A stretch of 64,000 bases of DNA from NCBI RefSeq assembly GCF_003351045.1, contig NZ_QQZY01000003.1, positions 310,001-374,000 of the forward strand, given 5' to 3'. Shown piece after piece: positions 1 through 64,000 of the stretch. The DNA is from Gaiella occulta (GTDB taxonomy: Bacteria > Actinomycetota > Thermoleophilia > Gaiellales > Gaiellaceae). Positions within the stretch are counted from its first letter, which is position 1. Each line of letters opens with the position of its first letter. The position numbers and the translations under genes are program-made. Below the pieces are notes generated by a model. That model saw only the letters and a list, made by a program, of their open reading frames with translations, did not search any database and had not been told where the DNA came from.

Positions 1-854
1 TCGAGCAGCTCGACGACGAGCTGGCCGATGTCCTGGCCCTGGTCGGCGAGCTCCTCCACGAGCATCAGCGCCCCGGCGCCGTCGTGGTCGACGATCGTGT
101 CGCAGAGGCGGAAGAGGATGTCCTCCTCGACGGCGCCGACGAGCTGGAGCACATCCTGCACGGAGATGGTGCGCCCGCTGGCGGCGGCAAGCTGGTCGAG
201 CGTCGAGACCGCGTCGCGGAAGGAGCCGCGCGCCCCGCGCGCGACGAGCGCGAGCGCGGCGTCGGGCGCGTCGATGCCCTCGCCGTCGCAGACGCGGCGC
301 AGCACGGCGACGAGCTCCTGCAGGCGCGGCCGCTGGAACACGAACGTCTGGCAGCGGGAGCGCACGGTCGCGATCACCTTGTGCAGGTCGGTCGTGCAGA
401 ACACGAACACGAGGTGCGGCGGCGGCTCCTCGATCAGCTTCAGCAGCGCGTTCCAGGCGGCGTCGGTGAGCTGGTGCGCCTCGTCGACGATGTAGACCTT
501 GTAGCGCCCCTCGACCGGCTGCAGGATGGCGCGGTCGCGGATCTCGCGCACGTCGTCGATGCCGCGCTGCGAGGCGGCGTCCATCTCGATCACGTCGAGC
601 GAGCCGCCGTCGGCGATCGCCCGCGCGATCGGGGCGCCGGGGTCGAAGTCGGGGTTCGGGCCGCCGTCGGCGTTCAGCGCCTTCGCGAGGATGCGTGCCA
701 TCGACGTCTTGCCGGTCCCGCGTGGGCCGGCGAACAGGTACGCCTGGCGCACCTGGTCGCCCGCGATCGCGTTGCGCAGCGTCCGCACGACTGCTTCCTG
801 CCCGACGACGTGGCCGAAGTCGAGCGGCCGGTACTTGCGGTAGAGAGCGGTCAC
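1..854 (-). CDS. dnaX: DNA polymerase III subunit gamma/tau, N-terminal part (cut by window edge)
   Basis: This is the clamp-loader ATPase that loads the sliding clamp during replication. The reading frame begins at a GTG (854-852) and runs off the left edge after about 284 codons. It opens with the typical MTALYRKYRP sequence and has a Walker A motif GPRGTGKT at residues 43-50, a DEAH box at 124-127 and the sensor-1 region FVFCTTDLHK. Family members normally carry four zinc-binding cysteines between the Walker A and DEAH motifs. Here residues 61-85 contain no cysteine, and the spacing is otherwise normal. Identification is firm; the missing zinc module is the oddity. The SRP RNA gene and a small ORF lie upstream on the same strand. 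Confidence 0.95.
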   Translation of the reverse strand, partial: MTALYRKYRPLDFGHVVGQEAVVRTLRNAIAGDQVRQAYLFAGPRGTGKTSMARILAKALNADGGPNPDFDPGAPIARAIADGGSLDVIEMDAASQRGIDDVREIRDRAILQPVEGRYKVYIVDEAHQLTDAAWNALLKLIEEPPPHLVFVFCTTDLHKVIATVRSRCQTFVFQRPRLQELVAVLRRVCDGEGIDAPDAALALVARGARGSFRDAVSTLDQLAAASGRTISVQDVLQLVGAVEEDILFRLCDTIVDHDGAGALMLVEELADQGQDIGQLVVELL

Positions 855-894
855 ACGGCGATTGTCGCAGACGGCGGCGGCGCGGACGGGCGTG

Positions 895-1086
895 TCAGGG
901 CGCGGGCTCGAAGCGCGCGGTGAAGTGCCGCAGCCGGGCGGGCTGCCCTGCGCCGGGGTTGTTCGTGATCGTGACCATCACGAGCGGGACGCTCTCCGCG
1001 CCGTGCGAGGCGATCAGACGCTCGAGCGCCGCGCAGACGGTCGTGAACACGACCGTGGTGAGAGCCGCCGTGGCGGCGGCGGGCAT
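895..1086 (-). CDS. Small hypothetical protein (63 aa)
   Basis: This short frame lies between the SRP RNA gene and dnaX, on the same strand. It starts at ATG (1086-1084), ends 41 bases before dnaX, and shows strong G/C at third codon positions. The product begins MPAAATAALTTVV and has a central stretch LVMVTITNNPG. There is no signal peptide or recognised motif. A much longer frame runs upstream to 1377, but that extension crosses the SRP RNA and is discarded. The codon pattern and position favour a real gene, but nothing shows its function and it may not be translated. Confidence 0.35.
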   Translation of the reverse strand: MPAAATAALTTVVFTTVCAALERLIASHGAESVPLVMVTITNNPGAGQPARLRHFTARFEPAP

Positions 1087-1169
1087 CGGGGTTTCCACGG
1101 AGCCTGCTCTCACGCCCGGTCGCGCGCTCCGTCGTCGAAGCGAGCTTCCCCGGAGGAACCTGCGTCGCC

Positions 1170-1388
1170 GGCTCGGGCGGGGCGGAGCCGCGGCACCTGG
1201 GAGGGAGTCCTTAGCGCTGCTTCCTTCCGGACCTGACGCGGTTCGAACGCTCCCAGTGCGCGGGACCCTGCCTGTCAACACCTCGTGCGCAGACCCAATC
1301 CCGATGAAGCCGCCCCTCGGACGGCGTTCGGTCCCGCTGGAGCGGATTTCGGGTTCAGGGAACCGCTGCCTCCCCACCTAGCGCGACC
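1170..1388 (-). ncRNA. ffs: Signal recognition particle RNA, large bacterial type
   Basis: This is the RNA scaffold of the signal recognition particle, which binds Ffh and targets membrane proteins to the translocon. The minus strand contains the hallmark S-domain loop GTCAGGTCCGGAAGGAAGC (about 1237-1219), closed by GCACTGGGAG pairing with CTCCCAGGTGC (about 1259-1193). Farther 5' it has the Alu-domain signature GGTGGGGAGGCAGCGG and then CCGAAATCCGCTCCAGCGGG, and the linker contains GGTGTTGACAGGC. These match the large, Alu-containing form found in many Gram-positive bacteria. Ends are estimated from the outer pairing and may be off by 10-15 bases. Confidence 0.9.
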
Positions 1389-1447
1389 GGGCCCGTCGAG
1401 CGTAGCAGCGCCGAGAGGACGGCGACCGTAAGACGCCGGAGCGCTTC

Positions 1448-1660
1448 CTAGACGGTCCGGAAGGGCGAGTCGCCGGAGCCGTGCGGGGCGAAGCGGACGC
1501 GCGTCTCGCGGTGGACGACGCTCCAGCCGCCGTAGCGCGCACAGTCGTCGCGATCACAGCGAACGCGGATGATCTCCGTCTCCGTGCGCTCGCCCGGCTC
1601 CTCGCGTACCTGCGTGCTGAACGACCAGCGATGGATGCCGATGCGGCAGAGCGTGCTCAT
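1448..1660 (-). CDS. Small cysteine-containing protein (70 aa), unknown function
   Basis: The frame starts at ATG (1660-1658). The product begins MSTLCRIGIHRWSF and later has CDRDDCARYGG, giving a C-x4-H spacing near the N-terminus and a CxxxxC pair near residue 35. This resembles short zinc-ribbon-like proteins of actinobacteria that carry an LCRxGxHRW start. That resemblance is from memory of the pattern, not a search. Composition and codon bias look like a real gene. It stands alone between the SRP RNA and the chromate-transporter gene. No function is assigned. Confidence 0.6.
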   Translation of the reverse strand: MSTLCRIGIHRWSFSTQVREEPGERTETEIIRVRCDRDDCARYGGWSVVHRETRVRFAPHGSGDSPFRTV

Positions 1661-1944
1661 GTCCGGTTCCTGCTCCGTAGGCGTTCAGACGTCGCCTGCC
1701 CGAGGGCCTGCTCCGTCGTGCTACCGGAAGAGCCTACGCCGCCCGGAGGTCGGCTGCCAGCGGTCGCGCAGACCGGGATGGCGTCCGGGCGCGGCCGCAC
1801 GGACGGATGGGCGGACGACGAGTTGCACGAGCCCGTTCGCCCACGGCGACTGCGCCCGGCCGGGCTGCCTGGCTCGACCCGCACTACCGTGCCGCGTGCG
1901 GTGCTCGTGGTCGTCGTGGGTGGATCTCCGACCGGCACGTCCGA

Positions 1945-3150
1945 TCAGGTGCTGCCGACGGGCGCGCCGAGCAGCGCCGCGGCGACACCGACGGCGCCGG
2001 CGAGAAGCAGCGTGAGGACGACCCCGCGGCGCGCGACGAGCAGGCTGATCGCGGACGCCGCCAGGAGGGCGTACTGCCAGCGCTGGTGCAAGGCGAGCGC
2101 GAGGGGGAGGGCAGAGCCGATGATCGCTCCGATCGCGGCCGGGCCGGCGCCGTCGAGGAAGGCGCGTATGCCGTCGTTGCGGACGAGGCGGTCGAAGCGG
2201 TTGGCGCCGAGCAGGACGAGCGAGAAGGACGGCAAGAAGGCGAACAGGGCTGCGAGCAGGCCGCCGCCGACGCCGGCGGCGGCGTAGCCGACGGCCGCGA
2301 TCGTCAGGACGACCGGACCTGGCGTCACCTGGCCGAGCGCGACGGCGTTGAGGAACTGATCGCCGGTCATCCACCGGTAGTGGTCGACCGCGTCGGACTG
2401 CATGAGCGGGACGATGACGAAGCCGCCACCGTAGGAGAGAGCGCCCACCTTGAACGCGACCCAGGCGAGTGCGCCGAGGCCGCCGGCGGCGGCCGTGGCG
2501 GACACGAGCGGCCGCGGGTCGAGCAGGAGGAGCGCACGTCGAGAGCCGCGCTGCCATGCGAGCTCCACGAGCCCGCAGCCGAGCAGGACGGCGACGAGCC
2601 AGGGCCCGATCGAAGCTGCGGCCACTCCGCCGAGCAGGCCGTAGGCGGCGAGGCGGGCGCGGCGCCGCCCGCCGGCTCTCGCCCAGGCCGGGCCGATCAG
2701 CGCCAGGCCTGCCTGCACCGCGACGGCGGCCACCGCCGATCCCGCTCCGCTGCCGGCGCCGCGCACCCATGCAGGCGGGGAGCCGAGGAAGAGCGCGGCG
2801 AGGGCGAGGATGAGAACGAGGCCCGGGAGGATGAAGCAGACGCCGCCGACGATCGCACCCAGCGGGCCGCGCAGACGCCAGGCGCTGTAGATCGCGAGCT
2901 GCGTCGAGGCCGGTCCCGGGAGAAGGTTGACCGTCGCGATCCCGTCCTCGAACTGGGCCGCGCTGATCCAGCGTCGCCGCTCGACACAGAGCTGGCGAAG
3001 AAGTGCGATGTGGGCGGGAGGGCCGCCGAAACCGACAGCGCCGATGCGGCCCCATTCGCGGGCGATCGTCGCCAGCCGGACACGGCCGGGTTGACGACGT
3101 TCCGCCGGCGCCGGGGCGGGCGCACCTGTTTCGATATCGTTTCCCGACAT
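1945..3150 (-). CDS. chrA: Chromate transporter, two-domain CHR family
   Basis: A 401-residue integral membrane protein of the CHR family, whose known members export chromate by proton antiport. The first half contains the family signature around GAVGFGGPPAHIALL, followed by FEDGIATVNLLPGPASTQLA. The second half repeats the fold with GALSYGGGFVIVPLM and NAVALGQVTPGPVV. This internal duplication and the length of about 400 residues are typical of long-chain ChrA. The gene is divergent from a PadR regulator at 3202, and a strong inverted repeat overlaps its start codon, so repression by PadR is likely. The actual substrate (chromate, sulfate or other) cannot be read from sequence. Confidence 0.9.
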   Translation of the reverse strand: MSGNDIETGAPAPAPAERRQPGRVRLATIAREWGRIGAVGFGGPPAHIALLRQLCVERRRWISAAQFEDGIATVNLLPGPASTQLAIYSAWRLRGPLGAIVGGVCFILPGLVLILALAALFLGSPPAWVRGAGSGAGSAVAAVAVQAGLALIGPAWARAGGRRRARLAAYGLLGGVAAASIGPWLVAVLLGCGLVELAWQRGSRRALLLLDPRPLVSATAAAGGLGALAWVAFKVGALSYGGGFVIVPLMQSDAVDHYRWMTGDQFLNAVALGQVTPGPVVLTIAAVGYAAAGVGGGLLAALFAFLPSFSLVLLGANRFDRLVRNDGIRAFLDGAGPAAIGAIIGSALPLALALHQRWQYALLAASAISLLVARRGVVLTLLLAGAVGVAAALLGAPVGST

Positions 3151-3164
3151 CGAAAGACGATATC
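3129..3164. promoter_or_regulatory. Inverted repeats between chrA and padR, likely PadR operator
   Basis: Two overlapping palindromes lie here. TTTCGATATCG (3129-3139) and CGACATCGAAA (3145-3155) are complementary over 10 of 11 positions with a 5-base spacer. GATATCGT (3133-3140) and ACGATATC (3157-3164) are perfectly complementary. The chrA start codon (3150-3148) lies inside the element, and padR starts 38 bases away. A regulator bound here could block chrA and also regulate itself. That PadR is the binding protein is inferred from position. Confidence 0.65.
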
Positions 3165-3201
3165 AAGACGGACGCCTGCGGAGCAGAGAGGAGCGCGAAC
3201 C

Positions 3202-3597
3202 ATGGCAGCGGAAGCCGATCCACGCGGGCTCACCGTGAAGGCCGGGGAGATGCCGGCCGGCACGGTCGACCGTCGACGTGAGGACGTCGTCGAGGTCGAC
3301 GTCTCACGCAACCGCTTCCTGCGCGGCGCCATCGAGCTGCACATCCTCCATCACGCCGGCGAAACCGGTGTGCATGGAGCCTGGCTCAGCGACGAGCTCG
3401 CCCGCCATGGCTACCGGATCAGCCCAGGGACGCTGTATCCGACCCTGCACCGACTGGAGCGCGAAGGACTGCTCCGCTCCGAGCGCACGGTCGTCGCGGG
3501 CCGCACCCGCCGCGTCTACCGCTCCACCCGGGACGGCGAGCGAGCCCTCGAAGAGGGCAAGCGCGCGCTTCGCGAGCTCGCCGACGAGGTTCTCTAG
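3202..3597 (+). CDS. PadR-family transcriptional regulator
   Basis: A 131-residue winged-helix repressor of the PadR family. ATG 3202 is chosen because the upstream extension reads through the chrA control region. About 45 residues of unusual N-terminal sequence precede the domain. The domain is clear: FLRGAIELHILHH, then GAWLSDELARHGYRISPGTLYPTLHRLEREGLL, which is the recognition helix and wing region. The C-terminus is short, ending RELADEVL, as in small PadR proteins that lack a long dimerisation helix. It is divergent from chrA and probably controls it through the palindrome between them. The ligand is unknown. Confidence 0.88.
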   Translation: MAAEADPRGLTVKAGEMPAGTVDRRREDVVEVDVSRNRFLRGAIELHILHHAGETGVHGAWLSDELARHGYRISPGTLYPTLHRLEREGLLRSERTVVAGRTRRVYRSTRDGERALEEGKRALRELADEVL

Positions 3598-3872
3598 GCG
3601 CCCACCTTCTTCGCTCACGTCCCGCCCCAGGTGTATGACGCCGGGCGCGTCATCCTCGCCTGACGCTCGTGCTGCTGCGGCGATGCCGGCGGCTCTGGAC
3701 GGTGCGCGTGGGATTCCTCCCCTCCCCGTCGTGGTCGGGAATCGAGCTCGCGCGGATGGCGCTCCTCGCCGGTACGAGACCCAGGTACGCACGGGCCGCA
3801 AGAATGTGGGTACCACGTGGGACGCTGGGCTGAACCACGCCAGAAATGGCTCTTTTGAACCGTTTCCGCTGA

Positions 3873-3944
3873 TGGGCGCACCTGGGATCGAACCAGGGAC
3901 CTCTCGCGTGTGAAGCGAGCGCTCTCCCGCTGAGCTATGCGCCC
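3873..3944 (-). tRNA. tRNA-Val (CAC)
   Basis: The minus strand folds as a standard cloverleaf. The acceptor stem GGGCGCA pairs with TGCGCCC, the D arm contains AGCTCAG, and the anticodon loop TTCACAC sits between CTCGC and GCGAG. The T loop is GGTTCGATCC. The anticodon CAC reads the valine codon GUG. The 3' CCA is not encoded. No other tRNA is adjacent. Confidence 0.93.
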
Positions 3945-3984
3945 GGGAGGGCTCTAAGGCTAGCGGACGCGGAGCTCTCGCCCC

Positions 3985-5217
3985 TCAGGAGGGGAGCACC
4001 CACTCGTTTCCGCGCAGGAGCGGCACCGCCGTGCCGCCGGCTTCGATGCCGTCCACCTCCACGTCGGGCCCCCCGATCATGAAGTCGGTATGCACGATCG
4101 AGTCGTTGAAGCCGCGTGGGACGAGATCCTCCACCGGCACGCCGTCGGCGCCGTCCATCGCGCGGGTGATGCCCTGCCCGTAGGCGATGTGGCAGGCCGC
4201 GTTCTCGTCGAAGAGCGTGTCGAGGAACACGATTCCCGTCTTGCCGACCCGCGACTCGCCGTCGACCAGGGAGACCTCGCCGAGGAACGAGGCGCCGCCG
4301 TCCGTGCGCATCTCCTCGCGCACGACGTCGGCGCCTGCCGTCGCGCTCACCTCCACCGCCCGGCCGCCCTCGAAGCGCACGGTGAGGCCCCGTACGACCT
4401 GGCCGTTGACGGCGAGCGGCATCGTCGAGCGCACGACCCCGTCGACCCTGAGCCGGTGCGGCGTCGTGAATACCTCCTCGGTGGGCATGTTGACGACGTG
4501 ACGGAGGCCGTCCAGCGTCTCCTCGGCGCCCGTGAGCCAGCGTGACTCGGGCATCAGGCCGACCGTGAGATCCGTGCCGGGGCCGTTGAAGCGGATCGCG
4601 TCGAAGCGGCGCTCGTCGAGCAGCGCCGCCCGCTCGCGCAGGCGTGCGATGTGCGCCCACCATGCCGCGATCGGATCGGGCTCGTCGAGGCGGGTCGCCA
4701 CCGCGACGGCATCCCAGAGCCGCTCGACGTCCGGCTCGCCGAACACCGCCTCGGCCCAGCCCGGATTCGGGTAGCCGACGATCGTCCAGGCGATCACGCG
4801 GTCGTTCGCCGCCCTGAGAAGGCGCTCGGCGATGAGCCGGCCGCGCGTCCTCGCGATCCGCGCCGGATCGAGGTCGGCGAACAGCTCCGGCTCGGGATCG
4901 CCGCCGATCGAGATCGTCGCCCCGTGCGACGCCGCGAGCTCGTCGATCAGGGAGAGCGTCCACGGCGGCGACCAGTCGAGCGTCTCCTCCGCGGCGTGCT
5001 CGATGCGCGCGCGCCGGACATGGGGGTCCGGGTAGACGACCTCGACGTACCGCGCTCCCAGCTCGTACGCCACGCGGGCGATCGCACGCGCGAGCGGGAG
5101 ATGATCGGGGTGGGCCGCGACGCGCAGCAGCTGGCCCGGCTGCAGGTTGACGCCGACCTGGACAGCCAGGCGCGCGTAACGGTCGAGGCGCTCGTCAGCT
5201 GTCACGGAGGCCACCAT
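3985..5217 (-). CDS. M29-family metallo-aminopeptidase
   Basis: An aminopeptidase of the thermophilic AmpS/AmpT type, expected to be a cytoplasmic dimeric metalloenzyme that removes N-terminal residues from peptides. The family N-terminus is seen as [19 protein letters not shown]. Candidate metal-ligand and active-site regions are [26 protein letters not shown] and [17 protein letters not shown] near the C-terminus. Length (about 410 residues) fits the family. I chose ATG 5217. A longer frame begins at ATG 5250, and a GTG at 5195 would fit the family start (TADERL) even better. The gene is divergent from the cytochrome gene. Confidence 0.9.
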
Positions 5218-5279
5218 AGCCCGGATCTTCCACGTCGCTTCGGAGGTCATCCCCCCGGGCGCCGTGGTAGCTTGCCCCC

Positions 5280-5819
5280 GTGCTCCTCGAGATCACGACC
5301 ACCGGGAAGGTCACGCTGATCATCGTCGCCGGGGTGTTCATCGCCTGGGCGCTGGTCACGGCGATCGTCGTCCCGCGCCGCAACCCGGACTTTCCGCGCA
5401 ACGTGAGCACGTTCGTCGTCGTCACGGCCGCGCTGTTCGTCGCGCAGATGGGCGCCGTCTACTGGGTCACCTCGACGCAGGACGTGGAGAAGGCGGCGGC
5501 CGGCGAGACGACCCCGGCGGAGACGACCCCGGCGGAGACGACCCCGGCCGAGACTGCGCCCGCCGCCGGCGGCGCGGGCGACGCGGCCGCGGGCAAGCAG
5601 GTGTTCGCATCGGCCGGCTGCGGCGGCTGCCACACGCTCGCCGGCGCCGGCAGCAACGGCACGGTCGGGCCGAACCTCGACCAGGCGAAGCCGGCTTACG
5701 ATCTCGTCGTCACGCGCGTCACGAACGGCCGGGGCGCGATGCCGCCCTTCAAGGGCCAGCTCGACGAGCAGCAGATCAAGGACGTGGCGGCGTACGTGTC
5801 GTCCGTCGCCGGCAGCTAG
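5280..5819 (+). CDS. Membrane-anchored c-type cytochrome
   Basis: A 179-residue protein with two N-terminal membrane segments (about residues 9-31 and 43-64), a low-complexity linker and one cytochrome c domain. The heme motif CGGCH is at residues 114-118 and the likely axial methionine is M154 in GAMPPF. The linker contains three copies of the pentapeptide ETTPA, encoded by a perfect or near-perfect 15-bp tandem repeat at 5505-5549. The cytochrome domain should face outside and carry electrons for respiration, but no oxidase genes are nearby to name a partner. The start is GTG 5280, just 62 bases from the divergent peptidase start. Confidence 0.88.
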
Positions 5820-5873
5820 CGCCGGAGGGTGCGGTCGGGGCTCCTCGCCGCGACGGGTACCCTTGTGCGGTCC

Positions 5874-5962
5874 GGAGAGGTGTCCGAGCGGCCGAAGGAG
5901 CGCGACTGGAAATCGCGTACGTGGTGAAAGCTGCGTCGCGGGTTCAAATCCCGCCCTCTCCG
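5874..5962 (+). tRNA. tRNA-Ser (GGA)
   Basis: A long-variable-arm cloverleaf. The acceptor stem GGAGAGG pairs with CCTCTCC. The anticodon loop CTGGAAA sits between GCGA and TCGC, and the T loop is GGTTCAAATCC. Anticodon GGA reads UCC/UCU serine codons. CCA is not encoded. A GC-rich hairpin follows directly. Confidence 0.94.
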
Positions 5963-5966
5963 TCGA

Positions 5967-5994
5967 GAACGGGGCCCCGCCCGGGGCCCCGTTC
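5967..5994 (+). terminator. GC-rich hairpin after tRNA-Ser(GGA)
   Basis: The arms GAACGGGGCCCC and GGGGCCCCGTTC are perfectly complementary (12 bp) around a 4-base loop, starting 5 bases after the tRNA. There is no uridine run, so it is a terminator-like hairpin rather than a textbook intrinsic terminator. It also separates this tRNA from the convergent tRNA-Ser(CGA). Confidence 0.7.
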
Positions 5995-6017
5995 ACGTCT
6001 CCGCGTCTGGCTGTGAG

Positions 6018-6106
6018 CGGAGAGGGAGGGATTTGAACCCTCGATCCGCCTTACGACGGATAACGGTTTTCGAGACCGCCGCATTCGACCGCTCTGCCAC
6101 CTCTCC
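6018..6106 (-). tRNA. tRNA-Ser (CGA)
   Basis: Minus-strand serine tRNA. The acceptor stem GGAGAGG pairs with CCTCTCC, and the anticodon loop CTCGAAA sits between CGGT and ACCG. There is a long variable arm, and the T loop is GGTTCAAATCC. Anticodon CGA reads UCG. It shares its acceptor stem with the neighbouring tRNA-Ser(GGA), consistent with divergence from a common copy. Confidence 0.94.
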
Positions 6107-6186
6107 GAGCGCGTGAAAGCCTAGCCTGCGCGCCGCGGTCGCCGCTCGGCCTGCGTCGTCGAGGATCGCCGGAGTGCCGGAGTTGC

Positions 6187-6333
6187 CCCTTCTCCGTTGC
6201 ACCTGAGTGCCGGCCTCCCTGCGCTCGTCGCGGCGGAACGGGCGAGAGGCGCCGAGAGCGTACCCGCTGACGCCGGGAGAGCCCCGAGGCAGGGAGATCG
6301 GGATCCCGCAGACGGCCTGTGCAACGGAGAAGG
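6187..6333. repeat. 15-bp inverted repeat of the tRNA-Ser(GCT) 3' end
   Basis: CCTTCTCCGTTGCAC at 6187-6201 on the plus strand is exactly the 3' end plus flank of tRNA-Ser(GCT), which reads on the minus strand at 6333-6319. The two copies are therefore inverted and about 117 bases apart. Between them no gene is visible. Confidence 0.6.
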
Positions 6334-6415
6334 AGGGATTCGAACCCTCGATGGAGGCATTCACCCCCATAACGCCTTAGCAGGGCGCCGCCTTCAGCCA
6401 CTCGGCCACTTCTCC
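6325..6415 (-). tRNA. tRNA-Ser (GCT)
   Basis: Minus-strand serine tRNA with acceptor stem GGAGAAG/CTTCTCC, anticodon loop CTGCTAA, a long variable arm and T loop GGTTCGAATCC. Anticodon GCT reads AGC/AGU. CCA is not encoded. It is the third serine tRNA in about 550 bases. Confidence 0.94.
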
Positions 6416-6477
6416 GGGAGCGACAAGGATATCGGACGATCCGGCGCCGGCCTGGAGCGACCTCCGCTCGGCCCGGC

Positions 6478-6774
6478 TCAGTCGTGGATGCGCCCGATGA
6501 GGTCGGTGCGCTTGAGCAGCTTCACCTCGATGCCGCCGAGCCGCACGTCGTAGCCGGCCTCGCGCGGGTACAGCACCTTGTCGCCCGGCTCGATCCCGTT
6601 CGGCTCCGCGCCGACGGCGGTGACGATCCCCGTGCGGCAGGCCGCTGCCGCGGCGGCGGATGCGGGCAGGATCAGTCCCGCGCGCGTCTCGGTCTCGTCG
6701 CTCGTCGGCTGCACGACGAGGTACTCGTCGAGCGGCTCGATCGACACGTCGATGCGCTGCGGCTCCTGGATCAT
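6478..6774 (-). CDS. groES: GroES-like co-chaperonin
   Basis: A 98-residue Cpn10-family protein. It has the family N-terminal strand IEPLDEYLVVQP, a mobile loop around ETETRAGLILPASA that would contact GroEL, and the late strand region EPGDKVLYPREAGYDVRLGG. An alanine-rich stretch (SAAAAAACRTG) replaces the usual residues just after the mobile loop. No groEL gene lies next to it; neighbours are a serine tRNA and an amino-acid transporter. Identification of the fold is good. Whether it is the main co-chaperonin or a divergent copy cannot be told here. Confidence 0.85.
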   Translation of the reverse strand: MIQEPQRIDVSIEPLDEYLVVQPTSDETETRAGLILPASAAAAAACRTGIVTAVGAEPNGIEPGDKVLYPREAGYDVRLGGIEVKLLKRTDLIGRIHD

Positions 6775-6800
6775 GCTCGAAGCGTACTCCGTGAAGGCTT

Positions 6801-7550
6801 CTAGAGGCGGCCGGCATCGACGATGCGCTGCAAGAACTGCTGCGTGCGCGGCTCCCGCGGCGCGCTGAAGATGCGCTCGGGCGTTCCCTGTTCGAGGATC
6901 GCGCCCTGGTCGAGGAAGCAGACACGGTGCGCGACGTCGCGGGCGAAGCCCATCTCGTGCGTGGCGATCACCATCGTCATGCCCTCCGCCGCGAGCTCGC
7001 GGACGACGTCGAGCACCTCGGCCACGAGCTCAGGGTCGAGCGCGCTCGTCACCTCGTCGAGCAGCAGCAGGGCGGGCCGCATGGCGAGCGCCCGCACGAT
7101 CGCGACACGCTGCTGCTGGCCGCCGGAGAGCCGGTCGGGGAACTCGTCGCGCTTGTCGGCGAGGCCGAAGCGCTCGAGCAGGGCCTCGGCATGGGCGTCC
7201 GCCTCGGCGCGCGAGCGCCCGAGCACCCTGCGCGGTGCGAGCGTCACGTTGCCGAGCACGGTCATGTGCGGGAAGAGGTTGAAGGCCTGGAACACGATCC
7301 CGATGCCGCGGCGCACGCGATCGACGTCGACGGCGCCGGCGCTGATCTCCGTGCCGGCGACGACGATGCGGCCGGCGTCGATCGGCTCGAGCAGGTTGAC
7401 GCAGCGCAGCAGCGTCGACTTCCCGGATCCGGACGCGCCGATCAGGCACACGACCTCGTGCTCGGCGACCGTGAGGTCGATGCCGCGCAGCACGTCCAGC
7501 TTCCCGAACGACTTGCGCACGCCCTCGAGCTGGAGCGCCGGCACGCTCAC
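6801..7550 (-). CDS. Polar amino-acid ABC transporter, ATP-binding protein
   Basis: A 249-residue ATPase that powers amino-acid import. It has Walker A GASGSGKS (38-45), a Q-loop FQAFNLFPHMTV, signature LSGGQ (141-145), Walker B LLLLDEVTSALD and a switch histidine in IATHEMGFARD. The H-M-T-V and EMGFA features are typical of the GlnQ/HisP group. The GTG start at 7550 overlaps the permease stop by 4 bases (GTGA), so translation is probably coupled. It is the last gene of a binding protein-permease-ATPase operon. The substrate is most likely a polar amino acid, by family. Confidence 0.93.
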   Translation of the reverse strand: MSVPALQLEGVRKSFGKLDVLRGIDLTVAEHEVVCLIGASGSGKSTLLRCVNLLEPIDAGRIVVAGTEISAGAVDVDRVRRGIGIVFQAFNLFPHMTVLGNVTLAPRRVLGRSRAEADAHAEALLERFGLADKRDEFPDRLSGGQQQRVAIVRALAMRPALLLLDEVTSALDPELVAEVLDVVRELAAEGMTMVIATHEMGFARDVAHRVCFLDQGAILEQGTPERIFSAPREPRTQQFLQRIVDAGRL

Positions 7551-8281
7551 ACGAGCCTCCCCGCCTGCCGCCGGCGCCGGTCGCGGGCGACGAGCCAGTC
7601 GGTGAACCGTGCGAGCGGGATCGTGATCGCGACGAACAGCGTCGCCGCGACGAGGTAGTAGGTGCCGTTGAACGTGGCGGCCTGGTCGATCTGCGTCTGC
7701 CGGAAGGCCTCCACGACGCCGAGGGCGCCCACGAGGGCGGTGTCCTTCTGCAGGCCGATGAAGTCGTTCAGGAGCGGCGGGACGACCCGGCGGACGGCCT
7801 GGGGCACGACCACGTGGCGCAGCGTCTGGCCGTGCGAGAGTCCGAGTGAGCGCGCGGCGGCGGACTGGCTCGGGTGCACCGATTCGATGCCGGCACGGTA
7901 GACCTCGGACACGTAGGCCGAGTAGACGAGCACGAGCGCCACGACCGCCCAGAAGAACTGGGACCGGGGGATCCACGAGACGCCGAGGCCCGGCATCCCG
8001 AACCCGAGCATGAAGATGACGAGGATCGTCGGGATGCCGCGGAACAGGTCGGTGTAGACGACCGCGAGCGCGCGCAGCGGGAAGAACACCGGGCCCGGCA
8101 GGCTGCGCAGCACGGCGAGCAGCAGCGCGGCCGGGAGGATGATCCCCTCGGCGACGAGGAACAGCTTGACGTTGACGACGAACGCCGAGGCGATCTCGGG
8201 GAACGACTCGCGGTAGTACGTCCCGTCGAAGAAATACGCCTTGAACTCCGCCCATCCGGGCGACCGCGTGACGAGCAGCAC
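7547..8281 (-). CDS. Polar amino-acid ABC transporter, permease
   Basis: A HisM/GlnP-type permease with several membrane helices and the coupling-loop motif AAARSLGLSHGQTLRHVVVPQA, which docks to the ATPase. GTG 8281 is the first standard start codon, but it falls inside a hydrophobic helix. The same frame stays open upstream, encoding AIALLSTVIFAGAV and a basic stretch, with no ATG, GTG or TTG before the binding-protein stop at 8406. A CTG at 8395-8393 would give 282 residues and a complete first helix. The true start is therefore probably upstream and non-standard. Confidence 0.9.
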   Translation of the reverse strand: MLLVTRSPGWAEFKAYFFDGTYYRESFPEIASAFVVNVKLFLVAEGIILPAALLLAVLRSLPGPVFFPLRALAVVYTDLFRGIPTILVIFMLGFGMPGLGVSWIPRSQFFWAVVALVLVYSAYVSEVYRAGIESVHPSQSAAARSLGLSHGQTLRHVVVPQAVRRVVPPLLNDFIGLQKDTALVGALGVVEAFRQTQIDQAATFNGTYYLVAATLFVAITIPLARFTDWLVARDRRRRQAGRLV

Positions 8282-8405
8282 GACGGCGCCGGCGAAGATG
8301 ACCGTCGAGAGGAGGGCGATCGCGACCGTCCGCGCCTCGCGTGAGAGGCGGACGGTCGCGCCGCCGAGAACCCTGGAGCTCCGGTTCCCGCTCAGTCCGG
8401 GGTCT

Positions 8406-9284
8406 CTACCTGAGATCCGGCGCGCCGGCCCGCGCGAGCCAGATGCGCTGGAGGTTCCCGATCGTCCCGTTCGCCCACAGGCGGTCGAGCGCCTTGTTGA
8501 CGCACCTCGTCAGCGGGCTGCCCTTCTGCAGGACGAGGCCGAAGCGCTCCTTCGTGCCCCTGGTCGCCAGCTTGCCGATGATCTTCCCGTCGGGCACCTG
8601 CACGGCGGTGACGAAGAACGCCGTCGGCAGGTCGACGACGATGCCGTCGATCTGGCCGTTCTTCAAGGCCTTCACCGCGGCGTCGTTGGTGTCGAACACG
8701 AGCGGCTTCGTGGCCGGCTTGATCACGTCGACGATCGTGTCGTAGCTCGTCGTGCCGAGCTGCGCGCCCAGCTTGAAGCGCTTCAGGCCGGCGACCGAGC
8801 GCACCGACGCGATCGGCTTGCCCTTGCGGCCGACGACGGCCTGGTTGACGAAGTAGTACGACTTCGAGAAGTCCACTGCCTTCGCGCGCTCGGGCTTGTA
8901 CGACACCTGCGTGATGTAGAAGTCGAACGGCTTCTTGCCGGGCGCGTACGAGTTGTTGAACGGCACCGGCGTCCACTTCACCTCCGCCCTCGCGAAGCCG
9001 AGCTGCTTCGCGACCGCGTAGGCGACGGCGGACTCGTAGCCCTTGCCGCTGTAGGGGTCGCTGACCTTCCACGGCTTCGTCTTCTCGTCGCCTCCGAACC
9101 ACGGCGGGAAGGCCGGGTTGTCGGCACCGATCGTGAGGACGCCGCCCTCGACCAGCTTCAGCGAGTCGATCGAGCAGCCGGGGATGCCGGCGGGGGCTGC
9201 GGGGGCTGCGGGGGCGGCCGAGGCGGCCGCGACGACGGCGAGCACCGGGACGAGCGCCACGAGCGCCAGAAGGGCCTTGCGCAT
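8406..9284 (-). CDS. Polar amino-acid ABC transporter, substrate-binding protein
   Basis: An extracellular solute-binding protein of the family-3 type. A signal peptide (MRKALLALVALVPVLAVVAA) is followed by an Ala-Pro-rich segment and a mature domain with LTIGADNPAFPPWF, FDFYITQVSYKPERAKAVDFS and NGQIDGIVVDLPTA, which are hallmarks of this fold. ATG 9284 is preferred over GTG 9293 because GAGGAG lies 11 bases before the ATG but only 2 before the GTG. It leads the operon that also holds the permease and ATPase genes. Confidence 0.92.
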   Translation of the reverse strand: MRKALLALVALVPVLAVVAAASAAPAAPAAPAGIPGCSIDSLKLVEGGVLTIGADNPAFPPWFGGDEKTKPWKVSDPYSGKGYESAVAYAVAKQLGFARAEVKWTPVPFNNSYAPGKKPFDFYITQVSYKPERAKAVDFSKSYYFVNQAVVGRKGKPIASVRSVAGLKRFKLGAQLGTTSYDTIVDVIKPATKPLVFDTNDAAVKALKNGQIDGIVVDLPTAFFVTAVQVPDGKIIGKLATRGTKERFGLVLQKGSPLTRCVNKALDRLWANGTIGNLQRIWLARAGAPDLR

Positions 9285-9408
9285 GGGATCCACCGCTCCT
9301 CGGGGTCGTTGCGAAAAACCGATCGCCCGAGGCTAGCACGGTCGTTGCTTCAGCTCGGAAAGTGGCCTCGCAGGGGTGCGGCCGAAGCGCGCGAAAGACA
9401 CTCGCGAG

Positions 9409-10419
9409 ATGGCGTCGCCGTTCGTCGAGATCGAGGTCGAGGGCCGCGCCCTCAAGATCACGAACCCCGACAAGGTGCTGTTCCCCGCCGCCGGCCACAC
9501 CAAGCGCGACCTCGTCGACTACTACCTCTCGGTCGGCGACGGCATCGTGCGGGCGCTGCGCGAGCGGCCGACGCAGCTGCGCCGCTTCCCCGACGGCATC
9601 GAGGGCGAGCAGATCTACCAGAAGCGGGTGCCCGAGAAGCGCCCCGACTGGATCGAGGTCGCGCGCGTCACGTTCCCGTCCGGACGGCACGCGGACGAGC
9701 TGTGCGTGACCGAGCTCGCCCACGTCGTGTGGGCGGCGAATCTCGCGACGATCGACTTCCACCCATGGCCGTCGCGCCGGCCCGACAGCGAGCATCCCGA
9801 CGAGCTGCGCATCGACATCGACCCGCAGCCGGGCACGTCGTTCGCCGACGCGAAGCGCGTGGCGGGGGTCGTGCGCGAGACGCTCGCCGAGATCGGCTGC
9901 AGCGGCTGGCCGAAGACGTCCGGAAACCGCGGCATCCACGTTGCCGTGCGCATCGAGCCGCGATGGGAGTTCCCCGTCGTGCGCCGCTGCGCGCTCGCGT
10001 TCGCACGCGAGGTCGAGCGGCGGCTGCCCGACCTCGTCACGACGGCGTGGTGGAAGGAGGAGCGGGGCGAGAAGGTCTTCATCGACTACAACCAGAACGC
10101 GCGCGACCGCACGATCGCCTCCGCCTACTCGGTGCGGCCACGGGCGGACGCGACCGTGTCGGCGCCGGTGACGTGGGACGAGCTGCCCGATGTGGAGACC
10201 GAGGACTTCACACTGCCGACGATGCCGGGCAGGTTCGCCCGCCTCGGCGACGTGCAGGCCGGGATCGACGGCGCCGCCGGCGACCTGCGTGCGCTGCTCG
10301 AGTGGGTCGCGCGCGAGGAGGCGGCCGGCATCGGCGAGGCGCCGTACCCGCCGAACTTCCCGAAGATGCCGGGCGAGCCGCCGCGCGTGCAGCCGTCGCG
10401 GCGCCGCGAGCGGGACTGA
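9409..10419 (+). CDS. ligD: LigD-type DNA polymerase/primase domain protein
   Basis: A stand-alone polymerase of the LigD PolDom (archaeo-eukaryotic primase) family, which fills gaps during non-homologous end joining. ATG 9409 gives 336 residues beginning MASPFVEIEVEG. Seen motifs are the catalytic pair in RIDIDPQPG (D136 and D138), SGNRGIHVAVRI (the nucleotide-binding SGxxGxH motif) and FIDYNQNARDRTIASAYSVR near residue 235. No nuclease or ligase domain is fused. A separate ATP-dependent ligase lies at 19.2-20.3 kb on the other strand. No Ku gene is in the window. Confidence 0.92.
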   Translation: MASPFVEIEVEGRALKITNPDKVLFPAAGHTKRDLVDYYLSVGDGIVRALRERPTQLRRFPDGIEGEQIYQKRVPEKRPDWIEVARVTFPSGRHADELCVTELAHVVWAANLATIDFHPWPSRRPDSEHPDELRIDIDPQPGTSFADAKRVAGVVRETLAEIGCSGWPKTSGNRGIHVAVRIEPRWEFPVVRRCALAFAREVERRLPDLVTTAWWKEERGEKVFIDYNQNARDRTIASAYSVRPRADATVSAPVTWDELPDVETEDFTLPTMPGRFARLGDVQAGIDGAAGDLRALLEWVAREEAAGIGEAPYPPNFPKMPGEPPRVQPSRRRERD

Positions 10420-10805
10420 CTTCAGGCGCGGGAGCGCGTCGTCGAGGTCGAGTACGGGCGGAACGCGCGTCGTCGCCGCGCCTCCGTGGGTTCCGAAGGT
10501 CATCGCAGCCAGTTCCCGCCCGCTCCGTGCGGAAGGCGCGTTCTCGCCTAGCCACCGTTCCCGCTTGAGAAAACCGCTCTGGTGGCGAGAGTGAGAGCGG
10601 ACATGGTCACTTCCCGGACTAAACCGCCCTGCGACGACGGCTCGAGCCCGTCGTCGAGCCGCGGTGTCCCGGCGCAGTGCCGTCCAGCGGGATCGCTACG
10701 GTGCGTCGAAATGAGCCGATCCGACAAGCTGATGCTGGACGAGGTCCAGTGGCCTTCCGTCGCCCTGCGGACGCTCGAGCAGGTGCCTCGCCTGGGCGGT
10801 ACGGC
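10420..10805. other. Gene-poor stretch after the LigD polymerase
   Basis: No convincing coding frame was found in these 386 bases. The only structure I see is a short hairpin, CGACGACGG (10632-10640) with CCGTCGTCG (10648-10656). The stretch leads into the decayed rfbF copy and may hold further degraded sequence that I cannot recognise. Confidence 0.4.
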
Positions 10806-11579
10806 GTGAAGGCTGTCTCTTTGCAGGTGGTTTCGGGACGCGTATTGCCGAAGAGAGGGGCGTGCGTCCGAAGCCGCTCGTCGAGATCGGCGGGCGCCCG
10901 ATCCTGTGGCACATCATGAAGATCTATTCCGCCTACGGGATCAACGACTTCGTCATCTGCTGCGGGTACAAGGGCGAGATGATCAAGGATTTCTTTGCCC
11001 GCAACCACCTCAACAGCTCCGATGTTCGCTTCGATCTTCGCGCACACCCGATGGAGACGCTGCGCGACAACGGCGAAGAGCCGTGAACCGTGTCGCTGAT
11101 CGACGGGCGAGTCGGTGATGACGGGCGGACGCCTCGAGCGCGTCGCGGAGTATGCCGGCGGCGAGTCCTTTTGCTGCACCTACGGAGATATCGTGAGCGA
11201 CGTCGACATCGGCGCTCTGATCGCGTTCCGTCGCGAGCAGGGTGCGCTCGCGACGTTGACGGCGGTTCAACCGCCGGGCCGGTTCGGAGCCCATGCCCTG
11301 GGTCACGAGGAGACGACGATCACCCACTTCAAGGAGAAGCCCGACGGCGACGGTGGCTGGATCAACGGCGGGTTCTTCGTGCTGGAGCCACAGGTGATCG
11401 ACTACATCCCCTACGACTCGACGTCGTTCGAGGCCGGGCCGCTCGAGCGGTCGGCCCAGGAAGGGCGGCTGTCCGCCTTCCGGCACCGTGGCTATTGGCA
11501 GAGCATGGACACGATCCGAGACGAGAGGGTGCTCGAGGCTGAGTGGGCATCCGGCAACCCGCCGTGGCAGGTGTGGTGA
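10806..11579 (+). pseudogene. rfbF: Decayed glucose-1-phosphate cytidylyltransferase
   Basis: The intact enzyme makes CDP-glucose. Three lesions are visible. The start GTG AAG GCT GTC (10806) is followed by a one-base loss near 10820 that puts the conserved [11 protein letters not shown] in another frame. A TGA at 11084-11086 stands where the family has Trp in the EPWTVSLID motif. A two-base loss near 11106 shifts the frame again before GRLERVAEY. The remaining pieces are otherwise well conserved: [38 protein letters not shown] and YWQSMDTIRDE. An intact paralogue lies at 39.7-40.5 kb. This copy is a remnant of a sugar-nucleotide gene. Confidence 0.9.
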
Positions 11580-11800
11580 CCGTGGTCCAACCGGCGAGGA
11601 TCCCCGTCGCCGGGAACATGGGGTAGGGGTTGGGCCATCGGGGGTGGTGAGGCGGAGCGTCCTCCAGACAACCCGGGGGCGTTCAGGCCGAACACTGGTC
11701 CCGGACTTGACCGCACGCTGAGTGTGTGGAAAATCTGACTGAGAGGTCGGTCCCGTTGTGTCGGGCCGTCTCGAACAGGGGATCAGGGGAAGAGGGGGCA

Positions 11801-12724
11801 ATGCGGCGTACTTGGCAACCGTCCGAGGCGACGGGGGGCGAACGTCAACCGGCTTCCTTGCGCGCTGATGCGGGCACGGTGGCGATGTCGGCCGCCCTGC
11901 AGCCATCGAAGTTCCGCATCCGGTTGTTCGGCCGGCTCGAGGTCGCCCGCCACGACCGGACGCTCGGCCCTCGTGACCTCGGTGGCATCAAGCCGAAGCA
12001 GGTGCTCGAGATTCTGTTGCTTGCTCGGGGTGCCCACGTGACCCGTGATCGTCTCGCAGAGTTGTTGTGGGGTGACACGCTTCCGCAGAGCACCGGCGGG
12101 GCGTTGGAAACGTATGTGTCGGTGCTACGACGGCGGCTCGCGTCCGGGAAAGAGGGGCACAAGGTCGTTCTGACAGGGCCCGGGTCCTACCGGTTCTCGA
12201 TCGAGAGCGCAGAGGTCGATCTCGATGCGTTCGATGAGCTGGTCCTGCTTGCCGGGGCTGCAGCCCCTCGGGCGCGGCGGGACCACCTTGAGGAGGCGCT
12301 CGCGCTCGCGCGTGGCGAGATCCTCGAGGACGAGCCGTACGCCGAATGGGTGCTCGATCTGCGTGATAAATACCGCGAGCAGGTGCAGCAGGCCACACTC
12401 GACGCGGCCAACCTGGCCCTCACCGATGGCGACTTCGCGGGCGCACACGCGCACGCGCAGGCCGCGATGGCGCGCGACCGCCTCGACGAGCGTGCCTGCC
12501 GGGCGGCCATGCGAGCGCTCTACGCGCTTGGCCGCCGGCACGATGCGCTTCGCGCCTGCGAGCGCTGTCGTGCGTTGCTCCTGCAGGAGCTCGACGTCGA
12601 TCCCATGCCGGAGACGGAGGCCCTGGCTTTGTCGATTCGCTGCCATGCCGAGCCGGACGATGTCCTTCCAGCCCTCAGCTCCAGAACGCGATTTCAGCGA
12701 ACCGCCCCTGCAGGGGGTCCGTGA
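11801..12724 (+). CDS. SARP-type transcriptional activator (OmpR-like DNA-binding plus BTAD domain)
   Basis: A 307-residue regulator of the Streptomyces antibiotic regulatory protein type. ATG 11801 is chosen over the upstream GTG 11726 because a purine-rich stretch precedes it. After about 30 non-conserved residues comes an OmpR-like winged helix (FRIRLFGRLEVARHDR, KPKQVLEILLLA, DRLAELLWG, TYVSVLRRRLA). The bacterial transcriptional activation domain follows (VDLDAFDELV, LARGEILEDEPYAEWV, ALYALGRRHDALRACERCR). No ATPase domain follows. It directly precedes the peroxidase gene in the same direction, and TCGAG direct repeats lie in the gap, so it may activate that gene. Confidence 0.88.
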   Translation: MRRTWQPSEATGGERQPASLRADAGTVAMSAALQPSKFRIRLFGRLEVARHDRTLGPRDLGGIKPKQVLEILLLARGAHVTRDRLAELLWGDTLPQSTGGALETYVSVLRRRLASGKEGHKVVLTGPGSYRFSIESAEVDLDAFDELVLLAGAAAPRARRDHLEEALALARGEILEDEPYAEWVLDLRDKYREQVQQATLDAANLALTDGDFAGAHAHAQAAMARDRLDERACRAAMRALYALGRRHDALRACERCRALLLQELDVDPMPETEALALSIRCHAEPDDVLPALSSRTRFQRTAPAGGP

Positions 12725-12886
12725 CCCCTGCGTTCCGCGTCGCCCAGGTTTGTGTCAGGTCGGCCGGGCGTTGGGTGCCCGAGACGTTCGCTCATACTGC
12801 GAGCACCCGCCATCTCCGGATCGCGCTGAGATCCACTGGCAAAAGGTTTTCAAAAGCCTCGGGTGCGAGGGTGCGCTGCCAGTAGC

Positions 12887-12930
12887 GACCAGCGACCCTC
12901 GAGACCAGCGACCCTCGAGACCAGCGATCT
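12887..12930 (+). promoter_or_regulatory. TCGAG-containing 16-bp direct repeats upstream of the peroxidase gene
   Basis: The unit GACCAGCGACCCTCGA occurs at 12887-12902 and 12903-12918, with a partial third copy from 12919. TCGAG falls at 12899-12903 and 12915-12919, 16 bases apart. Known SARP regulators bind direct repeats with a TCGAG-like core, so this is a candidate target for the neighbouring SARP protein. The repeats end about 15 bases before the start codon and may overlap the untranslated leader. The AGGAGG ribosome site lies immediately after, at about 12932-12937. Confidence 0.5.
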
Positions 12931-12944
12931 CAGGAGGCGACAGC

Positions 12945-15900
12945 ATGAGGTGGAGGCCAGATCTCCGTCACTCGTCCCGCTCGCAGCGCTTTGCGCGAGC
13001 GGTGGTCGGCATCCTGGTGGCGGCCACGATCGCCAGTCTCGCACTCGTCGCCGGTATCTCGAACAATAGTGCCCACGCAGCCGCGCCGGTCGGACAGGGC
13101 TTCAACCTGAACGCAGGCGACCTGCGGTTCATCCTAACGCAGATCAAGATCGCCGAAGCCCATGCGGCCGGTGGGCAACTCCTCGGGCCTGGTCCCAACC
13201 AGGTCTCGAGTCCGCTGCTCCCGTTCGGCCTGCGGACCGTCGACGGTTCGTTGAACAACCTTCAGCCCGGACAGTCGAAGTTCGGTGCCGCGGACACCAT
13301 CTTCCCGCGCCTGCTCGTTCCGAAGTACCGTCAGGCAGAGGGCGCGACCTTCGATCCGGATGGGCCTGGCCCACTCGGTGTCGGCAGCCCCTCGGCGTAC
13401 ACGCAGAAGTCGGGGCTCGTCTTCGACTCGCTGCCGCGACGGGTCAGCAACCTCGTTGTCGACCAGACGTCGAGCAACCCGGCCGCCGTGGCGGCCGCCG
13501 GCGTGGGCGCCGTGCCCGATCCCGTCTCCGGCACGCTGTTCATTCCGAACCGGGCGCCCGACCTGGGTCTGGCGGCGCCGTTCAACGGGGTGTTCACGCT
13601 GTTCGGCCAGTTCTTCGACCATGGCCTCGACCTCTTGACGAAGGGCGGCAGCGGCGCGGTCTTCATGCCGTTGCAGGCCGACGATCCACTCTTCAACCCG
13701 GCCCCAGGTACGCCCAACTTCATGGTCCTGACGCGGGGGTCCAACCAGCCCGGCGCCGACGGCATCCTCGGGACAGCCGACGATGTCCAGGAAGGGACGA
13801 ACACGACGACCCCGTTCGTCGATCAGAACCAGACCTACACTTCGCATCCGTCCCATCAGGTGTTCCTGCGTCAGTACACGCTGCTGGCTGGGAAGCCGCT
13901 CTCGACCGGCAAACTGCTCGAAGGCGCGCTCGGCAACATCGGCAACTGGGCCGACGTCAAGGCGCAGGCCCGGACGATGCTCGGCATCCAGCTCACCGAC
14001 GCGGACGTGACGGACGTGCCGCTGCTCGCGACCGACCCGTACGGCCGCTTCCTGCCTGGCCCCGTCCGCGGCATGCCGCAGATCGTGATGCCGGGCAACG
14101 TGCTCGTCGAGGGCGATCCCGCAGCGAATGGCGGACTGGGTGTTGCCGTCGCCGGCTCGGTCAAGACCGGACATGCGTTCCTCAACGACATCGCGCACAG
14201 CGCGGCCCCGACCTTCTCCTCGCCCGGCGTCCTGTTCCCCGACACCGATACTTCAGTCGGCGGGAGCTTGGTTCCGGCGGTCCCTGCGGGCAGCTACGAC
14301 AACGAGCTGCTCGACAAGCATTTCATCACAGGCGATGGTCGTGGCAACGAGAACATCGGCCTGACCGCCATCCACACCGTCTTCCACGCCGAGCACAACC
14401 GACTGGTGGATGAGATCGGCCTGCCCGGCGGGCTGCTCGACACCCTGCTGACACCGGCCGAGGTCGCTGATTGGAAGTCTGTCAACCCGGCGTCCGGCTG
14501 GGGCTACGGGGAGCGGCTGTTCCAGGCGGCGAAGTTCGTCACCGAGATGGAATACCAGCACCTCGTGTTCGAGGAATTCGCGCGCAAGGTGCAGCCCTCG
14601 ATCCGCGTGTTCGATGCATACCACTCCAACATCGATCCGGCGATCGTGGCCGAGTTCGCGCACACGGTCTATCGCTTCGGTCACTCGATGCTGGACGAGA
14701 CGGTGGCACGCACCAATGCCAGTGGCACAACCAACGACATTCCGCTGTTCGGCGCATTCCTCAACCCTGTTGAGTTCAACAACGGAGGGGGCGCCGGAAC
14801 GCTGACCGCCGACCTGGCGGCGGGCAGCATCGTGCGCGGCATGTCACGACAGGTCGGCAACGAGATCGATGAGTTCGTCACCGACGTCCTGCGGAACCGG
14901 CTCGTCGGCCTGCCGTTGGACCTGCCGGCGATCAACATCGCGCGCGGCCGAAGCGAGGGCATCCCTTCGTTGAACTCGGCCCGCAGGCAGTTCTTCGCCG
15001 CGACCGGCAACTCGGCGCTGGCGCCCTACGGGAGTTGGACAGACTTCGCGCCTAGCCTCAAGCATCCGCAGACGCTCGTCAACCTCGTCGCCGCCTACGG
15101 CACACACCCCAATATCACAGGGCTTGATCCGGACGGTGCAGGCCCCATCCTGGCCGGCGGTCTGCGAGCCAGGCGTGCTGCAGCCGACCAGCTCGTCAAC
15201 GGCACGACGTTGCCCGGGCCAGACGGCATCCTCGCTGGCGCTGGTGGCGCTGACGACATCCTCCCGCCGGCGAACCGTCTCGACTTCATGAACGGCACCG
15301 GTGCCTGGGCCGACGTTTCGGGCGTCACGATCACCGGTCTCGACGACGTCGACTTCTGGGTCGGCGGTCTCGCCGAGGCGCAGTCCCCGTTCGGCGGCAT
15401 GCTCGGTTCCACCTTCGACTTCGTCTTCAAGACACAGCTGGAGAACCTGCAGGACGGCGACCGGTTCTACTATCTGTCGCGTCTGGCGGGCCTCAACCTG
15501 GTGACCCAGGTCGAGGGAAACACGTTCGCGGAGCTGATCGCGCGCAACACGGGCGTCGAGGGCCTCCCGGCCGACGTCTTCTCGCGGGCCGACCTGCTGT
15601 TCAATCTGGCGAACCTCGGGACGAGTGGTCCGATCCTCGACGATCCCAGCACACCCCAAGTCGAGTCGACCATGCCCGACCTGACGCGGATGCCCGACGG
15701 CACGATTCGCTACACCGGCCCCCTCCACGTCGTCTGGAACGGCACGGACAACCCCGCTGTCGTCGACCGCATCAGGTCGAGTCTGGGTGACGACACCCTC
15801 CGCGGCAACGGCGGCGTTGACATCATGGAAGGCGGCACCGGCAACGACCAGTTCATCGGTGGCGCCGGCGACGACATCCTCACCGATACCTTCGGCAACG

Positions 15901-18900
15901 ACGACTTCAAGGGCGGCGACGGCAACGACGTCATCAGCTCCGGACCCGGCTTCGACGTCGATCAAGGCGGTCGAGGCAGTGACTTCATCGTCGGTGGGGC
16001 CGATCCCACGGAGACCTTCGCAGGCCCCGGGAACGACGTCGTCTTCGCCGGTGAGTCGACCGACACGGCGTTCGGTGGCGACGGTCACGACTGGATCGAG
16101 GGCGGTAACCAGGGCGACGTGCTCGTGGGTGAGGACGGTGCCCCGTTCGCGCTCGACCCGACTCCGAGCAACGACGTCCTCGCCGGCGACGGCGGCGACG
16201 ACAAGCTCCAGGGCGAGGGCGGCGACGACATCATGGTCGCGGGCCCGGGCCTCGACAATTTCGATGGCATGCTCGGTTTCGACTGGGTTACCCACAGGCT
16301 CGATCCGCAGGCCGCCGATTCCGACCTGCTCCGGCTCATCGGGGTGGTCCCGGTCCCGATCCTCCTCGTTGACCGCTTCCGCCGTGTCGAGGGCCTGTCG
16401 GGCTGGAACAAAGACGACATCCTGCGCGGCGACAACGAAACCGCCTTGACCCTGGCCGGACTCGGCCAGGAGCTGACCGCCGCCGGCATCAACAACATCC
16501 CCGGGCTGGCAGGCCTGCTCCCTGCCGGCGCAATCCAGTTCACGGGGGGCAACATCATTCTCGGCGGTGCCGGCAGCGACCTGATCGAGGGTCGCGGCGG
16601 CAACGACATCATCGACGGCGACGCGTGGCTGAACGTGCAACTACGGGCACCCGACCTCGCAAACCCTGGCCTCTTCAAGCTCGTCGACAGCATGACCCAG
16701 CTTCGCACGGACGTGCTCGCAGGCAGGATCAACCCGGGCGACATCACGGTCGTCCGCAGCATCGTGACGACCGGGGTTCTGCCGGCCGACGTCGACACCG
16801 CCGTGTTCTCGGGTGCGCGGGCGAGCTACACCCTTACCACCAACGCGGACGGCACCCTGACCGTGGCGCACCTGGGCGGCGCCGGCATCGACGGCACCGA
16901 CACGCTCCGGAACACCGAACGACTGACGTTCTCCGACCAGACCATCCTCGTGCCGACGCCGCCTGCGAACACGGTGTTGCCGTCGGTGAGCGGCGTAGCG
17001 CAGGTGGGGCAGACGTTGACGAGTTCGACCGGCACCTGGACGGGCACGACTCCGATCACGTTCACGCAGCAGTGGCAGTCGTGTGTTGGCGTCACCTGCT
17101 CCAACATCGTGGGTGCGACGGGCAGCACGTATGTGCCGGTCGTCGCGGACGTCGGCAAGACGCTGCGCGTGCACGTGACCGCGAGCAACGGCGCCGGTCC
17201 CCCGGTTGCGGCCGACTCCGTGCAGACGGTCGTTGTGACGGCTGCTGCGGTGGCGCCGCCTGTGAACACGGTGTTGCCGTCGGTGAGCGGGATTGCGCAG
17301 GTGGGGCAGCTGTTGACGGGTTCGACGGGTACCTGGTCGGGCACGACCCCGATCACGTTCACGCGCCAGTGGCAGTCGTGTGTTGGTGCTACCTGCTCCG
17401 ACATCGCGTTGGCGACGGGCAGCACGTATGTGCCGGTCGTCGCGGATGTCGGCAAGACGCTGCGGGTGCATGTGACGGCGACCAACATCGCGGGCGGCCC
17501 GATCGCGGCGGACTCCGTGGAGACGGCGGTTGTGGCGGCGGCGCCGGCGGTGACGAGCTTGGTGCCGGACCCTGATTTCGAGTTGAGTCCGACGCCGTGG
17601 TTCTTCACGAATGGGGCGGGCACGTTTACGTGGGCGACTGATCAGTCGTTGTCTCCGACGCATGCCTTGAAGATCGTCACCTCGGCGTCGACGTTGTCGC
17701 GCTGGTTGACGAACACGTCGTTGGTGGCGGCGCAGGCGGGGCGGACGTATACGGCCCGGGTGTCGGCGAAGACGAGCGGTGTCGCTGGTGCTGCCCGGCT
17801 CACGTTGACGTTCTGGAATGCGTCGTCGGTCTATCTCGGGGTGACGGCCGACTCGGCGTCCTTGGCGGGCACCCAGGACTGGACGCCGCTGACGGTCTCC
17901 CGGCAGGCGCCGGCGGGCACCGCCTTCGTCCGGGTCGAGCTGCGGCTGAACGGGCCCGGCAGCGCCTGGTTCGACAACCTCCTGCTGAGCGACGGGAGTG
18001 TGCCGCCGCCGTCGCCGGTCGCGCCGACGTTGTTGGCGTTGCCGCTTGTGTCGGGGTTGCCGCAGGTGGGGCAGACGTTGTCGGTCTCGACGGGGTTGTG
18101 GTCGAACGTGCCGACCTCGTTCGCCTATCAGTGGTTGCGCTGTGACGCTGGGGGCGCGGGCTGCGTGAGTATCGGGTTGGCGACGGCGAGCTCGTATCTG
18201 GTGGGGGCGGCTGATCTGGGGTCGACGTTGCGGGCGCGGGTGACGGCATCGAACGTGGCGGGTCCGGGGGCACCGGCGACGAGTGCGCAGACGGCGGTCG
18301 TGACGGCGCCGCCACCGCCGGCGCCGCCTGTGAACACGGTGTTGCCGTCGGTGAGCGGGATTGCGCAGGTGGGGCAGCTGTTGACGGGTTCGACGGGTAC
18401 CTGGTCGGGCACGACCCCGATCACGTTCACGCGCCAGTGGCAGTCGTGTGTTGGTGCTACCTGCTCCGACATCGCGTTGGCGACGGGCAGCACGTATGTG
18501 CCGGTCGTCGCGGATGTCGGCAACACGCTGCGGGTGCATGTGACGGCGACCAACATCGCGGGCGGCCCGATCGCGGCGGACTCCGTGGAGACGGCGGTTG
18601 TGGCGGCGGCGCCGGCGGTGACGAGCTTGGTGCCGGACCCTGATTTCGAGTTGAGTCCGACGCCGTGGTTCTTCACGAATGGGGCGGGCACGTTTACGTG
18701 GGCGACTGATCAGTCGTTGTCTCCGACGCATGCCTTGAAGATCGTCACCTCGGCGTCGACGTTGTCGCGCTGGTTGACGAACACGTCGTTGGTGGCGGCG
18801 CAGGCGGGGCGGACGTATACGGCCCGGGTGTCGGCGAAGACGAGCGGTGTCGCTGGTGCTGCCCGGCTCACGTTGACGTTCTGGAATGCGTCGTCGGTCT

Positions 18901-19067
18901 ATCTCGGGGTGACGGCCGACTCGGCGTCCTTGGCGGGCACCCAGGACTGGACGCCGCTGACGGTCTCCCGGCAGGCGCCGGCGGGCACCGCCTTCGTCCG
19001 GGTCGAGCTGCGGCTGAACGGGCCCGGCAGCGCCTGGTTCGACAACCTCCTGCTTACCCAACCGTGA
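12945..19067 (+). CDS. Giant secreted animal-type heme peroxidase with RTX-like repeats and Ig-like/CBM-like C-terminus
   Basis: A 2,040-residue exported protein. The start ATG 12945 follows a strong AGGAGG site. A signal peptide spans about residues 1-45. The peroxidase domain has the distal histidine H226 in GQFFDHGLD and the probable proximal histidine H580 in YRFGHSMLD. Calcium-binding nonapeptide repeats (GGTGNDQFIGGAGDDIL and similar) fill about residues 946-1102, with a second set near 1203-1226. C-terminally there are Ig-like modules (consensus NTVLPSVSG, QWQSC, ADVGKTLRVHVTA) at about 1340-1435, 1437-1533, 1689-1790 and 1792-1889. Jelly-roll-like modules (VPDPDFELSPTPWFF to AWFDNLLL) follow the second and fourth of these. 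The last 2 kb uses many TTG and GTG codons, unlike its neighbours. The substrate is unknown. Confidence 0.9.
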   Translation: MRWRPDLRHSSRSQRFARAVVGILVAATIASLALVAGISNNSAHAAAPVGQGFNLNAGDLRFILTQIKIAEAHAAGGQLLGPGPNQVSSPLLPFGLRTVDGSLNNLQPGQSKFGAADTIFPRLLVPKYRQAEGATFDPDGPGPLGVGSPSAYTQKSGLVFDSLPRRVSNLVVDQTSSNPAAVAAAGVGAVPDPVSGTLFIPNRAPDLGLAAPFNGVFTLFGQFFDHGLDLLTKGGSGAVFMPLQADDPLFNPAPGTPNFMVLTRGSNQPGADGILGTADDVQEGTNTTTPFVDQNQTYTSHPSHQVFLRQYTLLAGKPLSTGKLLEGALGNIGNWADVKAQARTMLGIQLTDADVTDVPLLATDPYGRFLPGPVRGMPQIVMPGNVLVEGDPAANGGLGVAVAGSVKTGHAFLNDIAHSAAPTFSSPGVLFPDTDTSVGGSLVPAVPAGSYDNELLDKHFITGDGRGNENIGLTAIHTVFHAEHNRLVDEIGLPGGLLDTLLTPAEVADWKSVNPASGWGYGERLFQAAKFVTEMEYQHLVFEEFARKVQPSIRVFDAYHSNIDPAIVAEFAHTVYRFGHSMLDETVARTNASGTTNDIPLFGAFLNPVEFNNGGGAGTLTADLAAGSIVRGMSRQVGNEIDEFVTDVLRNRLVGLPLDLPAINIARGRSEGIPSLNSARRQFFAATGNSALAPYGSWTDFAPSLKHPQTLVNLVAAYGTHPNITGLDPDGAGPILAGGLRARRAAADQLVNGTTLPGPDGILAGAGGADDILPPANRLDFMNGTGAWADVSGVTITGLDDVDFWVGGLAEAQSPFGGMLGSTFDFVFKTQLENLQDGDRFYYLSRLAGLNLVTQVEGNTFAELIARNTGVEGLPADVFSRADLLFNLANLGTSGPILDDPSTPQVESTMPDLTRMPDGTIRYTGPLHVVWNGTDNPAVVDRIRSSLGDDTLRGNGGVDIMEGGTGNDQFIGGAGDDILTDTFGNDDFKGGDGNDVISSGPGFDVDQGGRGSDFIVGGADPTETFAGPGNDVVFAGESTDTAFGGDGHDWIEGGNQGDVLVGEDGAPFALDPTPSNDVLAGDGGDDKLQGEGGDDIMVAGPGLDNFDGMLGFDWVTHRLDPQAADSDLLRLIGVVPVPILLVDRFRRVEGLSGWNKDDILRGDNETALTLAGLGQELTAAGINNIPGLAGLLPAGAIQFTGGNIILGGAGSDLIEGRGGNDIIDGDAWLNVQLRAPDLANPGLFKLVDSMTQLRTDVLAGRINPGDITVVRSIVTTGVLPADVDTAVFSGARASYTLTTNADGTLTVAHLGGAGIDGTDTLRNTERLTFSDQTILVPTPPANTVLPSVSGVAQVGQTLTSSTGTWTGTTPITFTQQWQSCVGVTCSNIVGATGSTYVPVVADVGKTLRVHVTASNGAGPPVAADSVQTVVVTAAAVAPPVNTVLPSVSGIAQVGQLLTGSTGTWSGTTPITFTRQWQSCVGATCSDIALATGSTYVPVVADVGKTLRVHVTATNIAGGPIAADSVETAVVAAAPAVTSLVPDPDFELSPTPWFFTNGAGTFTWATDQSLSPTHALKIVTSASTLSRWLTNTSLVAAQAGRTYTARVSAKTSGVAGAARLTLTFWNASSVYLGVTADSASLAGTQDWTPLTVSRQAPAGTAFVRVELRLNGPGSAWFDNLLLSDGSVPPPSPVAPTLLALPLVSGLPQVGQTLSVSTGLWSNVPTSFAYQWLRCDAGGAGCVSIGLATASSYLVGAADLGSTLRARVTASNVAGPGAPATSAQTAVVTAPPPPAPPVNTVLPSVSGIAQVGQLLTGSTGTWSGTTPITFTRQWQSCVGATCSDIALATGSTYVPVVADVGNTLRVHVTATNIAGGPIAADSVETAVVAAAPAVTSLVPDPDFELSPTPWFFTNGAGTFTWATDQSLSPTHALKIVTSASTLSRWLTNTSLVAAQAGRTYTARVSAKTSGVAGAARLTLTFWNASSVYLGVTADSASLAGTQDWTPLTVSRQAPAGTAFVRVELRLNGPGSAWFDNLLLTQP
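17252..17986 (+). repeat. 735-bp direct repeat, copy 1 (inside the peroxidase gene)
   Basis: This block encodes one Ig-like plus one jelly-roll-like module. It recurs at 18320-19054 with an offset of 1,068 bases. The only base difference I see is AAG in this copy against AAC in copy 2, within GTCGGCAAGACG, giving Lys versus Asn. Confidence 0.9.
18320..19054 (+). repeat. 735-bp direct repeat, copy 2 (inside the peroxidase gene)
   Basis: Second copy of the block at 17252-17986, ending 13 bases before the gene's stop. Near-identity at the DNA level, including silent positions, indicates recent duplication or gene conversion. Confidence 0.9.
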
Positions 19068-19107
19068 GCGTCCGGCGCCGAACCGCCACCGGCTGAGCGC
19101 ACGGACG

Positions 19108-19153
19108 GCGCGGGCCGGGTACGGGCAAGCATCTACCCGTACCCGGCCCGCGC
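19108..19153. terminator. Long perfect hairpin between convergent peroxidase and ligase genes
   Basis: An 18-bp perfect stem is formed by GCGCGGGCCGGGTACGGG (19108-19125) and CCCGTACCCGGCCCGCGC (19136-19153) around a 10-base loop. It lies 40 bases after one stop and 49 bases before the other, so it can serve both strands. There is no clear uridine tract. Confidence 0.8.
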
Positions 19154-19202
19154 GAATCTGATCACGCTCGAGGTCGGCTCTCGCGCCGATTCTGGCCGGG
19201 CC

Positions 19203-20255
19203 TCATGGAGCGAGCAGATCGGCGACCGCCAGCCCGCCGGTAGGTCGCGGCGAACGCAGTTCCGCCCACGTGCATGCGCGCGGGTCCTTGTCGGGGCGCA
19301 AGCGGATCAGCTTCGTGCCGTGGCGGAAGCGGCGCCCCTGCAGCTTGTCGTACCTGACCTCCGCGACGAGCTCCGGTCGCAGCGCCTGCTCCTCGAGGCC
19401 CGCGCCGCCCCAGCGGTTCGGCTCGGCGAAGCGGCGCTCGGGCGCGTTCTCGAGCAGCGGCAGCACCTGCTCCGCGATCGCGGCGTGGCGGCCCGGCGCG
19501 ACGGCGGCGGAGCCGACGTCGCCGATCTCGCCGTCCTCGCCGTAGAGGCCGAGGAGCAGCGTGGCGATGCGATCGGGCTTCGCCTTCCAGCGCAGTCCGA
19601 TGACGACGCAGTCGGCCGTGCGCTCCGGCTTGACCTTGACGACGGCGCCCCGGCCGCCCGCCTCGACGGGGCGGTCGAGCCGCTTCGCCACGACTCCGTC
19701 GAGGCCGAGGAGCTCGAGGCTGCGAAGCCACCCCTGCGCCTGACGCGGGTCGGAGCTCGCAGGCGAGAGCGTGAAGGCGGCCGCGTCTCGCTCGAGGCGC
19801 GCGCGCCGCTCGCAGAGCGGCCGCTGCCACAGTGCCTCGCCTCCCCACAGCAGCATGTCGAAGACCACGAAGCGCGCCGGGATCTCGGCCGAGAGCTTCC
19901 GGATCCGGCTCTCGGCGGGGTGGAGGCGCATCTGCATCGCGTCGAAGTCGATCGCACCGTCACGCTCGATCACGATCTCCCCGTCGAGCGCGGAGCGGGG
20001 CGGCAGCAGCTCGCCGAGCGGGAGCAGCTCCGGGAAGTAGCGCAGAAGCGGGCGCCCGTTGCGCGACCACAGGCGCGGCTCGCCGCCGGCGTTCTCGAGC
20101 ACGCCGCGGAATCCGTCCCACTTCGGCTCGTAGAGCCAGCCGTCCCCCGCGGGGAGGTCGCGCACGAGCTCGGCCTCCATCGGCGGGAAGGGGACGGAGG
20201 CGTCCAGCGTCGAAGGGCGCTCGGCGGGCCTTGACGGCTTCCCGGCTCGTGGCAC
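19203..20255 (-). CDS. ATP-dependent DNA ligase (LigC/LigD ligase-domain type)
   Basis: A 350-residue stand-alone ligase. The nucleotidyl-lysine motif is KWDGFRG, with K45 as the expected AMP-accepting residue. The following motifs are also visible: RNGRPLLRYFPEL, SALDGEIVIERDG, FVVFDMLLWGG, LDGVVAKRLDRP and VVKVKPERTADCVV. An OB-fold domain closes the protein. It lacks polymerase and nuclease domains and has the size of LigC-type enzymes that seal end-joining or repair breaks. The LigD polymerase lies 9 kb away, convergent, with the SARP/peroxidase segment between. The ligase start is 28 bases from the divergent fabF start. Confidence 0.93.
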   Translation of the reverse strand: MPRAGKPSRPAERPSTLDASVPFPPMEAELVRDLPAGDGWLYEPKWDGFRGVLENAGGEPRLWSRNGRPLLRYFPELLPLGELLPPRSALDGEIVIERDGAIDFDAMQMRLHPAESRIRKLSAEIPARFVVFDMLLWGGEALWQRPLCERRARLERDAAAFTLSPASSDPRQAQGWLRSLELLGLDGVVAKRLDRPVEAGGRGAVVKVKPERTADCVVIGLRWKAKPDRIATLLLGLYGEDGEIGDVGSAAVAPGRHAAIAEQVLPLLENAPERRFAEPNRWGGAGLEEQALRPELVAEVRYDKLQGRRFRHGTKLIRLRPDKDPRACTWAELRSPRPTGGLAVADLLAP

Positions 20256-20283
20256 GGAGTGAAGGTACTACGCTTACGCGTCC

Positions 20284-21516
20284 ATGCGGCGCGTAGCGAT
20301 CACCGGGCTCGGAGCGGTCACGCCGATCGGCCTCGACGCGCGGTCGACGTGGGAGTCGGCGGTCGCTGGTCGCAGCGGCGTCGGCTTCATCGAGGCGTTC
20401 GACGCGAGCGGCTTCCCCGTCCGCATCGCCGCGGAGGTGAAGGGCTTCGACCCCGGGTCGGTGGCGCCGCCGAAGGAGGTGCGGCGCATGGAGCGCAACG
20501 TCCTCTTCGCCGTCGCGGCGGCGCAGCAGGCGTGGGCGGAGGCGGCGATCGAGGACGTCGACCCGGCGCGCGTCGGCGTCGTCGTCGGCTCCGCGATCGG
20601 AGGCCTGCCGGGCATCGCCGACCAGCACGGCGTGTTGCTCGAGCGCGGCGCCGACCGCGTGTCGCCGTTCTTCCTGCCCTCGGTGCTCGTCGACACCGCG
20701 AGCGGCCAGATCGCGATCCAGCTCGGGCTCCGCGGCCCCAACTACGCGCCGGTGTCGGCGTGCGCGACCGGCTCCACGGCGGTCGGGGAGGCGGCCGAGA
20801 TCGTCCGCCGCGGCGCCGCGGACGTCGTGCTCGCCGGGGGCACCGAGTCGTGCATCCATCCGCTCGTCCTCGCCGGCTTCTGCGCGATGCGCGGGCTCGT
20901 CGCCGAGGAGGTCGACCCGACGCTCGCCTCGCGCCCGTTCGACGCGACCCGGGCGGGGTTCGTCATGGGCGAGGGCGCCTGCATCCTCGTGCTCGAGGAC
21001 ATCGACGCGGCGAGGGCGCGTGGGGCGACGATCTACGCCGAGGTGCTCGGCTACGGAGCCTCCAACGACGCCCACCACCTCGCGCAGCCAGACCCCGAGT
21101 CGACGGGCGTCGCGGAGATGATGCGCTCCGCGCTCGAGCGCGCCGGCGTGGCGAAGGAGCGTGTCGGCTACATCAACGCGCACGGCACCTCGACGCCGCA
21201 GGGCGACCTCGCGGAGACGCGGGCGATCAAGCAGGTGTTCGGCGACCACGCCTACCGCCTCGCGGTGTCGTCGACGAAGTCCGTCACGGGGCACTGCTTC
21301 GGAGCGGCCGGAGCGATCGAGGCGATGATGTGCGCCCTCGCGCTGCACCACGGGATCCTGCCGCCGACGATCAACTACCGGACTCCCGATCCGGAGCTCG
21401 ATCTCGACTACGTGCCGAACGAGTCGCGCGCGCTCGAGCTCGACGTCGCGCTGTCGAACGCGATGGGCCTCGGCGGCCACAACGGATGCGTGCTGCTCGG
21501 GCGAGCGCCGTCCTGA
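20284..21516 (+). CDS. fabF: Beta-ketoacyl-ACP synthase II
   Basis: A 410-residue condensing enzyme of the thiolase fold that elongates acyl chains on acyl carrier protein. The full catalytic triad is present: C160 in [13 protein letters not shown]300 in [12 protein letters not shown] and H337 in [12 protein letters not shown]. The C-terminal signature [12 protein letters not shown] is typical of FabF. The ATG start gives the standard [16 protein letters not shown] beginning. No ACP or other fatty-acid gene is adjacent, so whether it serves housekeeping lipid synthesis or a special lipid is unclear. Confidence 0.92.
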
Positions 21517-21653
21517 GGTCCGATCATGTCCGGCGCAGGCGCCGCCGGCCGGCCGTCGCCGGCACGAGCGCGAGCAGCGTCGCGGTGAGGGCGACGGCGC
21601 GCACCGAGGCGGTGGAGCCGAAGCCCGACGGCGCGCGTCCCCTCGCGTGCTGA

Positions 21654-21672
21654 CAAATGTTCTTTGCATTTG
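21654..21672. promoter_or_regulatory. AT-rich inverted repeat upstream of the propeller protein
   Basis: CAAATG (21654-21659) and CATTTG (21667-21672) are perfect complements in an unusually AT-rich patch about 50 bases before the start codon at 21722. It may be part of the promoter or a regulator site. No other support. Confidence 0.3.
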
Positions 21673-21721
21673 CGCTTGCCGGCGTCGTGCGGCACGATCG
21701 AGCGCCTGCGAGTGATCTGGA

Positions 21722-24052
21722 GTGCCTGTGTCGAGGTTCGTGCGGCAGTGGCGAGGCGTGCGTCTCCGTGGCATCTCGAGGAGGCGGGAACAGACACGCT
21801 TCCGTTTCGCGCCGGGCGCGCTCGCGCCCCTGTTCGTCACGGCGGCGATCCTGATGCTGCCGACGATCTCACTCGTGGTCCGCGCCGGTGGGGCGACGGC
21901 TGCGGGGCCGTCGGTGTCGGTACAGGTCGTGCTCGAGAATCCGGACTACGAGACGTTGGCCGTGGCCGGCGATGTCGCGTACGGCCGATCCACGTCGGAC
22001 GCTCACGCGATCTGGCGTTCGAGCGATCACGGGTTGACGTGGACGAAGGTGCTCACGCTCGCGTCGAACGAGCGGCTCGTCTCGATATCGGCGCTCTCGA
22101 GCGGGACGGTGCTCGCTCACGTCGATACCGGGTCGATGACGCTGTTCCGCTCGGGCGACCAGGGGGCGACGTGGACGCGCGTGTTGTCGTTGCCGAGCTC
22201 GCCGGTGTTCTACACGACGCTCACGCCGGCGTCGATCAGCGACGGCGCCGGGTACGTCTGGCTCGGCACCTACAACATCACAGCAGCGGACTTCCTGGGC
22301 GCGAACTACCTGTATCGATCCTCCGACGACGGTCGCAGCTGGGCGGTCGTGAGCTCGTCTACCGGGCACCGCCACATCCATGGTGTGAAATACAACGGGG
22401 CGAACGGGAAGCTCTACGTCTTCTTCGGCGATGCGAACGGCGGTGGCATCTGGGTCTCGTCCGACAACGGCATCTCGATCAGCCCGCTCTGCACCGACTA
22501 TGCCTGCACGATCATCGACGCCGCATTCGACCCGGGCGGCGCCTCGGCGGTGTTCGGGACGGACAACTACACCTCGCAGAACCGGATCGTCAAGGTGTCG
22601 CTCGCTGACGGCGCGCGGACGCAGATCATGAACATCCCGTACGACTCCTTTTCGGCCTACCGCCTCCCCCCGAGCACCTATCTGATCGGCACGACGCACG
22701 AGCCCGGCGTCCCGATCGTCGACCCGAACCTCCACCTCTACGTCTCGACCGACGGCGGCACGACCTTCACCGACGCCTACCGGATACCCATCCCCTTCGC
22801 CGACGGCCGCGCTGACCTCCAGGTTCAGTTCTCTTACCCAAACGGCGACTTCCCGATCCAGGTCGACGGCCACGGCACCATCGTCGCCCGCCTCGTCACG
22901 GCCGGCGGCGCGTCGCCTCCCGCAAACACGGTGCTGCCGGCCGTGTCGGGCACAGCCCAGGTCGGGCAGATCCTGACAAGCACGACCGGCAGCTGGACGG
23001 GCACCGTCCCGATCACCTACAGCCGCCAGTGGCAGTCCTGCAGCGGCGCCGACTGCACCGGCATCGCGGGCGCCACGGGCGCGACCTACGCGCCCGTCGC
23101 CGCAGACGTGGGCTTCGCGCTGCGCGTGCGCGTGACCGCCGGCAACAGTGCTGGCGTCCCCACCTCCGCCGACTCCACCCCGACCGCCGCGGTGGTGCCG
23201 GCCGGCGGCTCCAGCGGCGGCGCCGTTGCCGGCGGAGGTGGTGCCGGCGACGGTGGTGCAGGTGGCGGTGGTGCCGGCGGCGGTGGTGCCGATCTCTCTG
23301 TGACGGGGTCCGTCGAGCCTGCGAGCGCCCCGGTCGGTGGGACGCTGACGTGGCGGCTGCAGCTCGTCGACAAGAACCGTGCCACCGCATCCGGCGCCTA
23401 CGTCGATGTGCAGCTTCCAGGCGGAGTTTCGCTCGCGTACAGCCAGACCGATCGTGGCGCCGGCTGCAAGCCGCTCGGAGTGGCGTTGCGCTGCGCCCTC
23501 GACTACCTCGCCAACGACGCGCCGGTCGGAAACGTCACGCTGGTCACCAGCGTGACCACAGCGGGCGAGCTCGTTCTCCGCGCGGTCGGCGGCTTCGCTG
23601 CCGCGGACCCGGCACCCGCCGACAACACGATCACCCTGAAGGCCAATTCGCCGAGTGCATCGGCTCCCGAGCCCCCTGCGCCGCCGAGCCGGGGCGTGCA
23701 GAAGCCCCGGATCACGCACACGCGGCTGCTGCCTCTGCGCGCGCTCGCAGATCGAGGCGTCGCGGTCCTGGAGACCAGGGTCCGGGTCGACCGCCGGGCC
23801 CGGCTCACGGTTGTCGTACGCGACGTTCGTACCGGCGCGGCCGTGACGAGCTTTCCCGGCTCTCGGTTCGGCACGAGCGTCTTGCGGGCGGGGGCGAAGA
23901 CCCTGACGACCACCGTCGACAGGCGGACGGAGTTGAAGCTCAGGCTCCTCGTGCGCTACGCCGAGCTCACGGTGGGGCAGCGCTATGCCGTGATGGTCAC
24001 CGCCACGTCCGCGGGCGGCACGAGCCGGCTCCGTTTCCCGTTCGCTCGCTAG
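21722..24052 (+). CDS. Secreted multidomain surface protein: BNR-like propeller, Ig-like module, DUF11-like domain
   Basis: A 776-residue exported protein with an N-terminal hydrophobic signal after a basic stretch. Residues 60-395 carry repeated S-x-D-x-G-x-x-W motifs (SSDHGLTWTKV, SGDQGATWTRV, SSDDGRSWAVV, STDGGTTFTDA), the Asp-box pattern of sialidase-like beta-propellers. Residues about 398-490 form an Ig-like module closely related to those in the peroxidase (NTVLPAVSG, QWQSCSGADC). A glycine-rich linker follows (about 495-523), then a DUF11/CARDB-like domain starting ADLSVTGSVEP, and a C-terminal domain without a visible anchor. The start is GTG 21722 (GTG 21728 is possible). Likely adhesive or polysaccharide-binding; enzymatic activity is not shown. 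Confidence 0.82.
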   Translation: MPVSRFVRQWRGVRLRGISRRREQTRFRFAPGALAPLFVTAAILMLPTISLVVRAGGATAAGPSVSVQVVLENPDYETLAVAGDVAYGRSTSDAHAIWRSSDHGLTWTKVLTLASNERLVSISALSSGTVLAHVDTGSMTLFRSGDQGATWTRVLSLPSSPVFYTTLTPASISDGAGYVWLGTYNITAADFLGANYLYRSSDDGRSWAVVSSSTGHRHIHGVKYNGANGKLYVFFGDANGGGIWVSSDNGISISPLCTDYACTIIDAAFDPGGASAVFGTDNYTSQNRIVKVSLADGARTQIMNIPYDSFSAYRLPPSTYLIGTTHEPGVPIVDPNLHLYVSTDGGTTFTDAYRIPIPFADGRADLQVQFSYPNGDFPIQVDGHGTIVARLVTAGGASPPANTVLPAVSGTAQVGQILTSTTGSWTGTVPITYSRQWQSCSGADCTGIAGATGATYAPVAADVGFALRVRVTAGNSAGVPTSADSTPTAAVVPAGGSSGGAVAGGGGAGDGGAGGGGAGGGGADLSVTGSVEPASAPVGGTLTWRLQLVDKNRATASGAYVDVQLPGGVSLAYSQTDRGAGCKPLGVALRCALDYLANDAPVGNVTLVTSVTTAGELVLRAVGGFAAADPAPADNTITLKANSPSASAPEPPAPPSRGVQKPRITHTRLLPLRALADRGVAVLETRVRVDRRARLTVVVRDVRTGAAVTSFPGSRFGTSVLRAGAKTLTTTVDRRTELKLRLLVRYAELTVGQRYAVMVTATSAGGTSRLRFPFAR

Positions 24053-24053
24053 T

Positions 24054-24101
24054 GCGGCGTCTCGCGACATTCCACCGGAAAGCCTCGTTGCGAGACGCCG
24101 C
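24054..24101 (+). terminator. Hairpin 1 after the propeller gene
   Basis: GCGGCGTCTCGC (24054-24065) pairs with GCGAGACGCCGC (24090-24101) around a 24-base loop, directly after the stop codon. Confidence 0.5.
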
Positions 24102-24119
24102 GCTCGATGCGTGCTGCAT

Positions 24120-24148
24120 GTCGCCCGGCTGCTGCGCAGCCGGGCGAC
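24120..24148 (+). terminator. Hairpin 2 after the propeller gene
   Basis: GTCGCCCGGCTGC (24120-24132) pairs perfectly with GCAGCCGGGCGAC (24136-24148) around a 3-base loop. A strong terminator-like stem without a long uridine run. Confidence 0.65.
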
Positions 24149-24157
24149 ACGATCCTG

Positions 24158-24182
24158 AACGGGCGCGCTTCGCGCGCCCGTT
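24158..24182 (+). terminator. Hairpin 3 after the propeller gene
   Basis: AACGGGCGCGC (24158-24168) pairs perfectly with GCGCGCCCGTT (24172-24182) around the loop TTC and is followed by a short TTC. This is the most terminator-like of three consecutive stems. Confidence 0.7.
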
Positions 24183-24395
24183 TCGGGTCGAACGTTTGGA
24201 GACGGCGCGCTAGGCAGCGATCACCCCTCGTTCCGCCGATTCGCCTTGCACGATCCTCGGTGGCTCAGCCCCTTGGATGCGGCCCCCAGCGCGTGCCGGG
24301 TGGTTGCCGGTGGCCACGAACGCGGGGCCGTCACGGGCTCGCTCGTTCTCGAGGAGCGCCCGGGTGCCGTGAGGCTGCTCGGCGGGCGGCCGAGC

Positions 24396-24443
24396 GGGAA
24401 GCCACTGGAACGTGAAACGGCGTTCACGTTCCAGTGGCTTCCC
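24396..24443 (-). terminator. 21-bp perfect hairpin after the LPFTG gene
   Basis: The arms at 24396-24416 and 24423-24443 are perfectly complementary over 21 bp (left arm begins GGGAAGCCACTGG) around a 6-base loop. It lies 36 bases beyond the LPFTG gene stop and is the obvious transcript end for it. The stretch from 24183 to 24395 shows no gene. Confidence 0.75.
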
Positions 24444-24478
24444 GGCGCTCCGGCTCCTTGCCCTGCTTCGTCCTGGTG

Positions 24479-24817
24479 CTACTCGTGCCGGCGGGCTGCG
24501 ACCCGGCGAAGACCGAGGCCGGCGACGATCGCGACCGCGCCGAACAGGAGCACGAGACCGATGTTGAGCCCCGTGAACGGAAGCTCGCCCGAGCTGGCGA
24601 CGTTGGGCGCTGGGGTCGGAGCCGCAGTCGCAGTCACCTGCGGCTTCGCCGAGCTCTTTGCCCCCTTGCTGGCGGCCTTCACCTGCGGCTGTTCGCTCGC
24701 GATTGATGTCGTCTGGTTGTCGTACTGCGTCTTGACGGGAGTCGCTCCCGCGATCGGCGCACCCACGATCGCCACCACCGCACCAGTCGCAAGAGCTACT
24801 GCAAGTCGATTGGTCAT
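24479..24817 (-). CDS. Small LPXTG-type cell-wall-anchored protein
   Basis: A 112-residue sortase substrate. The N-terminus MTNRLAVALATGAVVAIVGA is a signal peptide. A low-complexity Ala/Lys/Pro middle follows, then the sorting signal LPFTG at about residue 80, a hydrophobic segment (LNIGLVLLFGAVAIVAGLGL) and the basic tail RRVAARRHE. It should be cleaved by a sortase and linked to the wall. No sortase gene is in the window. Two palindromes of the CCCTCG-CGAGGG type lie in its upstream region, shared with the divergent lyase gene. Confidence 0.85.
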   Translation of the reverse strand: MTNRLAVALATGAVVAIVGAPIAGATPVKTQYDNQTTSIASEQPQVKAASKGAKSSAKPQVTATAAPTPAPNVASSGELPFTGLNIGLVLLFGAVAIVAGLGLRRVAARRHE

Positions 24818-24894
24818 GGTCCGGACTATAACGACGGGAGCGGAGGCCCTCTACTGGCCTTATGGGTAGTTGCATGGCGATAGAGGGTGATATT

Positions 24895-24908
24895 CCCTCG
24901 TTCGAGGG
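24895..24908. promoter_or_regulatory. Palindrome CCCTCG-TT-CGAGGG
   Basis: A 14-bp palindromic element (7-bp arms if the flanking T/A are counted) located 78 bases upstream of the LPFTG gene start, in the divergent region with the lyase gene. The same pattern occurs at 24979 and 46537. Probably a regulator site. Confidence 0.5.
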
Positions 24909-24978
24909 ATTCGCGCGGGCAATCCGGGCTCTTCCGGGCGGCTCGGAGCCGGAGCTCGGAGCCGGCCGCGCCGTGCGC

Positions 24979-24996
24979 GTCCCTCGATCGAGGGAC
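24979..24996. promoter_or_regulatory. 18-bp perfect palindrome GTCCCTCGATCGAGGGAC
   Basis: A perfect 18-bp palindrome 130 bases upstream of the lyase gene at 25127, containing the core CCCTCGATCGAGGG that recurs exactly at 46537-46550. No coding frame is convincing in 24818-25126, so the location is regulatory-like. Confidence 0.55.
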
Positions 24997-25126
24997 GGGC
25001 ACGGTCGTGAAGCCGGCGGTGGCACGGCGGCATCCGCGAGGTTTCGACTGCCGGCGGCGGTCGTGTCGCCGCCGATACCCCTTTCAGGGGTGCGGCGCGT
25101 CCGGGAGGCATGCCGATCGGTGAGGC

Positions 25127-26836
25127 ATGACACCTCGCCGCCCCTCCCACGGTCACCGTCTCCCCGAGCGAGCCGGAGTCCTCGCTCGCCTCCGTGGTCA
25201 CGGCCGCAGCATCGTCGTCCACGCCACGCTGGGGCTCGTGCTCACCGTTGCCGTCCTCGGCGTGCTCACCGTCTCCTCGCCCGACGCGAAGGCAAGCGAG
25301 ATCGCGGGGACGTGGGAGGGGGGTGGATATGCGCCGTTCAGCACGCTCGAGTGTCCGCATCCGTCGACGCAGTTCCAGCTCGTGAGCTCACCCGTGCGTG
25401 AGGGGTCGTACGCGGCCCGGTTCAGCATCACGGGGAACGACGTGTGGTCGAACGGGTCTGTTCGCTGCCTGGCGGCAAAGTACGACACCGGGGAGACGAC
25501 GGGGATGGACAAGTACTTCCGTCTCTCTGTTTACATCCCGAGCCCGGGGATCTCGAGCAACCTGATCTGGGAGCTCCATCACCCGAGCAGTCTCTACAAC
25601 CTGCCGGGTTGCGGGATCGCGCCGTTCGCGCTGACGACCGACGGCTCGAGGCTGCTGTTCCGGATCGCGACCGGCGACTGCAAGGTCGGGGCCGTCAACT
25701 GGAGCTACTGGGAGCCGAACATCGTGATTCCCGGGTTGAGCCCGTATCCGAAGGACACGTGGATCGACCTCGTGATCCATATCCGCTTCTCGGAGTCGGC
25801 GAACGGCCTCGTCGAGGTGTGGAACCGCGTGGGCGGCGGCTCGTGGCCGTCGTCGCCGCAGCTGACGCGGAGCAACATCCCGACGATGCCGTTCTCCAAT
25901 GCGACCGGGGTGCACGACGCGAAGCTGTACACCGAGATGGGCCTCTACCCCGGTGGTCCGTATAGCGGGAGCGACACGATCTATCTCGACGACTACCGGC
26001 GCGAGTCGTCGCTTGCCGCTGCCCTGGGATCTTCCGCCCCGGCCCCCGCCCCGGCTCCGGCTTCGGCGCCCGCGCCAACTCCGGCTTCGGCGCCCGCGCC
26101 GGCTCCGGCTTCGGCGCCCGCGCCGGCTCCGGCTCCGGCGAAGCCCACGGCGCCGGCCCGGCCGGCGACTCCGGCGACGAGCCCGAAGAGCGCTGCGGGC
26201 GCGACCGCCGTGCCCGCGGCTCCAGGCGGGTCGGAGGCTGCCGTGAGGCTTCTCGAGGTGAAGCCCTACGTGATCGAATGGGACGGACGGCTGTTCCCGA
26301 CCCCTGGTGCGTTTCGGTCGTACCTGATCGGGCTCGGCATCGACTGGTCGGCCTTCCTCGAGAGGCATCCCGCCGTCGCGTCGCGGGTGGCGCTGCCGTA
26401 TGTCAGCTGGGACGGCAGGCGGTTCTACGACCAGGCCTCGCTCGCTCGCCTTCTGGCCGCACAGAGGGTTTCCTACGGTGCCTGGGCGCTGCGCCACCCG
26501 CAGGCTGCGGCGATTCTCGCAGGTCAGCCCGCCTCTTCGGCGCCGCGGACAGCGGCCGTGGTGCTCGAGAAGCGCGTTGCTCTCACCTGGGAAGGCATCG
26601 GGTTCACGACCGCCGGCGGGCTGCGAACGTTCCTCGCGCAGCGAGGCATCGGCTGGGACGCGTTCCTGTCACGGCACCCGGCCGTCGCGCAGCGGCTCGG
26701 CCTCTCGTCGGTGAACATGGGCGGGGTGCAGATCTACACGCGGAGCGCTCTCTCGCGCTGGCTCGCGGCACACGGCGGCAGCCTTGCGAAATGGGTGCTC
26801 AAGCACCCCGGGGCCGCCGAGAGGTTGACGGCCTAG
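25127..26836 (+). CDS. Secreted polysaccharide-lyase-like protein with a Pro-Ala linker and four C-terminal WDG repeats
   Basis: A 569-residue exported protein with a membrane segment at about residues 30-50. Residues 60-300 resemble the concanavalin-like polysaccharide lyases (heparin lyase I type fold): YFRLSVYIPSPG, IWELHHPSS, PKDTWIDLVIHIRFS and a closing TIYLDDYRRE. A Pro/Ala linker built of PAPASAPA-type units spans about 303-364. The C-terminus has four repeats of about 41 residues with the pattern WDGxxF-x(5)-L-x(3)-L-x(4)-W-x(6)-HPxxAxxL (about 383-569). The repeats may bind the wall or a glycan. The lyase assignment rests on recalled family pattern. A related lyase gene follows 71 bases downstream. 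Confidence 0.75.
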   Translation: MTPRRPSHGHRLPERAGVLARLRGHGRSIVVHATLGLVLTVAVLGVLTVSSPDAKASEIAGTWEGGGYAPFSTLECPHPSTQFQLVSSPVREGSYAARFSITGNDVWSNGSVRCLAAKYDTGETTGMDKYFRLSVYIPSPGISSNLIWELHHPSSLYNLPGCGIAPFALTTDGSRLLFRIATGDCKVGAVNWSYWEPNIVIPGLSPYPKDTWIDLVIHIRFSESANGLVEVWNRVGGGSWPSSPQLTRSNIPTMPFSNATGVHDAKLYTEMGLYPGGPYSGSDTIYLDDYRRESSLAAALGSSAPAPAPAPASAPAPTPASAPAPAPASAPAPAPAPAKPTAPARPATPATSPKSAAGATAVPAAPGGSEAAVRLLEVKPYVIEWDGRLFPTPGAFRSYLIGLGIDWSAFLERHPAVASRVALPYVSWDGRRFYDQASLARLLAAQRVSYGAWALRHPQAAAILAGQPASSAPRTAAVVLEKRVALTWEGIGFTTAGGLRTFLAQRGIGWDAFLSRHPAVAQRLGLSSVNMGGVQIYTRSALSRWLAAHGGSLAKWVLKHPGAAERLTA

Positions 26837-26907
26837 CCGGCCCGTCTCGCCTTCCCGGCACGGATCGCCGCCGTCGTCCGTCCTCTTGCCGCTATAGTCC
26901 TGCGTCG

Positions 26908-27990
26908 ATGCGACTGGTCATCGCGGCCTTCGCCGCCCTCGCCGTGCTCGTCACCGGATCGGCGGCCTTCGCAGGCGGATCGGCCGGAATCCTGTGGAAC
27001 GGCTCGTTCGCCTCCGGCGTCGCCTCGTGGACGGACGTCCAGGCGAAGGACGGCGGGTTCACGATCGTGCCCGCGCCCGCGGGCCGGGCCGGCATGGCCG
27101 GACGGTTCGTGGTGCGACCCGGTGACGTGCCGATCGCTGCTTCGGGCGAGCGCGCCGAGGTGCTCAAGCAAACGGGTGAGCAAGCCGGCACGGTCTCGTT
27201 CTGGGCGTGGTCCGTCTACTTCGCTCCCGGCTCGTCGTCGAGCCCCGGCACCTCGTGGAACGTCTTCACGCAGTGGCACCAGTCGGGCCCGACCGGGGTG
27301 CAACCGCTTTCCTTCGAGATCACGAACGAGAGAGGGCGCGAATGGCTGCGGCTCCGCGTCTGGGGCGGAAACGCGGACAATCCCGTGCGGCGGGCATGGC
27401 GGCTGGCGCCGCTCGAGCGTGGACGCTGGTACGACTTCGCACTCGAGGTCGACTGGGCGCCTGACCAGTCCGGACGGGTCGCCGTCTGGCTCGACGGCCG
27501 CCAGGTCGTGCCGGAGACGCAGACACCAACCCTGTACACGGGACAGTCCGTGTATCTCAAGCAGGGGTTCTATCGCGCTCCTTCGAACGTCACGAGCGAG
27601 CTGTACATCGCCGGGACTCGACGCGGCGCATCGCTCCAGGACATCGGCATCACGCCCGTCAAGAAGGCGACGAAGGCGCCTTCGCGGCCCGCTCGCGCCA
27701 CGGCCGCGCCGGCGAGCAAGGTGCGGCCCGCGATCGTCGGCCTGCCGAAGCAGGGCACGGTCATCAGATCGTCACTCGGTATCTGGTCGAAGAAGCCGAC
27801 TCGCTACGCCTACCAGTGGCAGTGGAGCACCGACCGCGGCGCCACGTGGATGAACGTGAAGGGCGCCGTTCGGCGAACGTTCGACGTCAGTGCGACCTTC
27901 GTGGGAGCCAGCGTGCGAGTGGTCGTGACAGCCTCGAATGCGGCGGGGTCGACCCGTGCGGCCAGCAGGCCGGTCTCGCCGACGGCCTGA
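26908..27990 (+). CDS. Secreted polysaccharide-lyase-like protein with an Ig-like C-terminus
   Basis: A 360-residue protein. Signal peptide MRLVIAAFAALAVLVTGSAAFA. Residues about 25-255 fit the heparin-lyase-I/PF14099-type fold: SFWAWSVYFAPGSSS, WNVFTQWHQSG, RGRWYDFALEVDWAPD, VWLDGRQVVPE and LKQGFYR. After a basic Ala-rich linker, the last 85 residues form an Ig-like module related to those in the peroxidase (YQWQWSTDRG, VVVTASNAAGS). Same orientation as the preceding lyase and the following flippase. The polymer it cuts is unknown. It may act on the product of the adjacent capsule locus. Confidence 0.8.
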   Translation: MRLVIAAFAALAVLVTGSAAFAGGSAGILWNGSFASGVASWTDVQAKDGGFTIVPAPAGRAGMAGRFVVRPGDVPIAASGERAEVLKQTGEQAGTVSFWAWSVYFAPGSSSSPGTSWNVFTQWHQSGPTGVQPLSFEITNERGREWLRLRVWGGNADNPVRRAWRLAPLERGRWYDFALEVDWAPDQSGRVAVWLDGRQVVPETQTPTLYTGQSVYLKQGFYRAPSNVTSELYIAGTRRGASLQDIGITPVKKATKAPSRPARATAAPASKVRPAIVGLPKQGTVIRSSLGIWSKKPTRYAYQWQWSTDRGATWMNVKGAVRRTFDVSATFVGASVRVVVTASNAAGSTRAASRPVSPTA

Positions 27991-28085
27991 ACCCGGGACT
28001 TGCGCCGTGCTCGAAATCCGGGTTCTCTACGTCTAGGCGGTCGACCTCCAGGGCGATCGTCACATTCCCCGTGAAGGCGACCTGA

Positions 28086-29630
28086 GTGACCACCTCGAGA
28101 AACGAACCGCCGGGCGCAGACGCCGCTCCGGCCGACGAGGCGCCCGAGGGCGAAGGCGCCGCCCCGCCGTCGGCCGGGCACGCCGAGCAGAAGGAGATCG
28201 ACCGCAGGATCATGCGGGGCTCCGCGTGGATCGCGCTGAGCTACGGCGGCAGGCAGGCGCTGACGCTGATCTCGATGCTGGCACTCGTCCGCATCCTCGA
28301 TCCGAAGGCGTTCGGGCTGATGGCGCTCGCGACGACGATGCTCCTCGTGCTCGAGGCCGTGCACGAGTCGGGGCTCGCCTCGGCCCTCGTCTATCTCCGC
28401 TCGGACATCGAGCGCGCCGCCGGCACTGCTCTGGTCGTCTCGATACTCTCGTCGGTCGTCCTCTACGGCGCCTGCTTCCTCGTGGCTCCGCTGCTGGCGG
28501 ACGTCTTCCATGCTTCGACGCTCACCGACGTCCTCAGGGTGCTCTCGCTCATCGTCATCTTCCGCGCGTTCGCAATCGTGCCCGGGGCGATTCTCGAACG
28601 CGAGCTCAACTTCCGGGGCCGAGGTGCCGCCGAGCTGCTCGCCGCGTTCCTCCAGGCCACCGTCGCGATCGGTCTCGCGCTCGCCGGCGCCGGCGTCTGG
28701 AGCCTCGTCGTCGGCAACCTCGTGGCGGCCGCCACCACCGCCCTCGTCGTCTGGCTGATCATCCCCTGGCGCCCCTCCCCTCGGAAGGCCCAGTGGGGGG
28801 CGCTGCGACAGCTGTGGCGGTACAGCTGGTTCATGTCGGGCGCGAACATCCTCGTGCTCGCGAACAACACGATCGACAACGTCATCGTCGGCCGGATGCT
28901 CGGCGCCGCCCAGCTCGGCTACTACACCGTCACCTATCGCGTTGCGACCATGCCGGACGACGTGATCGGATACATCGTGGGGCGCGTGATGTTCCCCGTG
29001 TACTCGCGGCTGAACGAGGACAAGCAGGAGTTCGGCCGTGTCTACGTCCAGAACCTCCAGCGCATCGCGCTCCTTTCGCTGCCGGCGAGCGTCGGGGTAA
29101 TCGTCGCAGCGGAGCCGATCGTGCTGGGGCTGCTCGGCGCGAAGTGGTTGGCGGTCGTGACGCCGCTGCGCATCCTGGCGTCCTACGCGCTCGTGCGGGC
29201 AATCGTCGCCCCTACCGGAGAGGTGTTCAAGGGCGCCGGCAAGCCCTACCTGCTCACCGCCTTCAGCGCCCTGCACCTCTCGCTGTCGACCCTGTGCCTG
29301 CTGGTCCTCGTTCCGCGCTACCGGCTGAACGGTGCAGCCATCGGCATGCTCGCCCCGATGGTCGCCGTCGGCGTCGGGGTGTTCATCGTCGGGTTGCGGT
29401 TGCTCCAGGTCGAGCTCCCAAAGGTCGTGAGAGCACTCCTGCCCTCCTACGTCTGTGCCGGCATCCTCGCGCTGGCATTGCTGGCGCTCCTTCCCGTCGC
29501 GGGCACGCTGTCGCCCGCGATCGGGCTCGTGATGCTCGTCGCCGCGGGGATCTGCGTGTACGTCGCCAGTACCGCCGTCTTCGCACGGAGCGTCGTCGTC
29601 CCGATGTGGGCGGGGTTGCGTCGTGCCTGA
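28086..29630 (+). CDS. Wzx-type polysaccharide flippase (lipopolysaccharide biosynthesis family)
   Basis: A 514-residue multi-spanning protein of the polysaccharide transporter (WzxC) family, which moves lipid-linked repeat units to the outside. The cytoplasmic N-terminus is about 35 residues of acidic Ala/Pro sequence, then IMRGSAWIALSYGGRQALTL starts the first helix. Family-like segments include YSWFMSGANILVLANNTIDN and GRMLGAAQLGYYTVTYRVA. The GTG 28086 start lies 95 bases after the lyase stop. The downstream alginate-lyase-like gene overlaps its stop by 8 bases, so the two are co-transcribed. Confidence 0.88.
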   Translation: MTTSRNEPPGADAAPADEAPEGEGAAPPSAGHAEQKEIDRRIMRGSAWIALSYGGRQALTLISMLALVRILDPKAFGLMALATTMLLVLEAVHESGLASALVYLRSDIERAAGTALVVSILSSVVLYGACFLVAPLLADVFHASTLTDVLRVLSLIVIFRAFAIVPGAILERELNFRGRGAAELLAAFLQATVAIGLALAGAGVWSLVVGNLVAAATTALVVWLIIPWRPSPRKAQWGALRQLWRYSWFMSGANILVLANNTIDNVIVGRMLGAAQLGYYTVTYRVATMPDDVIGYIVGRVMFPVYSRLNEDKQEFGRVYVQNLQRIALLSLPASVGVIVAAEPIVLGLLGAKWLAVVTPLRILASYALVRAIVAPTGEVFKGAGKPYLLTAFSALHLSLSTLCLLVLVPRYRLNGAAIGMLAPMVAVGVGVFIVGLRLLQVELPKVVRALLPSYVCAGILALALLALLPVAGTLSPAIGLVMLVAAGICVYVASTAVFARSVVVPMWAGLRRA

Positions 29631-30915
29631 GGGGCGCACGCGATTCGCCGTCTGGCGACGGCGGGCCCTGGGTGTGCTCGCGGTCGTGGCTGTCACAGGG
29701 CTGGGAGCCGCGGCAGCCGGGGCCGGCGGCTCGGCAGCGCGGGGAGGGACGACATCGCGGGCGGGGGCCGCGCCACCGGCTGCCAGCTGGCTGTTCTCGT
29801 CGTCCGAGATCGTGCGGATACGTGCCAACGTCAGGACGAAGCCGTGGTCGAAGCTTGCCTGGCAGCAAACGCTGAAGAACGCCGACTCGGCGCTGTCGGC
29901 GTCACCACACCCGGCGGATCCCAGACGCGACTACCGCGACCGGGGCGACCCCTCGTGCCCCGACGGTGCCGTCGGCTGGTACTGCGGCCTCTATCTTCCC
30001 GGTCTAGAGGACGGGCGCCACGCCCGGAATCTCGCGATGGCCTACACCGTCACCGGGAACCGCGCCTACGCGCTCAAGTCGAAGGAGTTCCTCCTCGCAT
30101 GGGCGCGAACGTACTCTCCGCTGCCCGCGACGTCGATGATCGGCCACTACATCGCCGAGGTCGGCGGGATCACGTTGAAGAGCTTCCAGGCGTACGCGCT
30201 CGTCCAGGACGTCTTCTCACCTGCCGAGCGGCAGGTGTTCACGCGGTGGGCCGCCGCGTTCGTCGACCGCGGCAAGCGGCAGGCGGACGCGGCACGCGAC
30301 GAGCCCTGGGTGCCGCAGGCCCCGTGGGGCAACTCCGCGACCTGGGCGCGGTCGATGGCGGTTCTGGCCGCGGCGGTCGTGGGCGGGCGGACGCTCCGAC
30401 AGACGCTCGACTGGAACTGGGCGCACACCACCACGCGCGGGAAGGACTACGGCTGGAAGGCCCTGATCGAGGGCGTCATGTATCCCGGCGGCAAGATGGT
30501 CGAGGAAGATGTTCGCCAGTCCGTGTTCTACGCGCTCTTCACCCTGCAGCCGCTGATGCTGATCGCGGACGTCGCCCAGCACGTCGGGTATCGACACAAC
30601 CTGTGGACGTTCCGCCCGGTGCCGACGAAGGGCATCCTCGCCGCGATCGCGTACTACGCGCCGTACCTGCAGGGCCGGGTCTCCGGTTACCCCGCCTACA
30701 CCGAACCGACGGGCCGCACCCCCGCTGACATCGCGGCCGCGAACCGGAGCGTGCTCGAGAACGCGGCGAACGACGTCCCGGGCTCGGCGCTTCTGCGGCG
30801 CATCGTCGCCTACGGCGGCCCCGGCGTCCGCGGCACGAACGATGACCCGTACATCGTCGGGTACAACGCGGTCACGGCGGGCATCGGCGACGCGCTCGCG
30901 CGCGCGTCTCGCTAG
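29623..30915 (+). CDS. Secreted alginate-lyase-like protein
   Basis: A 430-residue exported protein (signal segment around residues 12-35, then an Ala/Gly-rich region). The rest has the helical alginate lyase (PL5-like) pattern: LFSSSEIVRIRANV, YRDRGDPSCPDG, GLEDGRHARNLAMAYTVTGN, YALKSKEFLLAWA and APWGNSATWARSMAV, where the Asn-x-x-x-Trp segment stands in the usual active-site region. The GTG start overlaps the flippase stop by 8 bases, tying degradation or trimming of the polymer to its export. The substrate is not determined. Confidence 0.8.
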   Translation: MPEGRTRFAVWRRRALGVLAVVAVTGLGAAAAGAGGSAARGGTTSRAGAAPPAASWLFSSSEIVRIRANVRTKPWSKLAWQQTLKNADSALSASPHPADPRRDYRDRGDPSCPDGAVGWYCGLYLPGLEDGRHARNLAMAYTVTGNRAYALKSKEFLLAWARTYSPLPATSMIGHYIAEVGGITLKSFQAYALVQDVFSPAERQVFTRWAAAFVDRGKRQADAARDEPWVPQAPWGNSATWARSMAVLAAAVVGGRTLRQTLDWNWAHTTTRGKDYGWKALIEGVMYPGGKMVEEDVRQSVFYALFTLQPLMLIADVAQHVGYRHNLWTFRPVPTKGILAAIAYYAPYLQGRVSGYPAYTEPTGRTPADIAAANRSVLENAANDVPGSALLRRIVAYGGPGVRGTNDDPYIVGYNAVTAGIGDALARASR

Positions 30916-30992
30916 CTAACAGTCGCCACTGGCTTGCCGCGCGAAAATCGTTCAAGCTGGAAGCGACCGCGTCACGTAGGCTCCCGCGAGGT

Positions 30993-31892
30993 TTGGGTTT
31001 GCCCGACAACGAATCGATGCTCAGGATCATCTCGGGCTGGCCGAGGGTGGCCGACCGACTCGCGTACCGGCTCCCCGCCGACCGGCGCGCGCGGGTGCTT
31101 CGGCGCCTGCGGGAGCGGGAGTTCAATCGCTTCGTCGAGCGGCGGATCGGGCCGAGCTATCGCCCGGTGCCGCTCGGGCCCGTGCCTGCGCCGGAGCTCG
31201 TCGGGCAGACGTCGGCGATGCTCCCGGAGGACGCCGCCGTCGCGGCGGCGCCGGACGAGTACTTCGGCGGCGCCTATCTCGGCGTGCTGCTGTTCCTCAA
31301 CCTGCTCGAGCGGAACGGCTTCAACCTGCGCAACGTCGGCTCGGTGTTCGAGCTCGGCTGCGGCTCGGGCAAGCTCATCCGGCTCTTCCGCTGCATCGGC
31401 GGCGCTCGGCTCGTGGGGTCGGACGTCAACCCGGCGCAGATCGAGTGGGCGCAGGCGCACGTGCCGGGCGTCGAGTTCCACGTCAACGAGCTCGCGCCGC
31501 CGCTGGCGTTCGCGGCCGGTGACGAGTTCGACCTCGCATACGCGGCATCGGTGTTCACCCACATCCCGCTCGACGCGCAGGAGGGCTGGATCGCGGAGAT
31601 CGCGCGGGTTGTCCGCCCCGGCGGCTACTTCCTGTGCACGCTCGCCGGCAACGCCCACGCCGCTCGGCAGCTCTCCACCAAGCAGCGCGAGCAGCTCGAG
31701 CGGGACGGGAGCTTCACGCTCTCACCGGACGACGAGGGCGCCTCCTACGCGACGCAGCAGACGCAGCAGTGTGACGTGTTCCAGACACGGCGCGCCGTCA
31801 TCGACGCGTTCGCGCCCTACTGGGAGATCCGCGACTACGTCACCGACCCGACCGGCCAGGACAACCTCGTCCTGCGCAAGCCGCGCGGCTGA
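30993..31892 (+). CDS. Class I SAM-dependent methyltransferase
   Basis: A protein of about 299 residues with a Rossmann methyltransferase core. Motif I is FELGCGSGKLIRLF, motif II region GSDVNPAQIEWAQ, and motif IV region FDLAYAASVFTHIP, followed by IARVVRPGGYFLC. The substrate may be a sugar or lipid given the capsule context, but nothing specific is seen. TTG 30993 gives the longest frame; ATG 31017 (MLRIISGW) is an equally good start. It converges with the amidotransferase gene 3 bases away. Confidence 0.85.
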   Translation: MGLPDNESMLRIISGWPRVADRLAYRLPADRRARVLRRLREREFNRFVERRIGPSYRPVPLGPVPAPELVGQTSAMLPEDAAVAAAPDEYFGGAYLGVLLFLNLLERNGFNLRNVGSVFELGCGSGKLIRLFRCIGGARLVGSDVNPAQIEWAQAHVPGVEFHVNELAPPLAFAAGDEFDLAYAASVFTHIPLDAQEGWIAEIARVVRPGGYFLCTLAGNAHAARQLSTKQREQLERDGSFTLSPDDEGASYATQQTQQCDVFQTRRAVIDAFAPYWEIRDYVTDPTGQDNLVLRKPRG

Positions 31893-31895
31893 CGG

Positions 31896-33815
31896 TCAGG
31901 CGGCCGAGCGCTCCGGCATCGGCTCCAGGCGGCGGACGGCGTCGCGCGCCGAACGCGACGTCGTGGGCGAGAACGCAGACCGCTCGGGCGCCTGCAGGCG
32001 AGCAGGGTCGACGAAGAGCTGAAGCCACCGCTCGATGATGAACGCGCGCCAGAGCTCGGCCGCGTGATTCTCCCCGCCCCGATGCGCCTCGAGCTGGGCG
32101 CGGAGAGCGGCCTGGTCGAAGTAGGGCCGGGATGCGAGCTGCTCGGACGAGAACGCATCGTCCATCAACTCGCCGAGCCGTCCCCGCATCCAGTGGGACT
32201 CGTCGGTCGCGAAGCCCTGCTTGCGCTTGCGGTCGACGACCTCTCCCGGGAGCAGGGAACGCACCGCTTCGCGGAGCGTCCACTTCGTGTAGCCCTGCCG
32301 CACGTGGTCTTCGGGCTCGAACGCCAAGCCGCACTCGATGACGCGGTAGTCGAGGAACGGGTTCCGCGACTCGAGCGCAACTGCCATCGTGTTGCGGTCG
32401 AGCTGGTGGTTGTACATCGGGAGCGGCTGTGTCATGAGCCCGTAGAGATGGTGGTCGGCGAGGCTCCGGTCGGGTAGTGGAGGCGCTGAAGGGCTCCGCA
32501 GCCACGCCGGCGGTCGTCGTGCGCGAATGCGGGCGGGGAGGAAGACCTTGATCGCCTCCTTGACGGAGTGCAGCAGTGGCGCTCCCTGGACGCTGCTGCG
32601 GAAGCGCGCCTCTCTGATCGCACGCCCGAAACGGCCCCGTGTGAGCGACGTGTAGAAGAGCCCCGGGTACAGCAGGTACTCGTAGCCGGCGAGCGCCTCG
32701 TCGCCTCCCTGTCCGTCGAGCAGCACGGTGACCCCGCTCGCGCGAGCGAGGGTGGAGAGCTTCCAGTGGCCGTAGACCGCAGCGCTGTGGAACGGCTCGT
32801 CCATGTGCCACAGGACATGGTCGAGGTTGGAGAGCAGGTCTTCCTCCCGGGGGTAGAAGTCGGTGTTCGGCGCTCCGGTCATCTCCAGCACCCGCTCGAT
32901 GTACGGCCACTCGTCGATGCGTGGGTCGTCGCACCGCGACGAAAAAGTCTGTGCCGGCTCCAGGCCGTCCTTGCGCCGGAGCATCGTCGCGATCGCGGTC
33001 ACGGCCGACGAATCGAGCCCGCCGGACACCGTCGTCCCGACCGGAACGTCGCTGCGCAACCTGAGCGCGACAGCGTCGACGAGTCGCTCGCGGAGCGCGT
33101 CGACCGGCGTCGTGCCTGCGAGATCGGCCGGCGCGGGCTCGTACCAGCGCGTCGGCTCGGGGACGTTGCGTCCCTGCCCGACCACGAGGAAGCTCCCTGC
33201 TGGGAGCTGGTAGATCCCTTCGAACATCGTCTCCGACGTGTGGTCGGTGATTCCGAAGGCGAGGAAGTCGGTGACGCGGGCATCGTTCGGCTTGCGCGGC
33301 ACGGCCTCGTCCACGAACAGCGCCTTGATCTCCGAGGCGAACCGGAAGCGGTCGTCGACGACCGTGTAGTACATCGGTTTGACGCCGAAGCGGTCGCGGG
33401 CGCAGAAGAGCTCTTGCCGCTCGCGGTCCCAGACGGCGAACGCGAACATGCCGTTGAGGCGCTTCAGCGAGTCGGCGCCCCACTGCGCGTACGCGGCGAG
33501 CAGCACCTCCGTGTCGCAGGTCGTGTGGAACACGTGGCCGAGCCCCTCCAGGTCGGCCGTCAGCTCCTTGAAGTTGTAGATCTCGCCGTTGAACGTGATC
33601 CACAACCGTTCGTCGGGGGTCGACATCGGCTGATGTCCGGCGGTCGAGAGGTCCAGGATCGAGAGCCGACGATGACCGAGGACTGCGGGAGGCGAGACGA
33701 GCATGCCCGCGTCGTCCGGCCCGCGGTGCGAGAGCATGTCCGTCATCTGCGCGACGACCTCCTCGTCGGGCGGCCTGTTCCCGCGAAGGTCGAAGCTACC
33801 GGCGATGCCGCACAT
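31896..33815 (-). CDS. asnB: AsnB-type glutamine-hydrolysing amidotransferase (first copy)
   Basis: A 639-residue class II amidotransferase. ATG 33815 gives MCGIAGS, putting the glutaminase nucleophile at Cys2. The glutaminase domain shows LSHRGPDD, GHRRLSILDLS and NGEIYNFKEL. The synthetase domain has the PP-loop SGGLDSSAVTAIA, and later LLDGQGGDEALAGYEY. In capsule clusters such proteins often amidate sugar acids or modify the polymer instead of making asparagine, so its role here is open. Upstream frame extends to 33959 but the catalytic Cys fixes the start. It is divergent from the GT4 gene at 33940. Confidence 0.92.
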   Translation of the reverse strand: MCGIAGSFDLRGNRPPDEEVVAQMTDMLSHRGPDDAGMLVSPPAVLGHRRLSILDLSTAGHQPMSTPDERLWITFNGEIYNFKELTADLEGLGHVFHTTCDTEVLLAAYAQWGADSLKRLNGMFAFAVWDRERQELFCARDRFGVKPMYYTVVDDRFRFASEIKALFVDEAVPRKPNDARVTDFLAFGITDHTSETMFEGIYQLPAGSFLVVGQGRNVPEPTRWYEPAPADLAGTTPVDALRERLVDAVALRLRSDVPVGTTVSGGLDSSAVTAIATMLRRKDGLEPAQTFSSRCDDPRIDEWPYIERVLEMTGAPNTDFYPREEDLLSNLDHVLWHMDEPFHSAAVYGHWKLSTLARASGVTVLLDGQGGDEALAGYEYLLYPGLFYTSLTRGRFGRAIREARFRSSVQGAPLLHSVKEAIKVFLPARIRARRPPAWLRSPSAPPLPDRSLADHHLYGLMTQPLPMYNHQLDRNTMAVALESRNPFLDYRVIECGLAFEPEDHVRQGYTKWTLREAVRSLLPGEVVDRKRKQGFATDESHWMRGRLGELMDDAFSSEQLASRPYFDQAALRAQLEAHRGGENHAAELWRAFIIERWLQLFVDPARLQAPERSAFSPTTSRSARDAVRRLEPMPERSAA

Positions 33816-33939
33816 CGTGTCCCCCCGATCCTCGCTGTTCGCCACCCGAACGTAGCTGAATCCGGCCTCTGCCGGAGCACCGCTTCCGTCCCGGAGGCGC
33901 CGGTAGTGTGTGCGTGGTGACCGCAGCGAATGTTGCCAT

Positions 33940-35175
33940 ATGAGAATCTGCATCGTCACGATCGCGGGCTACGTACACGGTATCGGCGGCATGCAGCGAC
34001 ACACGTCGGATCTCGCGCGTGGGCTCGCCGAGGCGGGGCACGACGTCGAGGTGATCACGAACCGCCATCCCGACGGTATCAACGAGGAACGGCACGAGGG
34101 CGCTCTCTGGCGCTTCGCCGACTCCAACGGCAACCAGGTCGACCCCGCCTGGCATCGCGCGTCCTACGAGACGTTCTGCAAGGCGCACGCCGAGCGCCCC
34201 TTCGACATCGTCCACAGCGAGTCCACATGCGCCCTCGGCCTCGTGCGCAAGGGCGTTCACCACGAGGTTCCGATCGCGGTCAAATACCACGGCAACTTCG
34301 TGGGCCTCGCGAGGGCGCATGTGCGCCGGGCCATTCGCCGGCACACGCCGAAGGCCGTGGCTCAGGAGGCGCGCTCCTTCCTCTGGCTCTGCAATCAGCA
34401 TTTCCCCCGCGGCAACTGGTGGCGCTTCCACGGTTTCGAGTCGATGGTGCCCTCGCGCCAGCAGGTCCGCGACCAGCGCCTCTCCCACTTCATTCCCCGC
34501 TCGCGGATACACGTCGTGCCGAACGGCGTCGACACCGCGATCTTCCATCCGCGCGAGCGCGCTGAGACCAGGGCCGCGCTCGGGCTCGGCCCGGAGCCGA
34601 TCGTGCTCGCGCTCGGACGCTTGAACCGGGAGAAGGGCCATCACACGGCGCTCGCGGCGCTCGCGGAACTCGATCCCCCGGCGCGGCTCGTGATCGTCGG
34701 CGACGGTGAGGATCGTGGCCGGCTCGAGAAGCTTGCCGGCTCGCTCGGTGTCGCCGACCGGGTCACGTTCGCCGGCGGACAGCCGCCCGACACCGTTGCG
34801 CGCTACCTGGCGGCGTCCGACGCATTCGTCTTCCCGACCGAACGCGACGAGGGTGCGCCGATGGTTCTCGTCGAGGCGATGGCCTCGGGCGTCCCGGTCG
34901 TCGCGACCAACATCGAGCAGATCGCCGAGGTCGTGGATCGCGACGGCGAGAACGGGTTCCTCGTTCGTACCGCCGATGTCGCCGGGATGGTCGCGGCGCT
35001 GCGGACGATCATCTCGGATCCCGAGCGCGGTCGCGTGGTCGGCGAGCGGGGGCGGGAGCGCGTGCTCGCCGATTACACCCTGGAGCGCATGATCGAGCGA
35101 TGTGTCGAGGTCTACGAGATCGCGATCGCCCGGCACCTCGCCTCGATCGGGCTCGGCAGCGCCTCCGAGGTGTAG
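33940..35175 (+). CDS. GT4-family glycosyltransferase
   Basis: A 411-residue GT-B enzyme. ATG 33940 gives MRICIVTIAGYVHGIGGMQRH, the donor/acceptor glycine loop. The C-terminal domain has VLALGRLNREKGHH and the E-x7-E region DEGAPMVLVEAMASGVPVV, which holds the nucleotide sugar. It is one of only a few plus-strand genes in the capsule locus and is divergent from the amidotransferase gene. Donor sugar unknown. Confidence 0.92.
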   Translation: MRICIVTIAGYVHGIGGMQRHTSDLARGLAEAGHDVEVITNRHPDGINEERHEGALWRFADSNGNQVDPAWHRASYETFCKAHAERPFDIVHSESTCALGLVRKGVHHEVPIAVKYHGNFVGLARAHVRRAIRRHTPKAVAQEARSFLWLCNQHFPRGNWWRFHGFESMVPSRQQVRDQRLSHFIPRSRIHVVPNGVDTAIFHPRERAETRAALGLGPEPIVLALGRLNREKGHHTALAALAELDPPARLVIVGDGEDRGRLEKLAGSLGVADRVTFAGGQPPDTVARYLAASDAFVFPTERDEGAPMVLVEAMASGVPVVATNIEQIAEVVDRDGENGFLVRTADVAGMVAALRTIISDPERGRVVGERGRERVLADYTLERMIERCVEVYEIAIARHLASIGLGSASEV

Positions 35176-35220
35176 CTTCCGGGCCGCTACAACCGCGGCA
35201 GCATGCACCCTGCGCCGGCC

Positions 35221-36174
35221 CTAGCTGCCCTGAGGCGTGGTACTGCGTCGGTGGCGGCCCTGTCTACCCACGAAGATCTCGTCGACCATGGCGCGTCGAT
35301 AGCGCCTCGTCCACACGCCCAGGAACCCGGCGTAGCACTTCGCCTTCTCGACGGGGTCGAGCCGGGCGTGGTGGATCGACCGGAGGTGCTCGACGAAGAG
35401 CCGCCAGAACTCGCGCCCTGTCGCGTTCTTGCTCGAACCGGGCTCGAACCACTCGGCGGCCTCGGTCGCACTCGGGTTGGCCTTCCGCGACATCGCCTCG
35501 TGCTCGCGACGGAAGAAGAGGAACTCCGGGATCTCCCAGAACTCGCCGAAGAGGGCGAACTCGGCCATCATCACGTAGTCCGCAGACGGGAACTTGTCGA
35601 GCAGCCGTGACCGCGCGAGTGCCGTGCGGCGGATCAGCCCGAACGAGGCGTTGGCCATGACGATATTGCCGACGAGCAGCCTGAGGCGCTCGTGCGGCGT
35701 TTTCGCCCGGATGTCGAGGTTGTCGTCGTAGTCCCGCACGACGTTCCCGTCGCCGTCGATGATCCGCGTGCGAGGGTAGACGAGCGCGACACCGGCAGGA
35801 GCTGCGTCGAGCACCTCGACACAGCGCTCGATGTAGGTCGGCGCGAGCAGGTCGTCGTGCGTCGCCCACTTGAAGTACGGCCCCGACGTCTGCTGCACGA
35901 CGTTCCGGTAGTTCCACGACGCGCCCCGGTTCGTATCCGCGCGCAAGTAGCGGATCCGCCCGTCCCTGGCCGCGAACTCGCGGCAGATCGCCTCCGTGCC
36001 GTCCGTGGAGCCGTTGTCCGAGATCACGAACTCGATGTCCTCGTACGTCTGGGCGAGGAGCGACTCCAGGGAGGCCGCAAGGAATTGTGCGCCGTTGTAC
36101 ACGGGGATGCCGATGCTCACCTTGGCCGCAGGAGGGCCGTTCGCGGTCTGCGCCGCCGAGCCCACGGCGCCCAT
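35221..36174 (-). CDS. GT2-family glycosyltransferase
   Basis: A 317-residue GT-A enzyme. It has the family start VSIGIPVYNGAQFLAASLESLL, ISDNGSTDGTEAI, and the metal-binding region FKWATHDDLLAP, with DD as the DxD-like motif. The start ATG 36174 overlaps the stop of the upstream methyltransferase gene (TGATG), so the two are translationally coupled. The coupling suggests it transfers the methyl-branched sugar made by that operon. Confidence 0.9.
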   Translation of the reverse strand: MGAVGSAAQTANGPPAAKVSIGIPVYNGAQFLAASLESLLAQTYEDIEFVISDNGSTDGTEAICREFAARDGRIRYLRADTNRGASWNYRNVVQQTSGPYFKWATHDDLLAPTYIERCVEVLDAAPAGVALVYPRTRIIDGDGNVVRDYDDNLDIRAKTPHERLRLLVGNIVMANASFGLIRRTALARSRLLDKFPSADYVMMAEFALFGEFWEIPEFLFFRREHEAMSRKANPSATEAAEWFEPGSSKNATGREFWRLFVEHLRSIHHARLDPVEKAKCYAGFLGVWTRRYRRAMVDEIFVGRQGRHRRSTTPQGS

Positions 36175-37394
36175 CAAACGGCCAGGAGCCGTGCGCTCAC
36201 GCCCATGGCATCGAGATCCGCCTGGATCTCCTCGAGATAGATCGGGTTCATGGCGATCACGAGCTCCGGACGGTACTCGCTCAGGAACCGCGGGGCCACG
36301 ATCTCGTGACCGGTGCCGGGCATGAACTTGCCGTGCTTGTGCGGGTTGATGTCGACGACGAACTCGATCTCGTCCTGGATCCCGAGCGTCGTCAGGAACG
36401 AGACACCCTTCGACCCGGATCCCCACACGACGACGCGCCCCCCGCGTGCCCTGACCTCGCCGATCTCAGCGCGCCAGCGCTCCTCGACCGACTCGAAGCG
36501 CCGGCGGAACCCGGCGACGGCCTCTGCGACCTCGTCGGGCGATTCCTCGAGCGGCAGCGGCTCGCCCTGGCCGCTTCCCGGCACGGCTTCGATCAGGATG
36601 TACTGGTCGTCGTAGTCGAGCTCGAGCGCGGTCACGTCGAACCCCGTAGCGCGGAACAGCCGCGCCAACGAGCCGGGCGTGAAGTACGTGCAGTGCTCGT
36701 AGTAGATGTCCCAGAACGCGCACTCGTCGAGAACCCGCCTCACGTCCGGCAGCTCGAACAGGACGGCCGTGCCCGGCCGGCCCTCGAGCGAGCGTCGGAT
36801 GATCCGCATGAAATCGGCGACGGGGTGGATGTGCTCGAGGGTGTGGCGGCAGATGACGGCGTCGCCGCTGAGGTGGCCGTACTTCTCCGAGTAGAGATCC
36901 CGGATCAGCTCGACCCGGTCGGCGGCCGGGCTCTCGATGCGCTCGAGCACGATCGCCGGGTCGATCCCGACGCCGTGGCCGACGCCGAGCTCGCACATGA
37001 GGAGGAGGAACTCCGCCTTGCCGCACCCGATCTCGAGCACGTCCTTGCCTGCGAGGGCGTGCCCGTCGATCCAGCGCTGGGCCAGCTCCTTCATGAACGC
37101 TCGGAACCGCGGCGAGAACCCCTGGGTTTCCTCGTAGCTCACGAAGTAGCTCTGCTTCTCGGGCTCGTACGTCGTGTTCGTGATGAAGCCGCACACCGCG
37201 CAGAAGCCGAGGCGCAGGTCGCCGCGCGTGAAGGTCTCCGCTTGCTCGCGCGTGTCCATCAGCCGGCAGCTGTGCACGGGTATGCCGCGGTGTTCGTGCA
37301 CGATCGCGAGGCCCTGCGCCCCGCAGGCCGGGCACGTCGCGGCTGGGTCGGTGGCGACCTCGTCGAGCAGGCTTCTGACGGGCGACGAGCTCAT
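36174..37394 (-). CDS. Sugar C-methyltransferase-like protein, second of tandem pair
   Basis: A 406-residue methyltransferase with a TylCIII/C-methyltransferase layout. An N-terminal zinc-binding part (CPACG and later FCAVCGFI) is followed by a SAM domain ([25 protein letters not shown]) and a C-terminal domain containing [19 protein letters not shown] and [14 protein letters not shown]. It overlaps the upstream C-methyltransferase by 4 bases (ATGA) and the downstream GT2 gene by 1 base. The family adds methyl groups to carbon atoms of NDP-sugars. The exact position and sugar are unknown. Confidence 0.85.
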
Positions 37395-38659
37395 ACGATC
37401 TCGGGCGTCGGGACTGGCACGATGAAGCGGCCGCCGCGCCGGCGGTATTCCGCCTGCTGCTCGAGGATCTCGTCCTTGTAGTTCCAGGCGAGCAGCAGCA
37501 GGTAGTCGGGCATCGTCTCGAGCAGCATCGCCGGATCGTGGATCGGCAGGTGTGTCCCGGGCATGTAAAGGCCGTGCTTGTGGACGTTGCGGTCGACGAC
37601 GTAGTCGACGAGATCCGTGCCGATGCCGACGTAGTTGACGAGTGTCGACCCCTTTGCCGCCGCGCCGTAGGCGGCGATCGTCTTGCCGTCGGCTCGAAGC
37701 GATCCGAGCAGACCTCGTAGGGCCTCGCGGATGCCCTCGACCTGGCGGCCGAACTCACGGTAGTACCCGAACCCGGTGAGCCCGGTGTCGGCTTCGTCCT
37801 CCAGGAAGGCGCGGGCCGACGCCTCGACTGCCGGCGTCGCGCCGATCCACCATCGCAGAGTTCCTCCCTGGAGCGCCGGGAAGTGCTCGACCGCGTTGAG
37901 CGAGAGGCCGTGGCGCCGCATCAGTGCGTCGACGGCGGCACAAGAGAAGTAACAGAAGTGCTCGTGGTAGATCGTGTCGAACTCGCAGTGGTCGATCATG
38001 TCCTTGACGTAGGTGTTCTCGATCGTGACCACGCCGTCGTCGGCGAGAAGGACAGAGAGGCCTTCGGCGAAGCTGTTGAGCGTCGGCGTGTGGGCCATCA
38101 CGTTGTTGGCGATGATCACGTCGGCGCGCTTCCCCTCGGCGCGGAGGCGCCGCGCCAGGCCGGCATCGAAGAACTCGGTCAGGGTGGGGACGCCGATCCT
38201 CTCCGCCTCGACCGCCTGGGTCGGCGCCGGATCGATCCCGAGCACGGGGATGCCGTGCTCGACGAAGTTCCGCAGGAGATACCCGTCGTTCGAGGCGATC
38301 TCGACGACGAGGCTGTTCTCGTCGAGCTTTCGCTCCTCGATCAGGCGGAGGGCATGCTCGCGCGAGTGGCGGAGGAGGCCTTCCGAGAACGACGAGAAGT
38401 AGAGGTAGTTGTCGACGAAGAGAGCCTCTGGGTGCACCTCTTCGAGGATCTGCACCAGCGAGCAGGCAGGGCAGAACGCCACGTCGAGCGGATACCGCGG
38501 CTCGGGCCCGCTCAGCTGATCCTCGCGCAGCAGGGCGTCCGGGAGCGGGACGTCGCCGAGCTCGAGGAATACCTCGAGATCGGCCTCGCCGCACGACCTG
38601 CAGCGGGCACCGAGCGCCGTCGTGCCGGCGCGCTCCGTGTCCGCGACCTCCTCAGGCAC
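37391..38659 (-). CDS. Sugar C-methyltransferase (TylCIII-like), first of tandem pair
   Basis: A 422-residue protein with the full NDP-hexose C-methyltransferase architecture. The zinc site uses CRSCG and CPACSLVQ, with [10 protein letters not shown] between. The SAM domain has [15 protein letters not shown] and [16 protein letters not shown], then [26 protein letters not shown], where the paired Tyr-His-Glu-His is the expected catalytic region. The C-terminal domain has [16 protein letters not shown] and [17 protein letters not shown]. It overlaps both its neighbours, so it belongs to one operon with the epimerase and the second methyltransferase. Confidence 0.9.
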
Positions 38660-39704
38660 CGGTCGTCTGCAGCGCGTCGGAGGCGACGCGGCGCAGGCCG
38701 GCGTCGATCATCCCCGCATCCTGCAGCTCCCTGACGTGCTTGATGCGGAGGAACCGCGAGGACTCGAAGTCCTCCAGCGTGAGGCCGTTGCGCATGTAGG
38801 CGTCGAAGAGCTCCTGCACGCCCCGGCGCACCGTCCATTCGGGCCTGAACTCCGGGACCAGCGACGGCAGCCGGTCGCAGTTGACGCGGTAGCAGCGCAG
38901 GTCCGGCCCGCCGCCTTCGGCGTAGTGGACGCGGCTGTTGGGAACGATCTCCTCGACGATCGCCGCCACCTCGCTGATCCGGTAGTTCTCGGACGTGACA
39001 CCGACGTTGAAGGCCTCGTTGTGGATCACGTCGCGCGGTGCGTTGAGCACGGCGAGGAACGCCCGGCTGATGTCCTCGATGTGGACGAGCGGCCGCCACG
39101 GCGTCCCGTCGCTCTTGATCAGGACGTCTCCCGTCGTCAGCGCGTAGCCCACCAGGTTGTTGACGACGAGGTCGCCGCGCAGCCGGGGCGAGACGCCGAA
39201 CGCGGTCGCGTTGCGCAGGTACGTCGGCGAGAAGTCGTCGTCGGCGAGGGCCGCCATTCCCTGCTCCGCCAGGATCTTCGACTCCCCGTAGGCCGTCACG
39301 GGGCTGAACTCGGCGGTCTCGTCGAGGAACTCGTCTCCGGCCTTCCCGTAGAGGCTGCAAGACGACGAGAAGATGAAGCGCGGAACCCCGGCCGCTTTCG
39401 CCTGCGCGGCAAGATGGACGGCACCGCGGTGGTTGATGTCGTAGGTCGTCTCGGGGTTCAGATCTCCGACCGGGTCGTTCGAGATCGCCGCGAGATGCAT
39501 GACCGCGTCGAACCCCTCGAGGTCGGCGGCCTTGACGTCACGGATGTCCATCCGCAGCGAGGGAGGATCTACGACGACCGGACCGTAGGTGCATTCCTCG
39601 TACAGGTAGCTGTCGAGGCCCACGACGTCGTGTCCTGCCCGTTGCAGCATCGGAACGAGCACCGTGCCGATGTAGCCGTCGTGCCCTGTGACGAGGATTC
39701 TCAC
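38652..39704 (-). CDS. NAD-dependent nucleotide-sugar epimerase/dehydratase
   Basis: A 350-residue extended short-chain dehydrogenase. The NAD-binding loop is [12 protein letters not shown] and the active site YGESK (Tyr-x-x-x-Lys), with the serine region [24 protein letters not shown] is typical of sugar-modifying members. The GTG start has AAGGAG 8 bases upstream and lies 10 bases after rfbF, and its end overlaps the C-methyltransferase. It probably acts on the CDP-sugar made by RfbF, but its exact reaction (4,6-dehydration, epimerisation or 4-keto reduction) cannot be told. Confidence 0.88.
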
Positions 39705-39714
39705 GCTTCGCTCC

Positions 39715-40494
39715 TTAGCTCCAGGTTTTCCATAACGCTCGACCGCTTTCCCACATCTCGTCGAGCAAGATCTTGTCTCTCAGCGTATCCATGCACTGCC
39801 AGAAGTCGAGGTGCCGGTACGCCATCAGCTGCCCCTCGCGCGCAAGGCGCTCGAGCGGCTCGAGCTCGAAGCGCGTGTCGTCGCCATCGATGTAGTCGAG
39901 CACTTCGGGCTCGAGCACGAAGAACGCGCCGTTGATCCATCCTTCGCCTATCTGCGGCTTCTCGGAGAACTCGACGATCTTGTCCTCCTCGAGCTCGAGA
40001 TGGCCGAAGCGCGCAGGCGGGCGCACCGCCGTGAGCGTCGCCAGCTTGCCGTGCGCACGGTGGAACGCGAGCAGCTTGTCGAGGTCGACGTTCGAGACCC
40101 CGTCACCCCAGGTCAGCATGAACGTCTCGTTGCCCACATGCTCTGCTAGCCGCTTGATCCTGCCGCCGGTCTGCGTTCTCTGCCCTGTGTCGACAAGACT
40201 GAGTGTCCAGTCCTCGTCGTTGCCGTTGTCGGTCTGCAGGCGTTGAACCGTGCCCTCTCTCAGCGAGATCGTGAGGTCGGAGGCCAGGCTCGAGTAGTCG
40301 ACGAAGTAGCGCTTGACGTACTCGCCCCGGTACCCCAGCGCGATCACGAAGTCCTTGTGCCCGTAATGGGCGTAGTGCTTGAGGATGTGCCAGAGGATGG
40401 GCCGTCCTCCGATCTCGACCATCGGCTTCGGCTTGGCGACGGTCTCCTCCGAGAGGCGGCTACCCGTCCCTCCTGCCAAGATCGCAACCTTCAT
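39715..40494 (-). CDS. rfbF: Glucose-1-phosphate cytidylyltransferase
   Basis: A 259-residue nucleotidyltransferase forming CDP-glucose from CTP and glucose-1-phosphate. The ATG start gives MKVAILAGGTGSRLSEETVAKPKP, with the signature loop and the Lys pair. Other conserved parts are [52 protein letters not shown] and WINGAFFVLEPEVLDYI. It heads the operon of epimerase, two C-methyltransferases and GT2. The decayed copy at 10.8-11.6 kb is only moderately similar, so it is not a recent duplicate. Confidence 0.94.
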   Translation of the reverse strand: MKVAILAGGTGSRLSEETVAKPKPMVEIGGRPILWHILKHYAHYGHKDFVIALGYRGEYVKRYFVDYSSLASDLTISLREGTVQRLQTDNGNDEDWTLSLVDTGQRTQTGGRIKRLAEHVGNETFMLTWGDGVSNVDLDKLLAFHRAHGKLATLTAVRPPARFGHLELEEDKIVEFSEKPQIGEGWINGAFFVLEPEVLDYIDGDDTRFELEPLERLAREGQLMAYRHLDFWQCMDTLRDKILLDEMWESGRALWKTWS

Positions 40495-40656
40495 CGTCCA
40501 TCCGCTCCTCGTGACTCGTAGGGCGCCGGCAGGCCCCGCTGCCGGGCCGTTGCAGCCCGGGCTGAACACGGATTTGCCGAGGCGCACCTCTCCTTCTCGA
40601 CTGCCACTCGTCCCAACAGCTCTCCGCGCCTTGCGTGACGCCGGGGAGCGCCGATG

Positions 40657-41586
40657 TCAGGAGTCCGGCCGGAACACCAGCTCGCCAGAGCGAGCCTCCT
40701 CGTCGTCGTACCGGGCAACTAGCTCTTCGGGCAGGTCGGCGAGATCGCTCGCGCGCTTGAAGTCGCGGAGCGATGTCCCCTTCGGCTCGGAGTCGACGTT
40801 GGGCGCGCCGCCCATCGTCTCGACCTCGTCGAGATGGACTGTCCGGAAGTCGATGCTGTACCGCGTCCGGCCCGTCGTATTGGGCACGGTCGAGTGCATG
40901 TGCGCGGCTGCGAACAGGACGATGCCGCCCGCCGGGGGGACGAACCGGATCTGCGGCTCGAGCTCCATCGGCTCCTCGGGCTTCGGCTGCTTCCGGCTGT
41001 CCGACGTGATGTGCTTGGCGGCGTCCTTCCGGCCCGTGGAGTTCCACTCGTAGTAGTTGAACTCGCTGGAGCCGTTCTTGACCGGCTTCGACCAATACGC
41101 GGGATGGAACGCCATCGAGCTCTCCGAGTCGATGTCGTAGATCGGCAACCACCAGTTGAGCTGGCACAGGGGCGCCGAATACCACGTGTCGCGATGGGGG
41201 TGATGGGCATAGCCGACTCCCGACGTCAGGTACCCGTCGCTCGTCACCATGCGGAGTCGCGGGACGTCCTGATAGGTGCGCTCGAGATCGCAACCGAAGT
41301 CCTCGAGCACCGCGCGCACCAGCTTCTTCGTCGTGTCGTTGTGGATGAAGGCCGGCTTCAGCGGCTGGCAGATCTCGACGTAGCGCTCGACCGGCATGTG
41401 GTACTGCGCCACCAGGGGGTCGACGCCGTCGAAAGCGTCCTCGATCATCGCCCGCGCGTGGTCGACGAGCGCAAGCGAGCTCGGACGGGGGCCGAAGACG
41501 AAGATCTGACCGTCGAAGAGCTGTCTCCTGCGGTCGTTGTCGCTCGCGCTGCTATCGAGATACGCGGTATTCAAGGCATCCTCCAC
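40657..41586 (-). CDS. Phytanoyl-CoA dioxygenase-like iron/2-oxoglutarate enzyme
   Basis: A 309-residue protein with the jelly-roll dioxygenase metal triad. HPHRD near the centre supplies the His-x-Asp pair (with an extra His in YAHHPHRDTW). HSTVPNTTGRTRYSIDFR holds the distal His and the Arg that binds 2-oxoglutarate. A hydroxylation of a sugar or lipid in the capsule pathway is plausible from context. It lies 162 bases upstream of rfbF on the same strand, but the gap has no overlap, so a shared operon is only likely. Confidence 0.82.
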   Translation of the reverse strand: MEDALNTAYLDSSASDNDRRRQLFDGQIFVFGPRPSSLALVDHARAMIEDAFDGVDPLVAQYHMPVERYVEICQPLKPAFIHNDTTKKLVRAVLEDFGCDLERTYQDVPRLRMVTSDGYLTSGVGYAHHPHRDTWYSAPLCQLNWWLPIYDIDSESSMAFHPAYWSKPVKNGSSEFNYYEWNSTGRKDAAKHITSDSRKQPKPEEPMELEPQIRFVPPAGGIVLFAAAHMHSTVPNTTGRTRYSIDFRTVHLDEVETMGGAPNVDSEPKGTSLRDFKRASDLADLPEELVARYDDEEARSGELVFRPDS

Positions 41587-42054
41587 TGTTTGGGCAACAC
41601 GCGTCTCGCTCTCAGTAATAGCGAGGATCAGCTTAGCGTCAAGGGTGACCAGGAGTCACCGGTCGGCGTTTCGGCGTGAAGCACGTCCGGCGATGTCGAG
41701 TCGAAGAGGCGTGCGAAGGGGCGTCTCGAATGGATTCAGCCTCGGCGACGAATGCATGGCACGCGCCTCGAGCCGTGTCGGGAGCGTCGGGAGGGCGCTT
41801 CCGGTCGCACCGCTCACGCAGTCCTCGAGTGCTGCCGATGGGGAATCCATGCAGTTGCGAGATCGACACCGAGAAGCCATTCCCAAGACGGGCATTCTCG
41901 ACTACCGTGCGGGGCAGAGCATCTCCGACATCTGTTGTACGGAGGGTGGCGGCGGTGTCGGCAGGATGACGCCGCGGAGCCCGGCGGTGCAGACGATGGC
42001 GAAGCGATTCGAGTGGGGCCCGGGGACTTCGGGCGGGGGAAGGGGTGAGAGGCA
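41587..42054. other. Divergent regulatory region between the dioxygenase and the initiating transferase
   Basis: These 468 bases carry no convincing gene. A perfect 6-bp inverted repeat, GGTGAC (41644-41649) and GTCACC (41655-41660) with a 5-base spacer, sits 58 bases upstream of the dioxygenase gene and may be an operator. A second weak repeat is CTCCG...CGGAG near 41926-41947. The GAGAGGC ribosome site of the transferase ends the region. Confidence 0.45.
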
Positions 42055-43548
42055 ATGTCGGTGATGGATCGTCGTGCAGGCGCGGCGGGCAACGCTCCTC
42101 CCCGAGGCCCGTCCCTCCACGGCCCCGGAGAGGGAGTGCTGCCGCTCGCGCTGCGGAAGCGGCACCACTGGAAGGTCGTGCGCCTGCTCGTGCTGAACGA
42201 CGTCCTCGCGATTCTCCTCGCGACGACGGTCGCCGTGGCGGCGGTCAACCCGGCCGAGCCGGTACCGCCGCTGGGCTGGGTTCTCGTGACGCTGTTCTTC
42301 ACTCTCGTCCTGTTCGCGATCCAGCGACTGTACGAGCGCGATCGTCGTAACATCAGCGTTTCCACACTCGACGAGGTGCGGGACATCCTGACGTCGCTGG
42401 GGCTCGTCGGTTTCGCGACGTTTTCGCTGGCGCTCGGCTTCGACGCCGGTGGGATCCTTCCGCCGCACCCGCTCAGCGTCGTGTTCTTCTGGCTCGCGGG
42501 CATCGTCTTGATCCCGTGTGGACGCGCTGCGCTGCGGCACCGGGTGATCCCCTTCTCGACGGATTCGCAGAGGACGCTCGTCGTCGGTGCCGGCCGTGTG
42601 GGGCAGGCGATCGTGCGCAAGATCCGCAAGAACCCCCAGTACAACGTCGAGGTGATCGGCTTTCTCGACGACGACCCGGCGGTGCTCGACCCGGACGTCG
42701 CGGACGTGCCGGTGCTGGGGGCGGAGAAGGACCTCGTCGAGACGATCGTCGGGCAGAACATCAGCCGTGTCGTCCTCGCCTTCTCCCGGTCGACGCACGA
42801 GGACGTCCTCGAGGTCGTGCGCAACGCCGGCCTGCGCGACGTCCACATCTCGATCGTGCCGCGCTACTTCGACATCATCGCGGCGAACGTCGGCATCGCC
42901 GACGTCGAAGGCATCTCCGTTCTCGAGCTTCCGGTCGCCGGTCTCTCGCGGCTCGCCCGCGCCACCAAGCGCGGATTCGATCTCGTGATCACCGTGCCGA
43001 GCCTGATCCTCCTCTCGCCGCTCCTGCTCGCGATCGCGGCGGCGATCAAGCTCGAAACGCGAGGCCCTGCTCTGTTCCGCCAGGCCAGAACGGGCCGCGG
43101 CGACGAGCAGTTCGAGATCCTCAAGTTCCGCACGATGGTCGTCGGCGCGGAGCAGATGCGCGACGACCTCCTCGGCGAGAACGAGTCGCGTGGCCCGCTG
43201 TTCAAGATCCGCGACGACCCGCGCGTGACGCGGGTCGGGCTCATGCTGCGGCGAACATCCCTGGACGAGCTGCCGCAGCTCCTGAACGTGTTGCGGGGGC
43301 AGATGAGCCTCGTCGGCCCGCGGCCGTTCGTGACCTACGAGGACGACAAGATCGACGGGTGGGCGCGGCGGAGGCTGGACATCACCCCCGGGATGACCGG
43401 CCTCTGGCAGGTGCTCGGGCGCAACGACATCGACTACGACGAGATGGTGAAGCTCGACTATCTCTACGTCACGAACTGGTCGTTGTGGTGGGACACCAAG
43501 CTGCTCTTGCGCACGGTCCCGGTCGTGTTCAAGCGGCGCGGCTACTGA
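42055..43548 (+). CDS. Polyprenyl-phosphate glycosylphosphotransferase (WbaP/CpsE-type initiating enzyme)
   Basis: A 497-residue membrane enzyme that places the first sugar phosphate on undecaprenyl phosphate. Four N-terminal helices lie between about residues 40 and 165, and a Rossmann-like CoA-binding-type domain follows (TLVVGAGRVGQAIVRKI). The catalytic domain has GFDLVITVPSLILLSPLLL, then GPALFRQARTGRGDEQFEILKFRTM, and RTSLDELPQLLNVLRGQMSLVGPRP. ATG 42055 has GAGAGGC just before it. Its last 101 coding bases are duplicated at 46819. It should start the repeat unit exported by Wzx. Confidence 0.93.
   Translation: MSVMDRRAGAAGNAPPRGPSLHGPGEGVLPLALRKRHHWKVVRLLVLNDVLAILLATTVAVAAVNPAEPVPPLGWVLVTLFFTLVLFAIQRLYERDRRNISVSTLDEVRDILTSLGLVGFATFSLALGFDAGGILPPHPLSVVFFWLAGIVLIPCGRAALRHRVIPFSTDSQRTLVVGAGRVGQAIVRKIRKNPQYNVEVIGFLDDDPAVLDPDVADVPVLGAEKDLVETIVGQNISRVVLAFSRSTHEDVLEVVRNAGLRDVHISIVPRYFDIIAANVGIADVEGISVLELPVAGLSRLARATKRGFDLVITVPSLILLSPLLLAIAAAIKLETRGPALFRQARTGRGDEQFEILKFRTMVVGAEQMRDDLLGENESRGPLFKIRDDPRVTRVGLMLRRTSLDELPQLLNVLRGQMSLVGPRPFVTYEDDKIDGWARRRLDITPGMTGLWQVLGRNDIDYDEMVKLDYLYVTNWSLWWDTKLLLRTVPVVFKRRGY
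43446..43546 (+). repeat. 101-bp repeat, copy 1 (3' end of the glycosylphosphotransferase gene)
   Basis: The segment from GGTGAAGCTCGAC to GCGGCTACT is identical to 46819-46919 (offset 3,373 bases). It encodes the last 33 residues of the transferase. Identity ends exactly at the stop codon here (TGA versus TAG in the copy). Confidence 0.95.
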
Positions 43549-43565
43549 GGGGAAACCCCGTGTGG

Positions 43566-43691
43566 TCAGGCGGCCGCCTCCTGGAGGGTGACGGTGTGCC
43601 CGTGCACCCGGCGCGGCCTCTTCGGCAACAGCGGCTCGACCTGCTGCCACAACCCATCCGACACGATCCACGGCGGCACCCGCATCGACAT
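43566..43691 (-). pseudogene. IS5-type transposase fragment, N-terminal
   Basis: A 41-codon frame whose product starts MSMRVPPWIVSDGLWQQVEP and continues LLPKRPRRVHG, the N-terminal pattern of IS5-family transposases. Homology ends after about 30 residues and a stop follows (tail TVTLQEAAA). It sits 17 bases after the glycosylphosphotransferase stop, tail to tail. The rest of the element is missing. Confidence 0.75.
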
Positions 43692-43907
43692 CTCCCCCCG
43701 AGCTTGACGACAGATGCCGACGGACTTCGCCCCGCGGAGCGGATCCCTTCATTCAGTTGGAGGTTCAAAGTGTCGCGAGCGACCCCGGGATGCCCGCGTC
43801 CGCGTCCCGGTGCGAACCCCGCCGACACCCGTAGAGTCCCTGCCGAGGGCCGGCGGGGCCGGCCGCCCGCTGCCTCGGAGCGGCCATGGCGCCGACACGC
43901 GAGGGCG

Positions 43908-45191
43908 TCACGTCGAGCGAGCTCCCGCACGCGGCGGGTTGGCGGCGCCGGGAGAGGGCTTCATCTGCCTCGACGTCGTGTGGCCTGCGCGCCGGGCCCG
44001 CTCGTGACGCCGTAGCACCCAGGTGACCGCCGCGATCACGTCGTCGACGTCGTCGTCGGTCAGCGACGGCCCGAGCGGAAGCGAGATCGTCCGCTCCGAG
44101 ATCCAGGTCGCGTTCGCGAGCGAGGCGCCGTCGTCCGGGAGGCGGTCACGGTAGTAGGGGTGCAGGTGCAGCGCCCGGTAGTGGATCCCGGTTCCGATTC
44201 CGAGCTCGTGCAGCTCCCGCTGGACACGATCGCGGCCGATGTCGAGGTGGTCGAGGTCGAGGAGCAGCGTGTAGAGGTGCCGCGCGTGCCGGGTCCCGGG
44301 TCGGACCGGGGCCGGGGTCGCCGCCGGAAGGTCCACGAACGCGTCGTCGTAGCGGGCCCAGATCTCGTTCCGGCGCTCGAGACTCCGCTCGACCCGGGCC
44401 AGCTGGTGCAGGCCGAGCGCGGCCTGGATGTCCGTCATGTTGTACTTGAACCCCGGCTCTTCCACCTCGTAGTGCTTGAAGCCGTCGTCGGAGAACCGCT
44501 TCCAGGCGTCGGCGCTGAGGCCATGCAGGGCGAGGCGCCGCGCGCGCGCCGCGGCGTCGGGATCGTGCGTGAGGAGCATCCCGCCCTCGGCGGTGACGAC
44601 GTTCTTGGTGACGTAGAAGCTGAAGGCCGAGAAGGCGCCGAAGGTGCCCGCGTGGCGACCGCCGACGGTCGTCTCGATCGCGTGTGCGCAGTCCTCGATC
44701 ACCGTGAGGCCGTGTGCGTCTGCGACGGCGAAGATCGCGTCGATGTCGAACGGGCGGCCGGCGAAATGGACAGCGATCACCGCCCGCGTGCGCGGCGTGA
44801 TGCGCCGTTCGATGTCGGTGGGCGAAAGGCACATGGTGTCGCGGTCGACGTCGGCGATCACCGGCACGCCGCCTGCGTGGACGACCACGTTCGCCGTCGC
44901 AGCGAACGTCATGGCGGGGACGATCACCTCGTCTCCGGGAGCGATCCGAGCGCCGAGCAGTGCGAGGTGCAGCGCGGCGGTGCACGAGCTCACGGCGACT
45001 GCGTGCGCGGCGCCCGTGTAGAGCCGGAACTGCTCTTCGAAGCGGGAAGCGCGGGGTCCCGCGCCGATCCACCGCGAGCGCAGCACGGAAACGACCTCGT
45101 CGATGTCCTCGTCGAGGATCTCCGGCTGGCCGAAGACCAGGTACTCGGAGCGCCGTGGGGTGGCGTCAGCATGTGGCTCATACTTGCTCAC
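43908..45191 (-). CDS. DegT/DnrJ/EryC1-family sugar aminotransferase
   Basis: A 427-residue PLP enzyme that transaminates keto-sugars. The GTG 45191 start overlaps the upstream glycosyltransferase stop (GTGA). Seen motifs are VAVSSCTAALHLALLGARI (cofactor phosphate loop), GDEVIVPAMTFAATANVV, VIEDCAHAIETTVGGRHAGTFG and the PLP lysine in FSFYVTKNVVTAEGGM. The C-terminal arm has GIGTGIHYRALHLHPYYRD. It would make an amino sugar for the repeat unit, though the matching dehydratase is not adjacent. Confidence 0.92.
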   Translation of the reverse strand: MSKYEPHADATPRRSEYLVFGQPEILDEDIDEVVSVLRSRWIGAGPRASRFEEQFRLYTGAAHAVAVSSCTAALHLALLGARIAPGDEVIVPAMTFAATANVVVHAGGVPVIADVDRDTMCLSPTDIERRITPRTRAVIAVHFAGRPFDIDAIFAVADAHGLTVIEDCAHAIETTVGGRHAGTFGAFSAFSFYVTKNVVTAEGGMLLTHDPDAAARARRLALHGLSADAWKRFSDDGFKHYEVEEPGFKYNMTDIQAALGLHQLARVERSLERRNEIWARYDDAFVDLPAATPAPVRPGTRHARHLYTLLLDLDHLDIGRDRVQRELHELGIGTGIHYRALHLHPYYRDRLPDDGASLANATWISERTISLPLGPSLTDDDVDDVIAAVTWVLRRHERARRAGHTTSRQMKPSPGAANPPRAGARST

Positions 45192-46489
45192 AAGGCGGCG
45201 CTCGGGGCGGCCGAGGTGTTCGGGAGGGCATGTCCGGCGGGCTGTTGACGCACTCTCAGCGGCACCGGCCGCCGCGTACGTCGCAGCGCTGCCCGCTCGT
45301 AGACGTCGAGCAGCTCCGCATACGCGACCTCGGCGTCGAAGCGGTGCGCGTCGGCTGCGGCGTGGGCGCCGATCGCCGCGCGCGTGGCCGGATCGGCCAG
45401 CGGCCCGTCGAGCAGCGATGCGATCTCGCCCGGATCGCCGTCTCGGGACACGACATAGCCCGTTCTCCCATTCGTGATCGCCTCGTTCGAACCCGTGTAC
45501 TCGCTCGCGAGCACGGCGCGGCCGGCGGCCATGCCCTCGATCACCGGGATCGCCCAGCTGTCCTGCCGGCTGATGACGGCCAGGACATCGCACGCCGCAT
45601 ACCAGGCGGGAAGCTCCTCGAACGGCTTCCGGCCGAGGAAGCGAACCCGATCGGCGACACCGGTCGATCGGGCCTGCTCGACGTAGCGACCCGGATCGTC
45701 GCCGCCGATGACCCACAGCTCCGCCCGAGCCGACGATCTGCCGAGCGCTTCGATCAGCCGTGCGACGCCCTTGCGCTCGAACTCGTCTCCGACCGACAGG
45801 ATTACCGTGGTCTCGTCGGCCGTGCCCTCCTGCCGGCGGATGCGCGAGCGGGCGGCGCCGTCGTGGCGGAAGGCCGCGATGTCAATGCCGTACGGGATCA
45901 CCTCCACCAGCTCGGCCGGGATGTCGTGCCAGCGGGCCAGGTCGTCCTTGACGCGCTGCGACGGGCAGATCACGAGCGGGGCCGGCGAGCGATAGAGCGT
46001 CTTCTCGATGCCGGCCGCGACACGCACCTGAGGCCTGAACAGGAGAGGGCTCAGGCGCTTGCGCAGCCCTGCCGCCGGCTCGACGTTCTCGAAGTAGTGC
46101 TCGACCTCGGCGGAGCGGACGGCGTGAGCGGTGACCACGTCGGCCCACAGGCAGGCGAACCCTTCGGCGTGGACGACGTCGAAGGAGGGCGACGCGTTCT
46201 GGAGTGCCCGGGTCGCCCTCCGGGCGAAGGTCGCGCACTCGACTGCGTAGCTGATCCGGCCGCTGCCCGTGAGCACCGGCTCGACGTCGAGGAAGCGGAC
46301 GGGGGCGCTCGTCTGCACGCGGCGCTTCGTGGAGCACACCGCGGTGACGTCGACGTCATGGCTCAGGCGTTCGATGTCCCGCACGAACAGCGACGCGATC
46401 GATCCCGACCGCGCGAACGTGCGGTAGACGCGCGCCACCCTCAGACGTTCGGATGACCGTGCCGACAACGGTTGTGCAGACGACTCCAT
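45188..46489 (-). CDS. GT4-family glycosyltransferase
   Basis: A 433-residue GT-B enzyme. The N-terminal domain begins RVARVYRTFARSGSIA, and the C-terminal one has TTVILSVGDEFERKGVARLI and the nucleotide-sugar region SWAIPVIEGMAAGRAVLASEYTGSNEAI. ATG 46489 is used; GTG 46510 (MSIPVASMESS) is a good alternative with GGGGGG upstream. The promoter region contains the CCCTCG-CGAGGG palindrome. It is coupled to the aminotransferase gene. Confidence 0.88.
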   Translation of the reverse strand: MESSAQPLSARSSERLRVARVYRTFARSGSIASLFVRDIERLSHDVDVTAVCSTKRRVQTSAPVRFLDVEPVLTGSGRISYAVECATFARRATRALQNASPSFDVVHAEGFACLWADVVTAHAVRSAEVEHYFENVEPAAGLRKRLSPLLFRPQVRVAAGIEKTLYRSPAPLVICPSQRVKDDLARWHDIPAELVEVIPYGIDIAAFRHDGAARSRIRRQEGTADETTVILSVGDEFERKGVARLIEALGRSSARAELWVIGGDDPGRYVEQARSTGVADRVRFLGRKPFEELPAWYAACDVLAVISRQDSWAIPVIEGMAAGRAVLASEYTGSNEAITNGRTGYVVSRDGDPGEIASLLDGPLADPATRAAIGAHAAADAHRFDAEVAYAELLDVYERAALRRTRRPVPLRVRQQPAGHALPNTSAAPSAAL

Positions 46490-46536
46490 GGAAGCCACAG
46501 GAATACTCACTTTACGTAGCCCCCCGGATCCGTACC

Positions 46537-46550
46537 CCCTCGATCGAGGG
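46537..46550. promoter_or_regulatory. Palindrome CCCTCGATCGAGGG upstream of the GT4 gene
   Basis: A perfect 14-bp palindrome identical to the core at 24981-24994. It lies 48 bases upstream of the GT4 start at 46489, a promoter-like place. Confidence 0.55.
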
Positions 46551-46645
46551 ATGTTTACCAGGTGATGACGCCTTGAAGACGCGCACGTCGACATCGTCGT
46601 GCAGCCCTCGGCGTTCGGTCGCCTCCTGCCCGCCGTAGACGCGGC

Positions 46646-46818
46646 GATCGTCGCTCGCGTGGGCGCTCGAGGGATCGCGTGGCGGCATCTGCCGTCGGAG
46701 CTCGGGTCGGGCCCGGCGAGACTTGCCGGCGTCGCCTCGACGAGTGGCAGGCGGCCGGCGTGTGGGACAAGCTGCACGAGCTGCTGCTGGCGCGGCTGCA
46801 ACAGGCCGGCGAGATCGA
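46646..46818 (+). pseudogene. IS5-type transposase fragment, internal, frameshifted
   Basis: The plus strand encodes GIAWRHLPSELG in one frame and then, after a one-base loss near 46712, ETCRRRLDEWQAAGVWDKLHELLLARLQQAGEIE in another. This is the conserved IS5-type stretch following the helix-turn-helix. It runs directly into the duplicated end of the glycosylphosphotransferase gene, so an open frame of 80 codons (46679-46921) fuses transposase and transferase sequence. No intact transposase or terminal repeats remain. Confidence 0.85.
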
Positions 46819-46919
46819 GGTGAAGCTCGACTATCTCTACGTCACGAACTGGTCGTTGTGGTGGGACACCAAGCTGCTCTTGCGCACGGTCCCGGTCGTG
46901 TTCAAGCGGCGCGGCTACT
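46819..46919 (+). repeat. 101-bp repeat, copy 2 (fused to the transposase fragment)
   Basis: Exact copy of 43446-43546, the transferase's last 33 codons, now in frame after the transposase fragment. The stop codon of the convergent GT4 gene (46918-46920) overlaps its end. Confidence 0.95.
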
Positions 46920-48153
46920 AGCGGCTGGACGTCGATCGCTGCGCGCAACGCCTGTCCATGAGCAGGCGGCCGGCGGCGTCGGGAGCACGTCCCGACGGCG
47001 GACGTTTGCGAGCCGCGACGATCTCCTCGAGATCCTGCTCGACGCGCCGGCCGTGCTCTCTCCATGTGAATCGGAGGGCGGTGTCGCGGCAGCGCGGCGC
47101 CATCGCACGACGGAGCTCGGGGTCGCTGACGACACGGTCGACGGTGTCGGCGAGCCGCCGAACATCGAGGGGCTCGGGGAGCACGAAGCCGTCCACCCCA
47201 TGCTCGATCGCGCTTGCGGAGCCTGCCGCGTCGCTCACGATCGGCGTGATGCCGCAGGCCATCGCCTCCATCACCGTGACTCCCCAGATGTCCGCTCGGG
47301 TGGGGAGGACGAAGGCGTCCGCGGCCCGGTAGAACCGCCAGGAATCGGCAGTGGCACCGACGAAGTGCACACGCTCGCGCACCCCACACCCGAGCGCGAT
47401 GTCCTCGAAGCGGTGCTGTGCGGCGTTGCTCCCGACGACGACGAGCTCGAACCGCGTCCGGGACGCCGCGGCTGCGAGGATCGCGCGATCCAATCCCTTG
47501 CGCTGGAAGTCGTGACCGCAGAAGAGGACGAGCGGACGGCCGTCGGCGGGAAGTCCGACGGCGCGTCTCGCCGCGAGCCGGTCGCCGGGGAAGAACTCCT
47601 CGGCATTGATCCCCGGGGGGACGACCCGGATCCTTTCCTCGTCGATGCCGTAGAAGCGGATCAGGTGATCGCGCACGACGGGTGCGTCCGTGTGGAAGCG
47701 CGCGACGCGAGGATTGCGTATCGCCAGGCGCTCGATCGCGTAGCGGGCAGCGTTCCCGGGATGGCGTAGCCGGCTTGCGAGCCAGCGGGCGCTCGAGTAT
47801 CCCCCGAGCTCTGCCTCACCCCGCTGGATGCCGGGAAGGTGGAGCACGTCGGCGACCCACGTGCTCGGCGCGCGGGCATGGACGACGTCGTACGCGGCGC
47901 CGTCGAGCATCGCGGCGGCCGCCCTCGCGAAGGTTCGCAGCTCGCGGGCGGACGGCCCGGAGCCGCCGGCGATCGTGCGCACGGGTACGTCGTGGAACGT
48001 GCAGTCGGGTGCCAGCCCACGCTCGGTGCCGGCTGCGCTCGAGTACACGTTCACGTCGTGTCCGCGGCCGGCGAGGTAGCGGGCAAGCTCGACATGGAAT
48101 CTCGGCAGGCTGCCGCCGAGATTGAAGCTGCGGTAGACGAGCGCGACGCGCAC
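46918..48153 (-). CDS. GT4-family glycosyltransferase
   Basis: A 411-residue GT-B enzyme starting at GTG 48153 (RVALVYRSFNLGGSLPRFHV). The C-terminal domain has LVLFCGHDFQRKGLDRAIL, and the sugar-nucleotide region is ADIWGVTVMEAMACGITPIV. Its stop codon lies inside the duplicated transferase tail, so the last residues (MDRRCAQRSTSSR) may be a product of the rearrangement. It follows asnB copy 2 by 51 bases. Confidence 0.9.
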   Translation of the reverse strand: MRVALVYRSFNLGGSLPRFHVELARYLAGRGHDVNVYSSAAGTERGLAPDCTFHDVPVRTIAGGSGPSARELRTFARAAAAMLDGAAYDVVHARAPSTWVADVLHLPGIQRGEAELGGYSSARWLASRLRHPGNAARYAIERLAIRNPRVARFHTDAPVVRDHLIRFYGIDEERIRVVPPGINAEEFFPGDRLAARRAVGLPADGRPLVLFCGHDFQRKGLDRAILAAAASRTRFELVVVGSNAAQHRFEDIALGCGVRERVHFVGATADSWRFYRAADAFVLPTRADIWGVTVMEAMACGITPIVSDAAGSASAIEHGVDGFVLPEPLDVRRLADTVDRVVSDPELRRAMAPRCRDTALRFTWREHGRRVEQDLEEIVAARKRPPSGRAPDAAGRLLMDRRCAQRSTSSR

Positions 48154-48204
48154 GTCAGGCGTCGCCGCCCGCGAGGACGTGGCGACGGACCCGGAGCGGT
48201 TCGA

Positions 48205-50130
48205 TCACGCGACGCTTCTCGACGGCATTGCCTCGTCGCCGAGCGCCTCGCTCAGGGAGGTGGGCGGCGCGAGCGTGACCTGGTCGACGTTGGTGCGGAG
48301 CCACAGCTCGAGAGAGGCCAGCGTGAACAGCGCCAGCTCGCGCTCGACCATCGAGGTCTCCCCGCGCACGAGGGCGGTGACGGCTTCGGGACGGAGGATC
48401 CCGCGCTCGAGTGCCCGCTCGGAGAGCAGCAGGCGCTCCAGCAGCCGGTTCCCGTCGCCGACGAGCAGTCCCGCGATCGGGACGGGGAACCCGCGCTTCG
48501 GCGCATCGAGCAGCTCCGCGGGCAGGAGGTCGTGAACGGCAGCGCGGAAGAGCGTCTTTCCCGTGCGCCAGCCGAAGCGATCGGTCGCCGGGACCCTGCT
48601 GACGCGTTCGACGAGCGCGCGATCGAGGAGCGGGACGCGGCCCTCCAGCGATGCCGACATCAGGACCTTGTCGGCACGCAGGAGCATGTTGTCGGGAAGG
48701 TAGGTGAAGTAGTCGCCGAGCAGCATCCGGCGGCCTGCGTCGATCGACGAATACGGTGCGAGCTTGCGCGCGAGCGGCTCGGTCAGGCGGTCGGGCGCGG
48801 CCGTCTGCGCGAATTCGGGCGCGAGCATCGATCCGATCTCGGGTGCCGCGAACGAGCGGAACCATGATGCCCAGCGAAGCTGCTCGGGCTCGATCGCGAG
48901 CGTCTCGGCGGCTCTCCCGAGCCGCCGATGGGTGCGTCTGCGCGGTCCCACCTGCGCCAGGCGGGCGAGCACCGAGGTGGGGATCGGGCCGCGCAGGCGG
49001 AGGAGGCGCTCGGCCCGGTACTTCGGATAGCCCCCGAAGAGCTCGTCGCCGCCGTCGCCGCCGAGGGCGACCTTGACGTGCCGTCCCGCGAACTCGGCGA
49101 GCAGCAGCAGAGGGATCTCGGACGGCTCTGCGATCGGCTCGTCGCGGTACCAGGCGAGCCGGGGAAGCGCCTCGAGGAACGACGCGCTGTCGACGACGAC
49201 CTCGTGATGCCGTGCGCCGTGCCGCTCGGCGGCGAGGCGGGCGAGGGCGCGCTCGTCGTACAGCGCGTCGGCGAACCCGATCGTGAACGTGTCGATGCCT
49301 TCCGCGCCCGCCTCCCGAGCGAGCCCGAGGACAGCCGTGGAGTCGAGCCCGCCGCTGAGGAGGACGCCGAGCGGCACGTCGCTCATCAGCCTCTTGCGCA
49401 CCGCCTCGCGTAGGAGCTCACGGAGGTCGCCGGGATGCAACGGCTCCTCGTCCTCGACGTCGAGCGTCCAGTACGCCCGGCGCTCGGCCCGCGAGCCGTC
49501 GAACACGAGCACGGTTCCCGGCTCGAGCCGCTCGACGCCGCGGAACAGCGTGCGCGGCGAGACCGTGTATCGCTGCAAGAGGTACTCGGCGACGGCCCGC
49601 TGGTCGATCTCCGGTCGTGCATCCGTGACGAGCAGCACGGAGCGCGCGTCGGAGCCGAACGCGATCCCCGCCGGGGTGTCCATGACGTAGAGCGGCTTCT
49701 TGCCCGACCTGTCGCGTGCGAGCACGAGGCGCCCGTCCCTGTCGTCCCACAACGCGAACGCGAACATCCCGTCGAGACGTGCGAGCAGGCCTTCTCCCCA
49801 TTGTTCCCAGCCGTGTACGAGCACCTCCGTGTCACAGCGCGTGCGGAAGCGGTGCCCGCTCGCCTCGAGCTCGCCGCGGAGCGCCTCGTGGTTCCAGATC
49901 TCTCCGTTGAAGACGGTCAGCACGGTGCCGTCTTCGTTGGCCAGGGGTTGTGCGCCGCCTTCGACGTCGATGATGCTCAGCCGGGTGTGGCCGAGCGCGA
50001 CGCGCGCGTCGAGGTGGACGCCGGAGCCGTCGGGGCCCCGGTGGCGCAGCGCGGCCACGGCCCGGTCGAACGCCTCGGCCGGGGGCAGAGCGGAGCCGGC
50101 CATGGCAGCCATGCCGACGATGCCGCACAT
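48205..50130 (-). CDS. asnB: AsnB-type glutamine-hydrolysing amidotransferase (second copy)
   Basis: A 641-residue class II amidotransferase with MCGIVGM (nucleophile Cys2), LRHRGPDGS, GHTRLSIIDVEGGAQPL and NGEIWNHEAL in the glutaminase domain. The synthetase domain has the PP-loop SGGLDSTAVLGLA and ALGGDGGDELFGGYPKY. It differs clearly from the copy at 31.9-33.8 kb in sequence, so the two likely have different substrates. It sits between wecB and a GT4 gene, again in a sugar context. Confidence 0.92.
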   Translation of the reverse strand: MCGIVGMAAMAGSALPPAEAFDRAVAALRHRGPDGSGVHLDARVALGHTRLSIIDVEGGAQPLANEDGTVLTVFNGEIWNHEALRGELEASGHRFRTRCDTEVLVHGWEQWGEGLLARLDGMFAFALWDDRDGRLVLARDRSGKKPLYVMDTPAGIAFGSDARSVLLVTDARPEIDQRAVAEYLLQRYTVSPRTLFRGVERLEPGTVLVFDGSRAERRAYWTLDVEDEEPLHPGDLRELLREAVRKRLMSDVPLGVLLSGGLDSTAVLGLAREAGAEGIDTFTIGFADALYDERALARLAAERHGARHHEVVVDSASFLEALPRLAWYRDEPIAEPSEIPLLLLAEFAGRHVKVALGGDGGDELFGGYPKYRAERLLRLRGPIPTSVLARLAQVGPRRRTHRRLGRAAETLAIEPEQLRWASWFRSFAAPEIGSMLAPEFAQTAAPDRLTEPLARKLAPYSSIDAGRRMLLGDYFTYLPDNMLLRADKVLMSASLEGRVPLLDRALVERVSRVPATDRFGWRTGKTLFRAAVHDLLPAELLDAPKRGFPVPIAGLLVGDGNRLLERLLLSERALERGILRPEAVTALVRGETSMVERELALFTLASLELWLRTNVDQVTLAPPTSLSEALGDEAMPSRSVA

Positions 50131-50227
50131 GGTCTCGTCAGCCCATCGTCATCGGGAGATCCGGCTCAGGCGTCGCGGGCATCGTCACAACAGGATACGG
50201 GCACGTCCCCCGCGGCCGTGTAGCGCC

Positions 50228-51328
50228 TCACGTGTGCGACGCCAGGTAGTCGGCGACGACGTCGGCGACCCGCTCGGCCGCTCTTCCGTCCCACGCGGTG
50301 ATGTGCGGGCGCTCTGCGGGCCTTCGCAGGAGCGACACGTGCCGGATCGCGGCGGGGTCGAGGCCGAGCATCGTGTTCGTCCCGAGCCGCACGGTGACCG
50401 GGCGCTCGGTCGAGTCCCGGAGCGTGAAGCAGGGGACGCCGAGGTAGGACGTCTCCTCCTGCACTCCTCCCGAGTCGGTGAGCACCGCTCCCGCATCTGC
50501 CTCGAGCGAGAGGAACTCGAGGTAGCCGATCGGGTCGAGCAGGATGACTCGGCCTCCGGTCGCACGGCCATCCAACCGGACGCGCGTCCGGGGATGAACC
50601 GGGAACACGACGGGCGCTGTCTCGGAGAGCCGCTCCAGCTCGTCCATCACGGAGCCCAGGAGCGGGCCGTCGACGAGCGCCGGGCGATGCAGGGTGACGA
50701 GGACGTAGCCACCCGGCTCGAGCCCCATCGAGGCGGCCACGTCCAGCGAGCGGAAGCGCGTCTCGCACGCGACGAGCGCGTCGATCATCGTGTTGCCGAC
50801 GAGGTGCACTCGCGACGCCTCGATTCCCTCCCGCGCGAGGTTTTCGAGCGCCTCGTCCGAGTGGGCGAGCAGGAGATCCGCGAACTCGTCGGCGACGATG
50901 CGGTTGATCTCCTCCGGCATCGAGCGGTCGAAGCTGCGCAGCCCTGCCTCGAGATGGGCGGTCGGCAAGCGGAGCTTCGCGGCGACGAGCGACGCGGCGA
51001 GCGTCGAGTTCACGTCTCCGGGGACGATCACGAGGTCAGGGCGTTCCTCCTCGAGGATCGGCTCCAGGCGCTCCATCACGCGTGCGGTTTGCTGTGCGTG
51101 CGTGCCCGATCCCACGCCGAGCAGATGATCGGGCTGGGGCATGCCGAGCTGGTCGACGAAGACATCCGACATCGCCTTGTCGTAGTGCTGCCCGGTGTGG
51201 ACGATGACATGCGCGGCTTCGGGCAGTCGTGCCCGCAGCGCCGCGACCACGGGCGCCATCTTCACGAAGTTCGGCCGGGCCCCGACGACGTAGACGATCT
51301 TGGCCTTGGCGGGCTCGGCCGGGGTCAC
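50228..51328 (-). CDS. wecB: UDP-N-acetylglucosamine 2-epimerase (non-hydrolysing)
   Basis: A 366-residue enzyme that interconverts UDP-GlcNAc and UDP-ManNAc. Conserved motifs: VVGARPNFVKMAPVV, HTGQHYDKAMSDVF, VIVPGDVNSTLAASLVA, HLEAGLRSFDRSMPEEINR and LTDSGGVQEETSYLGVP. The GTG 51328 start overlaps the WecG/TagA stop by 4 bases. Pairing with a ManNAc transferase next door supports ManNAc in the polymer. Confidence 0.95.
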   Translation of the reverse strand: MTPAEPAKAKIVYVVGARPNFVKMAPVVAALRARLPEAAHVIVHTGQHYDKAMSDVFVDQLGMPQPDHLLGVGSGTHAQQTARVMERLEPILEEERPDLVIVPGDVNSTLAASLVAAKLRLPTAHLEAGLRSFDRSMPEEINRIVADEFADLLLAHSDEALENLAREGIEASRVHLVGNTMIDALVACETRFRSLDVAASMGLEPGGYVLVTLHRPALVDGPLLGSVMDELERLSETAPVVFPVHPRTRVRLDGRATGGRVILLDPIGYLEFLSLEADAGAVLTDSGGVQEETSYLGVPCFTLRDSTERPVTVRLGTNTMLGLDPAAIRHVSLLRRPAERPHITAWDGRAAERVADVVADYLASHT

Positions 51329-52113
51329 GGGCGCCTCCCTCGCGCACGGCGGCGGCTTGCCAGCTCGTCGGCGACGAGCTTGACGAACGCCCCGTTCGTT
51401 CGCGCATAGCGTCCCGCAAGACGTCGCGGCTCCTGCGCGGTGCGGTAGGCCCATTCGAGCCCGAGCCGCTGCAGCAACCGGGGTGCCCGCTTGGTCAGGC
51501 CTGCGACGACGTCGAATGAGCCACCCACTCCCATCGCCAGGCGGGCGCCGGTGAGCGGCTGCTGTGCGTCGATCCAGCTCTCCTTTCGTGGAGAGCTCAT
51601 GCCTACGAACAGCGCGTCGGGTGAGGTCTCGCCGATCTCCGTCGCTATGCGCTCGTCGTCGGCGGACGGGAAATGACCGTGGTGAGAGCCTGCGATGCGC
51701 AGGCGGGGATGGCGTGCGGCGATCACCTCCACGGTCCTGGCGATCACCTCTTCCCGCGCCCCGAGGAAGTACGCGGAGAGATCCTCGCGCTCCATGGCAG
51801 CGAGCAACGCCGTGAAGAGATCGATGCCGGCCACCCGCTCGGGGATCGCGACGCCGAGCACCTTGCCTGCCCACACGAGAGCTTGCCCATCCGCGCTCAC
51901 GATCGTCGCGCGCTCGAGGAAGCCGCGCAGCTCGGAGCTGCGGTGCGCCTCCACCACCTTCGCCGCATTGAGCGAGAGCTGGGAGTGGAGGCCGCCCGCC
52001 TTGATGAGCTCGACCAGCCGCTCGACGGTTTGCTCGAGCGTGAGGAGGTCGATCGGGCACGCGAGAATCGTGCGGCGATGCTCACGATCCACCGCGATCG
52101 TGCGGTTGCTCAT
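51325..52113 (-). CDS. WecG/TagA/CpsF-family glycosyltransferase (GT26)
   Basis: A 262-residue enzyme of the family that adds ManNAc or ManNAcA as the second sugar on a lipid carrier. Conserved parts: LNAAKVVEAHRSSELRGFL, DGQALVWAGKVLGVAIPERVAG, SPDALFVGMSSPRKESWI and GVGGSFDVVAGLTKRAP. The ATG 52113 start overlaps the upstream GT4 gene stop (ATGA). With wecB immediately downstream it makes a ManNAc supply-and-transfer pair. Confidence 0.93.
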   Translation of the reverse strand: MSNRTIAVDREHRRTILACPIDLLTLEQTVERLVELIKAGGLHSQLSLNAAKVVEAHRSSELRGFLERATIVSADGQALVWAGKVLGVAIPERVAGIDLFTALLAAMEREDLSAYFLGAREEVIARTVEVIAARHPRLRIAGSHHGHFPSADDERIATEIGETSPDALFVGMSSPRKESWIDAQQPLTGARLAMGVGGSFDVVAGLTKRAPRLLQRLGLEWAYRTAQEPRRLAGRYARTNGAFVKLVADELASRRRARGRRP

Positions 52114-53228
52114 GGAGACGCCTTGGCGGCCGCGCTGATGCCGGCGTAGAGGTCGGCGTAGACGCGAGCGACGTTCGCGGGCTCGAACTGTCGTGCGCAC
52201 TCGCGTTCGCGCTTTCTCATCCCGGCCCGCAGCGCCTCGTCGTCGAGGAGCTCTTCGACGCGGTCGGCCAGGCAGTCGGGCCGGTGCGGTTGCACCCAGA
52301 GACAGGTGTCGGGCTCTTCGAGGTAGTCGATCGCGGCACGCGTACGCGTCGTCAGGATCGGCAGGCCGGCTGCGAGCGCATTGAGCAGCACGATCGGCAG
52401 ACCCTCGTCGTGGAAGGTGGGGAAGACGAGTGCGTCGCAGCGGTGATAGAAGGCTGTCGCCTCTGCCTCGGGGAGGTACCCGAAGAAGCGAACGCTCTCT
52501 CCGAGCTCGAGGCGCGCCGCTTCGGCTTCGGCGTCGGCGCGAGCGGGGCCGTCGCCGACACAGCAGAGGACAACGCGTCGACCGCGGTCACGCAGGAGGC
52601 CGCACGCGCGCACTGCATCGAGGAGCCCCTTCGTCGGCACGAGCCGCGAGATGAAGAGCAGCAGCGGCGTCTTCGGGGGGAGCGCGTACGTGGCGAGGAA
52701 ACACTCGTGGGACGTGGTCGCCGGGACGGCCGGAAGCGCGTTCGGAACGACGTGGAGCTTTCGTGCGGGGATCCCTGCGGCCACGAACGCGTCCCGCTCC
52801 TCGGAGGAGAGGACGCCGATCGCGGCTGCCCGGTCGAGTACGTGGCGCGCGAGCCAGCGCACGGGGCGGGAGCCTCGAGTCAGCACGGTCGCGTCGGAGC
52901 CGTGCAGCTTGAGAAAGACGGGTGCGATCGAACGGCCAAGCAGGAGAAGCGTGACGCTGTCGCGGGCCACCGTCTTGGCGTCGAACGACGTGTTCAAGTG
53001 CACGAGGTCGAAGCGCCGCGCGCGGGCGGCCTTCCGCAGCCGCCATGCCGTGCGCACGACGCGGTTGATGCGGGAGGCTGCGCCGACGGCCTCGAGGTTG
53101 TCGCCGAACACGAAGGTCTGCTCGGTCACCTCGACGTCGAGCGCACGCAACGCGGCGACGAATGGCGGTTCGCAGGCGTTCGGGCCGCTGCGCGTACCGG
53201 GGTCGGGCATGCCGATCAGTAGCCGCAT
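52110..53228 (-). CDS. GT4-family glycosyltransferase
   Basis: A 372-residue GT-B enzyme starting MRLLIGMPDPGTRSGPNACE. The C-terminal domain has LLLFISRLVPTKGLLDAV and HDEGLPIVLLNALAAGLPILT. The usual second Glu of the E-x7-E motif is replaced (LLNALAAG). It forms the start of an overlapping run with the WecG/TagA and wecB genes. A 260-base gap separates it from the upstream ligase-type gene. Confidence 0.9.
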   Translation of the reverse strand: MRLLIGMPDPGTRSGPNACEPPFVAALRALDVEVTEQTFVFGDNLEAVGAASRINRVVRTAWRLRKAARARRFDLVHLNTSFDAKTVARDSVTLLLLGRSIAPVFLKLHGSDATVLTRGSRPVRWLARHVLDRAAAIGVLSSEERDAFVAAGIPARKLHVVPNALPAVPATTSHECFLATYALPPKTPLLLFISRLVPTKGLLDAVRACGLLRDRGRRVVLCCVGDGPARADAEAEAARLELGESVRFFGYLPEAEATAFYHRCDALVFPTFHDEGLPIVLLNALAAGLPILTTRTRAAIDYLEEPDTCLWVQPHRPDCLADRVEELLDDEALRAGMRKRERECARQFEPANVARVYADLYAGISAAAKASP

Positions 53229-53488
53229 AGGTTCATCGAGATGTCACCGCGTGGATCGTTGGCCGTCGAGGATACGAGGGATTGTGCGGGGCCGCTCCGG
53301 TCATGTGAGCTCGGCCGTACGCTACGTGCGGTGCGCCCGTTCCCGATGCCGAGGCGGCCTGCGCTCGCCGCGATCGGCCGCCGTTCGAGAACCGTCGCAG
53401 ACATGGCTGGTCGGACACGGTTCGAGCGTCGCGCAGGCCCCGCGCGGGCGGCGGCGGCGGTGCGACGATCGCCATCGACAGCGATCGG

Positions 53489-55336
53489 TCAGCCGGCGTC
53501 TTCACACGTCCCCCGTCTGAGCTCCGGCTCGAGCGGATTGCTCGCGATGCTCCGGCGACATGCCGCCCGCGCTTGCGCGACGAGGCCCGCTCGCCGCAGT
53601 GCCCGCGCCTCTCTGAAGGTGTTCGTCCACGGCTGCAGGTCGAGCTCGGCGGCGCGGTGGTACAGGCGCGCCGCAAGCCGGAACCGGCCCGCTTGCTCGG
53701 CCAGCAGGCCCTGGAACCGGACGACGTCGGGGCTCCAGCGGTTCCACGAGCGCGCGGTCGCCGCCGTCGTCCACGCGCGGTCGGGTGACGATGCCGCCTG
53801 CGCGCGCGCCTTCTCCAGCTCACGCTGGGCCATCGCGGGCCCGGCCAGGATCGCCAGAGCCAGCAACATCGCGACGGTGTAGCCGAGTGTCCGCGGCGTG
53901 CTCGGCAACCGTGCCGGGCGGAAGCCCGAGACGGCCCCGGCAATGAGGAGCGCCGGCACCGTGAGCCCCGCGAACACGTGGATCCAGTCGACGGAGACGA
54001 CGAGGAAGAATGCCGCGAGGGCAGCTGCCACGCAGGCTCCGATCGCTCGGTCACGGCGGACGCCGGCGAGCGCGCACCAGGCGACGCCCGCGATGACCGC
54101 CGCGAGGGCGCCGAAGCCGATGAGTCCCAGCTCCGACAGCGTCTCGAGCTCGAGACTGTGGGGTTGCAGCACGTAGAAGTCCTTGTTGCTGCGCTCGAGG
54201 GACCAGCGACGCGGGAACGAGCCGGTCCCGCTGCCCGTGAGCGGCTTCTCGCGGGTCATACGGGCCGCCACCTTCCACAGCTCGACGCGGCCCGTCGGGG
54301 AGAGGCTCGAGAGGCGGGTGTCACCGCCGGCCACCTGCAGCGTGGAGTTCGGCTCGGCGGTGAGTCGATCTCGAAGATTGTCGACCCGCGATAGCAGGAG
54401 AACGGCCAGCACAGCGACTGCCACGGCCGCCAGCGCGCCTCCGGCTCCCATTAGCGTCAGCGCCGTTCGCCGCCTCAGCCGTACGGGCGGGAACGCCGGC
54501 AGCGACAGCACCGCGAGCACGGCCGCGAGGCCGAATGCAAGCGCCACGTACCGCGAGAACGCCGGATCGTCCAGGGGGCGACCGTCGACGAGGGCGCGGT
54601 CGACTGCCTGAAGCGCGGAGAAGAGCGCCACCGCCGCAAGGCCGAGGGCCACCGCCAGGGCCGCGAGTCGAGCCCGCCGTGTGACCGCCACCTGGACCAC
54701 GGCTGCGAGCGCGATCGCGGCCATCGACCCGCGGGACTGCGTCAGGAGCGTCACGGCGAGGAACAGCACCGCGGCGGCGGCTCCCGCCGCCCGCGCCCAG
54801 CGCGAGCGCGAGGCGGCCACCCACAGCGCCAGCGGCACTCCGAGCGCGCAGATCGTTCCCTCGCCGTTGTGATACCCGACCGGGCCCTCGAGCTGCCGCA
54901 CCTGGAACCAGTCGGCCGCTGCCGACCCGGAGCCGACGGTGACGAGGACGATGAGGGCGTGCAGGGCGATCCCGCCGAGCACGCCGCGGACGATGGCTCC
55001 GGCATGGGCGCCGAGGGACGACCCGAGGATCAGCGCGGCCGCGGCCGTCAGGGTGAGGCCGAGGAAGCGCCATGACGTGTCGGGGATGCCGCCCCAGGCG
55101 ACCGAGAGAGCAGACCATGCTCCCAGCACGAGGAGGGCGACGGCGACAAGCAGGGCAGGGAACGACGGACGGTCCCCCAGCACGAGGGCGCCGGTCGCGG
55201 CGATGACGACGACCGCCCCGATGATCCCGGCGGCAAGCGCGTAGTAGCCGCCGCTGAAGTTCAGCCCCGTGACGACGAGGAGTGCGGTGCCCGAGCCGAT
55301 TCCTGCGGCTGCCGCCTGCCGGCGCTCGATCCTCAT
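53489..55336 (-). CDS. O-antigen-ligase/polymerase-type membrane protein with C-terminal TPR-like part
   Basis: A 615-residue protein with about a dozen membrane helices. The Wzy/WaaL signature includes GPVGYHNGEGTICALGVPLALW and, before the last helices, the periplasmic region LTGSGTGSFPRRW and QPHSLELETLSELGLIGFGAL. The C-terminal 110 residues are soluble and helical with TPR-like character (WTTAATARSWNRWSP, RFRLAARLYHRAAELD). Such proteins polymerise repeat units or attach the chain. The start is ATG 55336; GTG 55339 is in frame directly before it. Confidence 0.85.
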   Translation of the reverse strand: MRIERRQAAAAGIGSGTALLVVTGLNFSGGYYALAAGIIGAVVVIAATGALVLGDRPSFPALLVAVALLVLGAWSALSVAWGGIPDTSWRFLGLTLTAAAALILGSSLGAHAGAIVRGVLGGIALHALIVLVTVGSGSAAADWFQVRQLEGPVGYHNGEGTICALGVPLALWVAASRSRWARAAGAAAAVLFLAVTLLTQSRGSMAAIALAAVVQVAVTRRARLAALAVALGLAAVALFSALQAVDRALVDGRPLDDPAFSRYVALAFGLAAVLAVLSLPAFPPVRLRRRTALTLMGAGGALAAVAVAVLAVLLLSRVDNLRDRLTAEPNSTLQVAGGDTRLSSLSPTGRVELWKVAARMTREKPLTGSGTGSFPRRWSLERSNKDFYVLQPHSLELETLSELGLIGFGALAAVIAGVAWCALAGVRRDRAIGACVAAALAAFFLVVSVDWIHVFAGLTVPALLIAGAVSGFRPARLPSTPRTLGYTVAMLLALAILAGPAMAQRELEKARAQAASSPDRAWTTAATARSWNRWSPDVVRFQGLLAEQAGRFRLAARLYHRAAELDLQPWTNTFREARALRRAGLVAQARAACRRSIASNPLEPELRRGTCEDAG

Positions 55337-55570
55337 CACGCAGCGGGCAGTTCGACGTGACGCCTACGCCGCGACACGGCTGCGAGCCCGCCGCCGGGCG
55401 CTCCGTCCGCAGCCGGTGGGCGGCGGCGACCCATCCGGTGGGAGCTGAAGTGGCGGGAATCGGCCGAGATCAGGCGTAGATATCGTGTCGAATCTGCCAC
55501 TGCATTTCAGCATAGTGACGATCTCCGGTCGTGCATCCTGCTGCCGCGGATTGCCGCCCGGGGCCGCCGA

Positions 55571-57694
55571 ATGACCGGAACGTCCCGGCTGCGCTGGTAC
55601 GCGCGACGGCTCGCCCTGATGGGCCCGGGGGAGGCGCTCGAGCACGCGCGCCGCGCCGCGGCGGCGCGGGCGGACGCGATCGCCTGGAACGGCGCTCGGC
55701 CTGCCTGGAGGCGGCGCTGGGAGCCGCCGCTCACGAGCCTGCTCGCCGGCGCGGCCCCTCCCCCGGCACCGCTCGGCTTCCTCACGCGCGAGCGGGCTGC
55801 GCTCCTGCGCGAACGGCTGCCCGACGCTGCCCGGGGCGTGGTGGCCGAAGCGCAGAGGAGGCTCGACGGGAACGTCACCGTGCTCGGATACCCGCCGTTC
55901 GCGCTCCCGAGCTGCTGGGACGGGAGCACCGACCCCGTTTCCGGAGACCGCTGGCCCGATCGCCATGGACGGTTGATCGACTTCCGCCACAGGACGCCGG
56001 GGAACCCGAAGCTGATCTGGGAGCTGCACCGCTGCCAGGAGTTGCCCTTGCTCGTGCTCGCTTCGCTCGTCGAGGGCGACGAGCGTTTCTCGCACGAGGC
56101 GCTTCGGAGGCTGCTCCGCTGGCTGCGGCAGCATCCCCCCGGGAGAGGCATCGCGTGGGCCAACGCATTCGAGCCGGGATTGCGGGTGCTGTCGTTCGCC
56201 GTCGCGTTCGACGGTCTCCGGGGGTCCGCGGAGCTCGACGAGGCCGCCGCGCGGTCGATCCTGCGCGGCCTCTGGCAGCACGCGCGCTGGATCGAGCGAG
56301 GTTTGTCGCGTCACAGCTCCGCCAACAACCATCTGGTCGCCGAGCTGCTCGGGCTCCTAGCCGTCGGCCTGCTGGCGCCCGAGCTCGCGGACTCGGAGAG
56401 ATGGAGTGCGCGCGCCGGCGCGGAGATCGCCGAGCAGGCGCGCCTTCAGGTGCTTCCGGACGGCGCCGGTGCGGAGCAGGCGTTCGCGTACCACCTGTTC
56501 CTGCTGGAGATGCTGCTCGTCGCGACGGCGCTGCTGGATGCCCGCGGCATGGCCGTTCCCGCCGCCGTCGTCGCTGCCCTCGAGCGAGCGGGAGACGCGC
56601 TCGCGCTCCTCGTCGACGGTGACGAGCCCGACCCCGCGTTCGGCGACGCGGACGACGGGCGGGCGCTCATGCTCGACGGGCGCGGCGGCGAGGGCGCCCG
56701 GAGCATCGCGGCCTCGATCGCGGCGCGTCTCGGGCACTCCGGGGCGCGTCGGGTTTCCGGGCATCTCGACGGGAGGGTGCCGATGCTCTTCGGCGAGGCA
56801 GGGATGGAGCGCTTTGCCGCCACGCCGCCGGGCGCTCCTGCCTCGAGCGGGATCCTGCCCGATGCGGGAATCGTCGTCTTCCGGTTCGGCGGCCTGCGGG
56901 CGCTCTTCGACGTGGGGCCGCTCGGGTACCTCAGCATCGCCGCGCACGGGCATGCCGACGGCCTCTCGCTGGTGCTCTGCGACGGGCAGGACGAGCTCGT
57001 GGTGGATCCCGGCACGGGCAGTTACCTCGATGCGGCGATCCGCAGCTGGTTCCGCGGAACGGTCTCCCATGCGACGGTTGCCGTCGACGGGCTCGATCAA
57101 TCCGAGCAGGGCGGCGCGTTCCTGTGGGTGCGGCACGGCAACGCGTACCTCCGCTCGTGGGATCCGGAGCATCTCGTCGCCGTCGGAGCACACGACGGGA
57201 TCGGTCGCAGGCAGGGCCGTGTCGCGCACCGCCGCATGGTCGCTCGAGTGGGCAGCCGCAGCCTTCTCGTCGTCGACCGGCTCGAGGGGCGCGATTCGCA
57301 CACGGCCTCGCAGAGCTGGCCGCTGCATCCGTCACTCGACGTCGTGGCGCGGTCTCCGCGGCTCGTGGAGGCATCGCACGGCGGAGCAGCGCGTCTCCAG
57401 ATCGCGTTCGCCGCCACCCGGCCGGCGACCACGAACATCGACCGGGAAGGATGGTGGTCGAGGCGCCTCGAGGCGTGGACGCCGGCCCCGCGCTCGCAGC
57501 AGGTGACGAGCTGGCGCGGGACCGTCCACCTCGGGGCCTTGCTCGTCGCCCCGCAAAGCACCGCCGAGGCCCCGTCCCTCGTGCTGGAAGAGACGGACGC
57601 CGGCGTCATCGCGCGAATGTCGGTCGAGGGCGCGGACCGGGTCGTCACGCTGTCGCTCGAGGCAGAGCCGCCGATCGTCGAGCTCGCTCTCTAG
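55571..57694 (+). CDS. Heparinase II/III-family protein
   Basis: A 707-residue protein with an N-terminal helical toroid (residues about 1-400: HSSANNHLVAELLGLL, with the conserved Asn-Asn-His) and a C-terminal beta-sandwich domain (AHGHADGLSLVLCDGQDELVVDPGTGSY, FRGTVSHATVAVDG). These are the hallmarks of heparinase II/III lyases found in many capsule clusters. No signal peptide is obvious. Placed on the plus strand between the two polymerase genes. It may degrade or tailor the polymer; the substrate is not known. Confidence 0.88.
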   Translation: MTGTSRLRWYARRLALMGPGEALEHARRAAAARADAIAWNGARPAWRRRWEPPLTSLLAGAAPPPAPLGFLTRERAALLRERLPDAARGVVAEAQRRLDGNVTVLGYPPFALPSCWDGSTDPVSGDRWPDRHGRLIDFRHRTPGNPKLIWELHRCQELPLLVLASLVEGDERFSHEALRRLLRWLRQHPPGRGIAWANAFEPGLRVLSFAVAFDGLRGSAELDEAAARSILRGLWQHARWIERGLSRHSSANNHLVAELLGLLAVGLLAPELADSERWSARAGAEIAEQARLQVLPDGAGAEQAFAYHLFLLEMLLVATALLDARGMAVPAAVVAALERAGDALALLVDGDEPDPAFGDADDGRALMLDGRGGEGARSIAASIAARLGHSGARRVSGHLDGRVPMLFGEAGMERFAATPPGAPASSGILPDAGIVVFRFGGLRALFDVGPLGYLSIAAHGHADGLSLVLCDGQDELVVDPGTGSYLDAAIRSWFRGTVSHATVAVDGLDQSEQGGAFLWVRHGNAYLRSWDPEHLVAVGAHDGIGRRQGRVAHRRMVARVGSRSLLVVDRLEGRDSHTASQSWPLHPSLDVVARSPRLVEASHGGAARLQIAFAATRPATTNIDREGWWSRRLEAWTPAPRSQQVTSWRGTVHLGALLVAPQSTAEAPSLVLEETDAGVIARMSVEGADRVVTLSLEAEPPIVELAL

Positions 57695-57751
57695 CCCGGA
57701 TCGCTCGCGTGGCGCGGGCGCCCCCGCCCCGGGCCGGGCGGGTGAACCGGG

Positions 57752-59179
57752 CTAGCTCGGCCTGCCTGCGCGCACGGGCACGCACATGGGCATGACCATC
57801 AGGATCCAGATCGTCATCAGGAACAACGCATCGGAGAGAACGGGTCCGTAGAAAGCGTTCACCATGAATGCGAACCAGGTGCAGAGCGACCAGATCAGCA
57901 GCGTCTGTTCGACGCCGATCGCCGTGCGCAGTCGGCGAGCCACGTCGATCAGGTAGGCCAGCATCACGGCGAGGAGCGACCCGAGGGCGAGTATCCCCCC
58001 GCCTGCGAGGAGGTACACGTAGCTGTTGTGCGGATCGCCGGTGACGTCCTCGACTCGCCCGAAAAGGAGGAAGCGCGTCGGGCGGCCGAACCCGAACCCC
58101 GTCAGGAGATGCTGGTCGATGCCGGCGAGAGCGGTGTCGCGCGCTCTCTCTCGCCAGATCACGTTCAGGTCGGTGGTCGGTGACGCACCGACGCGGGACG
58201 TCAGGGTCGGACCGAGCGTGGGATCGAGAAGGGGAGCGAGCAGCACGGCCGCCACGATGACCGGCAGGAGCAGCGGGATCAGCCAGAGCAGGGAGCGGCG
58301 AAGGGCCCTTCTGCCCACGAGGAGCATCGGGACGATGAGCGCGACAGCCGCGTAGGTCGTGCGGCCGAACGAGACGACGATGCCGAACAGCGCGAGGCCG
58401 GCGATGACGGCATGGAAAACCTGCCTGCCGAAGCGGTCGGCGCTCCGCTCCAGGTTGAGCAGGGCGCACACGAGGCTGCCGACCAGGTACATCGCGCTGC
58501 CGAGCGCGAGAATGCGCATGCCGCCGGTCGAGAGGGCCAGCGAGTCCGTCTGCGAGCTTCCCGTGGCCATGTAGAACAACGCGTAGAGGAACTGGGCGAC
58601 CGCGCCGGCGTAGAAGACGGCGCTGATCCCGCGCCACATCGTTCGCGCGTCCACTCCGACGAGCGCCACGGCGATCCCCGCGTAGAGGACGATTCGCAGC
58701 GGCTGGCCGAAGAGACCCTGTCCGTAGCGATCGTGGCCGCGGAGGACGGCCAGGCCGATGAACAGGGCTAGCGCCAGGAGCGGCCACGTGGTCGCGAGCG
58801 GGCCGGCCGGCCGCGTGCCCGGCGCCTGCTGGTTGACGAGCCTGTCCGCCGCCCAGGCCCCGATCGCGAGGAGCAGGATCACGTCGGTCGCGTAGACCGC
58901 GGTGCCTCCGGGGAGCGGCAGCGGTTCGGTGAGCAGCGGGAGCCCGGTGAAGGTGAGTCCCAACGCGGCGAAGACGAGCACGGCACGGTGGCCGGACATC
59001 AGCCCGCCGAGGAGCAGCAGGAGCGCCGGGAGGAGCGCCAGGAAGACAGCCGCGGCCGGGTTGCCGCTTGCGAATCCCAGTGCGACGCCGGCGTTCGCGG
59101 CCGCCGCCGCGCCGAGGAGCGCCCCACGGCGCAACGAGTGCGGGCCCGCACTGCTACCGATCGGCGACCCCGCTCGCAC
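57752..59179 (-). CDS. O-antigen-ligase-like polymerase (Wzy-type)
   Basis: A 475-residue protein with about eleven helices and the family signature near the end: LLTGFGFGRPTRFLLFG and GDPHNSYVYLLAGGGILALGSLL. It starts GTG 59179, 6 bases after the BY-kinase stop. It is shorter than the other polymerase-type gene and has no TPR part. Next to Wzz and the kinase, it is the better candidate for the repeat-unit polymerase. Confidence 0.88.
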   Translation of the reverse strand: MRAGSPIGSSAGPHSLRRGALLGAAAAANAGVALGFASGNPAAAVFLALLPALLLLLGGLMSGHRAVLVFAALGLTFTGLPLLTEPLPLPGGTAVYATDVILLLAIGAWAADRLVNQQAPGTRPAGPLATTWPLLALALFIGLAVLRGHDRYGQGLFGQPLRIVLYAGIAVALVGVDARTMWRGISAVFYAGAVAQFLYALFYMATGSSQTDSLALSTGGMRILALGSAMYLVGSLVCALLNLERSADRFGRQVFHAVIAGLALFGIVVSFGRTTYAAVALIVPMLLVGRRALRRSLLWLIPLLLPVIVAAVLLAPLLDPTLGPTLTSRVGASPTTDLNVIWRERARDTALAGIDQHLLTGFGFGRPTRFLLFGRVEDVTGDPHNSYVYLLAGGGILALGSLLAVMLAYLIDVARRLRTAIGVEQTLLIWSLCTWFAFMVNAFYGPVLSDALFLMTIWILMVMPMCVPVRAGRPS

Positions 59180-59185
59180 GGCTCT

Positions 59186-59866
59186 CTAGGAGTAGCCGTA
59201 CTCCGACAGATCGCCCTCGCGATTGGCGACGAACCCGAGGACGTTCACGCCGACGAGGTCGAGCTTGCCGATGGCCCGTGTGACGCGGCGCTTCTTGGTG
59301 CCGTGCGCGACGACGAACACGACGTCCGCGCCGACGTGCGACGCGAGCGTTGCCGCGTCGGACGCCGCGAGCAGAGGCGGCGTGTCGACGACGACGAGGT
59401 CGTAGAGCGCCGTCACCGATGCGAACAGCGTTTCCATCGCCTCGGACGAGGCGACATCTCCCACGTTCGGTAGGGTCGTTCCCGCCGCCAGCAGGTGCAG
59501 CACTCCGGGCTCCCTCTGAATCGGCTTGATCACCGTCTTGTAGTCGATGCCCGCCGCGATCACCTCGGTCAGCCCGGGCGTGCCCCGGACACCGAACAGC
59601 TTGTGGAGGGTGGGCTTGCGCATGTCCGCGTCGACCAGCAGCACCCTGCGGTCGGTCTGAGCGGCGACGAAGGCGTAGTTGGCGGCGATGATCGACTTGC
59701 CCTCCGCCGGGTCGGCGCTCGTGAACACGACCGGCCGGCGGACGTCCCCCCTCGGGCGTAGATCGACCGCGAGCCGCAGCATCCGGAACGGCTCGGCCGA
59801 CGGGCTGCGCACGTCGACGAGACCGCGGATAGCCGAGTCGCCGCCGCGGTCGACCCTAGCGGCCAC
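59186..59866 (-). CDS. Capsule tyrosine kinase (BY-kinase, CpsD/CapB type)
   Basis: A 226-residue cytoplasmic kinase with Walker A (SADPAEGKSIIAAN), Walker A' (VLLVDADMRKPTLHKLFG) and Walker B (YDLVVVDTPPLLAA). The C-terminus ends SEYGYS, a minimal tyrosine cluster with two Tyr for autophosphorylation. The membrane activator is the separate Wzz protein whose gene overlaps this one by 11 bases, the Gram-positive arrangement. The GTG 59866 start follows from that overlap. The CpsB-type phosphatase at 63.8 kb would reverse the phosphorylation. Confidence 0.9.
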   Translation of the reverse strand: MAARVDRGGDSAIRGLVDVRSPSAEPFRMLRLAVDLRPRGDVRRPVVFTSADPAEGKSIIAANYAFVAAQTDRRVLLVDADMRKPTLHKLFGVRGTPGLTEVIAAGIDYKTVIKPIQREPGVLHLLAAGTTLPNVGDVASSEAMETLFASVTALYDLVVVDTPPLLAASDAATLASHVGADVVFVVAHGTKKRRVTRAIGKLDLVGVNVLGFVANREGDLSEYGYS

Positions 59867-60605
59867 GCCCGCGACTTCTCTCTCTCTCGACCAGGGGTGG
59901 CTGCGCCAGGCCGCGCCGCCCGGAGATGGTCGCTACCGCGACGGTCGACGGCTTCGCCAGCGACAGCGACGGGATCATCGCGAGCAGCGGGCGTCCGAAC
60001 ACGGTTTCGATGTCGGTCGCGTCCGGCATCCGGTCGGCGAAGAGGTCGGCGACGAGCGCGAGGGCGGCATTCAGGATGAGGCCGAGCAGCACGGCGAGCG
60101 CCACGACCAGCTTGACGCGTGGAGACACGGGCGAATCGGGAACGGAGGCCCTGTCGATCACGATGATCTGGTCGCGCAGCGTCCCGGTGTCGTTGACGAA
60201 GGACTTCAGCGCGGCGGTGGCCTGGTTCGCGACGAGGGCGGCATTGGTCGGCGACTGGCTGCGCGCCGACACCTGCAGCAGCTCCACCTCGGGGACGGGC
60301 TTCGCCGAGAGGTTGATCTCCGACGCCGGTACGACGCCTTGCAGGGACGCCGCCACCCGCCGGTCGATGGCCTTCGTCTCGACGATCCTGGCGTACGTCT
60401 GAGCGAGCCGCGTGCCGAGCTCGAGCGAGCCGAAGGCGTCGTTGGCGGTCGTGATCTTCTGCTGGATGCGCACCAGCGCGGTGGCCTCGTAGATCTTCGT
60501 CTGCTGCGACGTGACGACGTACGCGACGACCCCGGTGAGGACGGTGAGACCGATGATGAGGAGCCGATGGCGCCACAGCGCACGGTAGACGTCGATGGTC
60601 GCCAT
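59856..60605 (-). CDS. Chain-length determinant Wzz/BY-kinase activator
   Basis: A 249-residue Wzz-type protein. It has an N-terminal helix (LLIIGLTVLTGVVAYVVTS), an extracellular part with EATALVRIQQ and an end region IDRASVPDSPVSPRVKLVVALAVLLGLILNAAL that holds the Pro-rich motif and second helix. The cytoplasmic tail of about 60 residues should contact the kinase. The start ATG 60605 follows the upstream GT4 stop by 5 bases. Confidence 0.92.
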   Translation of the reverse strand: MATIDVYRALWRHRLLIIGLTVLTGVVAYVVTSQQTKIYEATALVRIQQKITTANDAFGSLELGTRLAQTYARIVETKAIDRRVAASLQGVVPASEINLSAKPVPEVELLQVSARSQSPTNAALVANQATAALKSFVNDTGTLRDQIIVIDRASVPDSPVSPRVKLVVALAVLLGLILNAALALVADLFADRMPDATDIETVFGRPLLAMIPSLSLAKPSTVAVATISGRRGLAQPPLVERERSRGRGR

Positions 60606-60610
60606 AGCTC

Positions 60611-61804
60611 TCAGAGGTTACCCGCAACCCGTTTCGCGTCAATCGCCCGCTCCAGGGCGGCTTCCCAGGGCTCGATGGCCTCCTGCCACGCGTACTCGGC
60701 GCGCGCCCAGCTCGCGCAGCGGCTCCGGAGCTCGGGAGTCAGCCGGGGAACGATCCGTCGCAGCCCTTCCGCGATGGCAGCGGAGTCCGCGCGCGGGACG
60801 ATCAGCGCTGCGTCGAGCGGGGCGAGGATCTCCGGGGTGGCCCCGACGGCGGTGCCGAGCACGGGCGTCCCGCTCGCTAGCGCCTCGATCGTCGACATGC
60901 CGAATCCCTCGTATGCGACGGTCGGCAGGACGAACAGGTCGGCGGCGGCGTAGAGCGAGCGCAGCTCGTCCTCGTCCACGCGTCCCAGGAATCGTACGCG
61001 CTCGTTCAGGGAGAGCGAGCGGACGAGATCCTCCAGCGCAGCGCGTCCGGCGCCGTCGCCGGTGACGGCGAGGACGAACCGCTCGTCGGCGACGGACGCC
61101 AGGGCGGCGATGAGCTCCTCGAGGCCCATGCGGGGCTCGAGTCGGCGCGTCGTGAGCAGGAACACGGCTTCGGGCGGAATGCCGTGGCGCGCCCGCACCG
61201 CCGCGGCGGTCTCGCGCGGCGGAGCGAGGAAGGCCGAGCCGACGCCCCCACGGACTTGCCGGATGCGGTCGGCCGCATCGGGGTGACGGGAGAGCACGAG
61301 CTCCCGGCTGTACTCGCTCAGGACGAGGATCGCCGCTGCCCGCGTGACCGCGCGGCGCTCGAACGCGACGAGCGCAGGCTCGAGCGCGCCGAGCAAGACC
61401 CGCTCCCGTCCGCTTGCGCGCGAGCGCAGGTATCTGCGTTCGAGGACGGCCGACGCGTGGAAGACGAGGGCGAGCGGCAGCTCCGGCATTCCCGCCGCGA
61501 GTCCGGCGGCGGTCGACGACTGGTGACCGACGAGGATGTCGAACGACGATGACGGCAGCGAACGGGCCGCGCGTCGCGTCTGCAGCCGGTCGCCGATCGT
61601 CTGCGGCAGGCGGCCGCGGCGCAGCACTCGGAGCACCTCGACTCCATCCTCGAGCGCCCGGGCCGGACGGTCGGGCTGAGCGGGCACGATCGCGCTGACC
61701 GCGTGGCCTCGCGCCGCGAGAGCGCGAGCCGTGTCGGCCGCCACGCGCGCCGAGCCGCCGATCGCGTCGGGCGACCACTGGTCACTCGCGACGAGCAGGC
61801 GCAT
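60611..61804 (-). CDS. GT4-family glycosyltransferase
   Basis: A 397-residue GT-B enzyme: MRLLVASDQWSPDAIGGSARV at the start, then VFLLTTRRLEPRMGLEEL and the sugar-nucleotide region YEGFGMSTIEALASGTPVLGTAVGATPEIL. It starts one base before the stop of the upstream GT4 gene ends, so both belong to one operon with Wzz and the kinase. Confidence 0.92.
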   Translation of the reverse strand: MRLLVASDQWSPDAIGGSARVAADTARALAARGHAVSAIVPAQPDRPARALEDGVEVLRVLRRGRLPQTIGDRLQTRRAARSLPSSSFDILVGHQSSTAAGLAAGMPELPLALVFHASAVLERRYLRSRASGRERVLLGALEPALVAFERRAVTRAAAILVLSEYSRELVLSRHPDAADRIRQVRGGVGSAFLAPPRETAAAVRARHGIPPEAVFLLTTRRLEPRMGLEELIAALASVADERFVLAVTGDGAGRAALEDLVRSLSLNERVRFLGRVDEDELRSLYAAADLFVLPTVAYEGFGMSTIEALASGTPVLGTAVGATPEILAPLDAALIVPRADSAAIAEGLRRIVPRLTPELRSRCASWARAEYAWQEAIEPWEAALERAIDAKRVAGNL

Positions 61805-62986
61805 CTAGAGCTCCTGCGAGATGAGCGAGATCAGGCGCGACGTGCGGCTCTCCCAGGTGTTCGCCGCCGCGATCGCCTGCCGCCGGGCGACGGCCGCCGC
61901 GTCTCCGTCCCCGGCGGCCGTGCCGACGGCGGCCATGAACGAAGCCGCTCCGGAAGCGACGACGACGTCGGGCTCCATGCCCTCGAGCTCGGGAAGCCCG
62001 CTCGCGACGACGGGCTTGCCCGCCGCCAGGTACTCGAACAGCTTCAGCGGAAAGCAGCTGCGCGTGTACTCGTTGCGCAGGTAGGGGATCAATCCGACGT
62101 CGAACGCGGCGACGATCGAGGGCAGCTGCTCGTACCGCACGGACCCGAGCCAGGTGACGTTGGGGTGACGCACGGCCTCGTTCAGCCGGCGCCTGACCGT
62201 GCCGTCGGCCGCGGGCCCTGCGAGCAGGAGGCTGCCCGTCTCGAGAGAGCGCACGATCTCGTCGAGCAGCTCGAAATCGACCTTGCCGGGAAGAAAGTTG
62301 CCGGCGAAGCCGAGCACGGGGCGCGGGAGATCGCGGAGCTCTCGCGGCGCCCGGTCGCGATCGCTCGCCGGCGCGAAATGCGCGAAGTCGCCGACATTGC
62401 GTACCAGGTGCGTACGCGGGTTCGTGCGCGCATGCCGGTCGAAGAGGGGCGTGGTCGTCGTGAACACGAGCCGGGAGAGAAGCGCTGCACGGCGGTCTGC
62501 CGCCGCCACCAGGGCGCGATTCCGCTCGCCGGTGGCCTGCTCGGGATAGTCGTCGACGCAGTCGTAGACGCCGAAGGCATCGTCCGCGTGGCCGACGGCC
62601 CAGGTCGCGCGCGGATCGTAGAGCCAGATCACGCGTGGTCGCGGCAGGCCGCGCGCGGCGCGTGCCACCACCCACCTGCTGATGCGGCCGTTCACCGCGT
62701 CGCTCGCTCGGTATCGCTGGCCCCACGGGAGCACGTTCAGCGCCTTGCGCACGGTGACGCCGGGTGCGGCCGCTTCACCGGTGAAGAGGCGGCGCAGCAG
62801 CGACCTGCGGCGGGGCCGCAGGATCAGCCGCCACAGGTGCGTTCCGACGAACTGCCCGGTCTCGACGAAGAGGACGGGATGGCCGCGCTCGGCCGCTCGG
62901 CGCATGATCTGCTGCCGGTTCGTCGGAAGGCTCGCCGACCATTCCTGGGGCGACAGGCAGATGATCGAAAACGGGGTCTCAGTCAC
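61805..62986 (-). CDS. GT4-like glycosyltransferase
   Basis: A 393-residue enzyme with the layout of the GT4 sub-group that has WLYDPR-type N-terminal motifs (here PRVIWLYDPRATWAV) followed by VYDCVDDY. The C-terminal domain shows VLGFAGNFLPGKVDFELLDEI, FDVGLIPYLRNEYTRSC and FPLKLFEYLAAGKPVVAS. The first gene of the operon, 184 bases from the divergent membrane-protein gene at 63171. Confidence 0.88.
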   Translation of the reverse strand: MTETPFSIICLSPQEWSASLPTNRQQIMRRAAERGHPVLFVETGQFVGTHLWRLILRPRRRSLLRRLFTGEAAAPGVTVRKALNVLPWGQRYRASDAVNGRISRWVVARAARGLPRPRVIWLYDPRATWAVGHADDAFGVYDCVDDYPEQATGERNRALVAAADRRAALLSRLVFTTTTPLFDRHARTNPRTHLVRNVGDFAHFAPASDRDRAPRELRDLPRPVLGFAGNFLPGKVDFELLDEIVRSLETGSLLLAGPAADGTVRRRLNEAVRHPNVTWLGSVRYEQLPSIVAAFDVGLIPYLRNEYTRSCFPLKLFEYLAAGKPVVASGLPELEGMEPDVVVASGAASFMAAVGTAAGDGDAAAVARRQAIAAANTWESRTSRLISLISQEL

Positions 62987-63170
62987 GGCGTCGTCCGGAT
63001 CGTCCTGTGCAGCAGCGATCAGCGCTTACGGTCTCCGAATCAACCCTTCGGCTGGGCGGGGGCACGACTAAAGTAGCGCGTCGCCTGCCGGGCGGCAGCG
63101 TCCCGAGCCGCAGGAGACCGTGCGGGCTTCGAGAAGATCGAAGCATCTACCGGGAGAAGGTGGCAACCAG

Positions 63171-63782
63171 ATGGCGGGACATCAGGGCGGGCCGCCGGGG
63201 ATTCGAGCGGGCGCCGGTGACGGCGGCGGCGCGCCGCTCGAGGTGATCAGCCCGGAGCTGGCGCTCGTCGACCCGGTCGCCGCGGCCGCAGCGCGGGCGG
63301 CCCTGCCCGAGCAGCCGTGGGACCTCGTCGCCGACGGCACCCGTAGAGATGTCCTCCAGCGGCCGATTCCGGCCGCGGAGCTCGAAGCGCCCGCCGGGGC
63401 TGCGCTCCCCGGCGGCGGCGAGGTGGAGGCCGCCCCTGGGCCTCAGCCGGGTCGGCGACCTCGGCGCGGAGCTTCGCGGCGCCTCGGCGTCCCTGCCGCC
63501 CGCCGCCTCGCCCTGATGATCGCCTGGGCCGTCGTGATCACGGCGCTGACGCTCCTGGCCGAGGTCCACCGTCCGACCGCTCCCGCCCTGGGATCGGGCT
63601 CGGAGCCGGTCGCCCCCGCGCCGCGGCGACAGGCGGCTACGAGTGTGGCCGGCCGGACGCTTCGCGGGCCCGCGGCGCCGGGTCTCGTTCGTCGCCCGCT
63701 CGCGTTGAGCGGGCGAGGCCGAGTCGACCGCTCGGCCCCTCCGGCAGGGCGACGGGCAGCCGGCGGCGCCGGCCGAGGCTAG
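63171..63782 (+). CDS. Hypothetical membrane protein, single helix
   Basis: A 203-residue protein. ATG 63171 begins MAGHQGGPPGIRAG. Residues about 20-50 read PLEVISPELALVDPVAAAAARA, a pattern I associate with small actinobacterial membrane proteins next to capsule genes, but I cannot name the family. One membrane helix (LALMIAWAVVITALTLLAEV) follows a basic Arg-rich segment. The Ala/Arg/Pro-rich tail is of low complexity. It overlaps the end of the convergent phosphatase gene by 4 bases. Confidence 0.6.
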   Translation: MAGHQGGPPGIRAGAGDGGGAPLEVISPELALVDPVAAAAARAALPEQPWDLVADGTRRDVLQRPIPAAELEAPAGAALPGGGEVEAAPGPQPGRRPRRGASRRLGVPAARRLALMIAWAVVITALTLLAEVHRPTAPALGSGSEPVAPAPRRQAATSVAGRTLRGPAAPGLVRRPLALSGRGRVDRSAPPAGRRAAGGAGRG

Positions 63783-64000
63783 CGCCTGAGGCGTCCGAGC
63801 AGGCCGCCTCGCCGGCGCAGGCCGGCCGGCCGGGCCGGCAGCTCGTCGCCCTCGAGGAGCGCGGCGGGAACGTCCGAGGTGAGCCAGCGGGCCAGCTCGC
63901 CCCCTCCGACGGCCGCGGCGGCCTGGGACATGCCGGCCTCGCGCACGCCCGCAGCGTGCGCGTCGCTTGCGATCAGGTGCGCGAGCTCGAGCTCGAGCAG
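63779..64000 (-). CDS. cpsB: CpsB/CapC-type tyrosine phosphatase, C-terminal part (cut by window edge)
   Basis: The last 73 codons of a PHP-fold protein tyrosine phosphatase. The conserved metal-ligand motif ASDAH is present in HLIASDAHAAGVREAG, followed by GGGELARWLTSDVPAALLEG and a basic tail. Such enzymes dephosphorylate the BY-kinase of the capsule machinery. Its gene begins beyond the right edge. The partial length limits confidence, but the motif and cluster context agree. Confidence 0.8.
   Translation of the reverse strand: MLELELAHLIASDAHAAGVREAGMSQAAAAVGGGELARWLTSDVPAALLEGDELPARPAGLRRRGGLLGRLRR

Follow-up and report, generated by a model that had tools for sequence, protein, structure and literature searches.

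The gene at 25127–26836 on the forward strand of the analyzed stretch of DNA from Gaiella occulta (64,000 nucleotides, referred to as the window) encodes what is, judging from its sequence, a lyase-like secreted protein with putative activity. Its features, all on the forward strand, are listed below in order of position.

25127..26836, forward strand: gene for a putative secreted polysaccharide lyase of 569 amino acids with a fourfold C-terminal repeat (open frame, codon bias, PF14099)
25211..25297, forward strand: predicted signal peptide; hydrophobic stretch at residues 29–47, then AKA-S, a likely cleavage site by eye (hydropathy, charge)
25334..25993, forward strand: polysaccharide lyase domain PF14099, residues 70–289 (E 1.3e-11, 45.3 bits)
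26033..26236, forward strand: Ala/Pro-rich linker, about residues 303–370 (sequence)
26267..26395, forward strand: repeat unit 1 (unit comparison, single-copy profile, model with a β-hairpin and three helices)
26396..26524, forward strand: repeat unit 2 (unit comparison, single-copy profile with the top score of the four, model with pLDDT 89.2)
26525..26575, forward strand: 17-residue linker separating the two unit pairs (low confidence in the AlphaFold2 model)
26576..26704, forward strand: repeat unit 3, sister of unit 1 (unit comparison, single-copy profile, model)
26705..26833, forward strand: repeat unit 4, sister of unit 2, with a diverged start, MGG for WDG (unit comparison, single-copy profile, model)

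The lyase domain scores above the Pfam gathering cut-off for PF14099, which is 29.9 bits, and this bears out the preliminary description of the protein as lyase-like. The net charge is +3 before the hydrophobic signal stretch and −1 after it. Two motifs, WELH(H/Q)P and LYTE(M/V)GLY, are common to the five lyases that we compared.

The lyase sits in an exopolysaccharide locus. Its neighbors encode a second PF14099 lyase, a flippase and an alginate-lyase-like protein, followed further on by a sugar transferase, a heparinase-like protein, Wzy, Wzz and a ParA/AAA-type ATPase, and the locus also holds glycosyltransferase, asparagine-synthase-like, epimerase and nucleotidyltransferase genes. A gene on the reverse strand (24479–24817), divergent from the lyase gene and with no Pfam match, encodes a small secreted protein that by eye resembles a sortase substrate, with an LPFTG end, a transmembrane stretch and positive residues. 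The frame at 21722–24052 (forward strand), beside the lyase genes, encodes a secreted-looking protein with Sortilin/BNR-type repeats and DUF11. A very long frame at 12225–19067 (forward strand) combines an animal haem peroxidase match (E 1.7e-56) with RTX calcium-binding repeats; the N-terminal part of the latter probably reflects an over-extended start.

The second PF14099 lyase lies directly downstream (26908–27990, forward strand, E 7.6e-32) and ends in a tail that appears Ig-like by eye (YQWQWSTDRGATW...); by eye, the same tail occurs twice on L160, just past the end of the window. A search with the lyase domain at E up to 1e-8 detected two further lyases in the same genome, one past the window end and the other on another contig, and two in genome G077, and found nothing in the other 101 of the 103 family genomes. 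In its catalytic part the window protein is thus a member of the PF14099 polysaccharide lyases, but it differs from these four relatives, none of which carries the repeat: L160 has the Ig-like tail, L162 has another tail, and the two G077 proteins have no C-terminal module. Because the G077 relatives do without such a module, the enzyme as such needs no repeat. The lyases of the locus appear, by eye, to have undergone a module swap, with the repeat on one and Ig-like tails on others.

The fourfold repeat placed at the C-terminus by the preliminary description was recovered both by comparing the units with one another and by a profile of single-copy relatives. Its span had been given as 26270–26833, which is correct to one codon, the units starting at 26267, and its unit length as about 41 residues, which we corrected to 43. 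Of the sequence marks noted for the units, HP is found in all four, whereas WDG in its exact form is confined to units 1 and 2, with WEG in unit 3 and MGG in unit 4. Five of the six unit pairs outscored all 2000 shuffles, and the score of the remaining pair, unit 1 versus unit 4, was reached by 14 of the 2000. Identity is 21 of 43 residues for units 1 and 3, 16 for units 2 and 4, and 9 to 12 for the other pairs. Because of this sister likeness, and because units 1–2 and 3–4 each form a contiguous pair, the pattern suggests duplication in two rounds, in which one unit would have given rise to an A-B pair and a second doubling of that pair to the four copies.

The single-copy profile was built from 17 members from other genomes, with the units of the window left out. 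It matched the lyase frame with an E value of 5.1e-28 and units 1 to 4 with independent E values of 1.3e-5, 8.3e-11, 1.5e-5 and 4.6e-7, respectively, the match to unit 4 spanning profile positions 13–41 only; no other frame of the 64-kb window was matched. In the reverse direction, a profile of the four units detects 17 of the 17 single-copy members, which is circular, as the members were originally found in this way. Because they were first found by their likeness to the units, the single-copy profile test is not wholly independent. The GC content by codon position within the repeats (0.68, 0.57 and 0.85) fits that of coding DNA in this sequence. When sister units are compared, the non-synonymous fraction of change is lower than the synonymous one (0.35 vs 0.58, and 0.44 vs 0.59), which we read as a modest sign of constraint, while the four non-sister pairs are near saturation (0.55–0.57 vs 0.57–0.66) and hence little informative.

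The four-unit profile was used to find relatives in genomes of the same family, and a 21-row profile then refined the set. The resulting motif is W-x-G-x-x-F, about five residues, and F/L-x-x-W-L-x-x-R-G-x-x-Y-x-x-W-x-x-R-H-P. One Leu and the His are conserved in every one of the 21 alignment rows, and W, F, G and W are nearly invariant. The net charge across these rows ranges from +8 to −4; because of this spread, we ruled out a uniform basic charge, and with it a single electrostatic ligand. That the unit is a small domain of about 43 residues forming a separate family is well supported, and the family appears to be unregistered. The preliminary description, which proposed a profile search, had recognized no family, and the searches agree: no significant match was found in Pfam (21 members scanned), in NCBIfam (the window protein and its repeat domain), in PHROGs (three proteins) or among PDB sequences, where nothing was better than E 0.54 (five weak rows, set aside). 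Also set aside as weak were PHROGs 18205 (E 0.029) and 21806, a minor tail protein (E 0.068), both against the window domain, and six Pfam rows of E 0.12 or worse with one member each, HeH/LEM included. The part of the literature covered by a narrow search held nothing on the repeat.

Structure prediction, proposed earlier as a check, was carried out with AlphaFold2. For one unit, with 14 rows, the model reached a pLDDT of 89.2 and a pTM of 0.66, with a β-hairpin and three short helices in the order β-β-α-α-α. In the model of the 193-residue domain each unit has the same elements (mean pLDDT 82.9), and the mutual arrangement of the four units is left undefined, because the pTM is 0.45. Foldseek gave no clear match in the PDB for the domain (best E 1.4) or for one unit (best E 2.4), nor among viral models for one unit (best E 1.4). 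With VIA-align 2, 2 of 209 chains reached a Z of 2 or more against the domain, with Z 2.2 for one, and 0 of 38 did so against one unit. The fold of the domain may be one that is still unsolved; with a domain of this size, an absent PDB match is no proof of this.

The spacing G..Y..W...HP prompted a comparison with LysM (PF01476), which is similar in length (43–44 residues) and occurs outside the cytoplasm in tandem or singly, as does the new unit. In an hhalign comparison, this stretch of the unit aligned with LysM G.......... N, where the 14 aligned columns were placed. However, the hhalign probability was 0.1 and the E value 0.57 against 26 LysM sequences from genomes of the same order, and 0 of 21 members matched the Pfam LysM profile at E up to 1, so that LysM kinship was ruled out on sequence. 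The predicted order of the unit, given above, also differs from the β-α-α-β order of LysM. No LysM chain was named in the Foldseek lists, an absence compatible with a shared fold. Tandem surface-binding repeats on secreted enzymes are a well-known kind; SLH (PF00395), GW modules and CW_7 are such short repeats, often located at the C-terminus, and act by avidity to keep secreted proteins on the surface. The lyase repeats resemble them only in how they might work; 0 of 21 members matched SLH or the other Pfam surface-binding repeats at E up to 1.

A profile search of 129 genomes of the order Gaiellales detected at least 22 copies in at least 14 genomes, all in the window's own family, for which the sample was 103 genomes. 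At E up to 0.001, at least 16 of the 129 genomes were matched, and two partial, weak ones (G046 and G289, E about 5e-4) were dropped; rows weaker than 1e-3 were also dropped unless a profile later confirmed them, as for G073:C151, G001 and G069. An initial single-sequence search had matched 34 of the 103 family genomes at E up to 0.1, mostly weakly and some with stops, and only the profile-confirmed ones were kept. The two nearly identical copies of G096, on two contigs, may be one locus. In a sample of the class, at least 16 of 399 genomes were matched, namely the same 14 and the two partial ones. In a sample of the phylum, at least 5 of 396 were matched: the window's genome, three with partial rows (G449, G502 and G741, which show no motif by eye and were dropped) and G422, whose match is good (E 1.4e-7). 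The latter belongs to another actinobacterial class, in which it alone matched among the 5 genomes searched. A strict DNA pattern, applied to one genome per species (84,980 species), found at least 11 stretches, 9 with family members; of the other two, L100 is interrupted by a stop codon within the match and L101 failed the profile. In viral contigs the DNA pattern found 0 stretches and the domain search no relative. Within these searches, the domain thus appears almost wholly confined to one actinobacterial family. Tandem copies were seen in the window protein only, among the copies found. In its own genome, which is 97.9% complete, the four copies on the lyase were the only ones found, other rows being at E 0.27 or worse, and no carrier with three transmembrane helices was found there.

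Elsewhere in the order, beyond the window's own genome, 18 copies are found, two of them at the end of subtilases and 16 in small proteins. One subtilase (L122) is a Peptidase_S8 protein by Pfam scan and the other (L127) looks alike by eye; 9 of the 16 small carriers were scanned with Pfam, and none had a family above the cut-off. In 14 of the 16 non-peptidase carriers, a transmembrane helix lies 12–20 residues before the motif; of the other two, L043 is truncated where its contig ends and L040 shows no transmembrane helix. Where a transmembrane helix follows the motif, its far side is the more positive one in 11 of 11 carriers, which places the motif outside the cytoplasm. The charge around the first helix favors an N-terminus inside in 8 of 14 carriers, is tied in 4 and speaks against it in 2 (L003, a 113-residue protein, and L008). 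The lyase and the two subtilases have signal-like N-termini. By topology prediction, the domain location is therefore extracytoplasmic. In an alignment of 8 of the small carriers, 6 of the 7 invariant columns fall in the motif. In G422 the copy stands at the end of an fn3-domain protein. The unit is a module found on unlike carriers, including three-helix and one-helix membrane proteins, subtilases, the fn3 protein and the window lyase.

The contexts of most single-copy genes vary and are often of a housekeeping kind. Two of these genes have polysaccharide genes as neighbors: one (L116) adjoins hexapeptide transferase and DegT aminotransferase genes, and another (L126) adjoins CpsB/CapC genes with a MATE-type flippase near. 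By eye, those of three related genomes (L113, L115 and L123) adjoin rplY-like and/or prs/glmU-like genes, and L112 and L116 lie downstream of a clpC-like gene.

We propose, with a probability of about 0.45, that the repeat is a lineage-restricted extracytoplasmic module whose four copies keep the lyase at the envelope, beside an exopolysaccharide locus; the anchoring is what we infer. Its ligand would be a common component of the inner envelope or of the external membrane face, for which a lipid-linked glycan, a membrane-anchored glycopolymer, the lipid surface and a resident protein are candidates. Duplication in two rounds would have given the window protein its four copies, whose many weak contacts could add up by avidity and retain the secreted lyase at the cell surface. 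The N-terminal lyase domain, on its flexible Ala/Pro linker, might then trim the product of the surrounding exopolysaccharide genes. The preliminary description had suggested an anchor to the wall or the capsule. Since the motif lies close to the membrane in most single-copy proteins, a common ligand in mature peptidoglycan or in a distant capsule is less likely; the predicted topology favors a membrane-near ligand, and peptidoglycan is not favored.

The repeats could also act as a carbohydrate-binding module, with the exopolysaccharide substrate of the lyase, and not the cell, as the place of attachment. Tandem C-terminal modules joined by a flexible linker to a polysaccharide lyase in an exopolysaccharide locus would fit such an arrangement, as would the conserved aromatic residues of the motif. 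However, the other carriers are not recognizable carbohydrate enzymes, most of them hold the domain next to the membrane, and the G077 lyase relatives do without the repeat, so that we consider this explanation unlikely.

A small domain shared by membrane proteins and secreted enzymes of one lineage might alternatively serve homotypic or heterotypic protein-protein contacts, either docking secreted carriers to membrane proteins or making the lyase oligomerize. The nearly complete genome of the window shows only the four lyase copies and no three-helix carrier, and because no membrane-bound copy was found there, docking to one is unlikely in this organism; we give the protein-protein explanation a rather small chance overall. 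The few copies, the narrow distribution and the diverged unit 4 are what would be expected if the units had no ligand and were a spacer in the structure or left over from duplication, but the invariant Leu and His, the nearly invariant W, F, G and W and the modest constraint between sister units argue against it, and we regard this as quite improbable. Retention of the lyase at the envelope remains our preferred reading. A more far-reaching form of it, which we hold to be possible but doubtful, is that the new family recognizes a membrane-proximal envelope component peculiar to the lineage, was shuffled by evolution between secreted enzymes and small membrane proteins, and retains the lyase through its four copies, with a fold that is possibly unsolved.

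The domain defined by the analysis is clearly bounded, its fold is predicted with confidence, and its carriers are few. The envelope of this actinobacterial lineage is little studied; if the domain is a surface-binding module, it would give access to an envelope component that is so far undescribed in the lineage.
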